Positions 1-64,000 of a stretch of DNA of 64,000 nt are shown in pieces. The stretch's first letter is position 1; each line of letters starts with the position of its first letter. Made by a program: the position numbers and the translations under genes. A model generated the notes under the pieces. That model saw only the letters and a program-made list of their open reading frames with translations, made no database searches and was not told the DNA's origin. The stretch is from Hyphomicrobiales bacterium (lineage in GTDB: Bacteria > Pseudomonadota > Alphaproteobacteria > Rhizobiales > RI-29), in assembly GCA_016125495.1 (NCBI GenBank), contig WGLQ01000007.1, forward strand, positions 186,001-250,000, in the 5' to 3' direction.

Positions 1-1640
1 ATTACGCGATGGGGCTCACCGAACAGCAAATCCACCAGCCGTTCGTCGGCGTCGTTTCCTGCTGGAACGAGGCCGCCCCGTGCAATATCGCGTTGATGCG
101 GCAGGCGCAGTCGGTCAAGGCGGGCGTCGCCGAGAGTGGCGGCACCCCGCGCGAGTTCTGCACCATCACCGTGACCGACGGTATCGCCATGGGCCACCAG
201 GGCATGAAGTCGTCGCTCGTCTCGCGCGATGTCATCGCCGATTCCGTCGAATTGACCATGCGTGGCCACTGCTACGACGCCATGGTTGGCCTTGCGGGCT
301 GCGACAAGTCGCTGCCGGGCATCATGATGAGCATGGTGCGCCTCAACGTGCCGTCGGTCTTCATGTATGGCGGCTCGATCCTGCCGGGCCGCTTCCGCGG
401 CCGTGACGTCACCGTGGTCGACGTCTTCGAGGCCGTCGGCAAGCACTCGTCGGGCGAGTATTCCGACGCCGATCTCCACGAACTCGAGTGTATCGCCTGC
501 CCGAGTGCCGGGGCTTGTGGCGGCCAATTCACCGCCAACACCATGGCCTGCGTTTCCGAGGCGATCGGTCTTGCGCTGCCCGGCTCGGCCGGCGCGCCCG
601 CACCCTACGAGAGCCGCGACGAATACGCCCTCGAGAGCGGCAAGGCGGTGATGCGACTGCTCGCCAGCGGCATCCGCCCGCGCGACATCGTCACGCGCAA
701 GGCGCTCGAGAATGCCGCGACCATCGTTGCCGCCACCGGCGGCTCGACGAACGCTGCTCTCCACCTGCCGGCGATCGCGCACGAGGCGGGCATCGTTTTC
801 GATCTCTTCGACGTCGCGGAGATCTTCAAGCGCACGCCCTACATCGCCGACCTCAAACCCGGCGGAAAGTACGTCGCCAAGGACGTCTTCGAGGCCGGTG
901 GCGTCTCCATGATCCTGCGCGCATTGCTCGATGGCGGCTATCTGCACGAGGATTGCATCACGGTCAGCGGCAAGACGATCAAGGAGAACATCGCCGACGT
1001 CGCCTTCAACCACGACCAGGATGTCATCTATCCGGTCTCCAAGGCGCTGTCGCCGACGGGCGGCGTTGTCGGGCTTCGCGGCTCGCTCGCGCCGGAAGGT
1101 GCGATCGTCAAGGTCGCGGGCATGAAGAACCTGCGCTTCAGCGGTCCCGCGCGCTGCTTCAACTGCGAGGAGGACGCGTTCGCGGCGGTCGAAGCGGACC
1201 GGATCAAGGCCGGCGAGGTCATCGTGATCCGCTACGAAGGGCCCAGGGGCGGCCCCGGCATGCGCGAAATGCTCTCGACGACGGCCGCACTCTACGGTCG
1301 CGGCATGGGCGACAAGGTGGCGCTCGTGACGGACGGACGTTTTTCCGGCGCAACACGCGGCTTCTGTATCGGCCACGTCGGTCCGGAAGCGGCCGTGGGC
1401 GGGCCGATCGGCCTGCTGCGCGACGGCGACACCATCACCATCGACGCCGAGGCGGGCACCATCGACGTGGCGCTCGATGCGGCGGAACTCGAAAAACGGC
1501 GGAAGGCCTGGAAGGCCCCCGCCAATCCCTATCAGAGCGGCGTGCTTCGCAAGTACGCCGAGCAGGTCGGCCCCGCCCGTTATGGCGCGGTCACCCATGG
1601 CGGAGGCCAGGCGGAAGTTGAGTGCTACGCGGACATCTAA
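1..1640 (+). CDS. ilvD: Dihydroxy-acid dehydratase, 5' end outside the window
   Basis: Dehydrates 2,3-dihydroxy-3-methylbutanoate and its C6 homologue in the cytoplasm, a late step of valine, leucine and isoleucine synthesis; the family is an Fe-S enzyme. The frame is already open at the window edge: two codons (Tyr-Ala) precede the ATG at 9, and the usual N-terminal 25-30 residues are missing, so the true start lies upstream. About 545 residues are visible. The cluster-ligand contexts are present: CWNEAAPCN near the start, GCDKSLPG, and CPSAGACGG followed by QFTANTMAC. The C-terminal half has the conserved GRFSGATRGFCIGHVGPE. The last 44 nt overlap the start of the next gene, which suggests coupled expression. 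Identification is firm; only the start is unseen. Confidence 0.97.
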   Translation, partial: YAMGLTEQQIHQPFVGVVSCWNEAAPCNIALMRQAQSVKAGVAESGGTPREFCTITVTDGIAMGHQGMKSSLVSRDVIADSVELTMRGHCYDAMVGLAGCDKSLPGIMMSMVRLNVPSVFMYGGSILPGRFRGRDVTVVDVFEAVGKHSSGEYSDADLHELECIACPSAGACGGQFTANTMACVSEAIGLALPGSAGAPAPYESRDEYALESGKAVMRLLASGIRPRDIVTRKALENAATIVAATGGSTNAALHLPAIAHEAGIVFDLFDVAEIFKRTPYIADLKPGGKYVAKDVFEAGGVSMILRALLDGGYLHEDCITVSGKTIKENIADVAFNHDQDVIYPVSKALSPTGGVVGLRGSLAPEGAIVKVAGMKNLRFSGPARCFNCEEDAFAAVEADRIKAGEVIVIRYEGPRGGPGMREMLSTTAALYGRGMGDKVALVTDGRFSGATRGFCIGHVGPEAAVGGPIGLLRDGDTITIDAEAGTIDVALDAAELEKRRKAWKAPANPYQSGVLRKYAEQVGPARYGAVTHGGGQAEVECYADI

Positions 1641-2712
1641 GGCCCTGGCGGCGCTCTGCGCCGCCACCAGCCTGTTCTTTGCGGCCCCGGCCGTTGCCCA
1701 GAGTCTGGGTGACGGCCTGGTGTTCCCGAACGCCGAGATCGCGTTCCGCGCCGGCGCGAGCGCCGTCGACCACCGGGAGCCGGATCTCGCGATCCCGGCC
1801 CTGGAGTTCGCCGCCGGGCGCGGCCACCTTCGCGCCAAGTACCTGCTGGCGCACGTCCTCGGGACAGGCGTCGGCCCGCATGTCGACCATCCCCGCGCGT
1901 TCCAGTTCTATTCCGAGATCGCTGCGCTGTTCTCCGATATCGATGTCTGGAGCAACGACGACCGCATCCCGCTGGTCGCTCGCGCCCTGTTCCGGGCGGC
2001 CCTTTACATGCGCGACGGCATTCCTTCGGGCCGTCTCGAGTCGGACCCTGTCACCGCGCGCTTCATGTTCGAGCGTGGCGCCACGGTCTTTGGCGATCCC
2101 TACGCCCAATTCGAGCTGGCCAAGATGCTGCTCGCCGGTCAGGGCGGGCAGGGCGATGTTCAAGCCGGCCTCTCTTGGCTCAAGCAGCTCTCGCGCGACG
2201 GATTCATCGAGGCTCAGGCTCATCTCGCCGACCTGCTCTGGCGCGGTGAGCATACCTCCGCGAACCCGGTCGGCGCGCTGATGTTGATCACCATTGCGCT
2301 CGACAATGCCGGGAGTGCCGACACGGTTTGGCTCAGTGAGCGGCACCACCAGATTTTCTGCAGCATGGCGCCCGAAGCGCGCGCGGCCGCCAGCAAGCGC
2401 GTGCTCGCCTGGCGCGAGCGCTACCGCCGCCGTCTGCCCCTTTCGAGCCGCAAGGACGACGATGGCTTCGTCGTCGGCCATTTCGTGCGCTTTTGTGACG
2501 ACGGCTCGCGGGTTGCCGGCCCCCCCGCCGGCAGCGTGCCTGGCAGCCATGTGCCATCCTCGAGCGAGGGTGTGGTTCCGGCGCGCCCACTGCCGCCGTT
2601 GATGGGCCTGACGAGCGAGGGCGAAACGAACCTGGAACCGGCTTCGCCGCAGCGCTCGCCGCTGCGTGGTTTCATTCCCTCGCTGGATGGCTATATCGGC
2701 GGTGGCGACTAG
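1597..2712 (+). CDS. exoR: ExoR-like exported Sel1-repeat protein
   Basis: 371 residues from the ATG at 1597, chosen because a basic segment and hydrophobic core (LAALCAATSLFFAAPAVAQ) then give a normal signal peptide; the frame stays open further upstream inside ilvD. The mature part has Sel1/TPR-type helical repeats (about residues 45-290), with segments such as AFQFYSEIA, GIPSGRLESD, GDPYAQFELAKMLLAGQGG and VQAGLSWLKQL that match rhizobial ExoR as I recall it. ExoR is the periplasmic inhibitor of the ExoS-ChvI two-component system controlling exopolysaccharide and envelope genes. Unlike ExoR (about 268 residues) this protein has a Pro/Ser-rich tail of roughly 80 residues. tolC and pcm follow nearby, an arrangement I recall near exoR in rhizobia. 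A generic Sel1 protein is the alternative. Confidence 0.72.
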   Translation: MAEARRKLSATRTSKALAALCAATSLFFAAPAVAQSLGDGLVFPNAEIAFRAGASAVDHREPDLAIPALEFAAGRGHLRAKYLLAHVLGTGVGPHVDHPRAFQFYSEIAALFSDIDVWSNDDRIPLVARALFRAALYMRDGIPSGRLESDPVTARFMFERGATVFGDPYAQFELAKMLLAGQGGQGDVQAGLSWLKQLSRDGFIEAQAHLADLLWRGEHTSANPVGALMLITIALDNAGSADTVWLSERHHQIFCSMAPEARAAASKRVLAWRERYRRRLPLSSRKDDDGFVVGHFVRFCDDGSRVAGPPAGSVPGSHVPSSSEGVVPARPLPPLMGLTSEGETNLEPASPQRSPLRGFIPSLDGYIGGGD

Positions 2713-2904
2713 CCAGCGATCGCCTCACACTCGGCAGTGCATGCCCCGAGCATTGTGAGGGCTGGCGTACGGCGCGCGGCTCGGGCGCCGTGTGGCGCGT
2801 CGCGATGTCGCAAGGCTCGCCCCGAAGGTCGGGCTGTCGGCACCGAGCCGGTCAGGGTCATCGTCGAGCGCCCTCCAAGGCGCTCGCCCCCACCCCCTTC
2901 GATA

Positions 2905-4413
2905 TCACTCCGAGCGCGTCTCGATCTCCACGGTCCAGCCGCCGCTGCCGGTCGGCACGGCTCCTGTATCGTCCACGACGACCTCTTCGACCACCGTCGT
3001 GCCCCACCACTTCTCGCGCACCAGCTCGAGGTATTCCTCGCTGTCGTGGAGTTGCACACCGAGCGAGAGATCGGCTGCCGAAAGCCGTCCTATGGCAGCC
3101 AGCAGCGCGTAGGAGGACACCACCAGATCCCGGCGTGTCCCGACGATCGCCACTTGTGCATCGAGCAGTTCCTGCTCGGCGTCGAGCACGTCGAGGAGCG
3201 TCCGCTGGCCGACCCTCTGCTCTTCCCGCACGCCCGTGAGCGCTGTCTGGTTCGCCTCGACGCGGATCAGATCCGATTCGAGCTGGGCCCGGAACGACTG
3301 CAATTGCGACCACGCCGCGATGACTTCCGAGCGCGCCAAGAGACGCGCCTGCTCGATGTCCATGAAGCGCCCGTCGGCATTCTGGCGCGCCTGCCTCACC
3401 CGTGCCGAAACCTCGCCCGCCTGATAGATCGGCACCCGGACACGGCCGGTCAGCGTCGCCACCTCTCGGTCGTTGATCGTCCTGGAGGGATCGAACGTCT
3501 GCGAGTAGTTGGCCTCGAGGTTCACCTCCGGCAGAAACTCACCATAGATGCGGTCGACGGTGCGCTGCGCCGCCTGCTCGACGAACACCGCGGACGTGAC
3601 CGTCGGGCTCTCGCCCATGGCGATCTCGACGGCCTCGTCGAGACTGTGCGGAATGAGGCTTTCGATCGGCGTTGCGGCCCTGAGGTTGCCAGGCGGGAAG
3701 CCGACGACCCGCTCGAAGGCGGCGCGGCTCGACTTCAGATTGGCGTTCGCGAGCTCGAGCTGCGAGCGGGCGAGGGCCGCGCGCGCTTTGGCCTGCGAAA
3801 CGTCTGTGCGGGTCACTTCGCCGACCGCGAAGCGGTCCTGCGTTGCCGCCTCCTCGCGCCGCAGCACCACCACGTTGTTCTCGCGCAACTGCACGATAGC
3901 CTGGTCGCGCAGAACGTTCATGTAGACCGTGACCGCCGACAAGAGCAGGTCCTGCTCGGTCAGCCTGAGGCGCTCGCGAGCGGCCTTCACGGTGAGTTCC
4001 GCCTCCCGCACCGCGTTCACCGTGCGGTAGCCCCGGAAGATCGGTTGCGTCACCGTCAGCGAGTACGACTTCGGATTGATCGTGCCGTCGCTCGGCGACG
4101 AGGGATTGGTATCGGTCCACTGCCACTCGATCTCGCCGTTCGCCGAAACGGTCGGGCGATAGCCGGAGCGGGCCCTTGCCACCTCCTCGTCCGTGCCGCG
4201 CAGTCGGGCGCGCTCGCCCTTGAGGATCGGGTTGTTGGAATAGGCGGCCGAAAGCGCCTCCTTGAGGGTGACGGCCTCGGCCGACCCTACCGCGAGCGGC
4301 AACGAAGACACCACCGCGACGCCTGCGAGCAGCGCGGCTCTGAAGACGCGGCTGCACCGAGCAGTCGTCCAGCGCCCCCTCCTGGGGTCGATCGTCGCCG
4401 GTGCTTTCCACAT
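2905..4413 (-). CDS. tolC: TolC-family outer membrane efflux channel
   Basis: Outer-membrane channel protein of the TolC/OprM family, the exit duct for tripartite efflux pumps and type I secretion. From the Met at 4413 it is 502 residues, with a long basic n-region and a hydrophobic signal (RAALLAGVAVVSSLPLAVGSAEA). The mature protein opens with the family start VTLKEALSAAYSNNP. Two OEP repeats follow, each alternating beta strands and long amphipathic helices; the second ends with the conserved GQRTLLDVLDAEQELLDAQ. An in-frame ATG at 4479 would add 22 residues but has no convincing ribosome-binding site. It lies about 420 nt downstream of pcm on the same strand, so it probably has its own promoter. 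The acidic end (VVEEVVVDDTGAV) is not typical of the core family. Confidence 0.93.
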   Translation of the reverse strand: MWKAPATIDPRRGRWTTARCSRVFRAALLAGVAVVSSLPLAVGSAEAVTLKEALSAAYSNNPILKGERARLRGTDEEVARARSGYRPTVSANGEIEWQWTDTNPSSPSDGTINPKSYSLTVTQPIFRGYRTVNAVREAELTVKAARERLRLTEQDLLLSAVTVYMNVLRDQAIVQLRENNVVVLRREEAATQDRFAVGEVTRTDVSQAKARAALARSQLELANANLKSSRAAFERVVGFPPGNLRAATPIESLIPHSLDEAVEIAMGESPTVTSAVFVEQAAQRTVDRIYGEFLPEVNLEANYSQTFDPSRTINDREVATLTGRVRVPIYQAGEVSARVRQARQNADGRFMDIEQARLLARSEVIAAWSQLQSFRAQLESDLIRVEANQTALTGVREEQRVGQRTLLDVLDAEQELLDAQVAIVGTRRDLVVSSYALLAAIGRLSAADLSLGVQLHDSEEYLELVREKWWGTTVVEEVVVDDTGAVPTGSGGWTVEIETRSE

Positions 4414-4832
4414 GCCTTGTCGCGTCCTGTCGTTTTGCTCGGAACAGCGTTTTGTTAGCGAATCCAACAGCTCGCCCATCCATGGAAGCCATGGTTGAGT
4501 GCCATTATCAACAGGGGGGCGGCGACCTCCCCCCGTTCATCGCGCCCTAGCGCAATCCAGCAACAGCTGTTGGAGCCCAACGGCGGGCCCGCTATGGCGC
4601 CGATACCGTCAGGGTGGGGTGAACCGGTTAAGAGATCGTGAACCCATGCTCCATCGCGGGACGGCATGGTGCACGAGCGAGCGAGCGCGCGTGCCGAGCC
4701 CAGCCGAGAGGGCCGCAGCGAACGCCGGGCGGGCGGTCGATCACTGATCGAGAGTATCGATACGGGGCACGGCTGGAGCAGCGCAGGACCGGACCGCGTG
4801 CATCGACGCCCGGCCGCCCTTCGGAAACGGAT
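4414..4832. other. Intergenic region between pcm and tolC
   Basis: About 420 nt without a supported gene. It should hold the tolC promoter (minus strand), but I see no clear -35/-10 pair. Short open frames here lack a ribosome-binding site and recognisable sequence. Confidence 0.5.
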
Positions 4833-5498
4833 TTAGAAAACGAACCCGCGCGGCCTGCGAAAGCCCGGCAACACAGGCCCCGAACAGGAAAACACGGCCC
4901 GTCCGCTCAATCGCCCGCCGGCTGCCTCGAATACCGTCGCGCGACCGGCCCCACCCTCGCCGACGATGGCAACAAGCCGTGCGCCGGGCTTGAGCTGCGC
5001 GGCGAAGGTTTCCGGCACGAACTCCACGCAGCCATTGAAAATAATGGCATCGTACGGCCCGCCGGCCGCATAGCCGTCCTCCAACGGCCCGGTGACCGTG
5101 GAGACCGAGAGCGCCCCGATCCGCGCCAGAGCCTCGTTCGCCGTGGCCGATAGCTCGGCATCCACCTCGAGACTGACGACCCCGCCCGCGATTCGAGCGA
5201 GCAATGCCGCCCCGTAGCCGGTGAGCGTACCGACCTCGAGCACCAGATCGTCCGCCTCCACACCGGCGAGTTGGATGAGGCGAGCATGCACCATCGGCCT
5301 CGGCAGCGCCCTCGCGGACGAGCCGCTGCCCGCCACCACCAGTTCCTCGTCCATGTAGGCCAGCGACTTCATCGCCGCCGGCACGAACTGCTCGCGAGCC
5401 ACCTCCTGCATCGCGCGGATGACCCGCCGGTCGGTGACGTCGTAAGTCCGCACCTGAGATTCGACCATGTTCTCGCGCTGCACGGCACTGTCGATCAT
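4833..5498 (-). CDS. pcm: Protein-L-isoaspartate O-methyltransferase family protein
   Basis: SAM-dependent methyltransferase of the PCMT family, which repairs isoaspartyl residues in damaged proteins. The start at 5498 (MIDSAVQRENMVESQVRTYD) is preceded by GAGGGA at proper spacing and gives 221 residues, the usual size; the frame is open upstream but that part lacks family sequence. Visible motifs are the N-terminal QVRTYDVTDRRVIRAM, the FVP start of the catalytic fold, and the SAM-binding VLEVGTLTGYGAALLARI (canonical VLEIGTGSGY, here degenerate at the second Gly). The family's catalytic Ser/Thr loop is seen as LPRPMVHARL, which also departs from canonical IS.P, so the alphaproteobacterial PCMT-like branch may not all be true repair enzymes. 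Confidence 0.88.
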   Translation of the reverse strand: MIDSAVQRENMVESQVRTYDVTDRRVIRAMQEVAREQFVPAAMKSLAYMDEELVVAGSGSSARALPRPMVHARLIQLAGVEADDLVLEVGTLTGYGAALLARIAGGVVSLEVDAELSATANEALARIGALSVSTVTGPLEDGYAAGGPYDAIIFNGCVEFVPETFAAQLKPGARLVAIVGEGGAGRATVFEAAGGRLSGRAVFSCSGPVLPGFRRPRGFVF

Positions 5499-5722
5499 CG
5501 TGGTCCCTCGTATCCGGGCGGCCCCGTTCGCTATCCCGCCGGCTTGGCAGGAAGCGTCATCCAACGCCACGGCGATAGCCCCAAGCCACCCCCTGCGGCA
5601 ACCCTGACGATTGTCGCCCACAGCCGAACACCGCATTCGACCGCATCGCTCGCCGGTGCGTCGAGCGCACCGAACGATGCGACCAGCCGTTCATGACATG
5701 CGCACCATGCCAGCGATCACCG

Positions 5723-5751
5723 TTGACATCGCCGGGGGGACGTCCTTTATG
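5723..5751 (+). promoter_or_regulatory. Housekeeping promoter of tRNA-Cys
   Basis: A perfect -35 TTGACA at 5723-5728 is followed after 17 nt by TTTATG at 5746-5751. Transcription would start near 5758, about 57 nt before the tRNA. This is the strongest sigma-70-type match in the 5499-5814 gap, which holds no supported gene. Confidence 0.7.
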
Positions 5752-5814
5752 AGGGTCCGCCGTGCATCACCTTCCGGCCGCAGCCCTGGCGCGCGGCTGG
5801 CGCGGCGCGCGGAA

Positions 5815-5888
5815 GGCCACGTGGCGGAGTGGTGACGCAGCGGACTGCAAATCCGTATACCCCGGTTCGATTCCGGGCGTGGCCTCCA
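5815..5888 (+). tRNA. tRNA-Cys (anticodon GCA), CCA encoded
   Basis: 74 nt cloverleaf. The acceptor stem pairs GGCCACG with CGTGGCC, discriminator U73 (the cysteine identity base) precedes an encoded CCA. The anticodon loop CTGCAAA gives GCA, and the T arm contains GGTTCGATTCC. Confidence 0.97.
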
Positions 5889-6056
5889 CGACTTCCAACC
5901 GATGGTCGTTTGCCGACCGACAGCGCCCGGCGCGTTGGCTCAGGGCGCGACTGCTCCGAGATCGCCACAGCCCGGCGCAAAGGGGCTGGATTTCCGATCG
6001 GCCATCACCTATAAGCCGGGCTCGCCCTTGCTGCGGCGCACTGCGGCACACCGTAT

Positions 6057-6131
6057 TCCCCGGTAGCTCAGTGGTAGAGCAATCGGCTGTTAACCGATTG
6101 GTCGCTGGTTCGAATCCGGCCCGGGGAGCCA
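6057..6131 (+). tRNA. tRNA-Asn (anticodon GTT), CCA encoded
   Basis: 75 nt cloverleaf. TCCCCGG pairs with CCGGGGA in the acceptor stem, discriminator G and encoded CCA. The D arm has AGCTCAGTGGTAGAGC, the anticodon loop CTGTTAA gives GTT, and the T arm contains GGTTCGAATCC. It lies 168 nt after tRNA-Cys; a weak TATAAG near 6010 could be its own -10 box. Confidence 0.97.
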
Positions 6132-6456
6132 CCACTTCGCAAGGCGGCACAGCACGGCGGACCGCACCCTGGCTCCCGCTGCGGGACACATGGTTCCCGC
6201 TGGGCAGGCCAATCGCGACGCTCACCCCATCGATTGCCACCATTTGGCGGCCTCCCGACGCGCCCGAACCGTCGAATTGGCCCCCAGCTCGGCCTCTCCG
6301 CATGCGCCACTTGCCCAAGGCGGCAACACTTAGTGCCTCCCGGCATGGCGCAACGCACAAAGATTGTGCGACGCAACAAAACCCCTTGCTGTCGGACGGC
6401 GGCGGGTCGAAATTGGCTCTCGAAACGTCACATGGCGTTTCCTCCCATTCCAACTG
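6132..6456. other. Gene-free stretch between tRNA-Asn and a plus-strand terminator
   Basis: About 325 nt with no supported protein gene. The terminator that follows points in the plus direction, so this stretch is either a long tRNA 3' trailer or encodes an untranslated RNA. Open frames passing through also cross the tRNAs and are spurious. Confidence 0.45.
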
Positions 6457-6493
6457 GCCCCGGCCCGAGCGATCGGCGTCGGGGCTTTTTTTC
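6457..6493 (+). terminator. Rho-independent terminator, plus strand
   Basis: GCCCCG (6457-6462) can pair with CGGGGC (6480-6485), with a further possible CCCGA/TCGGG inner pairing, followed at once by a run of T (6486-6492). It ends plus-strand transcription between the tRNA pair and the convergent spoVR gene. Confidence 0.75.
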
Positions 6494-6561
6494 GTTGAAA
6501 TCGGCAGGCTCGGCCGGCAACGCCATTGCGCCGGCCGGGAGGCGGCTTCGTGCCGAGTGCC

Positions 6562-8127
6562 CTACCAGGGCATTGCCAGTGCCTCGAGGCCCTCGTACGT
6601 GGTGCCGGTTTCGGCATCGACCTCGATCAACCGCACACGGTAACCCCAGAGCCGCGCCACGTGCGCCAGTACACGCTCGGCCTCCTTGCGCTCGAGGCGT
6701 TTGCCATCGCGAACGACGTGCTTCAGCACCAGCCGGCGACTGCCTTTGAGGTTGGCTTCCACGACCTGGATGTCCGGGTCCTGGTGGCCGGGATCGTACT
6801 GGCGCGCCAGTGCCCGGCGGACATCGCGATAGCCCTCTTCTTCGTGGATCGCATCGACCCGCATGAAGGTGCTGGTCGTGTCGTCCGAGAGCGCGAACAT
6901 GCGGAAGTCGCGGATCACCTTCGGGCTGAGGTACTGCAGCACGAAGCTCTCGTCACGATAGTCCGCCCACGCACTACGCAGCGTTGCGAGCGCGTCCCCG
7001 TTGCCGGCGATGCCCGGGAACCAGTCGCGGTCCTCCGCCGTCGGCTCCTCGCAGATGCGCTGGATGTCGCGCATCATGGCAAAGCCGAGAGCATAGGGGT
7101 TTATGCCGGAAAAACGCCGGTCGTCGAAATCGGGCTGCGTGACGACCGAGGAATGCGAGTGCAGGAATTCGAGGATCGAGCCTTCCCCGATCCGCCCGGC
7201 CTCGTAGAGCCGGTTGAGGATCTCGTAGTGCACGAACGTCGCGCACCCCTCGTTCATCAGCTTGGTCTGGCGCTGCGGATAGAAATACTGGGCGTTGCGC
7301 CGCACGATCGCGATGAGTTCGCGCTGCCAGTTCTCGAGCTTGGGCGCAAAGCGCTCGAGGAACAGCAAGAGGTTTTCCTCCGGAAGTCCGAGTTCCGGCC
7401 CGTCTCCCCCGTTCTCGGAATCGGCCTCCTCGACCGGCTCGCCGGACGGCTTCTTGGGCACCGTCCGCCAAAGATCGTTGTATGTCGCCTCCTCGTGCAC
7501 GGCGCGTGCACGGGCCTTGCCGGCGGCATCGCGTTCGTCGCGCTGGCGGCTCGGCGCATAGCGGCTGACGCCATGGCGCATCAGCGCGTGCGCCGCGTCC
7601 AGAACCGACTCCACCGCATCGATGCCGTAGCGGTCCTCGCAGTGTTGCACGAAGCGCTTGGCGTGCGCGAGTTCGTCGAGCACGGTGTCGGCATCGGTCC
7701 ACTGCTTGAAGAGGTAGTTGTTCTTGAAGAAGTGGTTGTGGCCGAAGGCGGCGTGCGCGATCACCAGCGCCTGCATGGTGATGGTGTTCTCTTCCATCAC
7801 GTAGCAGACACAAGGGTTGGAGTTGATGACGAGTTCGTAGGCGAGAGCCTGCGCTCCCTTGCGATAAAGCGTCTCCTCTCGCACGAAATGCTTGCCGAAC
7901 GACCAGTGCCGGTACATCAGCGGCATGCCGACGGAAGCATAGGCGTCCAGCATCTGCTCGGCCGTGATCACCTCGATCTGGTTGCGATAGACGTCGAGCC
8001 CGAGTTCGCCGAGCGCGACCTCCTCGATGCCGTCGTGCACCCGTCGCAGGAGGTCGAAATTCCACTCCGCCCCCTCGAAGAGGAGGCCCGCGCCCCGGCC
8101 GCCGGCCGGCCCCGCCTTCGCCGTCAT
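6562..8127 (-). CDS. spoVR: SpoVR-family protein (YcgB-like)
   Basis: Cytoplasmic SpoVR/YcgB-family protein of 521 residues. Bacillus SpoVR acts in spore cortex formation; in non-sporulating proteobacteria the role is unclear, but the gene is linked to prkA and yeaH. Family blocks visible are WNFDLLRRVHDGIEEVA near the start, MPLMYRHWSFGKHF, ELVINSNPCVCYVMEENT, HAAFGHNHFFKNN, and later MNEGCATFVHYEILNRL and YALGFAMMRDIQRICEEP. The start at 8127 is fixed by an ATGA overlap with the stop of yeaH; the open frame upstream lies inside yeaH and has no family sequence. It is the last gene of prkA-yeaH-spoVR and ends about 70 nt from the convergent terminator at 6457-6493. Confidence 0.95.
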   Translation of the reverse strand: MTAKAGPAGGRGAGLLFEGAEWNFDLLRRVHDGIEEVALGELGLDVYRNQIEVITAEQMLDAYASVGMPLMYRHWSFGKHFVREETLYRKGAQALAYELVINSNPCVCYVMEENTITMQALVIAHAAFGHNHFFKNNYLFKQWTDADTVLDELAHAKRFVQHCEDRYGIDAVESVLDAAHALMRHGVSRYAPSRQRDERDAAGKARARAVHEEATYNDLWRTVPKKPSGEPVEEADSENGGDGPELGLPEENLLLFLERFAPKLENWQRELIAIVRRNAQYFYPQRQTKLMNEGCATFVHYEILNRLYEAGRIGEGSILEFLHSHSSVVTQPDFDDRRFSGINPYALGFAMMRDIQRICEEPTAEDRDWFPGIAGNGDALATLRSAWADYRDESFVLQYLSPKVIRDFRMFALSDDTTSTFMRVDAIHEEEGYRDVRRALARQYDPGHQDPDIQVVEANLKGSRRLVLKHVVRDGKRLERKEAERVLAHVARLWGYRVRLIEVDAETGTTYEGLEALAMPW

Positions 8128-9422
8128 TTCGCCCCTCCCTTGCGCTCGCTGGCCTCGGCGGACGTGAACAGTTCGCGGAACACCGGATAGATATCCTCCG
8201 GTCGCATCACCTGGCGCATTGCGAAGTGGCGCTGACGCGCGAGCAGCCGCTGGTAACCGGTCCACAGAACGCTGTCGGATGGGACCGAGGCGAATGTCGA
8301 GTCGCCGACCTCGATGTAGGCGAAATACTGCACCATGCCCATGATCTCGTTCTCGATCATTTCCGTGCAGCGCGCCATGTCGTCGGTGAAATTGTGACCG
8401 TCAGAGGCCTGCGCAGCGTAGATGTTCCAGTCGTCGACCGGGTAGCGTTGCTGAACGATCCGGATCATCTCCTCGAGCGCGCTCGAGACAACGGTGCCAC
8501 CCGTTGCCCGACCATGAAAGAAGGTCTCCTCGTCGACCTCTTGCGCGCTCGTCGTGTGGCGGATGAAAACGACATCGACCTCGCGGTAGTGCCGCGCGAG
8601 AAAGACGTGCAGGAGCATGAAGAAGCGCTTGGCGAGGTCCTTGAGGTCCTGCGTCATCGAGGCCGAGGCGTCCATCAGGCAGAACATCACCGCCTGCGCC
8701 GTCGGCCGGGGCTTGCGATCGAAGCGGTTGTAGCGGATGTCGATCGGATCGAGATAGGCGACCGCGCGCATGCGAATGCGCATCCGCTCGAGCTCGGCGC
8801 GCAGGGCCGTGACGACCGCCTCGTCGCCACGCGCCTCCGCCTCCTTGATCTCGGCCTCGAGTCTTGCCATCTGGTGTCCGCGCGGCCGCGCCAGCGCGAT
8901 GCGCCGGGCAAGGCTGCGCCGCATCGTCTCGACCTTGTTCAGCCTGACCGGCGAGCCCTCCGTGGAAAAACCCGCCCGGGCCCGCAGCGGTGAGGCCTCC
9001 TTCTTCAGCTTCTGCTTGGCGAGATTGGGCAGCGCCAGGTCCTCGAAGAAGATGTCGAGGAATTCCTCGCGCGTCAGCGTGAAGGCGAATGCGTCCTCGC
9101 CTTCCCCATCGGGCGAGCCTTCGCGACCCGACTTGCCCTCGCCGCGCGGCGGCTTCCTGATGTGGTCACCGGGACGGAAATCGCTGTTGCCGGGCAGCAC
9201 GTGCTCGCGCTTTCCCGTTCCACGATCGTGATTGAAGGCCGGTTCTCGTACGTCGCGCCCGGAGATGGAAATCTGCTCGGCGCCTTCGACATCGGAGATC
9301 TTGCGCCGCTTCAGCGCCTCGTGCACCGCCTCGCGGATGTGAGCCTTGGCCCGGCGCATGAACCGTTGCCGATTGCCGAGGCTCTTGGATTTCGGATTGA
9401 GGCGCCGGTCGACGATGTGCAT
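8124..9422 (-). CDS. yeaH: YeaH/YhbH family (DUF444) protein with VWA-like domain
   Basis: 432-residue DUF444 protein. It starts with the family sequence MHIVDRRLNPKSKSLGNRQR, followed by a charged, Gly-rich linker (HDRGTGKREHVLPGN to about residue 110). The C-terminal half carries a von Willebrand A-like fold with a MIDAS-type DASASMT after VMFCLM, and the later conserved GGTVVSSALEEM and NIYAAQASDGHNF. In E. coli the homologue is cotranscribed with the kinase gene yeaG (prkA) and responds to nutrient stress. Here it sits between prkA (102 nt upstream) and spoVR (4 nt overlap), the same three-gene order. Its biochemical role is not established. Confidence 0.95.
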   Translation of the reverse strand: MHIVDRRLNPKSKSLGNRQRFMRRAKAHIREAVHEALKRRKISDVEGAEQISISGRDVREPAFNHDRGTGKREHVLPGNSDFRPGDHIRKPPRGEGKSGREGSPDGEGEDAFAFTLTREEFLDIFFEDLALPNLAKQKLKKEASPLRARAGFSTEGSPVRLNKVETMRRSLARRIALARPRGHQMARLEAEIKEAEARGDEAVVTALRAELERMRIRMRAVAYLDPIDIRYNRFDRKPRPTAQAVMFCLMDASASMTQDLKDLAKRFFMLLHVFLARHYREVDVVFIRHTTSAQEVDEETFFHGRATGGTVVSSALEEMIRIVQQRYPVDDWNIYAAQASDGHNFTDDMARCTEMIENEIMGMVQYFAYIEVGDSTFASVPSDSVLWTGYQRLLARQRHFAMRQVMRPEDIYPVFRELFTSAEASERKGGAK

Positions 9423-9524
9423 CGCCTGTTTCTTTCCTTGTCGGGAGCGGCAGCCGAGGTTGCCGCCCGGCCCACGGCCGAATGTTCCGGCGCCCGGATG
9501 CGGCGGGTCGAGCCCGCCGCCCCG

Positions 9525-11471
9525 TCAACCGGCCTTGCTGACCCGCATGTACCACTCCACCAGCCTGCGGACCTGACGTTCGGTGTAGCCGCGCGCCACC
9601 ATGCGCGAGACGAATTCGCCGTGCTTTTGCTCCGCGTCGCTGTCGGCCTTGGCGCCGAAGCTGATGACCGGCAGGAGATCTTCCACCTGACTGAACATCC
9701 GCTTCTCGATGACGTCGCGGATTTTCTCATAGGACGTCCACGACGGGTTGCGCCCGTTGTTCTTGGCCCGTGCCCGGAGCGCGAACTTGACCACCTCGTA
9801 GCGGAAGTCCTTCGGGTTCGCGATCGATGCCGCACGCTCGATCTTGGCGAGTTCGTCGGCCAGCACGTCGCGGCTCATCAGCTGACCGGTGTCGGGGTCC
9901 TTGAAATCCTGATCCTCGATCCAGGCATCGGCATAGGCGACGTAGCGGTCGAAGAGGTTCTGGCCATAGTTGTGGTAGCTCTCGAGGTAGGCCTTCTGCA
10001 CCTCGTTGCCGACGAACTCGGCATAGCGCGGCGCCAATTCCTCCTTGATGAACTCGAGATAGCGCTGCTCCATCTCCTCCGAAAGCTGCTCGCGTTTGAC
10101 GGCCTGCTCGAGCACGTACATGAGATGCACCGGGTCTGCCGCCACCTCGCTGCTGTCGAAGTTGAACGTCTCCGACAGGATCTTGAAGGCGAAGCGCGTC
10201 GAGATTCCGTCCATTCCCTCCGTCACGCCGGCGGTGTCGCGATACTCCTGGATGCTCTTGGCATGCGGGTCGGTGTCCTTGAGGCTCTCGCCGTCGTAGA
10301 CCCGCATCTTGGAATAGAGCGAGGAATTCTCGTGCTCCTTGAGGCGCGTCAGGACGGAAAACCGGGCCAGCATTCCGAGCGTGTCCGGTGCGCAGGGCGC
10401 ATCCGTCAGCTCGCTGTTCCTCAGCAGCTTTCGGTAGATCTGCGTCTCCTCACTCACCCGCAGGCAATAGGGCACCTTGACCACGCAAATGCGGTCGAGG
10501 AAGGCCTCGTTCGTGCGGTTCGACTTGAAGCTCTGCCACTCGCTCTCGTTGGAGTGGGCGATGATGATGCCGTTGTAGGGCATCGCGCCGACGTTCTCCG
10601 TGCCGACGTAATTTCCGTCTTGCGTCGCCGTAAGGAGCGGATGCAGCATCTTGATCGGCGCCTTGAACATCTCGACGAATTCCAGGAGCCCCTGCGTCGT
10701 GCGATTGAGCCCGCCCGAGTAGGAATACGCATCGGCATCGTCTTGGCCGAAAAACTCCAGCTTGCGGATGTCGACCTTTCCGACGAGAGCGGAAATGTCC
10801 TGGTTGTTCTCGTCGCCCGGCTCGGTCTTTGCGATGCACACCTGACGCAGCTTCGACGGCACGACGCGAACCACCGAGAATTTGGAGATATCTCCCCCGA
10901 ACTCGTCGAGCCGTTTGACCGCCCAAGGCGACATGTGGCCCGGCAGCGCTCGCAGCGGGATGCCGTAACGCTCCTGCAGCATCGGCGCCATGGTCTGGCG
11001 GTCGAACAGCCCGAGCGGGCTCTCGAAGATCGGGCTCACCTCGTCGCCGGCCGCCAGCACATAGACCGGGTGGCGCTGCATCAGCTCCTTCAGTCGCTCG
11101 GCGAGTGACGATTTGCCGCCACCGACCGGTCCGAGGAGGTAGAGGATCTGCTTGCGCTCCTCGAGCCCCTGCGCGGCATGGCGGAAATAACCGACGACCC
11201 GTTCGATCGTCTCCTCGAGGCCGAAGAAGTCGCTGAAAGTCGGATAGACCTTGACCGTGCGGTTCATGAAGATCCGACCGAGACGCGGGTCCTTGGCGGT
11301 ATCGACGAATTCGGGCTCGCCGATCGCGCGCACCATCCGCTCTGCCGCGCTCGCATAGAAGGATGGATCCTCCCTGCACGCCTCGAGATAGTCCTTCAGC
11401 GAGTAAGCGACCTTCTTTTCGCGGTCGTAGGCTTCCGTGAAGAGGTCGAAGACATCCTTTTGGTCAGTCAT
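9525..11471 (-). CDS. prkA: PrkA-family serine protein kinase / AAA ATPase
   Basis: 648-residue PrkA/YeaG. The N-terminal AAA-like domain has a Walker A P-loop at residues 114-121 (GPVGGGKS) after LEERKQILYLL, and the PrkA-specific KRLDEFGGD and FIKEELAPRYAEFVGN blocks. The C-terminal PrkA kinase-like domain is complete (DFRYEVVKFALRARAKN, then SWTSYEKIRDVIEKRMF). The ATG at 11471 has AGGTGAG just upstream. E. coli YeaG takes part in adaptation to nitrogen starvation; Bacillus PrkA is involved in sporulation control. It is the first gene of the operon, behind a 900 nt gene-free region; I looked for a GGAAC-type EcfG general-stress promoter upstream and did not find a convincing one. Confidence 0.96.
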   Translation of the reverse strand: MTDQKDVFDLFTEAYDREKKVAYSLKDYLEACREDPSFYASAAERMVRAIGEPEFVDTAKDPRLGRIFMNRTVKVYPTFSDFFGLEETIERVVGYFRHAAQGLEERKQILYLLGPVGGGKSSLAERLKELMQRHPVYVLAAGDEVSPIFESPLGLFDRQTMAPMLQERYGIPLRALPGHMSPWAVKRLDEFGGDISKFSVVRVVPSKLRQVCIAKTEPGDENNQDISALVGKVDIRKLEFFGQDDADAYSYSGGLNRTTQGLLEFVEMFKAPIKMLHPLLTATQDGNYVGTENVGAMPYNGIIIAHSNESEWQSFKSNRTNEAFLDRICVVKVPYCLRVSEETQIYRKLLRNSELTDAPCAPDTLGMLARFSVLTRLKEHENSSLYSKMRVYDGESLKDTDPHAKSIQEYRDTAGVTEGMDGISTRFAFKILSETFNFDSSEVAADPVHLMYVLEQAVKREQLSEEMEQRYLEFIKEELAPRYAEFVGNEVQKAYLESYHNYGQNLFDRYVAYADAWIEDQDFKDPDTGQLMSRDVLADELAKIERAASIANPKDFRYEVVKFALRARAKNNGRNPSWTSYEKIRDVIEKRMFSQVEDLLPVISFGAKADSDAEQKHGEFVSRMVARGYTERQVRRLVEWYMRVSKAG

Positions 11472-12385
11472 GGCTCACCTGTCAGCTCCCTGCTTCGGCC
11501 AAGCCGCCGGAGACCAGGCTCCGGACCGCTACGCCGCCTGACGTCCTCTGCGCCCGGGCGAGGCCCCCGCCCTGGGGTGATCGCCTGCCCACGCCATCTC
11601 GTCCTCCACCTCCACCGAACGACCGATACATCCGAAAACAGCGAGTTGCGTGCCCTTCCACTTGGTCTCGAAACCACCGCCGGGGGCACACCCAGCATAT
11701 GCGAGCAACATCTCGCGCGGACAACCTATCGGTCAATCAACCAGTCAGGAAGAATACTTGCGAACCACTGTGGTCAACTTATGACCGGAATGGTGAAAAA
11801 TCTGGAAGTGGCTGTGAAATCTGACATATACTAGCCGTTGCCGTCCGAAGCATCGAACAGCCTGCCCCTTCCAGCGAGGGCGCGTCCCGATGGAGTGTAA
11901 AGGGGTTCCCGGTGGGAAACCACATCCGTTGCTCCACGCGCTCGATATGGTGATGCTCGAGAGTGGCATCAATGTCGCAGTGGGGTGGCAATTTGCCTTG
12001 CTATCGTGGTCGATGGGCACGATTACCGCCCCACGCACGGCAATTCACCGCGCCGAGTCATGCGGCTCCACGGCGATTCGCCATGCGCGCCGCCGCCACA
12101 TCGCCACACCGTCTCGCACGATGTCACAATACGTTGAAGTGAGACCTTGTCGCGCACCCTCATGGTCGCCATGTCCTCACATGATGGCCGTAGATCGCAC
12201 CCTGCTTCGGCTTGCCTCTGATCCGGAACATGTATTTCGCGCCTGAACGCGTGTTGTAGCAACGTGACAGGCGGCTTGCCCGATCACCCGCAGGGGCGCA
12301 TTTCAACCCTCGGGATTTGCACGCGGCGGCCGATTGCGGCACAATGCCCGCAATTGTGGGTTGCAGCGTGGTTGGAGTACGAGTC
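11472..12385. other. Long gene-free region between divergent prkA and the 12386 gene
   Basis: About 910 nt separating two divergent transcription units. The part near 11700-11850 is distinctly lower in GC than the surroundings, as expected for regulatory DNA. No tRNA, rRNA or recognisable riboswitch was seen. A 118-codon frame at 11890-12246 has no ribosome-binding site and no recognisable features. It must contain at least the prkA operon promoter. Confidence 0.5.
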
Positions 12386-14110
12386 ATGGGTTGGCTGTTC
12401 CGCCTGCTGCTGGTTTCAGGGCTCGCCCTCACCGGCTATCAGCTGGCCACGAGTTGGCTGGCCCCTGATGTCGGCGAACCCTCGGCCGGCAGCGGCTCGA
12501 GTGGTGGCGATAGCTTGGCAACCGTCGCCGACGAGATTGACGCGGCGCTGCGTGCGCCGCGAGCGTTCTCGGGCAACGCCCCCCTCTTTGCTGGCCCCGC
12601 GCCCGAACCCGTAGAACCGCCGCCACTGCCCGCCCGCGCGCCCTCGAAGGGCTCGGAGCGGTCCGACTTGGCGCAGGAAACCTTCGCTCCGGCGCCATCC
12701 GGTGCGGACGGCGCGGCAGCCCGTCAGTCCCGAGGCTTGGCGGCCGCCGATGGCGAAACGCGCAAGGCAGCGATCGACGAGGCCGAGGTCCAGTCCGAAG
12801 CGCTCGATGACGCCACCGGTCTCGCGCATGCCACGACAGACCATGCCACAGGCGCCGGCGATGCTCGGGGACACGTCACCACGACGGCCGCCGGTCAGTT
12901 GTCGACGCCGGCGCCACCACCCGCGGATGAAGGTCGCTTCACGTTGGCCGGGCTGCTTTCTTGGTTCGAGAGCGGTCTGACCGGTGCCGCCCCCGGCGAT
13001 GATGCCGATTCCACGCGCCGCGAGGGGCCGATCGGCGGGCAGGGCACGGATCGTTCCAATGCGGTGGCCGAGGGAGAAAGCGCCGACACCACGACCCGAG
13101 GTTCCGCCACCGAGGTGGCGCGGGCGCGGGACGTCGTGGAGTCCGCGGTGCCGCCCCCGCCCACCCCTGCGGCCGTTGCCTCGAGCTCCCCGCGACAGCC
13201 GAGCCTCGAGACGACCGTCGAAGTCCCGACGCGCACGCCGAACGAGGACCCGATTGCCGAACTCATCCGGCGTCAGACAGAGGCGGCCCGCCGCCGTGCC
13301 GCCGAAGGGACCGTGCTGGCCGAAACCGAGGCCACGGGCGCCATGCCGCTGCCCTCTCAGAACCGCATTCGCTTGGCACGCGCGACCGGTGGGCAGGTCG
13401 TCCTTCGAGCGGACGGCGGATCGAGGCGAGAACCTGCCGCCGGGACCACCACCCTGGCCAAGGCTCTTGAGACGGAGGACACCCTGGTTCGCCTGCCGCT
13501 CGCCCATTTGCCTGTGCCCGCGGCCGAGCATCGCCACCAGTTGGCGCTCCTGGGCGAACCCGCAGCCGATGATTTGCCGGACGATGGTGCCTATGGCGAT
13601 GAGGAAGAGGCGTTCCTCTTTGCCGATGGCGATGACGCGCGCGGCCTGCAAGGCCCCGGTTCTCGCGGCCCCTTGCGTGAATTCGACGAGGAGAATACGC
13701 GCCGCCTCCACGAATGGGAGCAAATCCGCCGCCAGCGCGCGGCAGCCGAGGAGCGGCGCATAGCCGCCGCTCTGCGAAGAGCCGGCTCCGGCGACGACTG
13801 GCAGAGCGCTCCGGCAGCGACGGTCGATCGGCGCACCGGTGAGGCGGCCCGCTCCCTCCTGGCCGATGCCGAGCAGCCCGTTTCGCGACCGGCCGCCCGG
13901 CGCTCGAACATCAGCGAAGGCGAGGCGCGCCGGATCGCGGCCGTGCGCAAGGCCATCGCCGCACGCGAGGCCCGCAAGCGCGCCTGGGGTCAGCGCTATG
14001 GGCTCGGCGCCGTGCGCGCCGTCCGCGCCAACCAGACGCAGCGCGCCAAGCGCGTTCGGGCCCGCAGGGCCTGGGTGACCCGCGTCTTCACACCCAGGGG
14101 CGATCGGTGA
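12386..14110 (+). CDS. Membrane-anchored low-complexity protein, unknown function
   Basis: 574 residues; I do not recognise the family. The start at 12386 gives a single N-terminal hydrophobic segment (MGWLFRLLLVSGLALTGYQL) that looks like a signal anchor, with GGAG about 10 nt upstream. The rest is predicted disordered: Ala/Pro/Gly/Thr-rich to about residue 300, then a charged Arg/Glu-rich region (EENTRRLHEWEQIRRQRAAA) likely to be helical or coiled coil, and a strongly basic tail (KRVRARRAWVTRVF). The opposite strand is also open over nearly the same span, so strand choice rests on the anchor, the start site and the balanced charged composition. It precedes the pseudo-ABC exporter by 315 nt on the same strand. 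Confidence 0.62.
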   Translation: MGWLFRLLLVSGLALTGYQLATSWLAPDVGEPSAGSGSSGGDSLATVADEIDAALRAPRAFSGNAPLFAGPAPEPVEPPPLPARAPSKGSERSDLAQETFAPAPSGADGAAARQSRGLAAADGETRKAAIDEAEVQSEALDDATGLAHATTDHATGAGDARGHVTTTAAGQLSTPAPPPADEGRFTLAGLLSWFESGLTGAAPGDDADSTRREGPIGGQGTDRSNAVAEGESADTTTRGSATEVARARDVVESAVPPPPTPAAVASSSPRQPSLETTVEVPTRTPNEDPIAELIRRQTEAARRRAAEGTVLAETEATGAMPLPSQNRIRLARATGGQVVLRADGGSRREPAAGTTTLAKALETEDTLVRLPLAHLPVPAAEHRHQLALLGEPAADDLPDDGAYGDEEEAFLFADGDDARGLQGPGSRGPLREFDEENTRRLHEWEQIRRQRAAAEERRIAAALRRAGSGDDWQSAPAATVDRRTGEAARSLLADAEQPVSRPAARRSNISEGEARRIAAVRKAIAAREARKRAWGQRYGLGAVRAVRANQTQRAKRVRARRAWVTRVFTPRGDR

Positions 14111-14425
14111 AAGGCCGACAGACCGAACCTGCTCGAAGTTTGGCCATCGCAACCCGCGCGCTCGGAGCACCCGACCGCCAGCACGTGACTTGAGGGCAGC
14201 CTTACGGCAACGGCCTCACCGCTCGACGCCGTGTGCTGGCCAACCCCGGACACGCATCGCCCCACACCGCGACTTAACAGCTTCCTTCCGAGGCGATAGA
14301 GTTTCCCCGGCGTCAGAACCGCAACCGACCGTCGCCCTGAGGCAGGGGCGTTGGATCGGGCTCTGACGGTTGGCCGTGCGATCCGCCGCAGCATTGCGGC
14401 GGATGCGGTTGGGGGACGGCTTGCC
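14111..14425. other. Intergenic region before the ABC exporter gene
   Basis: 315 nt between two plus-strand genes. No hairpin followed by a T run and no clear -35/-10 pair was seen. A G-rich stretch (GGGGGAC) just before 14426 can act as the ribosome-binding site. Confidence 0.45.
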
Positions 14426-17182
14426 ATGGAACGCAATCTATTTCGCTACGTCTGGACGAACACGCGGCGCGAGCAACTCTGGATCCTGGCGGTCGTGCTG
14501 CTGGCCATGCCCGTCTATTTCCTCTCGCTCGATCTGCCAAAGCGGATCGTCAACGGACCGATCCAGGGCGCCGGCTTCGACTCGTACGACACCACCCAGA
14601 CTTGGCTGCGCATCGAGCTGCCGGACTGGCTCGGCGGCTTCGAATTGTTCGGGGGCTTCCAGCTGACACGCCTCGAGATGCTCGTCGCGCTCAGCCTGAT
14701 GTTCCTGTCCCTCGTCTGCGTCAATGGACTTTTCAAGTTCTACATCAACACCTTCAAGGGTCGCCTCGGAGAGCGGATGCTGCGCCGTCTGCGCTTCGAA
14801 CTGCTCGACCGCCTGCTCCGCTTTCCGCTTCCCCATTTCCGGCGTGTGAAGCCGCCGGAAGTCGCCACCATGATCAAGGACGAGGTCGAGCCGCTCGGCG
14901 GCTTCATCGGCGATGCCTTCGTCCAGCCGATCTTCCTCGGCGGTCAGGCGATCACCGCCATGCTGTTCATCATCGTCCAGAGCTTCTGGTTGGGCATGAT
15001 GGCGGCCTTCATCGTCCTCGTTCAGGCGTTCCTCATCCCGCGCCTGCGGCGCCGCCTGATCGAACTCGGCAAGCAGCGTCAGCTCACCGCCCGCATGCTC
15101 GCCGGCCGCGTCGGCGAGGTCGTGGACGGCATCACGGAGGTGCGCACCAACGACACCTCCAACTACGAGCGGGCGCAGATCTCCAGCCTGCTCGGCCGCA
15201 TATTCGCGATCCGCTTCGAGCTCTACCAGCGCAAGTTCTTCATCAAGTTCCTGAACAACTTCCTCGCCCAGATCACCCCCTTCCTCTTCTACCTCGTCGG
15301 CGGCTATTTCGCCCTGCGCGGCCAACTCGACATCGGCCAGCTCGTCGCCGTGATCGCCGCCTACAAGGACCTTCCGAGCCCCATCAAGGAATTGATCGAC
15401 TGGGACCAGCAGCGCATCGACGTGCAGGTCAAGTACATCCAGGTGATCGACCAGTTCGACGTCCAGAACACCATGGCGCCGGAACTCCAGGCCCCGATCG
15501 CCACGCCGCCGCTGCGCCTGAAGGGCCCCGTCGAAGCGAACGCGGTCGCGATCAGCGACGACACAGGCGCCAAATTGCTCGAAGGTGTGACCTTCACGTT
15601 CGCACCGGGTGAACAGGTCGCGGCTCTCGGCGACGTCAACGCGGGGGCCGAGACCACCGCCGAAGCCCTCGCGCGCCTGGTCCCGCTCACCTCGGGTCGC
15701 ATCCGCATCGCCGACAAGCGGCTGGACGATTTGCCGGAAGCCCTGACCGGGCGCCGCATCGCCTATCTCGGGCCGGAAACCTATCTGCCCAACACCTCGC
15801 TCGAAAGCGCCCTCCTCTACGGACTGCGCCATGTCCCGATCGTCCCGCACGTGCGAAGCGAAAGCGAGGCCGCTACTCATGCCGCAGCCGCCGCCGAGAG
15901 TCGCCGCGCCGGCAATATCGACCTCGACGTCGAAGCCGATTGGATCGACTACGAAGCCGCCGGCATCGCGGGACCCGAGGCCATCCGCGATCGCCTCCTC
16001 GAGGTTCTCGCCACCGCCGATCTCGGGCAGGACGTCTTCGACCTCGGGCTGCGCGGCCAACTGACGGCCAAAGCCGCCGAACACGCTTCGCCCCGCGTCC
16101 TCGCGGCGCGGGCAGCCCTCGCACGCCGCCTCGCCTCGTCCGATATGGCCGACCTCGTCGAGCCCTTCGATCCCGCAAGTTACTCCAAGGAAGCGACAAT
16201 CGGCGAGAACCTGCTGTTCGGCACAGCGCTCTCCAATTCCTTCGCACCCGCCGAGTTGTCCGCCAATCAGACCCTGCTCGCGATCCTCGAGGCACACGGC
16301 CTCGACGAACGGCTCTACCTCGTCGGCCGCAACATCGCCGAGACCGTCGTCGAACTGTTCGCCGACCTCCCGCCCGGGACGCCGTTCTTCGAGCAGCTCA
16401 CCTTCATGACGGCCGACGATATCCCGGCTTACGCTTCACTTCTCCAGCGGGTGCAGCCACTCGAGTACCGCGACGTATCGCAATCCCGGCGCGCGCGCCT
16501 GCGCCATCTCGCGCTCGCCTACATCGAGCCGCGCCATCGCCTTGGCCTCCTCGACGCCCAGCTCGAGCGCGAAATCATCGAGGCGCGCGGCGACATCCGC
16601 GATCGGCTCGCCGCCCTTCCCGGGCGCAACGTCGCTTTCTACGATCCCGAAGCCTACAACATCGGCGCCTCGCTCGAGGACAACATCCTCTTCGGCCGCG
16701 TTCGCTACGGCATTGCGGAAGGGCCGCGGCGCGTGCGTCAAGCGATCGCCGAGATCCTGGACGAGCTGGGGATGCGCGACGTCGTGTTCGATGCCGGGCT
16801 GTCGTTCGAAGTCGGCAGCGGCGGCAAACGTCTCACCCAGCAGCAGCGCCAGAAGCTCGCCCTTGCCCGCGCACTCCTGAAGCGGCCCGATCTGCTGATC
16901 GTCAACCGTGCCTTTGCCTCCTTCAGCGTCGCCGGCCAGCGCCAGATCGCGGATCGCGTTGTCGCGCTCGGGCGCGCGAGCGGACCACCAGCGCCCGACG
17001 GGGCCACCGGCCCGGATGAGCCCGCGAGCGGCTTTTCGACCTTCTGGGTGCTGTCCAACCCGAGCCTGACGGAGGCTTTCGACCGGGTTCTGCTGTTCGG
17101 GGAAGGTCGCGTACTCGAGCAGGGCACGCCGCAGGAGCTCAAGTCGCGCAAGGAGAGCCGTTATGCCAAGATGCTGGCATGA
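14426..17182 (+). CDS. ABC exporter-like protein with catalytically dead, expanded nucleotide-binding domain
   Basis: 918 residues from the ATG at 14426. Residues 1-340 form an ABCB-type exporter membrane domain: hydrophobic segments at about 20-35, 85-107, 170-205 and 283-313, and the usual cytoplasmic sequence ITEVRTNDTSNYERA. The nucleotide-binding part is odd. Walker A reads LGDVNAGAET (401-410), without GKS/T. Walker B reads LLIVNRAF, lacking Asp and catalytic Glu. The H-loop position reads VLSNPSL, without His. Only the signature-like SGGKRLTQQQRQKLALARAL is well kept. About 390 residues separate Walker A from the signature (normally about 100), and the NILFG-type motif after the Q-loop occurs three times (near 459-466, 592-599 and 750-757). 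A cNMP-binding gene follows 56 nt later. Probably a non-hydrolysing regulator or scaffold. Confidence 0.85.
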   Translation: MERNLFRYVWTNTRREQLWILAVVLLAMPVYFLSLDLPKRIVNGPIQGAGFDSYDTTQTWLRIELPDWLGGFELFGGFQLTRLEMLVALSLMFLSLVCVNGLFKFYINTFKGRLGERMLRRLRFELLDRLLRFPLPHFRRVKPPEVATMIKDEVEPLGGFIGDAFVQPIFLGGQAITAMLFIIVQSFWLGMMAAFIVLVQAFLIPRLRRRLIELGKQRQLTARMLAGRVGEVVDGITEVRTNDTSNYERAQISSLLGRIFAIRFELYQRKFFIKFLNNFLAQITPFLFYLVGGYFALRGQLDIGQLVAVIAAYKDLPSPIKELIDWDQQRIDVQVKYIQVIDQFDVQNTMAPELQAPIATPPLRLKGPVEANAVAISDDTGAKLLEGVTFTFAPGEQVAALGDVNAGAETTAEALARLVPLTSGRIRIADKRLDDLPEALTGRRIAYLGPETYLPNTSLESALLYGLRHVPIVPHVRSESEAATHAAAAAESRRAGNIDLDVEADWIDYEAAGIAGPEAIRDRLLEVLATADLGQDVFDLGLRGQLTAKAAEHASPRVLAARAALARRLASSDMADLVEPFDPASYSKEATIGENLLFGTALSNSFAPAELSANQTLLAILEAHGLDERLYLVGRNIAETVVELFADLPPGTPFFEQLTFMTADDIPAYASLLQRVQPLEYRDVSQSRRARLRHLALAYIEPRHRLGLLDAQLEREIIEARGDIRDRLAALPGRNVAFYDPEAYNIGASLEDNILFGRVRYGIAEGPRRVRQAIAEILDELGMRDVVFDAGLSFEVGSGGKRLTQQQRQKLALARALLKRPDLLIVNRAFASFSVAGQRQIADRVVALGRASGPPAPDGATGPDEPASGFSTFWVLSNPSLTEAFDRVLLFGEGRVLEQGTPQELKSRKESRYAKMLA

Positions 17183-17238
17183 CAGGGAGGGGCCGCAGCA
17201 TTGTGGCATAACGACAAGCACACCGAAGGAGCACCGCG

Positions 17239-17706
17239 ATGAGCATCCTGGACGACGTTTCGATGCTGCGCCGCATCCCCCTCTTCGCGCAGATCGACAC
17301 CGGCAAGCTGAAGCTGCTCGCCTTCTCCTCCGAACGGCTGCAGTACTCGGTCGGCCAGTCGCTCTTTCGCCAGGGTGAGGAAGCCGATCACGCCTACGTC
17401 GTGGTCGATGGCTCGGCCGACGTCATCGTCGAAACACCAGCCGGTCCGGTCACCGTCGCCATGATCCAGCGCAATGCCCTCGTCGGTGAGATAGGCCTGC
17501 TCTGCGATGTCGGGCGCACAGCGACGATCACGGCCCGCGAACCGCTCACGGTGCTGAAAATCTCCAAGGAGCATTTTCTCAAGCTGCTCGAGGAATCGCC
17601 CTCGACCGCGCGCGGCGTCATGCGTGAGCTGGCCCAGCGCCTCGCCGATACCACGGCCGAACTGACGAATGCCCGTAACCGCCTGCGCGAATTGGGCGCG
17701 GCATGA
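17239..17706 (+). CDS. Free-standing cyclic-nucleotide-binding domain protein
   Basis: 155 residues made almost entirely of one Crp-type cNMP-binding domain. The phosphate-binding cassette is intact: VGEIGLL (82-88) and GRTATITA (92-99), with the Gly-Glu and Arg-Thr-Ala that contact the ligand in this family. The beta-roll start QSLFRQGEEADHAYVVVDG is clear. After the domain there is only a helix (RELAQRLADTTAELTNARNR) and no helix-turn-helix, so this is not a DNA-binding Crp/Fnr regulator. It follows the pseudo-ABC gene by 56 nt and should be cotranscribed. By position it may be the cNMP-sensing partner of that membrane protein; whether it binds cAMP or cGMP cannot be read from sequence. Confidence 0.92.
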   Translation: MSILDDVSMLRRIPLFAQIDTGKLKLLAFSSERLQYSVGQSLFRQGEEADHAYVVVDGSADVIVETPAGPVTVAMIQRNALVGEIGLLCDVGRTATITAREPLTVLKISKEHFLKLLEESPSTARGVMRELAQRLADTTAELTNARNRLRELGAA

Positions 17707-17739
17707 GGGCTCCGGCCGGGGTGCGCGAGCGCCCCGCTC

Positions 17740-18456
17740 TCAGCCCTTGAGCGCCGCCCAAGTGAGGGCCGAAAGCGCGCGACGCTGGCGACCGGCCGCA
17801 TCGAAATTGGCGGGATCGAGATAACTCTCGAACGCCTCTTCGATGCGCGGCCATTCCTTGTCGATCATCGCATACCAGGCCGTGTCCCGGTTGCGGCCCT
17901 TGACCACCGTCGACTGCCGGAAAATTCCCTCGAACGAGAAGCCGAGCCGTTCGGCCGCCACCCGTGAGGGACGATTGAGCGCATCGCACTTCCATTCGTA
18001 GCGCCGATAGCCGAGTTCCTGAAAAGCCCGCCGCATGAGGAGGAACATCGCCTCGCTCGCCGCCCGCGTCCCCTGGAGTGACGGCGAATAGCAGATGTGG
18101 CCGACCTCGATCGTCCCGGCCTCGGGTGTGATGCGCATGAGGCTCGCAACGCCGCCCGGCAGGCCTGTGGTCAGATCGATGATGGCATGAAAGAGCGGAT
18201 CGTCAGCGCCCGCCACCTTTTCCACCCAAGCCCCGTAGTCCCGTTCGCTGGCGAACGGGCCATAGGGCAGATAGGTCCAGATGACACCCTCCCGATCCGC
18301 CATGTTCGCGCGATGCAGCTCCCCCGTATGTCGAACGGGATCGAGCGGCTCGATGCGGCAATACCGTCCTTCGATCGCCGTGCGCGGTGGGCGAGGACGC
18401 GGCGTCCAGCCTTCGATGGGCTCACCGACCGGCAGTCCGTTCGTCGTGATCGCCAT
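17740..18456 (-). CDS. GNAT-family N-acetyltransferase (RimJ/RimL-like)
   Basis: 238 residues from the ATG at 18456. GNAT fold of the RimJ/RimL group: the acetyl-CoA-binding region is visible as SPSLQGTRAASEAMFLLMRRAF, followed by the typical RYEWKCDALNRPSRVAAERLGFSF with N and R that recur in this group. The ending FRQSTVVKGRNRDTAWYAMID is also characteristic. Its substrate is not evident; RimJ/RimL-type enzymes acetylate ribosomal-protein N-termini, amino-acid analogues or small amines. It is convergent with the cNMP-binding gene (33 nt between stops). Confidence 0.88.
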   Translation of the reverse strand: MAITTNGLPVGEPIEGWTPRPRPPRTAIEGRYCRIEPLDPVRHTGELHRANMADREGVIWTYLPYGPFASERDYGAWVEKVAGADDPLFHAIIDLTTGLPGGVASLMRITPEAGTIEVGHICYSPSLQGTRAASEAMFLLMRRAFQELGYRRYEWKCDALNRPSRVAAERLGFSFEGIFRQSTVVKGRNRDTAWYAMIDKEWPRIEEAFESYLDPANFDAAGRQRRALSALTWAALKG

Positions 18457-18596
18457 GACCGGAACCTTTCCACCTCGCACCACAGGGGCCGTCCTGAACA
18501 CCCTTGCGACGCGTCGCCTTCGCACGCTTATTCGCCTCCATTGCCACGAAACGATCACGTCCGACAGTCCCGATCATAGGTCGTTCGGGCATCGGA

Positions 18597-20069
18597 TCAG
18601 GCGCTCCGGCTGGCCGCCTTCAGCTCCGCATAGGCCGAGAGCGCCCGCTCCCTGGCCATCGCGTGATCGACGACCGGCAAGGGATAATCGAACCCGAGCC
18701 GCAGTCCCGCGTGCTCCAGAACCTCGCGCGGTGCGAGCCAGGGGGCGTGGAGGTGCTCGTCGGGCAGCCTCCCGACCTCCGGCACGTAGCGGCGCACGTA
18801 GTTGCCCGCCGCATCGAACTTGCGCCCCTGTGAGACCGGATTGAAAATCCGGAAATAGGGCGCGGCATCGGCCCCTGAGCCCGCCACCCACTGCCAGCTC
18901 GCCGCATTGTTCGCCTCGTCGGCATCGACCAGGGTGTCCCAGAACCATTCCTCTCCCTTCTGCCACGGCACCAGGAGATGCTTGACGAGGAACGAGGCCA
19001 CCACCATGCGCACACGGTTGTGCATCCACCCCGTCCGCCAGAGTTCGCGCATGCCGGCATCGACCAGCGGATAGCCGGTTCCCCCCCGCTGCCAGGCCGC
19101 CAGGAGCTCTGCATCCTCGCGCCAGGCAAAGCGCTCGAATTCGGGGCGGAATGGCGATGTCGCCAGGTCCGGCCAGTGAAAGAGGAGGTGATGGCTGAAT
19201 TCGCGCCAGATCAATTCTCGCAGGAACGCCTCGACGCCGGCGTCACGGCCCTTCGCGGATGCCTGGACCGCCATGGCGGCATGCCAGACCTCGAACGGAC
19301 TCAGTTCCCCCCAGTGGAGATGCGGCGAGAGGCGAGAAGTGCCGGCGATGTCCGGACGGTCGCGGCCCTCCGGATAGCTGGCGACCGCCGCTCGCAGGAA
19401 TTCATCGAGCTGCCGGCGGGCGGCCCTTGCCCCGGGCGACCAGGCCGCGCGAAGACCGCCCGCCCAGTCGGGCCTGCGCGGCTCGAGATCCAGCTCGTCG
19501 AGGCAGAGGCTGGCCGGCCAGCGTTCCGGTCCGGCAAGGCGGCTCGGCGCCGCACGCGGCTGGCGCAGCGGCTCGCCGGCAAGGTGCGCCCGATAGAAGG
19601 GCGTGAAAACCTTGTAGGGATCACCTTGGCGCGTTGCGACGGTCTCGGGCTCCCTGAGGAGAGCGCCGCCGAAGCGTCGCACCTCGATGCCTTCCGCCGC
19701 GAGGCGTGCCTGCACGGCACGCTCGCTCTCGCGTTCCCCCGCAGAATGGCCGCGCGTCAAAGTCACGCACCGCGCACCGGTTGCCTTGGCGACCTCGGCA
19801 AGCTGGTCAGCGGCGTTGCCACGGCGCAGAACCAGTCTGCTCCCGAGCGCCTCCAGTTCGCCGGCAAGCAACCCGAGACTTCGATGCAGCCACCAGCGCG
19901 CCGCACCACCCAAGGCGCGCGGCCCACCGGTTCGCGCCCCTTCGGCACCATGCTCGAGCACGTAGACCGCAACGACAGCACGCCCGCCATCTGCGGCGGC
20001 CAGCAGCGCCGTGTTGTCGGTGAGACGCAAGTCGCGGCGGAACCAATGGATCGCTACGTTGTCCGCCAT
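18597..20069 (-). CDS. phrB: Deoxyribodipyrimidine photolyase (FAD-type)
   Basis: 490 residues beginning MADNVAIHWFRRDLRLTDN, the standard photolyase start; an ATG 15 nt upstream is also possible. N-terminal alpha/beta antenna-chromophore domain to about residue 130, then the all-helical FAD-binding domain. Visible family blocks are TSRLSPHLHWGELSP, FLRELIWREFSHHLLFHWP, TGYPLVDAGMRELWRTGWMHNR with the following RMVVASFLVKHLL, and DADEANNAASWQWVAGSG, where the Trp residues of the electron-transfer chain lie. The enzyme reverses cyclobutane pyrimidine dimers using blue light. It stands alone, followed by the divergent GNAT gene region. Confidence 0.96.
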   Translation of the reverse strand: MADNVAIHWFRRDLRLTDNTALLAAADGGRAVVAVYVLEHGAEGARTGGPRALGGAARWWLHRSLGLLAGELEALGSRLVLRRGNAADQLAEVAKATGARCVTLTRGHSAGERESERAVQARLAAEGIEVRRFGGALLREPETVATRQGDPYKVFTPFYRAHLAGEPLRQPRAAPSRLAGPERWPASLCLDELDLEPRRPDWAGGLRAAWSPGARAARRQLDEFLRAAVASYPEGRDRPDIAGTSRLSPHLHWGELSPFEVWHAAMAVQASAKGRDAGVEAFLRELIWREFSHHLLFHWPDLATSPFRPEFERFAWREDAELLAAWQRGGTGYPLVDAGMRELWRTGWMHNRVRMVVASFLVKHLLVPWQKGEEWFWDTLVDADEANNAASWQWVAGSGADAAPYFRIFNPVSQGRKFDAAGNYVRRYVPEVGRLPDEHLHAPWLAPREVLEHAGLRLGFDYPLPVVDHAMARERALSAYAELKAASRSA

Positions 20070-20216
20070 TCCGCCCCCACCCATGCCTCGGCGATCGCCA
20101 CCGCGACGATCCGCTCTGGATGGCTGAACGTGCCGCTCGCCCCGGCGGATCGCCGACGCGGCCCGCTCGCTCCCTCGAGGCGGTGGATCGCGTTTCGTCG
20201 GTCGCCAGAAACAGCC

Positions 20217-21965
20217 CTACTGGAAGAGCAACTCGAAGAGGCTCTTGGGCTTCTGTCGCCGCTGGCGCTGGCCCTGGCGCGTCGTCGCCTGTCGCCGGGT
20301 ATACCTGCGGTCGTCGTTGCCGAAGAACGATTCCCAATGATTGACCGGCCGGCGGGTTCGCCGCTCGTCGACCCTGGCGGTGCGCGGCGGTGCGGCGGCC
20401 CGCGGTGTGCGCAGCTTGTAGGTCCGCTCGACACCGTCGCTGCCCGCCACGGCGACCACGCCATCCTCACGCCAGACCCAGCGCGCCTCGTTGCTGCCGT
20501 GCCGGATGGGCTCGATACCCGGAACATTGCGCTGATAGAGATCGACGATGGCGCCCATGGTCAACTGCGCCGCGCCGTCGATACCGGGTGCCTCGCCGGC
20601 CTCGAATGTGAGCACGCCAACGCCCTCGAAGAGCCCGTCCTTGATCTCCCAGGCAACGAGCTTCGGCACGCTGCCGCCATATGTCTCGAGTGGCACGGTG
20701 ACGTTCTTTTGGCGCGCGTATGTCGCAATGATCCGTCCAGAGCGCTCGCGCACGAGCGACCAGTCCGCGAGCCCGCTCTGCAATTGCGCCTCGCCGGCAT
20801 CCACCACCTCGCCAGTCAGCCGCAGCAGCGCCTCGCTCGCGACCTTGTCGTTCGGATCGTTGCGCGCGACCTGGCGATAGTCCGCTATGGCACCCTCCGC
20901 CTGGCCGGCAGCCTCCAGGATGCGCCCACGCAACCTCAGGGCCGCCACATGGTTCGGATCGATCCGCAGCGCCCGTTCGATGTCGGGAAGCGAGAGCGCA
21001 TCGACGCCCTTGTCATGGTGTGCCTGCGCCCGCCCGACGTAGGCCTCGACGTTACGCGGATCGCGCTCGAGCGCGGCGGCAAAGTCGGCGAGCGCCTGCT
21101 CGTGCACCTTGGCGCTGGCATAGGCCATGCCGCGGGCGCTGTAGGCTTCCGAAAGGTCGGGCGCCAGCGCGATGGCCTTGCCGAGGTCCTTGACCGCCGC
21201 ACGCGCGTTGCCGGCATCGAGATAGGCCCGCGCCCGCGTGATGTAGATCGCCGGATCGTCCGGCATCAGCTCGACCGCCCGCGTCAGATCGCCGACCGCC
21301 TCGTCGAACTGGCCAAGGCTGATGCGCACCTTCGCCCTGTTGCGATAGCCCGTTGCGTACTGGGGATCGAGATCGATGGTGCGTGACAGATCCCGCAACG
21401 CCGCATAGGGGCGACCGGCATCGAGATGCGCCTGCCCGCGCCCGTTGTGGGCGACTGGAAGTTCTGGAGAGGCCGCGATCGCCCGGCTGAAGTCGGCGAT
21501 GCCCTCGTCCGTCTGGCCGAGCGCGAGCCGCACGGCGGCCCGGTTCGAGAATGTCGCGGCGCTGCGAGGGGCGAGCAGCAGCGCCCGGTCGAAATCCTTC
21601 AGCGCCTCGTCCATCATCCCGATGGCATAGAGCACGTTGCCACGGTTGTTGTAGAACGCCGCGTTTTCCGGAAAGAGCGTGATCGCCTCGTTGAAATCCT
21701 TGATCGCCGCCGCCGCCTGACCGAGCCGCCAATGCGCGACACCTCGGTCGCTGAGCAGCAGCGCGCGCCGCTCGCTCTCGAGTTCACTGTCACCGAGCGC
21801 GAGGTCGAGCACCTTGATGGCGGCGCCGAAATCCTTGCGCGCCATCAAGAGGCTGGCCTCACGCGCGTTGGCCGTTGCGTCCTTGCTCGCGGCGATCGCA
21901 CCCTCGGCCCCGAGGACGAGAAAGGCCGATACGGCCACACCGAGGAGTGCGCTTGCCTTCGTCAT
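20217..21965 (-). CDS. Exported TPR-repeat protein with unknown C-terminal domain
   Basis: 582 residues from the ATG at 21965, which has AAGGAGG seven bases upstream. A signal peptide (ASALLGVAVSAFLVLGAEGAIAA) is followed by about ten tetratricopeptide repeats (roughly residues 40-370), many with the canonical pattern such as AAFYNNRGNVLYAIGMMDEA. The next 110 residues (SLVRERSGRIIATYARQKN onward) form a domain I do not recognise, with a conserved-looking YGGSVPKLVAWEIKDG. The end is strongly basic (RRYTRRQATTRQGQRQRRQK). TPR arrays bind peptides, so a periplasmic adaptor or assembly role is plausible; no function can be assigned. Confidence 0.9.
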   Translation of the reverse strand: MTKASALLGVAVSAFLVLGAEGAIAASKDATANAREASLLMARKDFGAAIKVLDLALGDSELESERRALLLSDRGVAHWRLGQAAAAIKDFNEAITLFPENAAFYNNRGNVLYAIGMMDEALKDFDRALLLAPRSAATFSNRAAVRLALGQTDEGIADFSRAIAASPELPVAHNGRGQAHLDAGRPYAALRDLSRTIDLDPQYATGYRNRAKVRISLGQFDEAVGDLTRAVELMPDDPAIYITRARAYLDAGNARAAVKDLGKAIALAPDLSEAYSARGMAYASAKVHEQALADFAAALERDPRNVEAYVGRAQAHHDKGVDALSLPDIERALRIDPNHVAALRLRGRILEAAGQAEGAIADYRQVARNDPNDKVASEALLRLTGEVVDAGEAQLQSGLADWSLVRERSGRIIATYARQKNVTVPLETYGGSVPKLVAWEIKDGLFEGVGVLTFEAGEAPGIDGAAQLTMGAIVDLYQRNVPGIEPIRHGSNEARWVWREDGVVAVAGSDGVERTYKLRTPRAAAPPRTARVDERRTRRPVNHWESFFGNDDRRYTRRQATTRQGQRQRRQKPKSLFELLFQ

Positions 21966-22180
21966 CGCCAACCTCCTTGGCCCGTACGCGTCGCCGAAAA
22001 TCGCGCCGCCATCGGACGGCACCCTGATTCGAACCGGGCCTCGAGCCACGAAAGGTTGCGCGAATCAGGCACTTGGGTCAATCGATCACACGCGTTCGCC
22101 ACATTCTGCACGTTTCCTCGCCCGATCGCAAAGCGCTGACGCCACCCACGGCATGCGGCGCGCTACTGGACCGGAGCCCG

Positions 22181-23527
22181 ATGCCGAAGCCGCCGAGACG
22201 TCACGTGCGCATCGGATTGCCGGTCGTGCTGACCCTGGCGGCCATCGTCCTTTCCGCGCCTCTGCCCGTTCGCGCCGAAAAGTCCGAGTTCTTGCCACCT
22301 CGGACCGCCGCCGCCCTCTCCGACCCCGCGACCAACGCGCCCGTTTACGAAAACCGAATGGGACCGGTCGCCCCGCCCGTACGCAAACCAGCCGCGCCGC
22401 CCGCCAGAACGGTCGCACGCATCACGCCGGCACCGGTCACGACACCTGCCGTCCCGACACCGACACCTCTCGCCACGCCCGACACATCGCTCTCGAAGGC
22501 CGTCGCCAGTATGATCATGGTCGGCTTTCGTGGCCGTACTGAGAACGCGCCGGGCGTGCGCCGCCTTGCCTCGGCCATTGCCGACGGCAAGGTGGGCGGC
22601 GTCATCCTGATGGGCCACAACATCGCCCCGAGCGACGAACTCGCCGCCCTGACGGCGCGTTTGCATGCGGCCGCCGGTGATGGAACGTTGCTGATCGCGG
22701 TCGATCAGGAGGGCGGTGAGGTGCAGCGACTGGCACCGGCTGCGGGCTATCGCCGCTATCCCTCGGCCGCCGCCGTCGCCGCGCGCACCAAGCCCGAGGA
22801 CGCCGAGACGGTCTATGCACGCCTTGCACGCGGCCTCGCCAGCCACGGCATCAACTTCAACCTCGGCCCCGTGGTCGACCTCGCCCGCAACCGGCGCAAC
22901 CCCATCATCGCGGCTCGCAGGCGCAGCTACGGCGCCGCCCCCGATCGCGTCACCGCCTATGCCGCCGCCTTCGTGCGCGCCCACCGCTCCGCGGGCGTTG
23001 CGACCTCACTCAAGCATTTCCCTGGACACGGCTCGAGTTGGACGGACAGCCACGAGCAACTCGTCGACCTCACGGACAGCTGGCACGAGGAGGAACTCGA
23101 GCCCTACCGCGCGCTCATCGCCGCCGGCCTCGTCGACAGCGTGATGATCGGCCATCTCTATCATCCGGAGTTCGCGACCGAGGGCCGCCAGCCGGCATCG
23201 CTCTCGGCGCGCGCGATCGAGGGCCGGCTGCGCCAGGACCTCGGCTTTTCCGGCGTGGTGATCACCGATGACCTCGAGATGGCGGCGATCCGCCGTTCGC
23301 GCACGCTGGACGAGAGCGTGCTCGCCGCCATCGAAGCCGGGGCCGACATCGTGCTCGCTTCGAACGGCTCGACCAACGACCCCAGGCTCGGCGAGCGGCT
23401 CCATGCCCTCATCATGCGGGCACTCGCCAGCGGACGACTGAGCGCTGCCCGCATCGAGGCCTCGGCCCGTCGCATCGCCCGGCTGAAGGAGCGGCTCGCC
23501 GCGCGCGCCCTCGCGGCTGCCCGCTGA
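22181..23527 (+). CDS. nagZ: Exported glycoside hydrolase family 3, NagZ-like beta-N-acetylhexosaminidase
   Basis: 448 residues starting at 22181, with a signal peptide (IGLPVVLTLAAIVLSAPLPVRA) and a Pro/Thr-rich linker to about residue 110. The GH3 barrel follows. NagZ hallmarks are present: IAVDQEGGEVQRL, NLGPVVDLA, KHFPGHGSSWTDSHEQL (the His/Asp loop specific to NagZ), IGHLYHPEF and the nucleophile context VITDDLEMAAI. NagZ removes GlcNAc from 1,6-anhydro-muropeptides in peptidoglycan recycling and is normally cytoplasmic; this copy is predicted to be exported. It is divergent from the TPR gene (215 nt). Confidence 0.92.
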   Translation: MPKPPRRHVRIGLPVVLTLAAIVLSAPLPVRAEKSEFLPPRTAAALSDPATNAPVYENRMGPVAPPVRKPAAPPARTVARITPAPVTTPAVPTPTPLATPDTSLSKAVASMIMVGFRGRTENAPGVRRLASAIADGKVGGVILMGHNIAPSDELAALTARLHAAAGDGTLLIAVDQEGGEVQRLAPAAGYRRYPSAAAVAARTKPEDAETVYARLARGLASHGINFNLGPVVDLARNRRNPIIAARRRSYGAAPDRVTAYAAAFVRAHRSAGVATSLKHFPGHGSSWTDSHEQLVDLTDSWHEEELEPYRALIAAGLVDSVMIGHLYHPEFATEGRQPASLSARAIEGRLRQDLGFSGVVITDDLEMAAIRRSRTLDESVLAAIEAGADIVLASNGSTNDPRLGERLHALIMRALASGRLSAARIEASARRIARLKERLAARALAAAR

Positions 23528-23546
23528 AGCGCCGCGCGGCTCACGC

Positions 23547-24614
23547 CTAAGCCGCGCTCGCCGCCTCGGCGATCGCCCGGCCGAGTTCGCCCGTCGTCGC
23601 CTTGCCCCCCATGTCCGGCGTCAGCGCGATGCGCTCGCGGATGACCGTCTCGATGGCCCCGACGATCGCGGTCGCCGCCGCCTGCTGTCCGAGATGCTCC
23701 AGCATCATCGCGCCCGACCAGATCTGACCGATCGGATTTGCGATCCCCTTGCCAGCGATGTCCGGCGCCGAGCCGTGCACCGGCTCGAACATGGAGGGAA
23801 ATTCACGCTCCGGATTGATGTTGCCGCCTGGCGCGATCGCGATCGTCCCCGTCGTCGCCGGCCCGAGATCGGAGAGGATGTCGCCGAAGAGGTTCGATCC
23901 GACGATGACGTCGAACCAATGGGGATTGCGCACCAGATGCGCGGTGAGGATGTCGATGTGGAACTGGCTCGTCTTGATGTCGGGATAGCGCTTTGCCATC
24001 GCCGCGAAGCGCTCGTCCCAGTAGGGCATCGAGATCGAGATGCCGTTCGACTTGGTCGCCGAGACCACCTCCCGTCGTGGCCGCTTCATGGCCAGCTCGA
24101 AGGCATAGCGCATCACCCTGTCGCAGCCGCGCCGCGTGAACACCGCCTGCTGGATCGCCGCCTCGTATTCCGTTCCCTCGTACATCCGTCCACCGATCGA
24201 GGAATATTCCCCCTCGTTGTTCTCGCGCACGATCACGTAGTCGATGTCGCCCGGTTTGCGTCCGGCGAGAGGCGAGGCGAGCCCCTCGAATAGGCGCACC
24301 GGCCGCAGATTGATGTACTGCTGGAAGGTGCGGCGTATCGGAATGAGGAGCCCCCAGAGCGAGACGTGGTCCGGCACGCCCGGATAGCCGACGGCGCCGA
24401 GGAAGATGGCGTCGTGGCCGCGGATCTGCTCGAGACCGTCCGCCGGCATCATCGCGCCCGTCCGGTGGAACCGCTCGCAGCTCCAATCGAATTCATCCCA
24501 TGCAAGCGAAAACCCGTGCCGCGCGGCGACCGCCTCCATAACCCGGATGCCCTCCGGCACCACCTCGTTGCCGATGCCGTCCCCGGCGATCGTCGCGATC
24601 CTGTATGTCGTCAT
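23547..24614 (-). CDS. ttuC: Tartrate dehydrogenase / decarboxylating beta-hydroxyacid dehydrogenase
   Basis: 355 residues from the ATG at 24614, preceded by GGAGGGG. Member of the isocitrate/isopropylmalate dehydrogenase superfamily: IAGDGIGNEVVPEGIRV at the N-terminus, VIVRENNEGEYSSIGGRMY, the catalytic ATKSNGISISMPYWDE, the metal-site FDVIVGSNLFGDILSDL and the nucleotide-binding FEPVHGSAPDIAGKGIANP. The RENNEGEY rather than RELTGGIYFG pattern and the EYEAAIQQAVFTRRGCDRVM segment point to tartrate dehydrogenase, which oxidises (+)- or meso-tartrate or D-malate with NAD. It stands convergent to the NagZ gene (19 nt) and alone; D-malate dehydrogenase is the main alternative. Confidence 0.88.
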   Translation of the reverse strand: MTTYRIATIAGDGIGNEVVPEGIRVMEAVAARHGFSLAWDEFDWSCERFHRTGAMMPADGLEQIRGHDAIFLGAVGYPGVPDHVSLWGLLIPIRRTFQQYINLRPVRLFEGLASPLAGRKPGDIDYVIVRENNEGEYSSIGGRMYEGTEYEAAIQQAVFTRRGCDRVMRYAFELAMKRPRREVVSATKSNGISISMPYWDERFAAMAKRYPDIKTSQFHIDILTAHLVRNPHWFDVIVGSNLFGDILSDLGPATTGTIAIAPGGNINPEREFPSMFEPVHGSAPDIAGKGIANPIGQIWSGAMMLEHLGQQAAATAIVGAIETVIRERIALTPDMGGKATTGELGRAIAEAASAA

Positions 24615-24747
24615 GACGCCCCTCCATTTGCGGCTCACTGATAGCCCGGACGAAGCTCACGACAAAGTCCCGTCTGGACCACGCCCCGGCCGCGTGTCAT
24701 TGCGTGCTCGCCAATCCAAGGGGAGGCGGGCGAGGCCCGTTCCGAAC

Positions 24748-25347
24748 ATGAACCTCTGGGTCCGCCTCATCTTCTATGCGCTCACCAACTGGCGTCGTCC
24801 ACCGCTCGCCCACCCGCTCGATGCCTCGGTTCTGAGGTTCCTCGTCTGGCCGCTCGACCTCGACATCTTCGGTCATGTCAACAACGGTCGCTATCTGGCC
24901 CTCATGGACTTCGGCCGGCTCGACCTCATGGTGCGCTCCGGCATCTGGAAGGCGATGCGGGCCGCGCGCTGGACGCCGACGGTCACCAACATCACCGTGC
25001 GCTACCGCCGCGAACTGCGTCTCGGGACCCGCATCCGCCTCGAGACGCGCATCGTCGGCTGGGACGCGACCAGCATGCAGATGGAGCACGCCATCGTCAT
25101 CGACCGCGGCCCTCGCGCGGGCGAACTCGCCTGCCTCGCCATCGCGACCACCGGCATCTACGATCGCGCCGCCCGACGGATGGTGGCAATCGAGGAACTG
25201 ATCCGCATCGTCGGGGTCGACGTCGACCATCCACCCCGCAACGAGGCTCTCGAGACCATCGCGGCGGGCGCCAACGCGCTGCGAGACCACGCCCGCGCGC
25301 GCCAGGACGAGATCAGACCCGCCTCCGGTCAGCGTGGCGACACCTGA
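24748..25347 (+). CDS. Hotdog-fold acyl-CoA thioesterase-like protein
   Basis: 199 residues from the ATG at 24748; the frame is open upstream but family sequence begins only here. A single hotdog fold of the 4-hydroxybenzoyl-CoA thioesterase type: the catalytic-region block FLVWPLDLDIFGHVNNGRY (Asp-x-x-x-His-x-Asn-Asn) is well kept, followed by TVTNITVRYRRELRLGTRI and a beta-sheet ending IATTGIYDR. The N-terminal NLWVRLIFYALTNWRRPP is typical of a proteobacterial subgroup of unknown substrate. It is divergent from ttuC. Confidence 0.85.
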   Translation: MNLWVRLIFYALTNWRRPPLAHPLDASVLRFLVWPLDLDIFGHVNNGRYLALMDFGRLDLMVRSGIWKAMRAARWTPTVTNITVRYRRELRLGTRIRLETRIVGWDATSMQMEHAIVIDRGPRAGELACLAIATTGIYDRAARRMVAIEELIRIVGVDVDHPPRNEALETIAAGANALRDHARARQDEIRPASGQRGDT

Positions 25348-25377
25348 CGGCGAAGGGCTCGGGCGGGCTCAGCCCGA

Positions 25378-27309
25378 TCACTCCCAGAGACCCGCGAGGA
25401 CCGCCGGCAGTGCCCCGGCGAGTTCATCGGCGATGAGCCCCGGACCGAGCCGCGCTCCCGCCTCCCCGTGCAGCCAGACCGCCGCCGAGGCCGCCTCGAA
25501 CGCCGGCAACCCGTTCGCGAGCAACCCGAGCACGAGGCCGGCGAGCACGTCCCCGCTTCCCGCCGTCGCGAGCCACGGCGGAGCATTGTCGGCGATCGAC
25601 GCGCGCCCGTCCGGCGCCGCAACGACGGTATCGGGTCCTTTCAGTACGACCACCGCACCGCACTGGCGGGCCGCCGCGCGGGCCTGCTCCAGGCGGCCCA
25701 TGTCGGCCTCGGCCGCGATCTCGGGCCAGAGCCGGGAGAACTCGCCGGCATGCGGCGTCAGAACCACGGGTCCGGTGCCCGTCGAGCGGATGGCGCGTGT
25801 GAGAGCTTCGAGGTTCGCCGCGTGACTGGTGAGGGCATCGGCATCGAGGACGGCGGCGGGCCCTGCAGCGAGCGCGGCGGCCACCATCCCGCGGGTCTCG
25901 GCCCCGACCCCGGCGCCAGGGCCGACCAGCACCGCATTGAGGCGGCGGTCGGCGAGCATGTCTGCCAGCCCGGCCCAGCCGGCCACCTTGCGCACCATGA
26001 TGCCCGTGAGGTGCGCGGCGTTGACGAAGGCCGCATCCGGGGGGCTCGCGACGGTCACGAGACCGGCGAGCCGGGCGGCGCCGGCGGCAGCAAGACGCGC
26101 CGCCCCCGTCGAGAGCGCGCCACCCGAGACGACGACCGCATGGCCGCGCGCATATTTGTGCGCCTCCGAGCGCGGTGGGGGCAGAACGTGCCGCCAGAGC
26201 TCCGGCCCATTGCGCCAAACCCGTGGGCCGATCGCCGCCAGAACGTCGCCCGCAATGGAGATGTCGAAGCAGTGCACCCGCCCGCAGAGGGCACGTCCCG
26301 GCATCAGCAGATGGCCCGGCTTCAGGCGAAAGAACGTCGCTGTCGCCGTCGCGCGGAAAGCGCCGCCACGCACGCGGCCTGTCTCACCGTCGAGCCCACT
26401 CGGCACATCGACCGCGATGACCGGCACCCCGGTCGCGGCAATGGCATCGGCGAGCCCGACGAGCCCCGGCGCAAGATCACGCGTGAGACCGGCGCCGAAG
26501 AGGGCATCGATGTAGAGGTCGGCTTCCGGCGGTCTCATGCGATCGGCATCCCCGGCCGCGATCGGAACGACCCGCCCGCTCCAGTCACTCGCTGCCCGCG
26601 CCGCATCCCCGACGAGCGCCGATCGCTCGCCGAGCAGATGCACCGACACCTGGTAGCCCGCCTCCGCGAGCCTCGCGGCCGCTACGAAGCCGTCGCCGCC
26701 GTTGTTGCCGGGCCCGGCGAGCACCACGATCCGCCCGCCGGGCATGACATGGAGGCGCGCGAGCGCCGCGACCGCCGCGCCCGCCTTCAGCATGAGATCG
26801 TAACCCGACGTGCCGCCCGCGATCGTCGCGCGGTCCGCCGCCGCCATTTCGCCCGGGGTCAGCAGTTCGTTGGCCGTCTCGCCGGGGCGGCGCTCGACGA
26901 GCGCTCCATCGCCCGCATCCGGATACTGTGAAAGCTCGATCAGATTGCCGTCCGGATCGCGACAATAAACCGAGCGGATCGGCCCCGCCGCACCGGTGCG
27001 TGCGACCGGCCCTTCGATGATCGCCACGCCAGCGGCCTCGAGACGGGCCATGGCCGCCGCGAGGTCGTCAACCACGAAGCAGAGATCGCCCGAGCCCGGG
27101 GTCGGCCGATCGGCCTTGGGCTCGAACGTGCGGTCCGCGGCATGCAGGTTGATCTTCTGGCGTGTCCGGCCGGCCCCGAAGGTGAGTGCGCGGCGCCCCG
27201 CGCCGAAGACTTCCGCGCGCATGCCGATGGCGTGCTCGTAGAACGCCACCGTCGCTTCGATGGAGGCCACCGTGAGCACGAGGTGGTCCAGGCGTTCGAT
27301 TGCCATCAT
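25378..27309 (-). CDS. nnr: VOC-domain fused to bifunctional NAD(P)H-hydrate repair enzyme Nnr
   Basis: 643 residues in one uninterrupted frame, with GGAGG just before the start. Residues 1-130 are a vicinal-oxygen-chelate (glyoxalase-like) domain: RLDHLVLTVASIEATVAFYE, RQKINLHAA and SVYCRDPDGNLIELSQYP. Residues 147-360 are the NAD(P)HX epimerase (YjeF_N): NELLTPGEMAAADR, GPGNNGGDGFVAA (199-211), AVDVPSGLDGETG. Residues 365-640 are the ADP/ATP-dependent NAD(P)HX dehydratase: TPHAGEFSRL, VLKGPDTVVA and LATAGSGDVLAGL. The two C-terminal parts repair hydrated NAD(P)H. Nnr normally starts at the LLTP segment; the VOC fusion is unusual. It is divergent from glnB-glnA, its usual neighbour in rhizobia. 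Confidence 0.93.
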   Translation of the reverse strand: MMAIERLDHLVLTVASIEATVAFYEHAIGMRAEVFGAGRRALTFGAGRTRQKINLHAADRTFEPKADRPTPGSGDLCFVVDDLAAAMARLEAAGVAIIEGPVARTGAAGPIRSVYCRDPDGNLIELSQYPDAGDGALVERRPGETANELLTPGEMAAADRATIAGGTSGYDLMLKAGAAVAALARLHVMPGGRIVVLAGPGNNGGDGFVAAARLAEAGYQVSVHLLGERSALVGDAARAASDWSGRVVPIAAGDADRMRPPEADLYIDALFGAGLTRDLAPGLVGLADAIAATGVPVIAVDVPSGLDGETGRVRGGAFRATATATFFRLKPGHLLMPGRALCGRVHCFDISIAGDVLAAIGPRVWRNGPELWRHVLPPPRSEAHKYARGHAVVVSGGALSTGAARLAAAGAARLAGLVTVASPPDAAFVNAAHLTGIMVRKVAGWAGLADMLADRRLNAVLVGPGAGVGAETRGMVAAALAAGPAAVLDADALTSHAANLEALTRAIRSTGTGPVVLTPHAGEFSRLWPEIAAEADMGRLEQARAAARQCGAVVVLKGPDTVVAAPDGRASIADNAPPWLATAGSGDVLAGLVLGLLANGLPAFEAASAAVWLHGEAGARLGPGLIADELAGALPAVLAGLWE

Positions 27310-27484
27310 GTGCCTCCGCTGCGCCCTCGACCGGTCGCGACACGGGTCGAACCGCCCATTTTCTGCTCACGAATTAGGCACGACGCCCAAGATTCGAGCA
27401 ATTCCACATATTCCGAGGCCCGGCCCACGGCCCGCCGCGACGAATCTGCCAACAGATCCCGATATCGCACACGCGTGACTCGAA

Positions 27485-27501
27485 TTGGCACGCATCATGC
27501 T
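27485..27501 (+). promoter_or_regulatory. Sigma-54 promoter of glnB-glnA
   Basis: TTGGCACGCATCATGCT: the -24 GG (27487-27488) and -12 GC (27499-27500) are exactly 10 nt apart, and the -24 element TTGGCACG is a full consensus match. Transcription would start near 27512, about 37 nt before the glnB start. glnBA operons are classic NtrC/sigma-54 targets. I did not find a clean NtrC-binding palindrome upstream. Confidence 0.85.
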
Positions 27502-27521
27502 TAATGGTCCGGCAACGATAG

Positions 27522-27887
<366 letters not shown>

Positions 27888-27912
27888 GCAACGACGAATG
27901 ACGAGCGGCCAT

Positions 27913-27951
27913 GGCTCGCGGCTCGATGGCGGCAGGTTCCGCCCGCGAGCC
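27913..27951 (+). other. Hairpin in the glnB-glnA spacer
   Basis: A perfect 9-bp stem, GGCTCGCGG (27913-27921) with CCGCGAGCC (27943-27951), enclosing 21 nt. There is no following T run, so it is not a standard terminator; it may be a processing or stability hairpin that sets different levels of glnB and glnA. Further on, TTGACAGTCAA (28045-28055) is a perfect 11-nt palindrome just before the glnA ribosome-binding site. Confidence 0.5.
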
Positions 27952-28070
27952 GACGCGGCCGCAAGCATGTGAACCTACCGGCCTGTCCGGGCCCAATGAG
28001 CTCTTCCCGGGCGGTCCGCGAGGAATGAAATATCGGAACCAGGTTTGACAGTCAAAGAGAGGGGTCTTCC

Positions 28071-29477
28071 ATGGATGCCAACGAACTTCTCAAGAAGCTG
28101 AAGGACGACAACGTCGCCTTCGTCGACATGCGTTTCACCGATCCGCGTGGCAAGATGCACCACGTGACGCAGGACATCTCGACCATCGACGAGAGCGTGT
28201 TCACGGACGGCATCATGTTCGATGGCTCGTCCATCGCTGGCTGGAAGGACATCTCGCAGTCGGACATGGCGCTCATTCCCCAGCCGGACACCGCTCACAT
28301 CGACCCCTTCTTTGCCGACACCACCATGGCGATCTTCTGCAACGTGGTGGAGCCGACGACGGGCGAGGCCTATGAGCGCGACCCGCGCAGCACGGCAGAG
28401 CGCGCCGCGGCCTACCTGCGCTCGACCGGCATCGGCGACACCGCATATTTCGGTCCCGAGGCCGAGTTCTTCATCTTCGACGACGTGCGCTTCCGCGTCG
28501 ACACCTACAATTCCTCCTTCCGTGTCGACTCGAGCGAGTTGCCCTCCAACTCCGACACCGAATACGAGATGGGCAACCTTGCCCACCGCCCGCGCATCAA
28601 GGGTGGATATTTCCCGGTCCCGCCGGTCGACAGCTGCCAGGACATGCGCTCCGAGATGCTGACGGTGATGTCCGAGATGGGCGTCGTCGTCGAGAAGCAC
28701 CACCACGAGGTCGCCTCCGCCCAGCATGAGCTCGGCGTCAAGTTCGGCCACATGGTCACGATGGCCGACCACATGCAGATCTACAAGTACGTGGTCCACA
28801 ACGTGGCGCACGCCTGGGGCAAGACGGCGACTTTCATGCCCAAGCCCGTGTTCGGCGACAACGGCAGCGGCATGCACGTCCACCAGTCGATCTTCAAGAA
28901 CGGTCAGCCAATGTTCGCCGGCTCGCAGTACGCCGATCTCTCGGAGACGGCGCTCTACTACATCGGCGGCATCCTGAAGCACGCCAAGTCGCTCAACGCC
29001 TTCACCAACCCCTCGACCAACTCCTTCAAGCGTCTGGTTCCGGGCTACGAGGCGCCGGTGCTGCTGGCATATTCCTCCAGGAACCGCTCGGCCTCGTGCC
29101 GCATCCCGTTCGTCGCCTCTCCGAAGGGCAAGCGCGTCGAAGTGCGCTTCCCCGACCCGACGGCGAACCCATACCTTGCATTTTCCGCCATGCTGATGGC
29201 GGGCCTCGACGGCATTGTGAACAAGATCCATCCGGGCGACGCGATGGACAAGAACCTCTACGATCTGCCGCCGGAGGAACTGCAGGAGATCCCGACCGTC
29301 TGCCGCACGCTGCGCGAAGCCTGCGAGAGCGTCGATGCGGACCGCGAGTATCTCAAGGCCGGCAACGTCTTCACCGACGACCAGATCGATGGCTACATCG
29401 AGCTGAAGATGGAGGAGTGCGAGCGCTACGAGATGTCGCCGCACCCGATCGAGTACGACATGTACTACTCGGCCTGA
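28071..29477 (+). CDS. glnA: Type I glutamine synthetase
   Basis: 468 residues, the standard GSI length. It makes glutamine from glutamate, ammonia and ATP as a dodecamer. Visible signatures are [41 protein letters not shown], the ATP-binding [33 protein letters not shown] and [20 protein letters not shown]. The adenylylation site is Tyr397 in [10 protein letters not shown], so activity should be controlled by GlnE. The start at 28071 is preceded by AGAGAGGGG. It is the second gene of the glnBA operon and is followed by a clear terminator. Confidence 0.98.
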
Positions 29478-29500
29478 AATCGGCCGGACCGCAACCTCGG

Positions 29501-29530
29501 AAAGGGAGCTTCGGCTCCCTTTCTCGTTTC
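29501..29530 (+). terminator. Rho-independent terminator of glnBA
   Basis: AAAGGGAGC (29501-29509), tetraloop TTCG, GCTCCCTTT (29514-29522): a perfect 9-bp stem ending in TTT and followed by CTCGTTTCT. It lies 23 nt after the glnA stop. Confidence 0.9.
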
Positions 29531-29583
29531 TGCTCGGGCGTTCGCCGGCAGCCGACACCAAGCGCACCAGCTGACGCCATCCG

Positions 29584-30735
29584 TTACTTCCAGGGCCGCC
29601 AGTACGCGATCCGCCCGCCCGCGACCGTCATCCGGACGGCCGGGTTCTCCCCTCCATTCCAATCCAGAACGACCACATCGGCCCTGGCGCCGGGCGCCAG
29701 CCGGCCACGATCGCCGAGCCGCATCGCACGCGCCGCATTCGTCGAGATGAGCGGCCACACCGAGGCCAAATCCGTACCTTGGCGCCCCGCCAGCCGTGCC
29801 GCGGCCTGCAGCAGGCTCGGATAATAATAATCCGAGGCGAGCACCGTACAGGAGCCGTCGAGAACCGCCGCGGTGGCATCGAGAGCGCCATTGTGGCTTC
29901 CGCCACGCATGACGTTCGGCGCCCCGAGGATGATATCCTCCCCACGGCCCGAAGCTTCGCGTGCGACGACCTCGGCCATCGGAAACTCGACGGCCGCAAC
30001 TCCGAAGTCGCGGTAGAACGCGCGCTCCTCGCGCGTGCGCTCGTCGTGGGAAAGGAGAACGATACCCCGATCACGTGCCAACGCGGCCATGCGCCGGATG
30101 CCCGCCTCCACCTCCCCCCGGCGCTCCCAGATCGCGGCAACGCGCGCGATATAGTCCTCACTGGAGACGCCCGCGCGCTCGGCCCAGAGCCGCAGCTTGG
30201 GGAGTTGTCCCACCGTCAGCTTGGGAACGATCGGGGTGACATGATCATTGAACGCGAGTGCGGGGCGCGGCTCCGTCGCGAACCAGCGCTCGACGAGCGG
30301 CACCGCATCCATAGCGAACGTCTCCCAGCGCAATTGCACCCTGTGGTCGACCGCCAGCCTCGGCCGCGTCGCCGCCAGCGCCTCCATGAACGCGGCGGCA
30401 CTCCCCATGCCTCGAAGCCCCGGCTCCCAGCTGACGGTCAGACCATGGAAGGCCGTGGTGATGCCGTTCGCCGCCAGCGCGCCATCGATCGCCTGCAGGG
30501 CGACCGGCCCGGCGACATCGACGCCCGGCCTCGGCATCAGGTCGCGCTCGAAGGCATCGCCATGCACATCGACGATGCCCGGTAGGACGAGCATGCCGCG
30601 CGCGTCGATACGCTTTGCCCGTGAGCCGGCGTGTTCCAGGATGCGACCGTCACCGATCGCCAGATCGCCCTCCCCGAACGCCCCCCCTGCATCGAGGACC
30701 CGACCACCCGCCAGCACGAATTCCTCTTCGACCAT
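29584..30735 (-). CDS. phnM: Alpha-D-ribose 1-methylphosphonate 5-triphosphate diphosphatase
   Basis: 383 residues, close to E. coli PhnM (378). This amidohydrolase-superfamily enzyme removes pyrophosphate from the triphosphate intermediate of the C-P lyase route of phosphonate breakdown. Metal-site contexts are visible: LPGIVDVHGDAFERDLMPRP, LAFNDHVTPIVPK, GIVLLSHDERTREE, APNVMRGGSHNG and LASDYYYPSL. No phnGHIJKL genes lie in the window, so it is separated from its usual operon. It is divergent from the phosphonate-type transporter (101 nt). Alternative: a related amidohydrolase acting on another substrate, but the match to PhnM blocks is strong. Confidence 0.93.
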   Translation of the reverse strand: MVEEEFVLAGGRVLDAGGAFGEGDLAIGDGRILEHAGSRAKRIDARGMLVLPGIVDVHGDAFERDLMPRPGVDVAGPVALQAIDGALAANGITTAFHGLTVSWEPGLRGMGSAAAFMEALAATRPRLAVDHRVQLRWETFAMDAVPLVERWFATEPRPALAFNDHVTPIVPKLTVGQLPKLRLWAERAGVSSEDYIARVAAIWERRGEVEAGIRRMAALARDRGIVLLSHDERTREERAFYRDFGVAAVEFPMAEVVAREASGRGEDIILGAPNVMRGGSHNGALDATAAVLDGSCTVLASDYYYPSLLQAAARLAGRQGTDLASVWPLISTNAARAMRLGDRGRLAPGARADVVVLDWNGGENPAVRMTVAGGRIAYWRPWK

Positions 30736-30753
30736 CTGTCACATCCCTGAAAC
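30736..30753. promoter_or_regulatory. Possible Pho box between phnM and phnD
   Basis: CTGTCAC-ATCC-CTGAAAC: two 7-nt direct repeats, 11 nt apart, resembling the PhoB consensus CTGTCAT-N4-CTGTCAC (the second half matches the consensus half at 5 of 7). It abuts the phnM start, where it also covers the ribosome-binding site, and lies 84 nt before the phnD start. Weak evidence. Confidence 0.3.
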
Positions 30754-30836
30754 GTTCGGAGCCTACTTGCAGGTCGCGGCGTCGTTAGCAGGACACGCCG
30801 CGTTGGTCCATGCGAGAATGAAGGGGGAGGGGGTCC

Positions 30837-31655
30837 ATGAGGTTCCTCAGGAGGATGGCGCTCGCCGCCATGACCGCGATCGCGGTTGTCACCGGACAGT
30901 CGGTGGCGCAGGCCATGGACAAAATTACCCTGGCCGTCACGGACATCGAGGGCCTCGAGGCCCTGCAGACGGAATTCGGACCCTTCCGTGACGCGCTCGC
31001 GAGCGCCACTGGCCTCGAGGTGGAATTTTTTCCGGTCTCCAGCCGCACCGCAGCCGTCGAGGGGATGACCGCCGGCCAGGCGGATTTCGTTCTCACCGGC
31101 CCGGCCGAATACGTCGTGATCCGTGAACTCACCAAGTCGCGCATCGTGGTAGGCTGGCAGCGCCCCGACTACTACGGTCAGATCGTCGTCATGGCGAAAG
31201 GCCCGATCCGCTCACCCGAGGACTTGCGCGGCAAGACGGTCGCATTCGGTTCCATCGGCTCGACCTCCCAGCAGCTCGGGCCAGCCCAGTCGCTCGCCGA
31301 CCTCGGCCTCGCGTACAACGTCGACTACACCGCCCAGATCATCAAGCGCAACGTCGCCGTCGAGGCTCTCATTCGGGGAGACATCGCGGGCGTCGGCATG
31401 AACAGGACGCATCTCGAGAAGGTCCGCGAGGCCTATCCCGACGAGGCCTTTTCGGTCATCGCCCGCGGTCGCGATCTGCCGAACGATCTCCTCGTTGCAC
31501 GCGCCGAAGTGCCGGAGGAAATCGTCGAGAAGGTGCGCAAGGCCTTCGTCGAGCAGGGCCCCGCGCTGATGGCCGCGGTGCTCCAGGGGGACGATAACAA
31601 GAAGTACACCGGCGGCACGTTCATCACCGATCTCGCGGATCGCGACTACGACTAA
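30837..31655 (+). CDS. phnD: PhnD-type phosphonate/phosphite-binding protein, apparently cut short by a TAA
   Basis: 272 residues with a signal peptide (MALAAMTAIAVVTGQSVAQA) and the PhnD-family periplasmic-binding fold: VEFFPVSSRTAAVEGMTAGQ, GPAEYVVIRELT, LRGKTVAFGSIGSTSQQLGP, RGDIAGVGMNRTHLEKV and VARAEVPEEIVEKV. The protein ends DRDYD at a TAA (31653-31655), but the same frame continues for 19 more coding codons to a TGA at 31713-31715, reading VRAMYKNIGVDTFTAFVGD, which looks like the family's normal C-terminus. A TAC-to-TAA change would explain this. Loss of the last 20 residues may or may not abolish binding. Ligand (phosphonate, phosphite or another anion) cannot be decided from sequence. 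Confidence 0.85.
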   Translation: MRFLRRMALAAMTAIAVVTGQSVAQAMDKITLAVTDIEGLEALQTEFGPFRDALASATGLEVEFFPVSSRTAAVEGMTAGQADFVLTGPAEYVVIRELTKSRIVVGWQRPDYYGQIVVMAKGPIRSPEDLRGKTVAFGSIGSTSQQLGPAQSLADLGLAYNVDYTAQIIKRNVAVEALIRGDIAGVGMNRTHLEKVREAYPDEAFSVIARGRDLPNDLLVARAEVPEEIVEKVRKAFVEQGPALMAAVLQGDDNKKYTGGTFITDLADRDYD

Positions 31656-31715
31656 GTCCGCGCCATGTACAAGAACATCGGCGTCGACACGTTCACCGCC
31701 TTCGTCGGCGACTGA
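31656..31715 (+). other. In-frame continuation of phnD beyond the stop codon
   Basis: Nineteen sense codons and a TGA in the phnD frame directly after the TAA. The encoded segment (VRAMYKNIGVDTFTAFVGD) reads as the missing C-terminal helix of the binding protein. It is the physical trace of a recent nonsense mutation, a sequencing error or, least likely, readthrough. Confidence 0.7.
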
Positions 31716-31728
31716 GATCGCCAGTGCG

Positions 31729-32621
31729 ATGACCGGGATACCGGAGAAGGGAGTCCGCGAGGGCTCCCCATTCGCCTTGAACGGGATCGACGCCAGCGGC
31801 CTCGGGCGCTGGCGCGTCTGCCCCGAAACCGGAGACGCGATCGGCAGCGTCGGCCATTTGGGGACAGCACCCGGCTCTTCGATCATCACGACACGCGGAC
31901 TCTCCAAGTCGTTCCCCGGTGGCCGCACGGTGCTGGAGAATGTCTCCGTTGACATCGCCGGCGACCGCGCCGTCGCCCTCATCGGTGCCAATGGGGCAGG
32001 AAAATCGACACTCCTGCGCTGCCTCGTCGGGCTCCTCCCTTTGAGTGCGGGCGAGGTGGAAATCCTCGGGGAGCGTTTTCCCACCAGCCGAACGCCGGTC
32101 AGCGCCGCCGTCTCAGAAGTCAGCTCGGCTTCGTCTTCCAGTTCCACGGCCTCGTCTCCCGCCTGAGCGCGCTCTCCAATGTCGTACACGGCGCGCTCGG
32201 ACGTGGCGGCGGCCCGCGCTCCTGGCACCAGGCGCTCGCGACATCGACGCTGAGGGCCGAGGCCCTCTCGGCGCTCGACCGGGTCGGACTCGCGGATCGT
32301 GCATTGACCCGGGCGGGTGAGCTTTCGGGCGGCCAATCCCAGCGCGTCGCGATCGCCAGGGCCATCGTCCACAAGCCGCGCCTCCTCATCGCCGACGAAC
32401 CCGTCGCAAGCCTCGATCCGGCTGCCGGCACCGAGGTCATGGAGCTTTTCCGGGCGCTGACGGACACCGGCGATCAGGCGATCGTCTATACGACCCACAA
32501 CATGGCCCATGCCCTCGCCTACTCCGACCGTGTCATCGCGTTGAGGGCCGGCTCGGTTGTCCTCGACGCCCCGACGCGGACCCTTTCTCACCGCGATCTG
32601 GAGCCGATCTACCGTGACTGA
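31729..32621 (+). pseudogene. phnC: PhnC-type ABC ATPase, frameshifted
   Basis: The two halves of one ABC ATPase lie in different frames. The first (31729 to a TGA at 32164-32166) has Walker A GANGAGKSTLL and the start of the helical domain. The second frame carries the Q-loop QLGFVFQFHGLV, signature LSGGQSQRVAIARA, Walker B LLIADEPVASLDP and H-loop YTTHN, ending at 32621. The switch falls around 32090-32110, and a single-base deletion (or two-base insertion) explains it. All catalytic motifs are intact otherwise, so the lesion is recent or a sequence error. The first 50 codons are not ABC-like, and the real start may be an in-frame TTG nearer 31860. It should energise the PhnD/PhnE importer. 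Confidence 0.85.
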
Positions 32622-33429
32622 GCGCATCTCGTCCGCCATGCCGTCGAACATGCCGTCACGGTTCGAACGGCTCTCGGCCATGCAGTTCGTCCTCCTCGTT
32701 GCGGTTCTAGCTCTCGTTGTCTCCTCCATCGCCGAGGTCGCACCCTCCCTCGAGCGGCTCTCGACGAGCGCACCGCGCGTCACCCGTCTCCTCGATCGCA
32801 TGTGGCCGCCGGACCTCGATCCCGCATTCCTCTCCCGCATGGCGCTGCGCCTCGTCGAAACGCTCCAGATCGCACTCGCCGGAACGGTGATCGGCGTCAC
32901 CCTGAGCTTTCCGCTCGCCTGGCTGTCGGCCAAGGGCCTTTCCCCTCTCGGTCCTTTCCGCTTCGTCCCCCGCGTGCTGATTTCCCTTTTTCGCACCGTA
33001 CCCGATCTCGTCTGGGCACTCGTCTTCGTGGTCGCCGTCGGGCTCGGGGCCGTCGCCGGAACTCTCACCATCGTCGTCGACACCATCGGCTTTTGCGGAC
33101 GCTTCTTTGCCGAGGCGATGGAGGATGCCGACAAGCGTCCCCAGGAGGCACTCGAGGCCATCGGTGCACGCCGCATCGACGTGCTGTTTGCGAGCGTCGT
33201 GCCTGACGCCCTCCCCTCCTTCATCAACACGGCGCTCTTTGCCCTCGAGAAGGCCGTGCGCTCCTCGGTCGTTCTGGGGCTGGTCGGCGCGGGTGGGATC
33301 GGCCAGGAACTGACCGCCGCATTCGAACTCTTCCAGTACCCAAAGGCCGCGACGATCATGATCGCGATTTTCGCCGTTGTGTTGCTGATGGAACAACTGA
33401 CAGACTGGTTGCGCCGCCGCATCGGTTGA
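32614..33429 (+). CDS. phnE: PhnE-type ABC transporter permease
   Basis: 271 residues from a GTG at 32614 that overlaps the ATPase stop by 8 nt and has GGAG upstream; an ATG 24 nt further in is an alternative. Membrane segments occur near residues 20-42, 75-105, 120-150 and 235-258. The binding-protein-dependent permease (EAA-like) loop is visible as EALEAIGARRIDVLFASVVPDALP, followed by SSVVLGLVGAGGIGQELTAAF, typical of phosphonate/phosphite PhnE. It is the last gene of the phnD-phnC-phnE transporter; unlike its two neighbours its frame is intact. Confidence 0.92.
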   Translation: MTERISSAMPSNMPSRFERLSAMQFVLLVAVLALVVSSIAEVAPSLERLSTSAPRVTRLLDRMWPPDLDPAFLSRMALRLVETLQIALAGTVIGVTLSFPLAWLSAKGLSPLGPFRFVPRVLISLFRTVPDLVWALVFVVAVGLGAVAGTLTIVVDTIGFCGRFFAEAMEDADKRPQEALEAIGARRIDVLFASVVPDALPSFINTALFALEKAVRSSVVLGLVGAGGIGQELTAAFELFQYPKAATIMIAIFAVVLLMEQLTDWLRRRIG

Positions 33430-33481
33430 GGCGGACCGCCTCGCACCCCGACGCTCGACGGCAATCCGGCGCACCGCCCGG

Positions 33482-35086
33482 CTATTTTTCGTCGACGATC
33501 CCGGCCAGTTTCAGCCGCTGGATCTTGCCCGACGGACCCTTGGGCAACTCGGCGAGAAAATGCACGCGGTCCGGTGCCTTGAACGCACCGACCCGGGCCG
33601 CACAGAGTGCGATCAGCCCCGCCTCGTCCACCACGCTCGCCTCGCGCACCGCGACACAGGCCTCGACGCGCTGGCCATAGGTCGGACAGGGGCGCGCGAA
33701 CGCCGCCGCCTCGATCACGTCGGGATGACCATAGAGCGCCTCGTCGATCTCACGCGGCGCGATGTTCTCACCACCCTTGATGATGAGCTCCTTGAGCCGC
33801 CCGGTGATCGTGACATAACCATCCGCGTCCATGCGCCCGAGATCGCCGGTGCGCAGCCAGCCATCCGCCGTCAACGCCTTTTCGGTCTCTTGCCGGTTGC
33901 GGTAGTAGCCGCGCATCACGTTGCAGCCACGTACCAGAACTTCCCCTTCCGCGCCGCGCGCCACCTCGCGCTGTTCGCCATCCCCAATCGTCACCTCGTT
34001 GCCGTATGCGATCCCCGGCGAGCCGATCTTGCGTACGCCCGGAGGGAGTGGATTGGAGAGGATCTGTGCCGCCGTCTCCGTCAGCCCCATGGTCTCGATG
34101 ATAGGGATCGAAAAGCGCGCTTCGAACGCGCTCTGGACCTCGGGTGCGAGCGGCGCCGATGCCGAGCGGGCAAAGCGCACGCGCGCGAGCCCACTCCGCG
34201 ATCGCTCGTCCGGCTCCTCGCCGTGAAGGAGATAGGAAAGTTGCGTCGGCACCGCACTGAACCAGGTGCATTCCCCAGTCGTCAGCTGCCCCCAGAAGCC
34301 ACTCGCCGAGAACCGCTTCGGCAGCACCACCGAACCGCCCGAGACGAGCGGCCCCATGATCGTCACGCAGAGCCCGTTGATGTGATAGAGCGGCAGGATG
34401 CAGAGCGCCCGGTCGTCACGCGTCAGCTGGTGCGCCGCGACGACATTCGCGCCGCCTGCCAGCACGTTGGCATGGCTCAGCAGCACCCCCTTCGGCAGCC
34501 CGGTCGTGCCGGAGGTATACATCAGGAGCGCATCGTCACCGGGCGTGGGCGCCGGACCCGGCCCCTCCCCGGTCGCCGATGCCGCAGCGCCCCGAGGCGC
34601 CACCACGGATCGCGCCAGTTGCTCCGCCGACACGATATCCATCCCCCTCACTCGCTCGCCGAGCGCCGCCTCCAGCAGCCCGCGCTGGTCGTCGTCCGCC
34701 ACGATCAGCCGGCAGCCGGAGTGCTCCATGACATGGGCGATCGTGGCCGGACCCGAAACGAGATTGATGGCCGTCGCGCGATAGCCTCCATACATGAGCG
34801 CGAGGATCGCCTCGGCCGCGCGCGGTCCGTTGCCCATCGCGTAGGCGACGCTCTCGCCCGCTGCGACACCCCGGGCCGCGACCGCGCGGGCCAACCCGGC
34901 GACCCGCCCCCTGAGCATCGCGAAGGTCGTCACGCTTGCCTCACCCGCATCGAGGAGGAATGGCCGCTCCGGCGCGGTCAGGGCAAGGTGCTCGATGACC
35001 GCGCGCACCGTCGGCGCCGGGACTGCGCCGAGAACGCCCGTGCCGAAAACCTCCGCTTGCGACGTGCCACCTCCCGCCCACCTCAT
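33482..35086 (-). CDS. sauT: AMP-forming acyl-CoA ligase, SauT-like (sulfoacetate-CoA ligase candidate)
   Basis: 534 residues of the ANL superfamily. Motifs: ATP-binding LLMYTSGTTGLPKGVLLSHA, MGLTETAAQ, the adenylate-contact WLRTGDLGRMDADGY, hinge GRLKELIIKGGENIAPREID, and the C-terminal catalytic Lys in LPKGPSGKIQR. The start is fixed by an ATGA overlap with the stop of the preceding aldehyde dehydrogenase, so the two are translationally coupled. An acylating dehydrogenase paired with such a ligase is the arrangement of sauS-sauT in Cupriavidus necator, where the ligase activates sulfoacetate to sulfoacetyl-CoA. Specificity is inferred from this pairing only; malonyl-CoA or another short-acid ligase is possible. 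Confidence 0.8.
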   Translation of the reverse strand: MRWAGGGTSQAEVFGTGVLGAVPAPTVRAVIEHLALTAPERPFLLDAGEASVTTFAMLRGRVAGLARAVAARGVAAGESVAYAMGNGPRAAEAILALMYGGYRATAINLVSGPATIAHVMEHSGCRLIVADDDQRGLLEAALGERVRGMDIVSAEQLARSVVAPRGAAASATGEGPGPAPTPGDDALLMYTSGTTGLPKGVLLSHANVLAGGANVVAAHQLTRDDRALCILPLYHINGLCVTIMGPLVSGGSVVLPKRFSASGFWGQLTTGECTWFSAVPTQLSYLLHGEEPDERSRSGLARVRFARSASAPLAPEVQSAFEARFSIPIIETMGLTETAAQILSNPLPPGVRKIGSPGIAYGNEVTIGDGEQREVARGAEGEVLVRGCNVMRGYYRNRQETEKALTADGWLRTGDLGRMDADGYVTITGRLKELIIKGGENIAPREIDEALYGHPDVIEAAAFARPCPTYGQRVEACVAVREASVVDEAGLIALCAARVGAFKAPDRVHFLAELPKGPSGKIQRLKLAGIVDEK

Positions 35087-36525
35087 TGCCCGACGTCCCG
35101 CCAATAGCCGCCGAAGATCTCCTCGATCGCTGGCTCGCGCGGCGCGATCCTGCGCACCACCTTGGTCACGTTCATGAAATGGCGCCAATGGACGTTGTCG
35201 TCGATGGAATTGCGTCCCCAGCTTCCGCATCCCATGGAGAGGGAAAACGGCATAGCGTTGTCGAATGACCCGCCGGTCGCAAAGCAGTGCGCCTGGTTGA
35301 CGATGACACGGCAGGTTGGAAGCCCGAGCCCGAGCCCGACCGCCCGTTCGTCGAGCCCCGTGTGGATGCCGACGGAATGGCCCGCCCCCTGGTGCGCCAT
35401 GATGCGCCCGGCGAGTGCCTCGCCCGCAGAGAAATTGGCAACCCGGTAGACCGCGAGCACGGGCGAGAGTTTTTCCCCGCTGAGAGGATAGTCCACACCG
35501 ACGCCACTGGCCTCCAGCATGAGAAAGCGCGCGCCCGCGGCCCGCACGCCGAGGTCGATGCCGGCCACCGCGAGCACCCGCGCGGCATCACGCGCGATCA
35601 TCTCGCGGTTGAGCTTGCCTGCTCGAAAGAGACCGGCGACGAGCTTCCCGTGATCCGGACCGGTCAGCAGCCGGCCACCCTCGGCCTCGAGCGCCGCATG
35701 GAGCCGGGGCCAGGCCTCCTCGACCACCACGAGCGCGTTTTCCGACGAGCAGGAGGTCGCGTTGTCGAAGCACTTGGAGGCCGCGATGAGCCGCGCCGCC
35801 GCCCCGGCGTCCGCCGTCTCGTCCACGATCGTCACCACGTTGCCGGCGCCGACCCCGATCGCCGGCGTGCCGGAGGAATACGCCCGGCGCACGTTGTCCT
35901 GGCTGCCGGTGACGACGAGCCCGTCGGCCATCTCCATCAGCGCCTGCGTCGCGGCCTTGCTGGAGGGCTGGCCGAGCATCTGCACGAGGTCGGGATCGAC
36001 GCCCGCACGCGCGAATTCCTCTCCCATCAACTCGAGAAGGCGCGCACAGACCCCCGCACCTGCCGGCGACGGCGAAAGGATGATAGCGTTGCCGCATTTC
36101 AGCGCGTTGACGATGTTGTTGACCGGCGTTGCGACCGGGTTCGTCGAGGGAACCACCGCCGCCACCACACCGAGCGGGCGCGCGATTTCCGTGATGCCGT
36201 CCTCGCCCCGCTCGGCGATCACGCCGCAGGTGCGCACGTCCCGGATGTCGCGCAGGAGACCGAGCGTCTTCCTGTGGTTCTTGGTGATCTTGTCAGCGAC
36301 GTTGCCGAGCCCGGTCTCGCGCACCGCCTGCTCGGCGAGTTCGCGATTGCGGTCCGGTTGCATCAGCGTCCAGGCCGCCGCCAGCGCCGCCCGGTCGTAA
36401 CGCGACTGATCGGCGCCCGCCTCGAAAAGGGCCTGTGCCGCCCGCGCTCGGGCAACAAGCACGCGAACGTTTTCCCGCGCCTCGGCGGTCGCATCCACGT
36501 CCGCCTCGTCCTTCATCCGCGCCAT
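35083..36525 (-). CDS. sauS: CoA-acylating aldehyde dehydrogenase, SauS-like
   Basis: 480 residues with AGGAAGG before the start at 36525. It belongs to the acylating aldehyde dehydrogenase branch: GVVAAVVPSTNPVATPVNN, NAIILSPSPAG, the cofactor region VVTGSQDNVRRAYSSGTPAI with GVGAGNVVTIVDE, and the catalytic Cys in CFDNATSCSSENALVV. The C-terminal NDNVHWRHFMN-type ending (SIDDNVHWRHFMNVTKVVR) resembles sulfoacetaldehyde dehydrogenase (SauS), which interconverts sulfoacetyl-CoA and sulfoacetaldehyde. It overlaps sauT by 4 nt. No sulfoacetaldehyde acetyltransferase (xsc) or transporter sauU lies beside it, so the pathway is incomplete in this window. Confidence 0.85.
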   Translation of the reverse strand: MARMKDEADVDATAEARENVRVLVARARAAQALFEAGADQSRYDRAALAAAWTLMQPDRNRELAEQAVRETGLGNVADKITKNHRKTLGLLRDIRDVRTCGVIAERGEDGITEIARPLGVVAAVVPSTNPVATPVNNIVNALKCGNAIILSPSPAGAGVCARLLELMGEEFARAGVDPDLVQMLGQPSSKAATQALMEMADGLVVTGSQDNVRRAYSSGTPAIGVGAGNVVTIVDETADAGAAARLIAASKCFDNATSCSSENALVVVEEAWPRLHAALEAEGGRLLTGPDHGKLVAGLFRAGKLNREMIARDAARVLAVAGIDLGVRAAGARFLMLEASGVGVDYPLSGEKLSPVLAVYRVANFSAGEALAGRIMAHQGAGHSVGIHTGLDERAVGLGLGLPTCRVIVNQAHCFATGGSFDNAMPFSLSMGCGSWGRNSIDDNVHWRHFMNVTKVVRRIAPREPAIEEIFGGYWRDVGQ

Positions 36526-36859
36526 TTCCCTTCCTCGTTATCACCTACGCCTGTTCACGGCGGGGTCGAGCGACCTAGCGGCCCCATCCTTGTACCAGCG
36601 CGAACCGGACCATGGCGAACCAGGAGTTGCGAGCCTTCCGATTGCCGGCGATGATGGCACATCCGTTAGAGGCCCGGACAGCCCGACGCCCGCAGGATCG
36701 ACAGATTGTATCACCTGGGTCGATATACTTGGCGCAACGCCCTCGAACCCCCTCGATCCCGGGCAGACGGCGCATGCCCGGTCACACCCCAGTCATCGCC
36801 ACCCGCCAGTATCCAGCCCCAATTGCCGAGACGTGCCACCGCACCCGAGGAGACGAGCC
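36526..36859. other. Divergent regulatory region between sauS and phoX
   Basis: 334 nt without a supported gene. It contains an imperfect inverted repeat, GTATC (36708-36712) and GATATAC (36722-36728) around a 9-nt centre, that could be an operator for either direction. The open frame that extends phoX upstream through this region has no ribosome-binding site or family sequence. No Pho box was found. Confidence 0.4.
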
Positions 36860-38887
36860 ATGTCGAGCCCCATCCGCTACCCGGTCCCGCTCGAAGCCTA
36901 CCCCAACCGCGCCGCCGCGTTCGAGGCAGCCGACGACGTGCCCCTCTCGCCGGATGGTGCGGCAACGCTCGGCGAGGTCATCGAGACCCGCTATTCGCGT
37001 CGCGCGGTGATCCAAGGAGCGCTCGGCGTCGCGGCGATCGCGGCCCTCTGGGAGAATGGTCTCGCGATGGCGCAGGCCTCCGCCGCCAACCCTCCAGTGG
37101 CCTTTGGTTTCGATGAGATCGTCGCCGGCATCGACGAGCGCCACCACGTCGCCGGCGGCCACCGCGCCGACATCCTCATCCGCTGGGGCGATCCCGTCTT
37201 CGCCGACGCCCCGCCCTTCGACCCCCGGAACCAGAGCGCCGAAAGCCAGCTTCGCCAGTTCGGCTACAACTGTGATTACGTCGGCTTCGTTCCGCTCGAT
37301 GCCGAGGGCACGCGCGGCCTCCTCTGCGTCAATCACGAGTACACCAGCGAGGAGATGATGTTCCCTGGCCTCGGTCGCCAGGACCGCTCCGGCTTCAAGG
37401 GCATGACGCGGGAACTGGCGATGGTGGAGATGGCGGCGCACGGCGGCACCATCATCGAAATCGAACGGCGCGATGGCCGCTGGGCGACGGTGCCCGCGGG
37501 CCGTTACAATCGCCGCATCAGCACGCTCGAGACCGAGATGTCGATCGACGGGCCGGCGGCCGGCAGCTCACGCATGCGCACCGGTCGCGACCCCTCAGGC
37601 ACGCGCGTCACAGGCACCCTCAACAACTGCGCCGGCGGCATCACGCCATGGGGCACCTATCTCATGGCGGAGGAGAATTTCCACGGCTACTTCTGGACCG
37701 ACACCCTCGAGAACGGTAAACCGGCAAAGGACCTCGGCGGCCCCGAGGCCCGCAGCTGGAAGCGCTATGGCATGCCCGGCATGTGGTACGATTGGGGCCG
37801 CTACGACGAGCGTTTCAACCTCGACAAGGAGCCGAACGAGGCCAACCGCTTCGGCTGGATCGTCGAGGTCGACCCGCTCGACCCGGCCTCGATGCCGGTC
37901 AAGCACACCGCACTCGGCCGCTTCCGCCACGAGGGTGCCGAGAGCATCGTCGCGCCGGACGGCCGCGTGGTGGTTTATTCCGGCGACGATGCCCGCTTCG
38001 ACTACGTCTACCGCTTCGTCTCGCGCGAGCGTTACCGAGAAGGTGACCGCGCCCACAATATGCGCCTCCTTACCGAAGGCACCCTTTCGGTGGCCCGATT
38101 CGATGCGCAAGGCCGCGTCCACTGGCTGCCCCTGGTCCATGGCACCGGCCCGCTGACGCCCGAGAACGGCTTTGCCGACCAGGCCGACGTCGTCATCGAC
38201 GCGCGCCTCGCCGCCGACGCGCTCGGAGCAACGCGCATGGACCGCCCCGAGGACGTCGAGCCGACCGCCGATGGCCGCGTTTACGTCATGCTGACCAACA
38301 ACGCCGACCGCAAGCCGGACGAGACCGACCCCGCCAACCCCCGCCCGGCCAACGCCTTCGGCCATGTCATCGAGATGCGCGCACCCGGCGGCGACCATAC
38401 CGCCGACGTCTTCGATTGGGAGGTGCTGGTGCGCTGCGGTGATCCCGCGATCGCCGACGTCGGAGCCGAGTGGCACCCCGCGACCTCCGCGAACGGCTGG
38501 TTCGCCAGCCCCGACAATTGCGCCTTCGATGCAGCGGGCCGCCTCTGGATTTCGACGGATCAGGGCAGCAACTGGAAGGCGACGGGCCACGCCGACGGCC
38601 TCTATGCGCTAGGGACGGTTGGCGAAGAGCGAGGCCGCTCGCGGCTTTTCTTCCGCGCTCCCGTCGGCGCCGAGGTCTGCGGCCCGTGTTTCACGCCGGA
38701 CGGCACGAGCCTTTTTCTCGCCGTTCAGCACCCGGGTGTCGACGGCACGAAGGACTTTCCGGGTTTCGGGCGCAACGCGACCTTCGACGATCCCGTGACG
38801 CGCTGGCCGGATTTCGATCCGTCTCTTCCTCCGCGCCCCTCCGTCGTGGTCGTCACGCGCGAGGACGGGGGTCCGGTCGGCGGATGA
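36860..38887 (+). CDS. phoX: PhoX-family (DUF839) alkaline phosphatase-like protein, Tat-exported
   Basis: 675 residues from the ATG at 36860, with CGAGGAG upstream. A twin-arginine signal lies at residues 45-70 (YSRRAVIQGALGVAAIAAL), so the folded protein is exported by Tat with its metals. PhoX blocks are present: DILIRWGDPVFADAP, LCVNHEYTSEEMMFP, GTLNNCAGGITPWGTYL then AEENFHGYF, RFGWIVEVDPLDP and RPEDVEP. PhoX enzymes are Ca/Fe-dependent monoester phosphatases induced by phosphate limitation. It is divergent from sauS and lies 3.4 kb from the phosphonate-type transporter, so the area may serve phosphorus scavenging. Confidence 0.92.
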   Translation: MSSPIRYPVPLEAYPNRAAAFEAADDVPLSPDGAATLGEVIETRYSRRAVIQGALGVAAIAALWENGLAMAQASAANPPVAFGFDEIVAGIDERHHVAGGHRADILIRWGDPVFADAPPFDPRNQSAESQLRQFGYNCDYVGFVPLDAEGTRGLLCVNHEYTSEEMMFPGLGRQDRSGFKGMTRELAMVEMAAHGGTIIEIERRDGRWATVPAGRYNRRISTLETEMSIDGPAAGSSRMRTGRDPSGTRVTGTLNNCAGGITPWGTYLMAEENFHGYFWTDTLENGKPAKDLGGPEARSWKRYGMPGMWYDWGRYDERFNLDKEPNEANRFGWIVEVDPLDPASMPVKHTALGRFRHEGAESIVAPDGRVVVYSGDDARFDYVYRFVSRERYREGDRAHNMRLLTEGTLSVARFDAQGRVHWLPLVHGTGPLTPENGFADQADVVIDARLAADALGATRMDRPEDVEPTADGRVYVMLTNNADRKPDETDPANPRPANAFGHVIEMRAPGGDHTADVFDWEVLVRCGDPAIADVGAEWHPATSANGWFASPDNCAFDAAGRLWISTDQGSNWKATGHADGLYALGTVGEERGRSRLFFRAPVGAEVCGPCFTPDGTSLFLAVQHPGVDGTKDFPGFGRNATFDDPVTRWPDFDPSLPPRPSVVVVTREDGGPVGG

Positions 38888-38900
38888 CCGCCGGCCCCCG

Positions 38901-39359
38901 TCAGATGAGCCCGAGTTCGGAAAGCTCGCGCGCCATCGCCGGCGGGATGGCCTTCCCACTTCGCGAGGCTCCCGCCCCCAAGTCGGCCGGCGCGTCCTCT
39001 CCCTTGAGGTAGCGCCAGCCCTGGAACGGGCGCCTCGGCTGGCCGCGAACTGGCACGAGCGCGTGATCCAGCACGATCTCGCAGCGCTCGATGCCGTCGT
39101 CGCCGGCGACCGGACGCAGATCCAGGATACGCTGGCGCACCTGCACGACGCGCTTGATCACCCAGTAGAGCGAGCCACCGGCGAGTACCTCCTCGCGCCG
39201 GCGCGGAAACATCCGCGTCGTGTGCCAGATTTCCCCCCGACCCTGCGCATCGACACGCCCGGCCTCGCGGTGGACCTTTTCCCGCCCTTCCTGCCAGACC
39301 GCGAGATCCTCGATCGAATCCGCCCCGACGCAGAGCTTGATGAGATGCAGAGCCATCAT
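38901..39359 (-). CDS. DUF1489 family protein
   Basis: 152 residues of the alphaproteobacterial DUF1489 family, recognised from HLIKLCVGADSIEDLAVWQ, THTTRMFPRR-like (WHTTRMFPRRREEVL), GSLYWVIKRVVQVRQRILDL and HALVPVRGQPRRPFQGWRYL. Function is unknown. The start overlaps the stop of the biotin carboxylase gene by ATGA, so the two are coupled; whether DUF1489 serves that enzyme is not known. It is convergent with phoX, 13 nt away. Confidence 0.9.
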   Translation of the reverse strand: MMALHLIKLCVGADSIEDLAVWQEGREKVHREAGRVDAQGRGEIWHTTRMFPRRREEVLAGGSLYWVIKRVVQVRQRILDLRPVAGDDGIERCEIVLDHALVPVRGQPRRPFQGWRYLKGEDAPADLGAGASRSGKAIPPAMARELSELGLI

Positions 39360-41365
39360 TCCGCTCCCTCGGGCTGGGCGCCCGCAGCTCCCGCAGCCTC
39401 GCCCCGGCCCCCAACCGCCTGCGGCGCGAGGGCAACGAGCAGTTGCCCTGTGCCCACCTGATCGCCGACCGCCGCCGCGACGCTCGCGATCCGCCCGTCG
39501 CGCGGCGAAACGAGCACGTGCTCCATCTTCATCGCCTCGACCACCGCCACCGTCGCCCCCTTGGCGACTGTCGCCCCGACTTCGACGGCGATCGAAACGA
39601 CCCGGCCATTGATCGGCGCCGTGATATTGTCACCGCCGGCATGGGCGTCCCCCCTCTCCCATCGCGGGAAGGCGACCTCGACCTGCACAGGAACCCCGGC
39701 CCCGGCATAGGTCAGCGCGGTGTGCGGCGGCTGTCCGAGCAGCACGACAGGTACACCGTCCCCTCGAGCTGGCACCCACGCACCGCCCTCCTCGCGGACC
39801 CGTTCGCCCTCCCCACCGCTCGTCACCTCGAGTCGCATCGGCTTTCCGTCGACCGAGAACGTGTAGGGCACGCCGGCGTTCGCGCCGGGCACGTAACCGT
39901 CCGAGGCGCCCCAGGGCCCGGCAAGGCACCGCGCCAGCCCGCGCCTCGGTGCCAAGAGCGCCGAGACGCCCGCCGCGATCCCCTCCATTCGATCGGGCGC
40001 CGCCGTCAGAGCAACGAGTTGTCTCGCGATGAGCCCGGTATCGAGCCGTGCCTCGAGGACATCCGCGTTTCGGGCGAGGGCGAGGAGGAACCGCGCGTTC
40101 GCCCGCGGCCCGAGAATTTCGCTCGCCGCGAGCGCGCTCGCGAGCCGCCCGAAGGCCTCCCGCCGATCTCCTCCCCCGGCGATCAGCTTGGCGATCATCG
40201 GATCGTAGTAGGGCGTGATCTCGTCGCCCGCCCGCACACCCGTGTCGATGCGAATACCCTCCCCTTCGGCCAGTTCGAACCGATGGAGTGGGCCGCTTTG
40301 GGGAGCGAAATCCCGGGCCGGGTCCTCGGCGTAGATGCGTGCCTCGACGGCATGGCCGCAAAGGCGGATATCCTGCTGGGCGAGCGGCAATCCCTCGCCG
40401 GAGGCGATGCGCAATTGCCATTCGACGAGGTCGAGGCCCGTCACCAGCTCGGTCACCGGATGCTCGACCTGGAGCCGCGTGTTCATTTCGATGAAGTAGA
40501 AGCGCGGTTCGCCACCCTCGGCATCCTCCTCGAGCAGGAACTCGACCGTTCCCGCCCCCCGGTACGAAACCGATGCGGCAAGCCGCACCGCGGCATCCGT
40601 CATGGCCGCGCGCATGGCCGGCGACAGCCCCGGCGCCGGCGCCTCCTCGATCACCTTCTGGTGACGCCGCTGCAGCGAGCAGTCGCGCTCGAAGAGATGG
40701 ACGACGTTGCCCCGCCCGTCGCCGAACACCTGCACCTCGATGTGGCGCGGGCTGACGACGAGCCTTTCCAGCATAAGCCGGCCATCACCGAACGCCCCTT
40801 CAGCCTCGCGCCGCGCGCTCGCGACCTCCCCGGCGAGTTCGCCCGCCTCGCGCACGAGGCGCATGCCGCGCCCGCCACCGCCGGCAACCGCCTTCACCAT
40901 CAGCGGAAAGCCGATCTTCTTGGCCGCGCGGGCCATCGCCGCCGCATCCGTGCTGTCGCCCCTCCAGCCGGGCACCGTGGGCACGCCGGCCGCCTCCGCC
41001 AGCGCCTTGGCCTCGTCCTTGAAGCCGAGACGGCGCATCGTCGCCCCGTCAGGACCGACGAAGACGAGACCCGCAGCGGCACAGGCGTCCGCGAACTCGG
41101 CGTTCTCGGAAAGAAAGCCATAGCCCGGATGCACCGCCTCCGCGCCATGTTCGCGGGCGGCGCGAATGATCGCGGCACCGTCGAGGTAGCTGGCGCTCGC
41201 CTCGGCCGGCCCGATGTGCGCGACGGCATCGGCGAGTTCGGCATGAAGGGCATGGCGGTCGGCATCCGAGACGACCGCAACGACCCTGACGCCGAGCGCC
41301 TTGCACGTGCGTGCGATGCGTACCGCGATCTCGCCGCGGTTGGCGATGAGCAAGCTCTCGATCAT
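39356..41365 (-). CDS. Biotin-dependent acyl-CoA carboxylase alpha subunit (biotin carboxylase + BCCP)
   Basis: 669 residues from MIESLLIANRGEIAVRIART. The ATP-grasp biotin carboxylase (residues 1-445) has GYGFLSENAEFADAC, the Gly-rich VKAVAGGGGRGMRLV, FGDGRLMLERLV, the RDCSLQRRHQKVIEEAP block and FIEMNTRLQVEHPVTE. A BT-like linker region follows, then a biotinyl domain with the acceptor Lys in VEAMKMEHVLV. This is the alpha subunit of a propionyl-, methylcrotonyl-, acetyl- or geranyl-CoA carboxylase; which one cannot be told. No beta (carboxyltransferase) subunit is adjacent, which is unusual. DUF1489 follows in overlap. Confidence 0.93.
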   Translation of the reverse strand: MIESLLIANRGEIAVRIARTCKALGVRVVAVVSDADRHALHAELADAVAHIGPAEASASYLDGAAIIRAAREHGAEAVHPGYGFLSENAEFADACAAAGLVFVGPDGATMRRLGFKDEAKALAEAAGVPTVPGWRGDSTDAAAMARAAKKIGFPLMVKAVAGGGGRGMRLVREAGELAGEVASARREAEGAFGDGRLMLERLVVSPRHIEVQVFGDGRGNVVHLFERDCSLQRRHQKVIEEAPAPGLSPAMRAAMTDAAVRLAASVSYRGAGTVEFLLEEDAEGGEPRFYFIEMNTRLQVEHPVTELVTGLDLVEWQLRIASGEGLPLAQQDIRLCGHAVEARIYAEDPARDFAPQSGPLHRFELAEGEGIRIDTGVRAGDEITPYYDPMIAKLIAGGGDRREAFGRLASALAASEILGPRANARFLLALARNADVLEARLDTGLIARQLVALTAAPDRMEGIAAGVSALLAPRRGLARCLAGPWGASDGYVPGANAGVPYTFSVDGKPMRLEVTSGGEGERVREEGGAWVPARGDGVPVVLLGQPPHTALTYAGAGVPVQVEVAFPRWERGDAHAGGDNITAPINGRVVSIAVEVGATVAKGATVAVVEAMKMEHVLVSPRDGRIASVAAAVGDQVGTGQLLVALAPQAVGGRGEAAGAAGAQPEGAE

Positions 41366-41496
41366 GGCTGCGTTATCTCCGGCCAGGGCCGAGCAGGCAA
41401 TGGCCCCATCCACAGGTCGTTGCGACCGCGGGCGGTCTTGCGCTCCCGGCGGCAATGCTGTCACGCTCCGGGTCGATGGGATAGTGGGGTGCCCCG

Positions 41497-43209
41497 ATGT
41501 ACGTGCTCGCTCGCGGTGGATGGCTACAACGGTTGCGCCTGACCGCCGGTCTCGTTCTGTTCACTTTCGTGTTCATGCATTTGCTCAATCATGCCGTGGT
41601 CCTCTTCGGTCTGAGCATGGCCGAGAGCGTGCAGGAATGGCGTCTCGCCGTCACCCGATCGATCCCCGGTACGCTGGTGCTCTGCGCGGCGGCCCTCGTC
41701 CATGTCGTCCTCGGCCTCTTCAAGACGGCACGCCGCAGCACGCTGCGCATGCCGGCCTGGGAATTGCTGCAGATCTTGAGCGGCCTGGCCGTGCCCTTCC
41801 TCGTTGCCCCCCATCTGACCTATTCCCGCGTCGCCCACGAGTTGTTCGGCGTCTCGACCACCTATCTCTACCAGCTCTACTTGATCTGGCCTGCCGTCGC
41901 CTGGTCGCAGGCGCTACTGCTCGTTGTCGTCTGGACACACGCCTCGATCGGCATCCATTTCTGGCTCCGCCTGACACGGACCTACGAGCGACTCTTTCCG
42001 TTCGCCCTCGCCGTCGCCGTCGCAATCCCGGTCGGCGCGCTTGCCGGTCTCGTTGCCGGCGGCCGCGCCGCGCGCGAGCTGATCTACGACGAGGAGAGCT
42101 TTGCCGAACTGCGCGAGGAGGTGAACTGGCCATCGGGCGAAGCGTTCGGGGAACTGAGCCGGTTTTCCGAGGTTTTCCAGTTCGCGAGCATCGCCATTGT
42201 ACTCACGGTCGTCGTCGTCATCGCCGGCCGCTACCTGCGCCATCTCCTCGGCCCCCGCGTCGAGGTCCGTTACGTCGGCGGCCCGGTGGTCCAGGCACCG
42301 ATCGGGGCGACGCTGCTCGAGACCAGCCGGCGCTTCGGCGTCCCGCACGCCTCCGTCTGTGGTGGCCGCGCCCGCTGTTCGACCTGCCGCGTCCTGGTCG
42401 AGGAAGGTTTCGATGGGCTCCCCCAGCCCGGCCCGACCGAGAACGAGACCTTGCGCAGCATCGGCTCTCCCGACCGCGTCCGCCTCGCCTGCCAGATCCG
42501 GCCGCGCTCACCCGTCACCGTCGCGCGGCTGCTGCCGGCCGGCAGCCGCCTGCGGGCGGCCAGTTCACCCCAGTCGCGCGAGGAGCAGGGCGTCGAGCGC
42601 TCCCTGGCGGTGATGTTCCTCGACGTGCGCGGCTTCACGACCTTGAGCGAACGGCGTCTACCCTACGACACGGTCTATCTGCTGAACGAACTGTTTTCTT
42701 CCGCGGGTGGCGCGATCGTCGCCCACAACGGCTGGATCGACAAGTATCTCGGTGACGGGCTCATGGCCATTTTCGGCCGTGAGAGCGGCACCACGGCCGG
42801 CTGCCGGGAGGCGCTCGCGGCCGCGCGCGCCATCGACCTCGCGCTCGATCTCCTCAACGACCGCTTCAGTGGCGAACTTGCCGAGCCGCTGCGCATCGGC
42901 ATCGGCATTCACGTCGGGCCCGTCGTCCTCGGGCGCCTCGGCCACCCCGCCTCCTCGGCCGTCACCGTCATCGGCAAGACCGTGAACGCGGCGAGCCGCC
43001 TCGAGGCGCTGACCAAGGAATTCGGCTGCCAGATCGTCGTCTCGAACGCGCTCGCCGCCCGCACCAGCCTCGTCACGGACGGCCTCGAACACCGCACGAC
43101 CGAGGTGCGCGGCCTCAGCGACACCCTCGACGTCCTGCTCATCCCCAAGGGCCGCCAGATCCAATTGCGCGACGATACCCCCGCCGAGACCGCAGAAGCC
43201 GCCGGCTGA
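41497..43209 (+). CDS. cyaC: CyaC-like class III adenylate cyclase with SDH-type membrane anchor and 2Fe-2S domain
   Basis: 570 residues in three parts. Residues 1-245 are a six-helix membrane anchor with His at 28, 32, 69, 106, 114, 148 and 154, resembling the cytochrome b anchor of succinate dehydrogenase. Residues 250-345 are a plant-type ferredoxin domain with Cys288, Cys294, Cys297 and Cys332. Residues 365-560 are a class III cyclase: metal Asp376 (FLDVRGFTTLSER) and Asp420 (KYLGDGLMAIFG), and the transition-state Asn497 and Arg501 (GKTVNAASRLEAL). This matches CyaC of Sinorhizobium meliloti, reported as a quinone-responsive adenylate cyclase with a di-haem-B anchor. It probably turns respiratory redox state into cAMP. 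Divergent from the carboxylase gene. Confidence 0.9.
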   Translation: MYVLARGGWLQRLRLTAGLVLFTFVFMHLLNHAVVLFGLSMAESVQEWRLAVTRSIPGTLVLCAAALVHVVLGLFKTARRSTLRMPAWELLQILSGLAVPFLVAPHLTYSRVAHELFGVSTTYLYQLYLIWPAVAWSQALLLVVVWTHASIGIHFWLRLTRTYERLFPFALAVAVAIPVGALAGLVAGGRAARELIYDEESFAELREEVNWPSGEAFGELSRFSEVFQFASIAIVLTVVVVIAGRYLRHLLGPRVEVRYVGGPVVQAPIGATLLETSRRFGVPHASVCGGRARCSTCRVLVEEGFDGLPQPGPTENETLRSIGSPDRVRLACQIRPRSPVTVARLLPAGSRLRAASSPQSREEQGVERSLAVMFLDVRGFTTLSERRLPYDTVYLLNELFSSAGGAIVAHNGWIDKYLGDGLMAIFGRESGTTAGCREALAAARAIDLALDLLNDRFSGELAEPLRIGIGIHVGPVVLGRLGHPASSAVTVIGKTVNAASRLEALTKEFGCQIVVSNALAARTSLVTDGLEHRTTEVRGLSDTLDVLLIPKGRQIQLRDDTPAETAEAAG

Positions 43210-43246
43210 CCGGCGGGCCAGGAGGACGCGCCACCGTTCCCGCCGG
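43210..43246. other. Hairpin between convergent cyaC and era
   Basis: CCGGCGGG (43210-43217) is complementary to CCCGCCGG (43239-43246), starting at the last base of the cyaC stop region. No T run follows on either strand, so this is only a possible two-way transcription end. Confidence 0.3.
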
Positions 43247-43258
43247 ACCATACGGATT

Positions 43259-44293
43259 TCAATCCTTCGGAAACTCGAGCCCCATCTCCCGGTAGCGCTC
43301 GGGATCGTCTCCCCAATTCTCGCGAACCTTGACGAAAAGGAAAAGGTGAGCCTCCGCGCCGATGATCTCCTTGATCTCCGCGCGCGCGTCCATCGAAATC
43401 TGCTTGATCGTCCGCCCCCCCTTGCCGAGCACGATCTCGCGCTGGCTCTCGCGCTCGACGAAGATCGTCTGCTCGATGCGCACCGCCCCGCCCCGCAGCT
43501 CCTTCCAGAGCGTGGTCTCCACCGTCGACACGTACGGCAGTTCCTGGTGCAGCCGGTGATAGAGCTTCTCGCGCGTCACCTCCGCGGCCAGCTGGCGCAT
43601 CGGCGCGTCCGAGAGTTCATCCTCGGGATAGAGCCACGGCCCGAACGGCATCAGGCTGGAAAACCGTTCGCGCAGTTCGCCGACCCCGCTGCCGGTGAGC
43701 GCCGAGATCATGAAGGTCTCCTCGAAGCGCGTGCGCGCATTGAGATCGGCGGCAAGGCTCAGCAGGCGCTCCTTCTCGATGCGGTCGACCTTGTTGAGCA
43801 CCAGGAGAACCGGCGCGCCGATGCGCCCGAGATTGGCGAGGATGCGCTCGACGTCCCCGTCGACGCCGCGCGCGGCATCGATGAGGAGCGCGACGACGTC
43901 GGCCTCCCGCGCCCCGCTCCAGGCCGCCTCCACCATCGCCCGGTCGAGCCGCCGCTTGGGGGCGAAAATTCCAGGCGTGTCGACCAGCACGACCTGCGCG
44001 GCCCCGTCGAGATAGATGCCGCGGATTCGGCTCCGCGTGGTCTGCACCTTGCGGCTGACGATGCTGACCTTGGCACCGACGAGTTGGTTGACGAGCGTCG
44101 ATTTGCCGGCGTTCGGCGCCCCGATCAGCGCCGCAAAGCCGGCGCGCGTCGCCACCCCCTCGAGGCTCGTGCGCCCGACGCCCCTGAGGGAGATGTCGTC
44201 GCCCGCCGCCTGCTCGGGCGCGGCCGCTGGTTCCTGCCCGGCTGCCGTCCCCGCCGCGTTCGCGTCCTGATCCCCGTTCGCCCCGTCATTCAT
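43259..44293 (-). CDS. era: GTPase Era
   Basis: 344 residues; Era is an essential GTPase that binds 16S rRNA during 30S assembly. The G domain has G1 GAPNAGKS (58-65), G2 region KVQTTRSRIRGI, G3 DTPG (VLVDTPGIFAPKRRL) and G4 NKVD (LVLNKVDRIEKERLL). The C-terminal KH domain has IFVERESQREIVLGKGG and HLFLFVKVRENW. An Ala/Gly-rich N-terminal extension of about 50 residues precedes the usual start. It overlaps rnc by 8 nt, the common rnc-era pairing, and ends the operon. Confidence 0.97.
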   Translation of the reverse strand: MNDGANGDQDANAAGTAAGQEPAAAPEQAAGDDISLRGVGRTSLEGVATRAGFAALIGAPNAGKSTLVNQLVGAKVSIVSRKVQTTRSRIRGIYLDGAAQVVLVDTPGIFAPKRRLDRAMVEAAWSGAREADVVALLIDAARGVDGDVERILANLGRIGAPVLLVLNKVDRIEKERLLSLAADLNARTRFEETFMISALTGSGVGELRERFSSLMPFGPWLYPEDELSDAPMRQLAAEVTREKLYHRLHQELPYVSTVETTLWKELRGGAVRIEQTIFVERESQREIVLGKGGRTIKQISMDARAEIKEIIGAEAHLFLFVKVRENWGDDPERYREMGLEFPKD

Positions 44294-45002
44294 CGGGAAT
44301 GTCCTTTCCGGATGGCCAAACGCCCTCCCGCATCAGCAGGGCCGCCGCTGCCTCGTGCTCGGCGATCCGCTTGCTGCGACCGCTGCCGCGCGCTGGCTCG
44401 ACTCCCTCGACCCTGACCTCCGTGACGAATTGCGGCGCATGGTCCGGTCCGCTTCGCCCGATCGCCCGATAGGATGGCAGCGGGCGCCCGAGCCCCTGCG
44501 CCCATTCCTGGAGTTCCGACTTGGCGTCCGCTGGCGTCTCGGTCATCTCGTCGATGAGGTCGACCCAGAACCGCGCCACGATATCACGCGCCGGTCCATA
44601 GCCGCCATCGATGAACACCGCACCGAGAACCGCCTCGCAGGCATCCGCCACGATCGTCTCCTTGCGCCGGCCACCCGTCGACATCTCGCTGCCCCCGAGC
44701 CTCAGGGCATTGCCGAGATCGATGGCGTACGCCACCCGCGCGCACGTCTCGCGCCGCACCAGACGGTTCAGCCGCTTGGCGAGATCGCCCTCGGCCGCGT
44801 GGGGAAAGCGCGCCATGAGGAGTTCGGCGACCGCCAGCCCGAGGACCCGGTCGCCGAGGAACTCGAGGCGCTCGTTGTCGGTTTCGGTGGAACTGCCGGA
44901 GCGCGCACTCGCGTGCGTCAGCGCGCGCTGAAGGAGACGCTCGTCCCGGAACCGGTAGCCGAGACGCTCGGCGATCTGCTCGAGTGAGACCGCCTCACCC
45001 AC
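44286..45002 (-). CDS. rnc: Ribonuclease III
   Basis: 238 residues. Cleaves double-stranded RNA in rRNA and mRNA processing. The RNase III signature NERLEFLGDRVLGLAVAELL is complete, and the second catalytic acidic cluster is visible in VADACEAVLGAVFIDGG. A double-stranded RNA-binding domain ends the protein (KSELQEWAQGLGRPLPSY ... GRSKRIAEHEAAAALL). It starts three bases after the lepB stop and overlaps era, so lepB-rnc-era form one transcript. Confidence 0.97.
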   Translation of the reverse strand: MGEAVSLEQIAERLGYRFRDERLLQRALTHASARSGSSTETDNERLEFLGDRVLGLAVAELLMARFPHAAEGDLAKRLNRLVRRETCARVAYAIDLGNALRLGGSEMSTGGRRKETIVADACEAVLGAVFIDGGYGPARDIVARFWVDLIDEMTETPADAKSELQEWAQGLGRPLPSYRAIGRSGPDHAPQFVTEVRVEGVEPARGSGRSKRIAEHEAAAALLMREGVWPSGKDIPDE

Positions 45003-45005
45003 GGC

Positions 45006-45764
45006 CTAGTCGACGAGATCGAAGAAGCGCGACCAGCGGATCGTCGAGCCCCACTTCCAGGGCTCGAAGACCGACCACTGTTCGGTTGCCGAAAAGAAGA
45101 TGACCTGCGCCCGGCCGATGAGATTTTCGTGCGGAACGTATCCCACCCGGTATGTGGCGCGCGAATCGAGCGACTGGTCCCGGTTGTCGCCCATCATGAA
45201 ATAATGACCTTCCGGCACCTGATACTCGGAGGTGTTGTCGAACGTGCCGTTCGCGACCACGTCGAGCACGTGATAGCTGACCCCGTTGGGCAGCGTCTCG
45301 CGATACCGCGGCACAGTGACCTTCCGCCCTGTCTCATCGACCGTCTCGAAGGTACCGTCGGCCACCTTCTCGACCGGTTCCCCGTTGATGAAGACCTGAC
45401 CGCGCCGCACCTGGATCCTGTCGTTCGGCAGGCCGATGACACGCTTGATGTAGTCCGTCTCGTTGTCGCGCGGCAGCTTGAAGACGACCACATCGCCGCG
45501 CTCCGGTTCACCCGAAAGCACCCGGCCATCCCAGATCCTGTAGCCGAACGGGAAGGAGTAGCGCGAATAGCCGTAACTGAACTTGGAAACGAACAGGTAG
45601 TCGCCGACGAGAAGCGTCTCTTTCATCGAACCGGACGGAATGTTGAACGGCTGATAAAGAAAAATCCGCACGAGGAATGCGAGGATCAACGCATGGATGA
45701 TCACCTTGAGGAACTCGATCGTTCCGCTGCTCGAGGACTTGTCGGCTTCAAGACCAGCGCTCAT
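45006..45764 (-). CDS. lepB: Signal peptidase I
   Basis: 252 residues from the ATG at 45764, with GGAG upstream. An N-terminal membrane anchor (FLKVIIHALILAFLVRIFL) leads to the catalytic Ser46 in PSGSMKETLLVGDY; the general-base Lys107 lies in DYIKRVIGLPNDRI; GHYFMMGDNRDQSLDSR is the third conserved box. It removes signal peptides from exported proteins at the inner membrane. The frame is open upstream but without family sequence. It lies 164 nt after acpS in the same operon. Confidence 0.97.
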   Translation of the reverse strand: MSAGLEADKSSSSGTIEFLKVIIHALILAFLVRIFLYQPFNIPSGSMKETLLVGDYLFVSKFSYGYSRYSFPFGYRIWDGRVLSGEPERGDVVVFKLPRDNETDYIKRVIGLPNDRIQVRRGQVFINGEPVEKVADGTFETVDETGRKVTVPRYRETLPNGVSYHVLDVVANGTFDNTSEYQVPEGHYFMMGDNRDQSLDSRATYRVGYVPHENLIGRAQVIFFSATEQWSVFEPWKWGSTIRWSRFFDLVD

Positions 45765-45928
45765 GTCGTCTCCGCTTGCTCGATTTGGCCGCACCGACGA
45801 TAGCCGGCGCAAGTCCTGCCCGCGAGGCCCATCCCCCTGAGCGACCCCGGGCAGCCTCCCGCCCCCCTCATAGACGCTTGTTCCCGATGCGGCAACGAAT
45901 GACGCCGCCGGCCGCGGTCCCGCAGTCC

Positions 45929-46342
45929 TCACCGCCCCGGCATCTTGGCCGGCAGCGCCGAGATGATGACGATGGCTTGGGCGAGCGGGAAATCGTCCGT
46001 GATCGTGAGAGCCACCCGGGCCTCGTGGCCCTCGGGCGTCAGCTCCGCGAGGATCCGCGCCGCGCCGCCGGTCAGCACCAACGTCGGGCGGCCAGACGGC
46101 AGGTTGACCACGCCCATGTCACGCCAATAGACGCCGCGCCGAAAGCCCGTTCCAAGAGCCTTCGAGCACGCTTCCTTGGCCGCGAAGCGTTTGGCGTAAG
46201 AGGCGGCACGCTGGGCCCGCCCTTCCGACTTGGCGCGCTCGATGTCGGTGAATATCCGCTCGATGAAGCGCTCACCGAACCGCTCCAGCGAGCGTTCGAT
46301 GCGGCGAATGTCGATGATGTCGTTGCCGATCCCGAGGATCAT
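45929..46342 (-). CDS. acpS: Holo-[acyl-carrier-protein] synthase
   Basis: 137 residues. Transfers 4'-phosphopantetheine from CoA to acyl carrier protein. [20 protein letters not shown] with the metal-binding Asp8 and the [16 protein letters not shown] block with its Glu are intact. The C-terminal part has [17 protein letters not shown]. It overlaps pdxJ by ATGA, so pdxJ and acpS are translationally coupled. Confidence 0.97.
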
Positions 46343-47145
46343 CGACCTGCTCCGCCGACGCCTCCGGCGAGCCGCGCCAATTCCATCTGGCAGAGCATCT
46401 CCGCGATCGCACCGCCGAGCCCCTGGAACACCGCTTCGCCGACGAGGAAATGCCCGATGTTGAGCTCGGCGAACTCAGGGATGGCGGCGACCGGGCCGAC
46501 ACTCGCGAACGTGATGCCATGGCCCGCGTGCACCTCGATGCCCGCCGTGTGCGACTCCTTCGCGCTTGCGGCGAGGCGGGCGAGTTCACGCGCCGCGCCC
46601 GCCTCGTCACCCACCTCGACCATCTCGCAATAGGCGCCGGTGTGCAGTTCGACCACCGGAGCGCCGACTCGCGTTGCCGCCTCGACCTGGACAGGCTCGG
46701 GATCGATGAAGAGCGAGACGCGGATGCCGGCATCGCCGAGCCGCGCCACGGCATCGCGGACCCGATTGGCCTGCCCCGCGACGTCGAGACCGCCCTCGGT
46801 CGTCACCTCTTCACGCCGTTCCGGCACGAGGCACGCCGCATGCGGCCGGTTGGCGATCGCGATCGCGATCATCTCGTCCGTCACCGCCATCTCGAAGTTG
46901 AGCGGCCGGTCGATCGCCGCCATCAACCGCGTGATATCGCCATCGCGGATGTGCCTGCGGTCCTCACGCAGATGCGCCGTGATGCCGTCGGCGCCGGCCG
47001 CGATGGCGAGCAGCGCCGCTCGCACCGGATCGGGATAGGCGACTCCGCGCGCGTTGCGCAGTGTCGCGACATGGTCGATGTTCACACCGAGCCGCGCCCT
47101 GCGCCCGAATGCGCCAATTCCCTCACGCCCCGCACTGTCAGGCAT
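46339..47145 (-). CDS. pdxJ: Pyridoxine 5'-phosphate synthase
   Basis: 268 residues from the ATG at 47145, which overlaps the DUF2062 stop by 8 nt and has GAGG upstream. It makes pyridoxine 5'-phosphate from 3-amino-2-oxopropyl phosphate and deoxyxylulose 5-phosphate. Family blocks: [81 protein letters not shown] and [12 protein letters not shown]. The N-terminal 16 residues are a short extension. Confidence 0.97.
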
Positions 47146-47869
47146 GTACCTCGACCCTTGCCCGTGCCACCGACGGACTCGATGGCTCGCCCGCCCCACC
47201 GTCGCCGCTTGCGCACTGCGCTTCGCCGCCTGCCTCCGCGGCGGCTGTCCCGTCGACGACCTCGTAGGGCTCGTTGTGGATGGCCGCTTCCATGGCTTCC
47301 TCGATTTCGGCCTCCTCGGCCCGCCGTGCCGCCAGCAGCAGGGCGCGATACATGACCAGGTAGATCACGCTGGCGACCGCGAGCCCGATCGGCACGCTAC
47401 CAACCAGCATCGGCTTCATCAGTGGCCAGAGCACGTTCGCGGCCGCAACGAACGCCTCGCTGGAGAAGGCCGTCATCGACTCCCAGAGCGTCGCGAAACC
47501 ATGCTTCAACTGCTCGTCGGAAAAGCGACCGGTGCCACCGAGGATCGCATTCCCGAGCTGGTAGGTCGACACCCAGATGAAAGGAAACGTCAGCGGGTTG
47601 CCAACCGCCGTGCCGAACGCCGAGGCGATCATGCTCCCCCGCCCGATGTAGGCGAGGGCCGCCGCGATGATGAAATGGAACCCGACGAAGGGCGTGCAGG
47701 ACACGAACGCCCCGCAGGCAAAGCCGAAAGCGATGAAGTAAGGCGAGCCCCGCAACCGGCGAACCCGCTTCAGCACGTAGCGCATCGAGCGCGACCAGCT
47801 GCGGCGCGGCCAGAGCGCGACCCGGACCCGGGCAAGAATTCCTTCCGGCTTACGCCGCGAGAACAGCAT
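47138..47869 (-). CDS. DUF2062 membrane protein
   Basis: 243 residues with two to three membrane segments: around 43-75 (PYFIAFGFACGAFVSCTPF, VGFHFIIAAALAYI) and 155-180 (GSVPIGLAVASVIYLVMYRA). The GTAVGNPLTFPFIWVSTYQLG segment is typical of DUF2062. The function of the family is unknown. The C-terminal 60 residues are acidic and Ala/Gly-rich. It sits between rel and pdxJ, its usual place in rhizobia. Confidence 0.92.
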   Translation of the reverse strand: MLFSRRKPEGILARVRVALWPRRSWSRSMRYVLKRVRRLRGSPYFIAFGFACGAFVSCTPFVGFHFIIAAALAYIGRGSMIASAFGTAVGNPLTFPFIWVSTYQLGNAILGGTGRFSDEQLKHGFATLWESMTAFSSEAFVAAANVLWPLMKPMLVGSVPIGLAVASVIYLVMYRALLLAARRAEEAEIEEAMEAAIHNEPYEVVDGTAAAEAGGEAQCASGDGGAGEPSSPSVARARVEVHA

Positions 47870-48233
47870 CGCTCGACGTCCTCACCAAGCCATACCGCAA
47901 TCGCGATCGCCGCCCGCGTCGCGGCCACTCTCATCTGGATGCCGCCCCCCCCGATCGCAAGGGGTGTTCGCACGCGGAGCGGGCGCCGGCACGACCGCAA
48001 CCCTATGAAAGTACGCTTCCATGTCGTGCGACATGCTCCTTCGAGAGTGCGGCCGATTTCTGAATTGTGACAATGGACCAGCAGGATTTCCGTTCGGTAA
48101 CCAGGACTGTATGAACCGGCGCCTCCCGCCCGGCTCCAGCCTCCGGACATACGGCGCCGTCGGTCACCGTTCGTGCTCGGTCGATGCGACTTTTCTCAAC
48201 CTCGAGCGATCGTTGCGGCACGCCCGATTCAAG
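47870..48233. other. Intergenic region between rel and DUF2062
   Basis: 364 nt with no supported gene. It probably holds a promoter for DUF2062-pdxJ-acpS-lepB-rnc-era, but no clear -35/-10 pair or structured RNA was recognised. Confidence 0.45.
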
Positions 48234-50615
48234 TCAAATGGTGTTGGCGCCGGGACTCGGCGCCAAAGCGCCATTGACGTGCCCCTGTGGCACGGAGTCA
48301 TCCCTCGCGCGAACGGAGGGCGTGAAGCAGCGCTCGACCTTGTAGACCACGTCGAGCATTCGTAGGTCGCGCAAAAGCTCGTTGAGATGCTTTGCGTTCC
48401 AGACCTCGACGTCGATGTGCATGCGCGTGAAATCCGCCGCGCGGTGCAACATCCTGAGGTTGTCGATGTTGCCGTCGCGTTCGCCGATGACGGTGGCGAT
48501 ACGGGCGAGTGCCCCCGGCTCGTTGAGCGCCGTCGTCTCGATCTGACCGAGGAACCGGCGCGGCGCGTCGCTGTCCACGTCCCACGTCACGTCGATCCAG
48601 CGCTCGCGCGGCAGCGCCTGGAACGCCTCGAGCGCCGGCGACGCGATGGGATAGATCGCGATCATCGCCTGTTCGGGCATCAGAATACCGACGATCCGGT
48701 CGCCGGGCACGGCACCGAGTTCGCCGAAAACGAGGCCGAGTTGCTCGCTCGCGCCACTCTGCGACGGGGCGACGCGCGGCAGCATCTGCAGCAGACGCCG
48801 CTCGGCCTCGTCATCGCCGATCCGAAACTTGAAGCCCGGAATATGCCGGAGGTTGAACCAGCCCTCGAGCGAGGGATCGCCCTGCTCGTGACGGTTTCGC
48901 GCCGTGCGCTCGGGCGATGCCGGGCGCGCCTCCTGGAGATCGGGGAACACCGCCTTCAAGACAGCCCCGGAGGTCAATTCACCTCGCGCCACCGCGACAT
49001 AGGCATCATCGACCGTTTTCAGCGATAGCCGCCAGAGCGCCTGGGCAAGCCGCCCGTCGCTGAACGAATGACCGACCCGCGCGAAAGCCGCCGCCACGAT
49101 CTGTCGCCCGAGGTCACCATACTGGCGCCGGAGCGCCTCGCGCGAAGCGCGCCGGATCGCCGAGCGCGCCTTGCCGGTGATCACCAGCTTCTCCCAGGCC
49201 GCCGTCGGCGTCTGTGCCTCGGAAGTGATGATCTCCACCTGCACGCCGTTCTGCACCTTTTCCATGAGCGGCGTGGAGCGCCCGTTGACACGCGCACCGA
49301 CGCAATGGTCACCGACGTCGGTGTGCACGGCATAGGCGAAGTCGAGCAGCGTCGCCCCGCGCGGCAGCGCGATGAGCCGACCCTTGGGCGTGAACGCGAA
49401 GACCTGGTCCTGGAACAGCTCGAGCTTGGTGTGCTCGAGGAATTCCTCCGGACTGTCGCCGCTGAGCAGCGTTTCGACATGCCGGCGCAACCAGCTGTAG
49501 GGCTCACTGTCGTGCGGCGATACGGGCCCCGAGACACGCACGCCAGTGGAGAGGATCGTCGAGTCCACCTCCTCGCCCGCATACGAAGCGTCCTTGTAGA
49601 ACGAATGTGCGGCGATGCCGTATTCGGCGATCTGGTGCATCCGACCGGTGCGGATTTGCAGCTCGACCGGCTGATGACGTGGCCCGAGCACTGTCGTGTG
49701 CAGCGAGCGATAGCCGTTGTGCTTGGGCGTGGAGATGAAATCCTTGAAACGGTCCGGAACCGCGGGCCAGGTGGTGTGGATGCGCCCGAGGATGCGATAG
49801 CAGTCCTGCACGTTGGCGACGATGACGCGGAACGCGTAGATGTCGCAGAGCTGCTCCAGCGAGAGCTGGCGATGCTCCATCTTGCGCCAAATGGAAAAGG
49901 GCTTCTTCTCGCGCCCGTGGACGACCGGGACGAGGCCGTCCGAACGGAGGTTTTCCTCGAGCGATCCCTTGATCTCCTCGATGAGGCCGGCATTGCGCTC
50001 GCGCATCTCCGCAAGCTTGGCGCTGACGATCCGGAAGGCCTCCGGCTCCATCCACCTGAAGGCCAACTCCTCCAGTTCCTCGCGCAGCCCCTGCATCCCC
50101 ATCCGCCCGGCGAGCGGAGCATAAATCTCGATCGTTTCCTCGGAAATCCGCCGGCGCTTGTCGTCGCGCATCGATTCGAGCGTGCGCATGTTGTGCAGCC
50201 GATCGGCGAGCTTGATCAGCAACACCCTGACATCGCTCGAAATCGCGATCAGCAGCTTGCGGAAATTCTCCGCCTGCTCGGCGCGTTTGGTCGCAAGATC
50301 GAGCTGCTTGAGCTTCGTCAGCCCCTCGACGATGCCGGCGATCTCCTCGCCGAATTCGTCGGCGATGTCGGCGACCGTGGTGGGTGTATCCTCGACGACG
50401 TCGTGCAGCAGGGCGGCGGCGATCGTCGCATCGTCGAGCCTGAGGTCGGTCAAGATAGCGGCAACAGCCTGGGGATGCGTGAAATAGGCTTCGCCCGAGG
50501 CGCGTTTTTGATCCTTGTGGGCGCGCATCGCAAAGACATACGCCTTGTTGATGGTCGCGATATCGGCGCCCGGATGGTAGCTCTGCACCCTCTCGACGAG
50601 CTCGAACTGTCTCAT
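48234..50615 (-). CDS. rsh: Bifunctional (p)ppGpp synthetase/hydrolase (RSH)
   Basis: 793 residues from MRQFELVERVQSYHPGAD; an ATG 12 nt upstream is possible. The single RSH of alphaproteobacteria makes and degrades (p)ppGpp in the stringent response. Order: HD hydrolase domain (YFTHPQAVAAILTD, ALLHDVVEDT), synthetase domain (YAFRVIVANVQDCYRILG, FKDFISTPKHNGYRSLHTT), TGS domain (VFAFTPKGRLIALPRGATLL), a helical region and an ACT domain (RIATVIGERDGNIDNLRML). Both catalytic domains look intact, so it should be a true bifunctional enzyme. It follows rpoZ after 175 nt. Confidence 0.97.
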   Translation of the reverse strand: MRQFELVERVQSYHPGADIATINKAYVFAMRAHKDQKRASGEAYFTHPQAVAAILTDLRLDDATIAAALLHDVVEDTPTTVADIADEFGEEIAGIVEGLTKLKQLDLATKRAEQAENFRKLLIAISSDVRVLLIKLADRLHNMRTLESMRDDKRRRISEETIEIYAPLAGRMGMQGLREELEELAFRWMEPEAFRIVSAKLAEMRERNAGLIEEIKGSLEENLRSDGLVPVVHGREKKPFSIWRKMEHRQLSLEQLCDIYAFRVIVANVQDCYRILGRIHTTWPAVPDRFKDFISTPKHNGYRSLHTTVLGPRHQPVELQIRTGRMHQIAEYGIAAHSFYKDASYAGEEVDSTILSTGVRVSGPVSPHDSEPYSWLRRHVETLLSGDSPEEFLEHTKLELFQDQVFAFTPKGRLIALPRGATLLDFAYAVHTDVGDHCVGARVNGRSTPLMEKVQNGVQVEIITSEAQTPTAAWEKLVITGKARSAIRRASREALRRQYGDLGRQIVAAAFARVGHSFSDGRLAQALWRLSLKTVDDAYVAVARGELTSGAVLKAVFPDLQEARPASPERTARNRHEQGDPSLEGWFNLRHIPGFKFRIGDDEAERRLLQMLPRVAPSQSGASEQLGLVFGELGAVPGDRIVGILMPEQAMIAIYPIASPALEAFQALPRERWIDVTWDVDSDAPRRFLGQIETTALNEPGALARIATVIGERDGNIDNLRMLHRAADFTRMHIDVEVWNAKHLNELLRDLRMLDVVYKVERCFTPSVRARDDSVPQGHVNGALAPSPGANTI
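48244..48266 (-). other. Perfect hairpin inside the 3' end of rsh
   Basis: TTGGCGCCG (48244-48252), five-base loop, CGGCGCCAA (48258-48266). The 9-bp stem lies eight bases before the rsh stop and encodes Ala-Pro-rich residues. No T tract follows, so it could help attenuate or stabilise the transcript end rather than act as a classical terminator. Confidence 0.4.
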
Positions 50616-50790
50616 GGCCTTAATCAATCGGACCCGCGCCGCCCGCGCCCGACGTGGCGGGGACGTTATCGGCTTTCACCTCGTCGCAGCCATGATAGCA
50701 GGCAAAGCGGGCGCGCCCAAGCCGGTCGACGCCCTCGGCAAGAACTCCCGATGTGTCGCGCCAGGGGCGGGCCGGGCAGTCCGCCTCGCG

Positions 50791-51195
50791 TCAGCCGTTG
50801 CGTCCGTTGGCACCGGGCGACTCGGCCGGCGCCAGGCTCTCCAGCCCGCGCAGCAGTTCCTCTTCCGACATCGTGATGCGGTCGATCTGGCTGTCGCTCG
50901 ACTGGTCGTCCTGTCCGAGCACCGGCAGGCGCTGGTCACCACCCGACTGCACGTCGGGCTCGTCCACTTCGACGAATTTCTGCAGCGAGTGGATGAGATC
51001 TTCGCGCAGGTCGTCGGGCGCCACCGTGCCCTCGGCGATTTCGCGTAGCGCAACCACCGGATTCTTGTCGTTGTCGCGATCGATGGTGATCGGCAGCCCG
51101 CCCGCGATGGCCCGGGCCCGGTTGGCCGACATCAGCACCAGATCGAAGCGATTGGCGACTTTCTCGACGCAGTCCTCGACGGTGACGCGAGCCAT
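50791..51195 (-). CDS. rpoZ: RNA polymerase omega subunit
   Basis: 134 residues from [20 protein letters not shown]; the frame is open upstream without family sequence. The omega core is [20 protein letters not shown] with [13 protein letters not shown]. The C-terminal extension is acidic and of alphaproteobacterial length. Omega aids polymerase assembly and forms part of the ppGpp site in proteobacteria, which fits its place upstream of rsh. Confidence 0.97.
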
Positions 51196-51340
51196 GATCA
51201 CTCCTCGGATTATTTTTGGGATCAGCCGATCCGTATAGCGGCTACCGGGCACCGAGGCAAGATGCTGCATCGAAGCCGCGTTTCGCAGGCAGGCCTTCCG
51301 GACCGATCCCCATTCGGGTGGCACACCACGGCCGGCGCCG

Positions 51341-51871
51341 TCAGAGCGGCCCGAGCGGGACGATCTTGCGGTCGTCGGCGCGGTTGCGCGCCAGGAGCCG
51401 TCCCACCCCTTCGCGCGTCACCGGATGGCGCCAGCGCGGTGCCACGTCCCGTAGCGGACGCAGCACGAAGGCCCGCCCGCGCACCCCCGCGTGGGGCAGA
51501 TCGAGCGCCATTGGTCGCATCCCGACACTCTTGCCCTGCAGGCGCGCCACCCGTCCCTTGTGATCGATGATGTCGATATCGAGCGGCCTCGGCCCCCAAC
51601 GTCGTCCGCCACGCCTGCCTGCGAGACGCTCGAGCCGTTTGACCAGCATCAGCAGCGCCTGCGGCGAGCGCGCAGTGGTCACCTTCAATGCGGCGTTCAC
51701 ATAGGGCGCCTGCCGTCCCGGCCCGAACGGTGGCGTTTCGTATGCGTTCGAAATGGCCACTGGCCCGACGCCGCGCCGCGCCAACTGGCGAACGGCCTCG
51801 CGCAGTGCCTCGCGCGGTGTCCCCCAGCGTCCGACGAGATTGCTCCCGAGTGCTATGATCGAGTGAGCCAA
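51341..51871 (-). CDS. folK: Hydroxymethyldihydropterin pyrophosphokinase
   Basis: 176 residues starting [20 protein letters not shown]. Transfers pyrophosphate from ATP to 6-hydroxymethyl-7,8-dihydropterin in folate synthesis. The HPPK signature [15 protein letters not shown] with both metal-binding Asp is complete, and [20 protein letters not shown] is the substrate region. It lies 145 nt upstream of rpoZ on the same strand. The C-terminal 20 residues are not distinctive. Confidence 0.95.
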
Positions 51872-52170
51872 GGCGGGTGTTCCAACGTATTGCCTGCCGA
51901 ACCCCGAGCGTCGAGCCGGGCGACAGGGGAACCAAGGCGACTACGGCAAAGCGCCACGACCGACAACGATTTCGATCGACCGGAAGTGTCGAATGCGCAA
52001 CTCGAACGCAGGCACCTGCACCGCCGCGGGCCCTGCCGCAAACGACGTGGCGGACCACCTTGCTGCGCAGAAGGTCTCAATTCGCAGCCCGAGACATCGA
52101 CATGAAGACAACGAGTTGCTACATGTAGGTCCTAACGATTCTGCAAAAAACCTATCATGAGCACAATGAA
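51872..52170. other. Divergent regulatory region between folK and the NYN gene
   Basis: 299 nt, the last 100 of which are clearly richer in A and T than the surroundings and should hold the promoter of the NYN gene. A two-codon frame ATG-AAA-TGA (52166-52174) overlaps the NYN start codon. No structured RNA was recognised. Confidence 0.45.
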
Positions 52171-52779
52171 ATGAGCGCGCTTTTCTACCAATCCGAACGC
52201 ATTGCACTGTTCATCGACGGTGCAAATCTTTACAGCACCGCGAAATCACTGAACTTCGATATAGATTATAAGAATCTACTTAAGCATTTCAGCACCAAGG
52301 GTCGTCTGATACGTGCCCTCTATTATACGGCAGTCGCCGACGATCAAGAGTATTCCTCGATCCGACCACTGATTGATTGGCTCGACTACAACGGCTACAC
52401 CATGGTCACCAAGCCCTTGAAAGAGTTCACGGACAGCACCGGACGCCGCAAGGTCAAGGGCAACATGGACATCGAGCTGGCCGTACAGGCGATGGAATTG
52501 GCCGACCACCTCGATCATATCGTGCTTTTCAGCGGCGACGGTGATTTCCGCTCACTGGTGGAGGCACTTCAGAACAAGGGCAAACGCGTCAGCGTCGTCT
52601 CGACCCTCGTGACGAGCCCGCCCATGATCGCCGACGAATTGCGCCGCCAGGCCGATCAGTTCATAGAGCTTTCCGAGCTCCGTGGCACCATCGCCCGCGA
52701 TCCCTCCATCCGTCAGCAACGCGAGCAGCAGCGTCGCTCGTTCGACCAGGACGAGGGCGACGACTTCGAGGAGGTCTGA
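52171..52779 (+). CDS. NYN-domain protein (LabA/DUF88-like)
   Basis: 202 residues. A PIN-like NYN domain occupies residues 8-165: RIALFIDGANLYSTAKSLN with the first catalytic Asp, KGNMDIELAVQAMELADHL with a second acidic pair, and VLFSGDGDFRSLVEALQNKG with the third. The family has a metal-dependent nuclease fold; most members are uncharacterised, and RNA is the presumed substrate. The tail (RQQREQQRRSFDQDEGDDFE) is charged. There is no strong ribosome-binding site. The first 40 codons use noticeably more A/T than neighbouring genes. A uracil-DNA glycosylase gene follows after 32 nt. Confidence 0.93.
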   Translation: MSALFYQSERIALFIDGANLYSTAKSLNFDIDYKNLLKHFSTKGRLIRALYYTAVADDQEYSSIRPLIDWLDYNGYTMVTKPLKEFTDSTGRRKVKGNMDIELAVQAMELADHLDHIVLFSGDGDFRSLVEALQNKGKRVSVVSTLVTSPPMIADELRRQADQFIELSELRGTIARDPSIRQQREQQRRSFDQDEGDDFEEV

Positions 52780-52811
52780 CCTCCGTCGGGGCGGCTGAGG
52801 GTGCACCCGCA

Positions 52812-53519
52812 ATGTCCACTTCCGACCCGATCCGCAGCCCCTCGGAGCCCCCGGCCGATTGCCCGGCCTGCCCTCGCCTCGTTCAATTCCGCCACGATCA
52901 GCGCCGCGACAACCCGACATGGTTCAATGCGCCGGTGCCGTCCTTCGGCGACCCGAACGCCCGTCTTCTTGTGCTCGGCCTGGCGCCGGGATTGAAGGGT
53001 GCAAATCGAACCGGCCGCCCGTTCACCGGCGATTATGCCGGCGACCTGCTCTATGCGACGCTGATCGCAAAGGACTTTGCGCGCGGTGATTACGCCGCCC
53101 ACGCCGACGATGGCCTCGAACTCGTCGACGTCATGATCTCGAATGCGGTGCGCTGCGTGCCGCCACAGAACAAGCCGGCCACGACCGAAATTGCCGCCTG
53201 CCGAGGCTTCCTCACCGCACGCATCGACGCGCTGCCGCGCCTGCGCGCCATTCTTGCGCTCGGCCGCATCGCACACGACCAAGCACTGACCAGCCTCGGC
53301 GCCCGCAAATCCGCCTACCCCTTCGCCCATGGCGCCTGCCACGTCCTCGACACCCCGCGAGCGACCGAGATCGGTCGCGCAACGCCGCTGCGCCTCTTCG
53401 ACAGCTACCACTGCTCGCGCTACAACACGAGCACACGCGTCCTCACCCCGGACATGTTCCGGGCGGTTTTCGATGCCATCAGGGTCTTCCTTGCGAGTGA
53501 CGATCCGGAGCCGCGATGA
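52812..53519 (+). CDS. Family 4/5 uracil-DNA glycosylase (UdgB-like) with 4Fe-4S cluster
   Basis: 235 residues. Removes uracil (and, in family 5, hypoxanthine) from DNA to start base-excision repair. Cluster cysteines are Cys17, Cys20 (DCPACPRL), Cys115 and Cys130. Motif 1 is LGLAPGLKGANRTGRPFTGD, which lacks the acidic catalytic residue of family 4 and matches family 5 (UDGb). The C-terminal motif is SYHCSRYNTSTRVL. The last 4 nt overlap the next gene (ATGA), and the NYN gene lies 32 nt upstream, so the three genes probably form one transcript. Confidence 0.92.
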   Translation: MSTSDPIRSPSEPPADCPACPRLVQFRHDQRRDNPTWFNAPVPSFGDPNARLLVLGLAPGLKGANRTGRPFTGDYAGDLLYATLIAKDFARGDYAAHADDGLELVDVMISNAVRCVPPQNKPATTEIAACRGFLTARIDALPRLRAILALGRIAHDQALTSLGARKSAYPFAHGACHVLDTPRATEIGRATPLRLFDSYHCSRYNTSTRVLTPDMFRAVFDAIRVFLASDDPEPR

Positions 53520-54304
53520 CGACCGAGGACGCCGATGGACGCCCGATTCCCCCGGGCGAAGAACCTGCCGGTCCTGGCGAGACGACGGCCCTGGAGAGCC
53601 GCCTGCAGACCGCCTTTCGATGGATCTGGCGCTTCAATGCCCTCGCCATCGCCGGGGTCGCGGTCATCGCCGGCCTCCTCGGGCTGATCGCCCTGGCCGC
53701 GGTCGGCTACGATTTCCTGCGAATTCGTCATGTCGAGGCGGTCGCCAGGGTCGACCCGACCGGTACGCGCGCGCCCCGCCTCGAGCTGAACAACTTCACC
53801 GAAATCGGGCGTACGGACCTGTTCTGGGCGGCCCGCTCCCTCGTCCAGCACGAGGAGCGATATGCCTCTGGCGGCAAGTCCGCCTGGAGTGTGCGCAACT
53901 ACGTATTCTACGATCCCGCGACCGGCGCGACCCACGAGTTGCTCGCCGACGACACGGCCCTCGTCCTGTCGGCCACGCACCATTATCTGCCGGGCGACGA
54001 AGCCAGGGAGCAGCCGGTGGCGATCCTGGTACGCCTCGTACGCCGCGATACGAATGGCGACGGCTATCTCTCCGAGAGCGATGTGGCGGAACTGGCCATC
54101 GCGAGCCCGGACGGGCGCCGCATCGTGGAATTGGCCATCCCGCACGATGATCTGAAGGGCACGGCGACCCGTGCCGATGGCACCATCCTCGCCTTCATCG
54201 AAGCCCCTGATGGCACCCACGAGGCGCTGCACCTCGACGGGCGCCAACTTGCGATCGCAGAGCGCCACCGGATCGAAGAAGCGGCGGCCAAGGTCGGCCA
54301 CTGA
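53516..54304 (+). CDS. Single-pass membrane protein with EF-hand-like loop, unknown function
   Basis: 262 residues; the family is not recognised. A cytoplasmic, acidic N-terminus is followed by one membrane helix (residues 40-66: NALAIAGVAVIAGLLGLIAL). The rest should be periplasmic: a beta-rich domain with NYVFYDPATGATHELLADD and VRLVRRDTNGDGYLSESDV. The loop DTNGDGYLSESD has Asp, Asn, Asp and the final Asp at the positions of an EF-hand/dockerin calcium site. It starts inside the UDG stop codon (ATGA), so expression is coupled, although a link to DNA repair is not obvious. Confidence 0.85.
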   Translation: MTTEDADGRPIPPGEEPAGPGETTALESRLQTAFRWIWRFNALAIAGVAVIAGLLGLIALAAVGYDFLRIRHVEAVARVDPTGTRAPRLELNNFTEIGRTDLFWAARSLVQHEERYASGGKSAWSVRNYVFYDPATGATHELLADDTALVLSATHHYLPGDEAREQPVAILVRLVRRDTNGDGYLSESDVAELAIASPDGRRIVELAIPHDDLKGTATRADGTILAFIEAPDGTHEALHLDGRQLAIAERHRIEEAAAKVGH

Positions 54305-54323
54305 CCGTCAAGTCCCCGCCGCC

Positions 54324-54340
54324 CGCCCGATCGTCGGGCG
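54324..54340. other. Hairpin between convergent genes before smpB
   Basis: CGCCCGA (54324-54330), TCG loop, TCGGGCG (54334-54340): a perfect 7-bp stem in the 51 nt between two convergent stop codons. No T tract follows, so it is at best a weak shared transcription end. Confidence 0.35.
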
Positions 54341-54355
54341 AAGGGTCTTGCCCGA

Positions 54356-54829
54356 TCAACCACGCTCACGCATCAGCCGCGAGCGCTGGCGCTGCCAATC
54401 GCGCTCCTTCTCGCTCTCGCGCTTGTCGTGCAGCTTCTTGCCGCGCGCCAGGCCCAGTTCGAGCTTCGCCATACCCCGCTCGTTGAAGTAGATCTTGAGC
54501 GGCACCATCGTCATGCCGTCGCGCATCACCGCGATCGCCAACCGGTCGATCTCGCGCCGGTTGAGCAAGAGCTTGCGGTGACGCCGGGGCTCGTGGTTGT
54601 CGTAGCGGTTGGCGTTCTCGAGTTCGGGAATGTAGGAATTGATGAGGAAGAGTTCGCCGCCCTCGACCGCGGCATAGCTCTCGGCGACATTGGCCTTGCC
54701 CGAACGCAGCGATTTCACCTCGCTGCCCTTCAGCATCAAGCCTGCCTCGATGACTTCCTCGATCGCAAAGTTGTACCGGGCCCTGCGGTTCTCGGCGACA
54801 ACCTTGCGGCCATCGCCCTTCTTCGCCAT
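54356..54829 (-). CDS. smpB: SsrA-binding protein
   Basis: 157 residues, the usual length. Binds tmRNA and delivers it to stalled ribosomes. Family blocks: [41 protein letters not shown]-type [35 protein letters not shown] and the basic C-terminal tail [20 protein letters not shown]. No tmRNA gene was recognised nearby. It lies 58 nt after dapA on the same strand. Confidence 0.97.
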
Positions 54830-54887
54830 GGCACCGGTCTCCTTTTCGACTTCGCGCGCCGACTGCGTCCGCGCGTCTCGAGCAACG

Positions 54888-55769
54888 TTAGATGTTCATC
54901 AGACCCGCGAATCGCAAGGCCTCGTCGACCTGCTTGCGCGCACTGGCGCTCGCCACGACCAGCGGCAGACGAACCTCGTCAGGCGCCCGCCCGAGAACGG
55001 CGGCGGCATACTTCACCGGCGACGGGCTGGTCTCGCAGAACAACGCCTTGTGCAGCGGCATCAGGCGGTCCTGGATCGCAAGGGCCTTGGCATAGTCCCC
55101 CGCCAGCGTCGCTTCCTGGAACTCGGAGCAGAGTCGCGGCGCGACGTTCGCCGTCACAGAAATGCAGCCGACCCCACCGTGCGCATTGAAGCCGAGCGCC
55201 GTGCCATCCTCGCCCGACAGCATGATGAGATCGGGCCCCATCAGATGGCGGTGCACACTCGGGCGCGTCAGGTCGGCGGTCGCGTCCTTGATCCCGACGA
55301 TGTTGCTGCAGTCGCGAAAGAGCCGCGCCATGGTTTCCGGCTGCACGTCGGCGACGCTTCGGCCCGGCACGTTGTAGATGAAAATCGGCAGGTCCGCGCT
55401 CTCGGCCACGGCCTTGAAGTGCTGGTAGAGCCCCTCCTGGGTCGGCTTGTTGTAGTAGGGGGCAGCGACCAGCGCGGCATCGGCGCCCGCCGCTTTGGCG
55501 TGCTGCGTGAAATCGATCGCCTCGGCGGTGGCGTTGGAGCCTGTGCCCGCGATCACCGGGACGCGTCCCGCCACGGCCTCGACGCACATTTCGACGACGC
55601 GCTTGTGCTCGTCGTGCGTCAGCGTCGGGCTCTCTCCGGTCGTGCCGACGGGAACGACCCCGTGCGACCCTTCCGCGATCTGCCACTCGACGAACGCTTG
55701 GAACGCTTCGCCGTCGACGGCGCCGTCGCGCAGTGGCGTGATCAGCGCCGGTATCGAGCCCTTGAACAT
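54888..55769 (-). CDS. dapA: 4-hydroxy-tetrahydrodipicolinate synthase
   Basis: 293 residues from [20 protein letters not shown]; the upstream open frame has no family sequence. Condenses pyruvate with aspartate semialdehyde at the entry to lysine and diaminopimelate synthesis. Visible: [34 protein letters not shown], the catalytic Tyr in [13 protein letters not shown] and Schiff-base Lys in [12 protein letters not shown]. It is followed by smpB. Confidence 0.97.
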
Positions 55770-56010
55770 TGCCGCGTTCCTCACCTGCTGGTGCAGTGTC
55801 TCGACCGGACCATAGTGAGAGCCGATTCCGCCCGCAAGCCACAGTGCCCGCCCGGCTCCCGCGCGCACGGGAAAAGGCGGCACGGCATGCGCTCAATCGG
55901 CAAGCAACGCGCGGCAGCGACCCACCGGGCCGAAACCGGCGGAGTGGGCCGCGCGCGTCGTCAGTGGATCAGAGCACGGCGAAGCCTCGAGAGCTTCTCG
56001 GTTTGCCCGG

Positions 56011-56328
56011 TCAGTGCTTGCAGATCCAACGGTAGGTGATCTGCTTGCCGGTGTTGTTCTGCAGGCCGACGTTGATCTCGCCGTTCCCGTAGACGCGGCA
56101 GGAATGGTAACGCCCGGTCTTCCAGCCGCAACCGAGGTTGGCCGTGATCGGCCCGTTGCGGGTTACCTGCACGACGAAGTTCGCCGAACCGTTCACGGTG
56201 AAGGAGCGGCTCCAGTCCGTCTGACCGGGCCCGAGGCTGCCGGCGAGGTTCTTCTGGCCATAGGCACAGCCGGCACTGGCGGGCGCCGAAAACAAGACAA
56301 GACCAAGCACGATGATCAGGTAACGCAT
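56011..56328 (-). CDS. Small secreted cysteine-containing protein, unknown
   Basis: 105 residues from MRYLIIVLGLVLFSAPASAG, a clean signal peptide; the mature part is about 86 residues with four cysteines (CAYG, GCGW, SCRV and WICKH), probably two disulfides. The sequence is polar and beta-rich (FVVQVTRNGPITANLGCGW, GEINVGLQNNTGKQITYRW), suggesting a small beta-sandwich. I do not recognise the family. It lies alone between nuoE and dapA on the minus strand, about 240 nt from dapA. Confidence 0.8.
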   Translation of the reverse strand: MRYLIIVLGLVLFSAPASAGCAYGQKNLAGSLGPGQTDWSRSFTVNGSANFVVQVTRNGPITANLGCGWKTGRYHSCRVYGNGEINVGLQNNTGKQITYRWICKH

Positions 56329-56466
56329 GAGCGGCACTCTCCGAGTTGTCGATCCTCCCCTCGGGGATAGTTTCACACCCGGCGATAAGGCGCAAACTGA
56401 TTTTCTCGCCTGCGTTATAATCAGACCGCACCGATCATGCGGCCCGTTCGGCTGGCGTACCCTCCG

Positions 56467-57645
56467 TCAGCCCTTACTGCTCTCGACCTCGCCGGCATCG
56501 ACCCGCTTGGAGAATTCCGTTGCGCGCCCCTCGGCGAGCAGTCGCGCCTGGCCCACCCAGTCCTCGCGGTCGATGCGGCCCGGGAAGGCCAGATAGGTCG
56601 TCACCCAGCGGATTTCCGGCCGCGTCCAGGCGGCGATCTGGTGGAAGTGGTAGATGCCGAGACCATTGAGCCGGTCCTCGTTCACCTTGCCGATGCCTTT
56701 GATGCGCTTGAGGTCGTCCGCTCGGCCCGCCTCCGGCGAGGCGAGCCCGAGAGGACGGGCGCCGACGGCGTTGGCCTTTTGCTCGGGCGTGGCGTCCGCG
56801 GGCAATTCGGCGAGCCGTGCGGCAATGGCCGCGCTCTCGGCATCGGGGTCGACCGCCTCATCGGCGCCGGAAGCGAGCCCGCTCGGACTTGTCGAAGCCG
56901 ATGCAGCCATGCTCGCGGCTCCACCCAGGCCCGGCACCACCGCACTACCGCCCGCAGCCGCGCCCCCCAAGGCGGCGGCGGTGGCGACAGAGCCAGACTT
57001 GGCGACCGCCTCGATCACCCCGCTCGCGCCCGAACCGCGCACCGGCACCTCGTTGAGCGTCGTTGCCCCGCCGATCGGTGCCGAAAAGTGCCGCCCGTTC
57101 TGCGGTCCCGGCGCCGGCGGCCGACCCTGCGCGAAGGCTTCGATGAGAGCTTCGAGGCTTTCCGGCGTCAGGTCCTCGTAGGTGTCCTTCCAGACCTGCA
57201 CCATCGGCGCGTTGACGCACGCCCCGAGGCATTCGACCTCTTCCCAGGAGAAATCGCCATCCGCCGAGACCGCGAACGGCTCCGGCGCGATGCGCTTGCG
57301 GCAAACCGCCTTCAGCTCCTCGGCGCCCCGCAGCATGCACGGCGTCGTGCCGCAGACCTGGATGTGCGCCTTGCGCCCGACCGGTGAGAGCTGGAACATG
57401 GTGTAGAAGGTCGCCACCTCCAGTACCCGGATATAGGGCATGGCGAGCATGTCGGCGACGCAGCGGATGGCCGGCTCGCTCGTCCAACCGCCATTCTGCT
57501 CTTGCGCCCGCCAGAGCAGCGGGATGACGGCCGAGGCCTGCTTTCCTTCGGGATAGCGCGCAATGAGCGTCTCGGCGAAGGCGAGGTTGTCGGCCGTGAA
57601 TTCGAAACTGTCGGGCTGGATCGGATGGAGACGGCGGACGGACAT
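56467..57645 (-). CDS. nuoE: NADH-quinone oxidoreductase subunit E with C-terminal extension
   Basis: 392 residues. The thioredoxin-like 2Fe-2S subunit of complex I (residues 1-165) binds cluster N1a with Cys98, Cys103 ([15 protein letters not shown]), Cys139 and Cys143 ([14 protein letters not shown]). A long Ala/Gly-rich linker follows (about 175-315), then a helix-hairpin-helix-like domain: [20 protein letters not shown] and [17 protein letters not shown], as in other rhizobial NuoE proteins. The rest of the nuo operon is absent: aminotransferase and dapA genes flank it instead, so this is a second copy or a relocated subunit. Confidence 0.95.
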
Positions 57646-57766
57646 GCGATGCTCCCTTTCTGGGCTCGCCGCGTTCTAGTGCCATCGGGCCCGTCGCGTC
57701 CACCCGGTCGAACGGCCGAGGTCGGCGCACCCTCCCACCATCCACCGCCGGCGCGACAGGCCGGCT

Positions 57767-59158
57767 TCAGATCACGCCTTCCTCACGCAGCATGGCGAGG
57801 CTCGCCGCGAACGCCGCCGTCGCTTCCGCGACGTCGGCCTCGCTGTGTGCCGCCGAAAGCAATCCCCCGGGCCAGGCCGAAAGATCGACGCCGTTGAGGT
57901 TCATCGCGAGTCTCAGGAGCCGGGAAGCATCGGCTGGCTGCTTCTGGAGCCCGTCACGGCCATGCCGGCGTGGTGCAAAGCTCGCCGCGGTCTCGCCAGG
58001 CGCACGCTCGCCCATGAAGATGTGGAAGGCCGAGAACTCCCCGTAGACGATCCAGGGCACCCCCGCCGTCTCGAGTTCCCGGTTGAAGCCCGCGCGCAAT
58101 TGCGCCGCGAGCGCGGAGGCCCGCGCGCAAGCGTCGCCCTTCGCGATGATCTCGAGCGCCGTGATCCCCGCTGCCGCCGAAACCGGACAGGCGTTGAACG
58201 TGCCGGGATGATAGACCTTCTCGCGGCCCTGGCGTGCGCTCGCCTCGAAATCGAGGCCATCGAGGATGTCCCGCCGCCCTGCCACCGCGCCGCCCGGCAG
58301 GCCTCCTGCGACGACCTTGGCGAGCGTCGTCAGGTCTGGCGTCACGCCCGCCACCGTCTGCATGCCGCCCGGCGCGACGCGGAACCCGGTGACGACCTCA
58401 TCGAAAATGAGCACGACGCCGGCCGCCCGGGTCCACTCCCGGATACGCGCCAAAAGGGCCCGCTCGATCGGGATCTTGCCGGTCGCCGCCCCGAGTGGCT
58501 CGAGGATAACGGCCGCGATGTCGCGGTCCGTCCCGATCACCTCCTCGAGGCGGGCTTCATCATAGGGATCGACCGCCAGCGTCTGTGCGGCCACCGGTCC
58601 CGGAACACCGATGACCGGGCTGCCGTCGAAATGGCTGGCATAGCCGCTCGTCATGTCGTCCTGCCAGCCGTGGTAGTGCCCCTGCATCCGCAGCAGCTTG
58701 TTGCGTCCGGTAAAGGCGCGCGCCAGGCGCACGGCCATGGCCGTTGCCTCGGTGCCGGAGGAATGGAAGCGCACGCACTCGGCCGACGGCACCATGGCTC
58801 GGATCTGCTCGGCCCAGCGGATTTCCAGTTCGTTGCTCGCGGCGAAATGCGTGCCGCGATCGAGCTGCGCCTTGGCGGCGGCCACCACTTCGGGCGGATT
58901 GTGTCCGAGCATCAGCGCTCCGTGCCCGCCGTAGAAGTCGATGTAGCGATTGCCATCGGCATCCCACTTCGTGGCGCCGCTCGCGCGCTCGCAGTAGAGG
59001 CCATAGGGCTTCATGTGCCGGGAATCGTGCACCACACCGCTCGGCAGCACACCCCGCGCCCGACCGGCGAGCCGCTCCGAGGCCCCCGTGCGCGCCCGGT
59101 ATGCCGCCTCGATCCCGCCCGCGACGTTGTGACCCGCCGACACCGACCGCTCGCCCAT
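57767..59158 (-). CDS. Class III aminotransferase, glutamate-1-semialdehyde-aminomutase-like
   Basis: 463 residues of PLP fold type I, class III. Visible: YIDFYGGHGALMLGHNPPEV, VRFHSSGTEATAMAVRLARA, MQGHYHGWQDDMTSGY, AAVILEPLGAATGKIP, LIFDEVVTGFRVAPGG and the PLP Lys in DLTTLAKVVAGGLPGGA. It is closest to the HemL-like group, but the divergent neighbour is an N-carbamoyl-amino-acid-hydrolase-like gene rather than a tetrapyrrole gene, so it may be a transaminase of a catabolic pathway. Substrate unknown. Located 121 nt after the nuoE start region on the same strand. Confidence 0.9.
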   Translation of the reverse strand: MGERSVSAGHNVAGGIEAAYRARTGASERLAGRARGVLPSGVVHDSRHMKPYGLYCERASGATKWDADGNRYIDFYGGHGALMLGHNPPEVVAAAKAQLDRGTHFAASNELEIRWAEQIRAMVPSAECVRFHSSGTEATAMAVRLARAFTGRNKLLRMQGHYHGWQDDMTSGYASHFDGSPVIGVPGPVAAQTLAVDPYDEARLEEVIGTDRDIAAVILEPLGAATGKIPIERALLARIREWTRAAGVVLIFDEVVTGFRVAPGGMQTVAGVTPDLTTLAKVVAGGLPGGAVAGRRDILDGLDFEASARQGREKVYHPGTFNACPVSAAAGITALEIIAKGDACARASALAAQLRAGFNRELETAGVPWIVYGEFSAFHIFMGERAPGETAASFAPRRHGRDGLQKQPADASRLLRLAMNLNGVDLSAWPGGLLSAAHSEADVAEATAAFAASLAMLREEGVI

Positions 59159-59242
59159 CCGCTTTTCCTTTACAGAGCGCCATCCGGCGCGCCACCATCC
59201 AGCGCTTCCAACCTAGCGCCCTCCACCCGGAGCCGAAAGCCC

Positions 59243-60178
59243 ATGCCCCGCATCTTCACCGCCGCCGCCGCCCAGCTCGGCCCGATCGAGCGCGCCGAAC
59301 CGCGCGAGAGTGTCGTCGATCGGATGATCGTCCTCATCGAGGAAGCCAAGGCGGCCGGCTGCCGCTTCGTGGTCTTTCCCGAGATGGCGCTGACCACCTT
59401 CTTTCCGCGCTGGCTGATCGAGGATGCCCAGGAGGTGCAGTCGTTCTTCGAGGCCGAAATGCCGGGCCCGGCGACCGAGCCCCTCTTTGCCGCCGCCCGC
59501 CGTCACGGCATCGGCTTTTATCTCGGATACTGCGAGCGCCTTGCCGGCCGCGACGGCGCCGACCACCTCGGCTACAACACCTCGATCCTCGTTTCACCCG
59601 AGGGCAGCATCGTCGGCAAGTATCGCAAGGTCCACGTACCGGGCAACGCGGTCTACGATCCCGCGCTCAAGCTGCAGCACCTCGAGCCATGGTATTTCCT
59701 CAATGGCGACCTCGGCTTTCCGGTCTCGGAGATGCTCGATGGAAAATTCGGCCAGCTCATCTGCAACGACCGGCGATGGCCGGAAACCTGGCGGATGCTG
59801 GGACTGCAGGGCGCCGAACTCGTCGCGCTCGGCTACAATTCCCCCGCCCAGCTCCCCGACAACCCGCGCCAGAACGCGCTGCGCAAGATGCACCACCTCC
59901 TGCCGATGCAGTCGGCCGCCTACCAGAACGGCCTCTGGATCATCGCGGCCGCCAAGGCGGGCCCGGAGGAGGGCTGCGACATGATGGGGCACTCCTGCGT
60001 CATCGCGCCCTCGGGCGAAGTCGTGGCGCTCGCGAGCGGCGTCGGCGACGAATTGCTCCCCTACCGGATCGACCTCGATGCGACGGCCGAGTACAAGCGC
60101 TTCTTCGAGTTCACCACCTACCGCCGGCCGTCCTGCTACGGCCTCATCACGGATCCCCGCTATGGCCAGCCGTCCTGA
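59243..60178 (+). CDS. Carbon-nitrogen hydrolase, N-carbamoyl-D-amino-acid-hydrolase-like
   Basis: 311 residues from MPRIFTAAAAQLGPIERAEP, with GGAG upstream. Nitrilase superfamily with its triad: Glu47 (FPEMALTTFFPRW), Lys129 (GKYRKVHVPG) and Cys174 (LICNDRRWPE). These match, two positions later, the E47/K127/C172 of the Agrobacterium N-carbamoyl-D-amino acid amidohydrolase, and the surrounding sequence is close to that enzyme. It would release an amino acid, CO2 and ammonia from an N-carbamoyl amino acid. No hydantoinase gene is present here. It is divergent from the aminotransferase and overlaps the cupin gene by 17 nt. Confidence 0.9.
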   Translation: MPRIFTAAAAQLGPIERAEPRESVVDRMIVLIEEAKAAGCRFVVFPEMALTTFFPRWLIEDAQEVQSFFEAEMPGPATEPLFAAARRHGIGFYLGYCERLAGRDGADHLGYNTSILVSPEGSIVGKYRKVHVPGNAVYDPALKLQHLEPWYFLNGDLGFPVSEMLDGKFGQLICNDRRWPETWRMLGLQGAELVALGYNSPAQLPDNPRQNALRKMHHLLPMQSAAYQNGLWIIAAAKAGPEEGCDMMGHSCVIAPSGEVVALASGVGDELLPYRIDLDATAEYKRFFEFTTYRRPSCYGLITDPRYGQPS

Positions 60179-60782
60179 TCGCGAGGCCGACGAGCGCCTC
60201 CTCGACGCCATCCAGGATTTCGTCTCCCACCACCCGGATCCCGCCGTCGCGCGCTTTCGCGACAACGTGGCGAATTGGGGAGGGGAGTGGCAGCCGGTCG
60301 AGCCCCGCCACCTGGCGGCGAGCGACACCCTTTCGCGCATGGCCTCGATGGCCGTGCCCTCGACCCGCCGGCTGGTCGACATGTTCATCGCCGAGCGCGG
60401 AACCCGCCTCTGGGAGCAGAGCTATACGAAAGCCATGGGTCTCGTCGGCGACGACATGCTCGGCGGCTACGGCTTTGCCGAGGTCGTCGGCAAGCGCGGC
60501 CCATTCATGAGCGAGCGCGTGCGGGCCGGCGTCGGTGTCTGGGGGCCGGGGATCGAATACCCGATCCACGATCACCAGCCCGAGGAGGTCTATGTCGTCC
60601 TCGCCGGCGCCATGGAATTCACCTTCGAGGGTCTGCCTTCGTCCCGGCGCGTGGCGGGCGAACCGGTGTTCGTCGCCTCGGGTCGCCGCCACGGTTTTCG
60701 CACCACCGACGAGCCGCTTGCCGTCTTCTACATCTGGCAGGGCGGCGACATGCGCCAGACCTCGCGTTTCGAGCAACGTTGA
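60162..60782 (+). CDS. Cupin of the DMSP-lyase family
   Basis: 206 residues from the ATG at 60162, inside the end of the hydrolase gene. A helical N-terminal part (LLDAIQDFVSHHPDPAVARF) precedes a cupin with the metal-site pattern WGPGIEYPIHDHQPEEVYVV (His136, His138, Glu142) and His177 in ASGRRHGF, ending PLAVFYIWQGGDM. The whole pattern, including the preceding WEQSYT and GYGFAEVVGKRGPF, matches the dimethylsulfoniopropionate lyase family (DddL/DddQ-type), which releases acrylate and dimethyl sulfide. Lyase activity is not proven: relatives that act on other substrates are known. Translation is likely coupled to the hydrolase. Confidence 0.8.
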   Translation: MASRPDREADERLLDAIQDFVSHHPDPAVARFRDNVANWGGEWQPVEPRHLAASDTLSRMASMAVPSTRRLVDMFIAERGTRLWEQSYTKAMGLVGDDMLGGYGFAEVVGKRGPFMSERVRAGVGVWGPGIEYPIHDHQPEEVYVVLAGAMEFTFEGLPSSRRVAGEPVFVASGRRHGFRTTDEPLAVFYIWQGGDMRQTSRFEQR

Positions 60783-60807
60783 GGGCGCGGTGTCGAACCG
60801 CGCCGGA

Positions 60808-61335
60808 CTATTCTTCCTTGCCCGGCGCGACGATGCCGAGGTGCTGGAAACCCTTCATCAGCTTGGGCTTCTTGGAGGAGATGCGGCCCGGATTGACACC
60901 CGCCCAGGCGATCTCGCCGCAGAGGCGGGCGTATTCGATCTTCGGGCAGCGGTTCATGACGACGGTGAGGCCGGCCGCCCGCGCGCGAGCCGCCGCCGCC
61001 GGGTTGCTCACACCGAGTTGCATCCACACGACCTTGGCCCCGATTGCGATGGCCTCGTCGGTGATGGCGTCCGCCGCCTCACTGTTGCGGAAGATATCGA
61101 CCATGTCGACCGGAGGCGGCACTTCGGCGAGAGTTGCATAGACCTTGCGGCCAAGAATCTCCTGACCGGCGAGTCCCGGATTGACCGGGAACACCTCGTA
61201 GCCCTTCGACAGAAGGTACTTGAGGACGAAATAGCTCGGGCGGACGGCATTGCCGCTCGCCCCGACGATCGCGATCCGTTTCACGCTCGCCAGGATCGCC
61301 CGGATCTCGTCGTCGTCATAGGTTTCATCGGACAT
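60808..61335 (-). CDS. CoA-binding-domain protein (YccU-like)
   Basis: 175 residues from MSDETYDDDEIRAILASVKR. A Rossmann-type CoA-binding domain: RIAIVGASGNAVRPSYFVLK, YEVFPVNPGLAGQEILGRKV, VDMVDIFRNSEAADAITDEA and AKVVWMQLGVSNPAAAARAR; the conserved CPKIEY follows (NRCPKIEYARL). The domain resembles that of succinyl-CoA synthetase and binds CoA or a CoA-like nucleotide; physiological role unclear. It begins 10 nt after the enoyl-CoA hydratase stop and should be cotranscribed. Confidence 0.9.
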   Translation of the reverse strand: MSDETYDDDEIRAILASVKRIAIVGASGNAVRPSYFVLKYLLSKGYEVFPVNPGLAGQEILGRKVYATLAEVPPPVDMVDIFRNSEAADAITDEAIAIGAKVVWMQLGVSNPAAAARARAAGLTVVMNRCPKIEYARLCGEIAWAGVNPGRISSKKPKLMKGFQHLGIVAPGKEE

Positions 61336-61345
61336 GCCCACCGCC

Positions 61346-62170
61346 TCAGTCACGCCAGATCGGCGCGCGTTTCCCGATGAATGCCTCGATCCCCTCGGCG
61401 GCATCGTGCTCCATCATATTGCGTACCATCACGTCGGCGGCGAAATCGTAGGCGTTCCCGAGCGGCATCTCGACCTGCCGGTAGAAGGCCTCCTTGCCGA
61501 TCTTCACGGTCGCTGCGGACTTAGAGGCGATCCGCCGCGCCATCGCGAACGCGGCATCGCGCGCACCACCGTCATCGACCACTCGGTTGACCAGCCCCCA
61601 GTCCACCGCATCCTCCGCCGAAATCATCTCCCCGAGCAGCAGCATCTCCATCGCCCGCTTACGCGAGACATTGCGCGAAAGCGCAACCATCGGCGTCGAG
61701 CAGAAGAGCCCGATGTTGACGCCCGGCGTGCAGAAGCTGGCGGAGCGGGCCGCCACTGCGAGATCGCAGCTCGCAACCAGCTGGCAGCCGGCGGCCGTCG
61801 CCGTCGCGTGCACCGCGGCGACCACGGGCTTGGGTGAACGCACCACCGTCTGCATGAGCCGCGCGCAGAGCCGCATTGTCTGCGCGAAGAACTCCCGCCC
61901 ACCGTCCGGGTCGGAGCGATGCGCGGTCAACTCCTTGAGGTCGTGCCCGGCACAGAACACCGGCCCCTCGGCCGCGAGCACGATGACCCGCGTCTGCCTG
62001 TCGTCGGCGGCGAGATCGATCGTGCGCTGCAATTCCCCGATCATCGCCAGCGAGAGCGAGTTGCGCTGCTTCGGGCGGTTGAGCGTGAGCTCGAGAACGC
62101 CGTCCACGAGCCGTGACAGGACCGCCGGCTGGCTCTCCGTTCCGTTCTCGATCGTCTTGTCTGGCATCAT
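61346..62170 (-). CDS. Enoyl-CoA hydratase/isomerase family protein
   Basis: 274 residues from the ATG at 62170, which has AAGGAGG at ideal spacing. Crotonase fold: LTLNRPKQRNSLSLAMI, VFCAGHDLKELTAHR (oxyanion-hole segment), VVAAVHATATAAGCQLVASC then DLAVAARSASFCTPGVNIGL. The second catalytic Glu of classic hydratases is not obvious, and the sequence is closer to the ECHDC3-like group. Substrate unknown. The next gene codes for a CoA-binding protein, so both may act on CoA esters. Confidence 0.9.
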   Translation of the reverse strand: MMPDKTIENGTESQPAVLSRLVDGVLELTLNRPKQRNSLSLAMIGELQRTIDLAADDRQTRVIVLAAEGPVFCAGHDLKELTAHRSDPDGGREFFAQTMRLCARLMQTVVRSPKPVVAAVHATATAAGCQLVASCDLAVAARSASFCTPGVNIGLFCSTPMVALSRNVSRKRAMEMLLLGEMISAEDAVDWGLVNRVVDDGGARDAAFAMARRIASKSAATVKIGKEAFYRQVEMPLGNAYDFAADVMVRNMMEHDAAEGIEAFIGKRAPIWRD

Positions 62171-62244
62171 GACAGGCCTCCTTGGCAAACCACCTGCCGC
62201 CGCCGGAACGACCCGTGCGGCCGGCGATCCCGTCCCGCACCCAC

Positions 62245-62973
62245 CTATTGCCGCGCAGCCTCGAGGATGCGCTCGTAATACTCGCGCACGAGCCTGATGT
62301 TCTCGGCATTGTCGAGCGCCGGCTGTGTCGAGAGCATGTCTTCGTAGATCTCGATCAATTCCTTGCGCGCCTCTTCGTCGATGCCCGGCTCCTTGCTCAC
62401 CTCCTCCATCTGTTCGCGCAGCTTGTCGCGCGGGTCCGTGAACTCCCCGGTCGCCGGATCGATCGCCGTGAAATAGAGGCCGATCGTGTTCTCCACCTCG
62501 ATCATGTGCGCAAAGCTCTCGAACCCGGCCTCGCGCGCGATTTCCTCGAGACGCCGCTCGTTATCCGCATCGGCCAGAACCGGCGCGGCGTTGGAGCCTT
62601 CATCGGCCTCAACCGCGCCCATCACGACGGCCATCATCTTGGGCCGCGCCAGTATGAAGGCCTCGATGTACGCCGGTGTCAGATCGACGAGGCGAACGTC
62701 GTCGAAGAAGGCATCGGACGGGCTGGCGTCATCCTCCTGGAAGGCCTCGTCACCCTCCTCGTCCGCCGTCTCGACACCCTCGCCGGCCGCCACCCGGCCC
62801 GTGCCGTACTGCGCCACGACGGGCGCATCGGGCGCGGAAACCACTGCGGAGGCCTCGGCCTCGCCTGGCCCGCCGATCGCGGCCGCTGTCAGCAGCGCCA
62901 ACATGACCAGGAACTGGCAGGTCCGCCCCGACCCACCTCGCCACCGCACCTGCTCGACGACCGCCTTGACCAT
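62245..62973 (-). CDS. Secreted protein of unknown family
   Basis: 242 residues from the ATG at 62973; the frame is open far upstream but only this start gives a signal peptide (CQFLVMLALLTAAAIGGPGEAEA). After an acidic linker (ETADEEGDEAFQEDDASPSD) there is a helical domain: LVDLTPAYIEAFILARPKMM, ERRLEEIAREAGFESFAHMI, LREQMEEVSKEPGIDEEARK and RLVREYYERILEAARQ. I do not recognise it. It lies 74 nt before the enoyl-CoA hydratase and is divergent from the thioesterase gene. Confidence 0.78.
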   Translation of the reverse strand: MVKAVVEQVRWRGGSGRTCQFLVMLALLTAAAIGGPGEAEASAVVSAPDAPVVAQYGTGRVAAGEGVETADEEGDEAFQEDDASPSDAFFDDVRLVDLTPAYIEAFILARPKMMAVVMGAVEADEGSNAAPVLADADNERRLEEIAREAGFESFAHMIEVENTIGLYFTAIDPATGEFTDPRDKLREQMEEVSKEPGIDEEARKELIEIYEDMLSTQPALDNAENIRLVREYYERILEAARQ

Positions 62974-63107
62974 CTTGCACCCACCCGCTTCATTCGAAGC
63001 ACCGAACATAGCCGAGCCCCGCCCGCTCGCAAGGCCCCGCCGCGCCGTCGGCCGGGGCCAGCTGCGCCGCGGAGAGCACGATTGCGCGAGCGCGAGGAGC
63101 CCGATTG

Positions 63108-63575
63108 GTGAGCGATGACATGAACCCGCCGGCCCGCGCCGTGATGACGGCGAGCGAGGTGGCCCGGCTGCTCGACGAGGTCTTTCCCGAAATCCACGAC
63201 GCCGGCCGCATCTTCGAGGTCGAGGCGATCCGCCCACTCGGCGCCTCTCTGCGCATGCGCTACCATCCTCGTAACCTGAGGCCGGGAGGCACGATTTCGG
63301 GCCCCGCCATGTTCACCCTCGCCGATCTTGCCATGTACGCCGCCGTGCTCGGCGCGATCGGTCCGGTTCCGCTCGCCGTCACCACCAACCTCAACATCAA
63401 TTTCCTGCGCAAACCCCCCGCCCGCGACATGATCGCCGACGTGCGCTTGCTGAAGCTCGGCCAGCGCCTCGCCATCGGCGAGGTGTCATTGTTCGGGGAG
63501 GGTGTCTCCGAGCCCGCCGCGCACGCCACGGCGACCTATTCCATCCCACCGCCCTCCAAGCGGGTCGGCGGATAG
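63108..63575 (+). CDS. PaaI-type hotdog thioesterase
   Basis: 155 residues if started at GTG 63108, which has GAGGAG about 9 nt upstream; TTG 63105 and ATG 63120 are alternatives. Hotdog fold of the PaaI/YigI-like group: RPGGTISGPAMFTLADLAMY is the active-site helix with Asp, and AVTTNLNINFLRKPPARDM the following strands. It would hydrolyse an acyl- or aryl-CoA of unknown identity. The only neighbour on this strand is rplM, 190 nt later, which has its own promoter. Confidence 0.88.
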   Translation: MSDDMNPPARAVMTASEVARLLDEVFPEIHDAGRIFEVEAIRPLGASLRMRYHPRNLRPGGTISGPAMFTLADLAMYAAVLGAIGPVPLAVTTNLNINFLRKPPARDMIADVRLLKLGQRLAIGEVSLFGEGVSEPAAHATATYSIPPPSKRVGG

Positions 63576-63647
63576 GAGAAAGCTGAGGTAAATGAATACC
63601 CCACGTCTATATAACTGATTTCAAAGCATTCTTTTTTTCGCTTTTGT

Positions 63648-63676
63648 TTGACAAACGCGTGCGTCGCCCGCTAGAA
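63648..63676 (+). promoter_or_regulatory. Promoter of rplM
   Basis: TTGACA at 63648-63653, a 17-nt spacer and CTAGAA at 63671-63676, close to alphaproteobacterial rRNA and ribosomal-protein promoters. It lies in an A/T-rich gap and about 88 nt before the rplM start. Confidence 0.75.
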
Positions 63677-63764
63677 GAGCCCGTCGGCGGACGGATGTCT
63701 CCGCCTCCCCCAATTCGTGACCATCGCGCCCCCGCTGCGGGGTCCAGCAAGCGGAGCCTCCCGC

Positions 63765-64000
63765 ATGAAGACCTATTCGGCCAAACCCGCCGAGATCGAG
63801 AAGAAATGGGTGCTGATCGACGCCGAGGGCCTCGTCGTCGGTCGCCTCGCCGCCCTCATTGCCCGGCGTCTGCGCGGCAAGCACCTGGCGATTTTCACGC
63901 CGCACGTCGATTGCGGCGACAATGTCATCGTCGTCAATGCCGAGAAGGTCGTCTTCACCGGAGCCAAGCGCACCGACAAGACCTATCATTGGCACACCGG
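63765..64000 (+). CDS. rplM: 50S ribosomal protein L13, 3' end outside the window
   Basis: The first 78 residues of L13 are visible, starting [20 protein letters not shown], with GCGGAG upstream of the ATG. The family blocks [36 protein letters not shown] and KTYHWHTG are all present. L13 binds 23S rRNA early in 50S assembly and is normally cotranscribed with rpsI, which would lie just past the window. Confidence 0.97.

Follow-up and report, generated by a model that had tools for sequence, protein, structure and literature searches.

Here, we describe a gene of the ABC exporter family that lies in a 64,000-nucleotide stretch of contig WGLQ01000007.1 from a Hyphomicrobiales bacterium (hereafter, the window). 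Its product is best explained, with a probability of roughly 45%, as a predicted cAMP-controlled, ATP-independent membrane protein built on the exporter fold. ATP hydrolysis is the defining trait of ABC exporters. Three genes of the window are concerned:

14426..17182, + strand: ABC-exporter-like gene with a degenerate and enlarged ATPase domain, 918 amino acids (open reading frame; PF00664 and PF00005)
17239..17706, + strand: stand-alone cyclic-nucleotide-binding (cNMP) protein, 155 amino acids (PF00027, E 3.2e-19)
41497..43209, + strand: adenylate cyclase of the CyaC type, with a hydrophobic N-terminus, a 2Fe-2S domain, and a class III cyclase domain

The ABC-like gene was open over 918 codons, from the ATG at 14426 to the stop at 17182, as the preliminary description of this DNA had stated. 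With an alternative in-frame start, the TTG at 14351, the frame would be 25 codons longer, but the relatives fit the start at 14426 instead. Pfam identified the exporter membrane domain (PF00664, E 5e-15) and the ABC ATPase domain (PF00005, E 6.7e-10), and the protein had no match in the anti-phage library. The motifs of the ATP site were located as follows:

15629..15652, + strand: altered Walker A, GDVNAGAE, residues 402-409
16832..16846, + strand: partly kept signature, LTQQQ, residues 803-807
16892..16909, + strand: altered Walker B, LLIVNR, residues 823-828
17054..17056, + strand: H-loop position, His replaced by Ser877

Five motifs were off consensus: Walker A, the Q-loop, the signature, Walker B, and the H-loop. 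The losses reported earlier from Walker A (GKS/T), Walker B (Asp and Glu), and the H-loop (His) were all confirmed: GDVNAGAE has no Lys and carries Glu in place of Ser/Thr, Asn827 and Arg828 replace the Asp and Glu of Walker B, and Ser877 stands for the H-loop His. The Q-loop Gln is replaced by Pro450, a change absent from the earlier account. The signature, which had been called kept, is so only in part, reading LTQQQ and not the consensus LSGGQ; among 136 nonredundant relatives, its Leu was kept in 128, its Ser in 60, one Gly in 14 and the other in 18, and its Gln in 110. The window chain offers neither a consensus Walker site nor a consensus signature to a dimer. The spacing from Walker A to the signature was indeed far above normal, although it comes to 401 residues (402 to 803) rather than about 390; in three intact exporters from the window's own genome, which served as the motif control, it was 104, 104, and 109. 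An ordinary exporter blurred by sequencing errors was ruled out because the motifs are altered across the whole family. We also considered whether charges had been exchanged between the two Walker motifs, an acidic 409 going with a non-Asp 827 and the loss of a basic 408 with a basic 828; the raw counts were striking, yet independent pairs gave no support, and the swap is therefore not claimed.

The additional length of the ATPase domain lies between two parts of an otherwise recognizable fold:

15503..15850, + strand: ABC ATPase fold, first part, residues 360-475 (approximate borders, from an AF2 model and a VIA alignment)
15761..15826, + strand: repeat piece 1, with the altered Q-loop Pro450, residues 446-467
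15851..16765, + strand: extra stretch within the ATPase domain, residues 476-780 (our choice of borders)
16154..16222, + strand: repeat piece 2, ending in ATIGENLLFG, residues 577-599
16628..16696, + strand: repeat piece 3, ending in ASLEDNILFG, residues 735-757
16766..17179, + strand: ABC ATPase fold, second part, residues 781-918 (from the same model and alignment)

The extra stretch comprises about 305 residues and, when searched alone, had no match by sequence in Pfam or PDB. The NILFG-type motif noticed three times was found again at 446-467, 577-599, and 735-757. The likeness of the three segments is beyond chance, because one-against-one profile comparisons gave E values of 3.4e-7, 4.4e-13, and 8.6e-7, and the proposed duplication of part of the domain is thereby supported. 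Structure prediction, suggested earlier as a check, yielded a model with an intact ABC fold in which the Q-loop/helical piece is repeated; the predicted ATPase domain superimposed on all 239 residues of that of ComA (rmsd 1.9, Z 29.8). SUR chains were also among the structural matches of this predicted fold.

The family is widespread, and Sinorhizobium meliloti has an ortholog on pSymB. The ABC-like gene was matched in 97 of the 289 genomes sampled from its class (its own genome counted), and internal stops occurred in one of these 97 and in none of the 30 matches of another search. For residue counts, L036, L065, L079, L117, L190, and L191 were dropped (partial, frameshifted, or membrane-half only) and rows at least 80% identical to a kept row were removed (170 to 136). 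Homologues with intact Walker motifs, which would speak against the first interpretation of this gene, were near-absent, since all five checked catalytic residues were kept together in only 1 of the 136 relatives (L156). Many other relatives keep some of these residues, so some branches may still bind ATP. Across the class, the tree implies 9-31 changes at each catalytic site. Within the window's clade (n = 27) there was little variation, and the substituted residues are themselves conserved: all 27 have Gly at position 407 and an acidic residue at 409, 26 have Asn at 827, and 24 have Arg or Lys at 828. The random variation and broken copies that would count against that first interpretation were therefore found in part only, the variation being wide in the class and small in the clade, with broken copies rare. 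Three rows, L129-L131, in which the ATPase domain and insert sit on a different membrane half without a cNMP gene, are included in the 136 and excluded from the changes per site and the pairwise identities. Mean pairwise identity was 0.51 for the membrane half versus 0.34-0.36 for the ATPase domain (133 rows).

Wide variation at the catalytic sites might point to a decaying gene whose ATPase half has no function, but this is highly improbable. dN/dS, determined for pairs among the relatives since no relative was close enough to pair with the window gene, was 0.01-0.28 in all four regions of eight of eight close pairs, which indicates purifying selection. Values for the insert and for the parts of the ATPase domain were 0.02-0.28, which contradicts decay, and insert positions such as Trp506, Asp508, Phe645, and Arg705 were invariant in 28 relatives. 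A simple pseudogene was rejected on the basis of these eight pairs, and together with the nearly universal open frames they bear out the earlier statement that this is not simple decay. The wide conservation, the dN/dS values, the altered pocket conserved in the window's clade, and the intact modeled fold argue for a functional exporter-derived protein that lacks the normal ATP-site residues.

The membrane half (14426..15457, + strand, residues 1-344) had been considered a normal ABCB-type one, which proved incorrect. It carries conserved motifs of its own, around LPKxIxN, EVEPLGG, NNFxxQxTPFxFYxxGGY, and AYKDLxxPxKEL, which are absent from five ordinary exporters of the window's genome. Polar residues in the membrane helices are strongly conserved, and the loop between the first two helices has 35 residues, which we take to be long for an ABC exporter. 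The same motifs are common to relatives of the membrane half that have no ATPase domain at all, several of them in copper-resistance clusters, for example in Thalassospira and Phaeobacter. These ATPase-less relatives were 32-37% identical to the window's membrane half and 45-47% identical to the nearest full-length relative, versus 17-20% to ordinary exporters. In a membrane-half tree without ordinary exporters, one branch (support 100) split the ATPase-less from the full-length forms. With ordinary exporters as the outgroup, support was 25 and 62; loss of the ATPase domain and earlier branching are thus not told apart, and the ATPase-less forms need not show the family's own membrane half working alone. 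They make a working membrane half plausible. Five copper clusters were inspected, taken from the best 30 of 373 matching records in a plasmid search biased by its query, itself a copper-cluster protein. A second ATPase-less group (13 loci) had no match to the copper proteins searched and no neighbor common to more than a few loci. MsbA trimmed to its membrane half moves ethidium by means of a proton gradient, according to PMC4979069. We regard it as a doubtful extension that the protein is an ABC-derived cyclic-nucleotide-gated bacterial transporter or channel whose membrane fold works ATPase-free in the copper-resistance clusters.

The usual partner of the ABC-like gene is a cNMP domain. Among the 89 nonredundant relatives where it could be seen, this domain was encoded by the next gene (68) or fused (15) in 83; among all 121 relatives, it was adjacent in 95, fused in 19, missing in 6, and unclear in 1, the fused part being called by a custom profile and by Pfam for L106 only. 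The ligand cassette was well kept in 114 rows, near-copies included (Gly in 114, Glu in 102 with Asp in 10, Arg in 112). Glu84 and Arg93 are present in the window's 155-aa protein, at positions that we take to be the phosphate-binding cassette. By sequence, this protein matched kinase and CRP chains as well as Pycsar effector models in the anti-phage library; the latter match is read as the common cNMP domain. The protein is thus a putative cAMP or cGMP binder, although a domain of the HetC type can bind ppGpp instead. Against a cAMP effector stand L081, L085, and L087, in which no cNMP gene adjoins the ABC-like gene, along with L129-L131.

A possible source of the ligand is the CyaC-type cyclase, with its 2Fe-2S domain (PF00111, E 7.6e-7), class III cyclase domain (PF00211, E 4.1e-17), and hydrophobic-looking N-terminal 200 residues. 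In the 289 genomes, 74 had both the ABC-like gene and the cyclase, 23 the former only, 5 the latter only, and 187 neither, an odds ratio of 120 with kinship ignored. When the count was restricted to genomes that carry photolyase and reach at least 3 Mb (n = 89), the corresponding numbers were 49, 9, 4, and 27. Photolyase as a control gave odds ratios of 1.5 (p 0.16) with the ABC-like gene and 1.9 (p 0.02) with the cyclase. It also weakens the cAMP reading that the cyclase is seldom adjacent: among 34 long loci, its relatives directly follow the cNMP gene only in three (L038, L040, and L048), and in the window the two lie 24 kb apart. Compared by plan, S. meliloti CyaC has the same succession of membrane anchor (putative in the window's cyclase), 2Fe-2S domain, and class III cyclase (PMC10463352). 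The partners described there are Clr and CycR, and nowhere does the main text of that paper use the term "ABC transporter."

Taken as a mechanism, the cAMP-controlled reading would work as follows. Two ABC-like chains would form an exporter-like dimer whose ATPase domains have presumably lost normal ATP binding and splitting. Enlarged by the repeated Q-loop/helical pieces, these domains would hold the dimer together and serve as a platform onto which the cNMP protein, encoded by the adjoining gene or, in some lineages, by a fused one, would dock. A rise in cAMP or a related nucleotide, probably made by the redox-sensing CyaC-type cyclase, would cause the docked protein to switch the membrane half, which would then open or move a putative substrate without ATP, on a putative energy source of its own.

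The preliminary description had suggested a receptor or scaffold. The usual cNMP partner and the plausibly working membrane half make that label too general. A specific version of it holds that nothing is transported: the membrane half is an anchor or a sensor (of a lipid, a quinone, or a glycan, for example), and together the dead ATPase domain and the cNMP domain relay a signal or organize a complex with neighboring glycosyltransferases. We consider this rather unlikely. Homologues of each of three glycosyltransferase genes of L040 were found in 30 of 34 loci over 8 kb, and an oligopeptide-importer permease in 24 of 34; two of these loci, L066 and L102, are outside the family, L102 having been fetched for its glycosyltransferases. 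Two of these positions are occupied in Rhizobium etli CIAT 652 by genes named redA and redB, on which the literature search returned nothing. Two of the three glycosyltransferases have homologues elsewhere in the window's genome, but the window's own gene pair is not beside glycosyltransferases, and the sample of loci is skewed toward the window's relatives. The conserved polar residues of the membrane helices fit a pathway as well as an anchor, and the ATPase-less relatives in the five copper clusters have no glycosyltransferase neighbors.

An alternative that we judge improbable is an exporter still driven by ATP, through an unorthodox pocket or in a heterodimer with an ordinary half-exporter whose gene lies elsewhere, the cNMP protein having a regulatory role only, as in HetC. 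The partial motifs of many relatives and the complete set in L156 favor it. In domain order and in the fold of both halves, the protein resembles the type IV (ABCB-type) exporters MsbA, TmrAB, and ComA/PCAT; it differs in its ATP-site motifs, its repeat-bearing insert, its loop, and its membrane-half motifs. In the degenerate-site exporters TM287/288, TmrAB, TAP, and MRP1, the Walker B Glu, the H-loop, and the signature are altered, as in the ABC-like protein; these exporters keep one full site per dimer, whereas the losses in the ABC-like protein extend to the Walker A Lys and Ser/Thr and to the Walker B Asp. CFTR and SUR are exporter folds turned channel or regulator under cellular control, with ATP binding kept and, to our knowledge, without a cNMP-binding partner as the means of control; they are likened to the ABC-like protein in the non-pump use of the fold, the kinship being known at the superfamily level only. 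According to the review PMC7756269, heterodimeric exporters that work often have degenerate sites. In a heterodimer, however, each composite site would draw an altered element from this chain, either its Walker A/B or its LTQQQ signature. A Pfam scan of the neighbors in L040, L045, and L046 revealed no partner half-exporter, and the annotations of two Rhizobium loci and of one Azospirillum locus list none; the adjoining ATPase in Azospirillum is of the peptide-importer type. HetC of Nostoc, as described in PMC10986499, joins a cNMP domain to an exporter, as here; unlike here, it has a peptidase domain, an N-terminal ppGpp-binding cNMP domain, and an essential ATPase residue. No peptidase family, such as the C39 peptidase of HetC, was among the Pfam matches of the ABC-like protein at E values up to 1.

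In the openly available literature, mostly searched below full text, no paper was found that deals with this family, with an alphaproteobacterial ABC exporter that is dead and coupled to a cNMP domain, or with ABC membrane halves that occur without an ATPase domain in copper clusters. Two of the five annotated ATPase-less copper-cluster relatives are named ATP-binding proteins despite having no ATPase domain, and naming such genes ATP-binding transporters misleads. These relatives offer a small, directly testable model of a lone exporter membrane half. The results suggest that many alphaproteobacteria control a membrane protein by a second messenger instead of ATP. If so, a large conserved family would illustrate the conversion of a pump into a regulated effector, with catalytic residues lost, the fold kept and enlarged, and a second-messenger sensor acquired, and CyaC-type cAMP signaling would gain a membrane target other than a transcription factor.

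The features of the window that concern the ABC-like protein and its surroundings are as follows (the source genome comprises 36 contigs and 4.05 Mb and is 99.35% complete).

6562-11471, - strand: PrkA kinase, DUF444, and SpoVR genes in a row (Pfam)
14426-17182, + strand: ABC-like gene, 918 residues; membrane half 1-344, ATPase half about 360-918
17239-17706: cNMP-binding domain protein, the next gene after the ABC-like gene
41497-43209: 2Fe-2S/class III cyclase relative, 41% identity over 554 residues (Pfam and alignment)

In the ABC-like protein, Pfam matched PF00664 and PF00005, the latter split over two stretches. The top PDB sequence match was a lipid A flippase (E 3.5e-20), and none of the 25 NCBIfam matches listed, of 118, reached its model cut-off. 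Walker A reads GDVNAGAE and Walker B LLIVNR, the Q-loop Gln is replaced by Pro, and the H-loop His is replaced by Ser. The Walker A-signature distance is 401 residues, compared with 104, 104, and 109 in three ordinary exporters that this genome also encodes and whose motifs are intact. Given these changes and this spacing, the central claim of the preliminary description, an exporter with altered catalytic motifs, was right except for the signature, which was said to be kept and which, as LTQQQ, is largely lost.

AlphaFold2 models, built on the window and related loci only, reached a mean pLDDT of 82.8 for the full-length protein and 87.5 for residues 341-918. The latter model matched exporter ATPase domains over their full length (ComA, 239/239 residues, rmsd 1.9, Z 29.8). 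Thus, the ABC fold of the ATPase half is predicted to be intact, interrupted by roughly 305 residues. Compared as profiles, the three NILFG-containing segments matched each other (E 3.4e-7, 4.4e-13, and 8.6e-7), and they have a strand, short helix, strand pattern in common in the full-length model. Tandem repetition of the Q-loop/helical piece explains much of the extra length, and the extra stretch also carries invariant residues of its own.

The altered sites were compared in 136 family sequences after near-copies were taken out. One rival explanation to be weighed here is an exporter still using ATP, though in an unorthodox manner: single catalytic residues survive (Walker A Lys in 53/136 and Ser/Thr in 17/136, Walker B Asp in 33/136 and Glu in 47/136, H-loop His in 25/136), and all five occur together in one sequence, that of locus L156. 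On a tree of the membrane half only (133 rows), 9 to 31 changes were needed at each of eight such sites, so the constraint on catalysis seems to have been relaxed many times within the family. The window's protein falls in a clade with 27 members (support 99), whose aligned residues show a pocket that is fixed and different, not drifting, with 409 acidic in 27/27, 827 Asn in 26/27, and 828 Arg or Lys in 24/27. In eight close pairs of relatives, dN/dS was 0.01-0.28 across all four regions. The membrane half is the best-conserved region, with a mean pairwise identity of 0.51 versus 0.34-0.36.

In the product of the next gene, Pfam found no DNA-binding domain at E up to 1. The cNMP partner was counted in 121 relatives that either are fused forms or have 600 bases or more of downstream sequence; it was the next gene in 95, a C-terminal fusion in 19, absent in 6, and ambiguous in 1 (L079). 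Among 89 nonredundant relatives, it was next in 68, fused in 15, and absent in 6. Its ligand cassette is conserved. Since the same two parts recur in two separate arrangements, the census points to a putative physical unit of the ABC-like protein and the cNMP domain. Three family relatives without an adjoining cNMP gene (L081, L085, and L087) have partly intact motifs, with GKT in Walker A of L085 and L087; partner loss and pocket retention are possibly linked in them. Three other loci (L129 to L131) carry the enlarged dead ATPase domain on another membrane half or a highly diverged one, on a very long tree branch, and no cNMP gene adjoins them.

A 2Fe-2S/class III cyclase gene directly follows the cNMP gene in 3/34 long loci (L038, L040, and L048; the Pfam identification was made on the L040 copy). 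Across the 289 genomes of the class sample, the ABC-like gene and the cyclase occurred together in 74, singly in 23 and 5, and neither in 187, an odds ratio of 120 from counts uncorrected for shared ancestry. The control, the window's Pfam-identified photolyase, gave an odds ratio of 1.5 (p 0.16) when paired with the ABC-like gene and of 1.9 (p 0.02) when paired with the cyclase. The link persisted among 89 photolyase-bearing genomes of at least 3 Mb (49, 9, 4, and 27; odds ratio 37). By taxonomic family codes, both were present in 45 and only one in 7 and 4. In 12 tabulated genomes that carry both genes on a single contig, a sample and not the full number, the two genes lay within 30 kb in 7, three of these seven being of one genus. 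According to PMC10463352, CyaC of Sinorhizobium meliloti, which has a plan in common with these cyclases, responds to the redox state of quinones.

With neighbor genes of locus L040 as queries, homologues of three glycosyltransferase genes were found in 30/34 loci above 8 kb in length (queries one and three resemble each other and may cross-match), and an oligopeptide permease was found in 24/34. In the window's genome, glycosyltransferases of this type lie on another contig. One stretch of that contig, C2 (L102), encodes four glycosyltransferases, a metallophosphatase, a peptide-importer ATPase, and an FkbM methyltransferase. It also contains a cNMP-like frame of 175 residues, the genome's second cNMP protein, and a frame of 1252 residues in which 2Fe-2S and pyridine nucleotide oxidoreductase domains are combined. 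The neighborhood gives a hint of a pathway for glycans or glycopeptides, without naming a substrate. On Rhizobium etli CIAT 652 plasmid pA (L105), two genes named redA, for a membrane-anchored protein, and redB, for a glycosyltransferase protein, lie upstream of the ABC-like gene and cyoABCD downstream; a literature search on redA/redB found no paper. Upstream of the window's ABC-like gene, at 12317-14170, two long opposite-strand open frames of 597 and 584 codons overlap, and Pfam matched nothing in the + strand frame up to E 1.

At E ≤1e-50, the ABC-like protein was matched in 29/61 genomes of the order sample and 97/289 of the class sample, the window's own counted in both; to judge from the named relatives, the class is Alphaproteobacteria. 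At 1e-40, 32/398 genomes of the phylum sample matched, one of them outside the class and by a membrane half alone. A scan of named genomes yielded 29 loci, including Ensifer, Shinella, and Rhizobium relatives and one Chromatiaceae bin (L065); L066 was counted as a nonmember. In addition, 262 plasmid records matched, chiefly from Rhizobium and Sinorhizobium; a second plasmid search also matched S. meliloti 2011 pSymB.

Some genomes and plasmids encode proteins of 381-497 residues that match the membrane half only. Their identity was 32-37% to the window's membrane half, 45-47% to the nearest full-length relative, and 17-20% to ordinary exporters; they have motifs in common with the family that are absent from five ordinary exporters of this genome. 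They may have shed the ATPase domain or may have diverged at an earlier point. In the closer set of ten loci (L192 to L195, L216 to L220, and L234), eight (L192 to L194 and L216 to L220) adjoin multicopper oxidase, CopB, or cupredoxin genes, a share biased by five of the eight having been found with a copper-cluster protein as the query. The L195 contig is too short to show neighbors, and at L234 no match was obtained to the copper proteins encoded at L193 and L217. Five annotated records of the copper-cluster halves read "ABC transporter ATP-binding protein" in two and "ABC transporter transmembrane domain-containing protein" in three. A second, more distant group comprises 13 loci (L221 to L233; 314-400 residues; L222 appears broken). 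None of these matched the L193 and L217 copper proteins, and a search for a common neighborhood found no neighbor in more than four loci. Ordinary ATPase domains occurred somewhere in 4/14 fetched stretches, so an ATPase partner is possible for some of these proteins. According to PMC4979069, MsbA minus its ATPase half moved ethidium by a proton gradient, which makes an ATP-independent membrane half possible.

Over both rivals, the unorthodox ATP-using exporter and a pure scaffold or receptor as the preliminary description had proposed, the likeliest reading is that the ABC-like protein is a cyclic-nucleotide-controlled membrane effector that would no longer use ATP; the route from its fold to gating is one that we infer.
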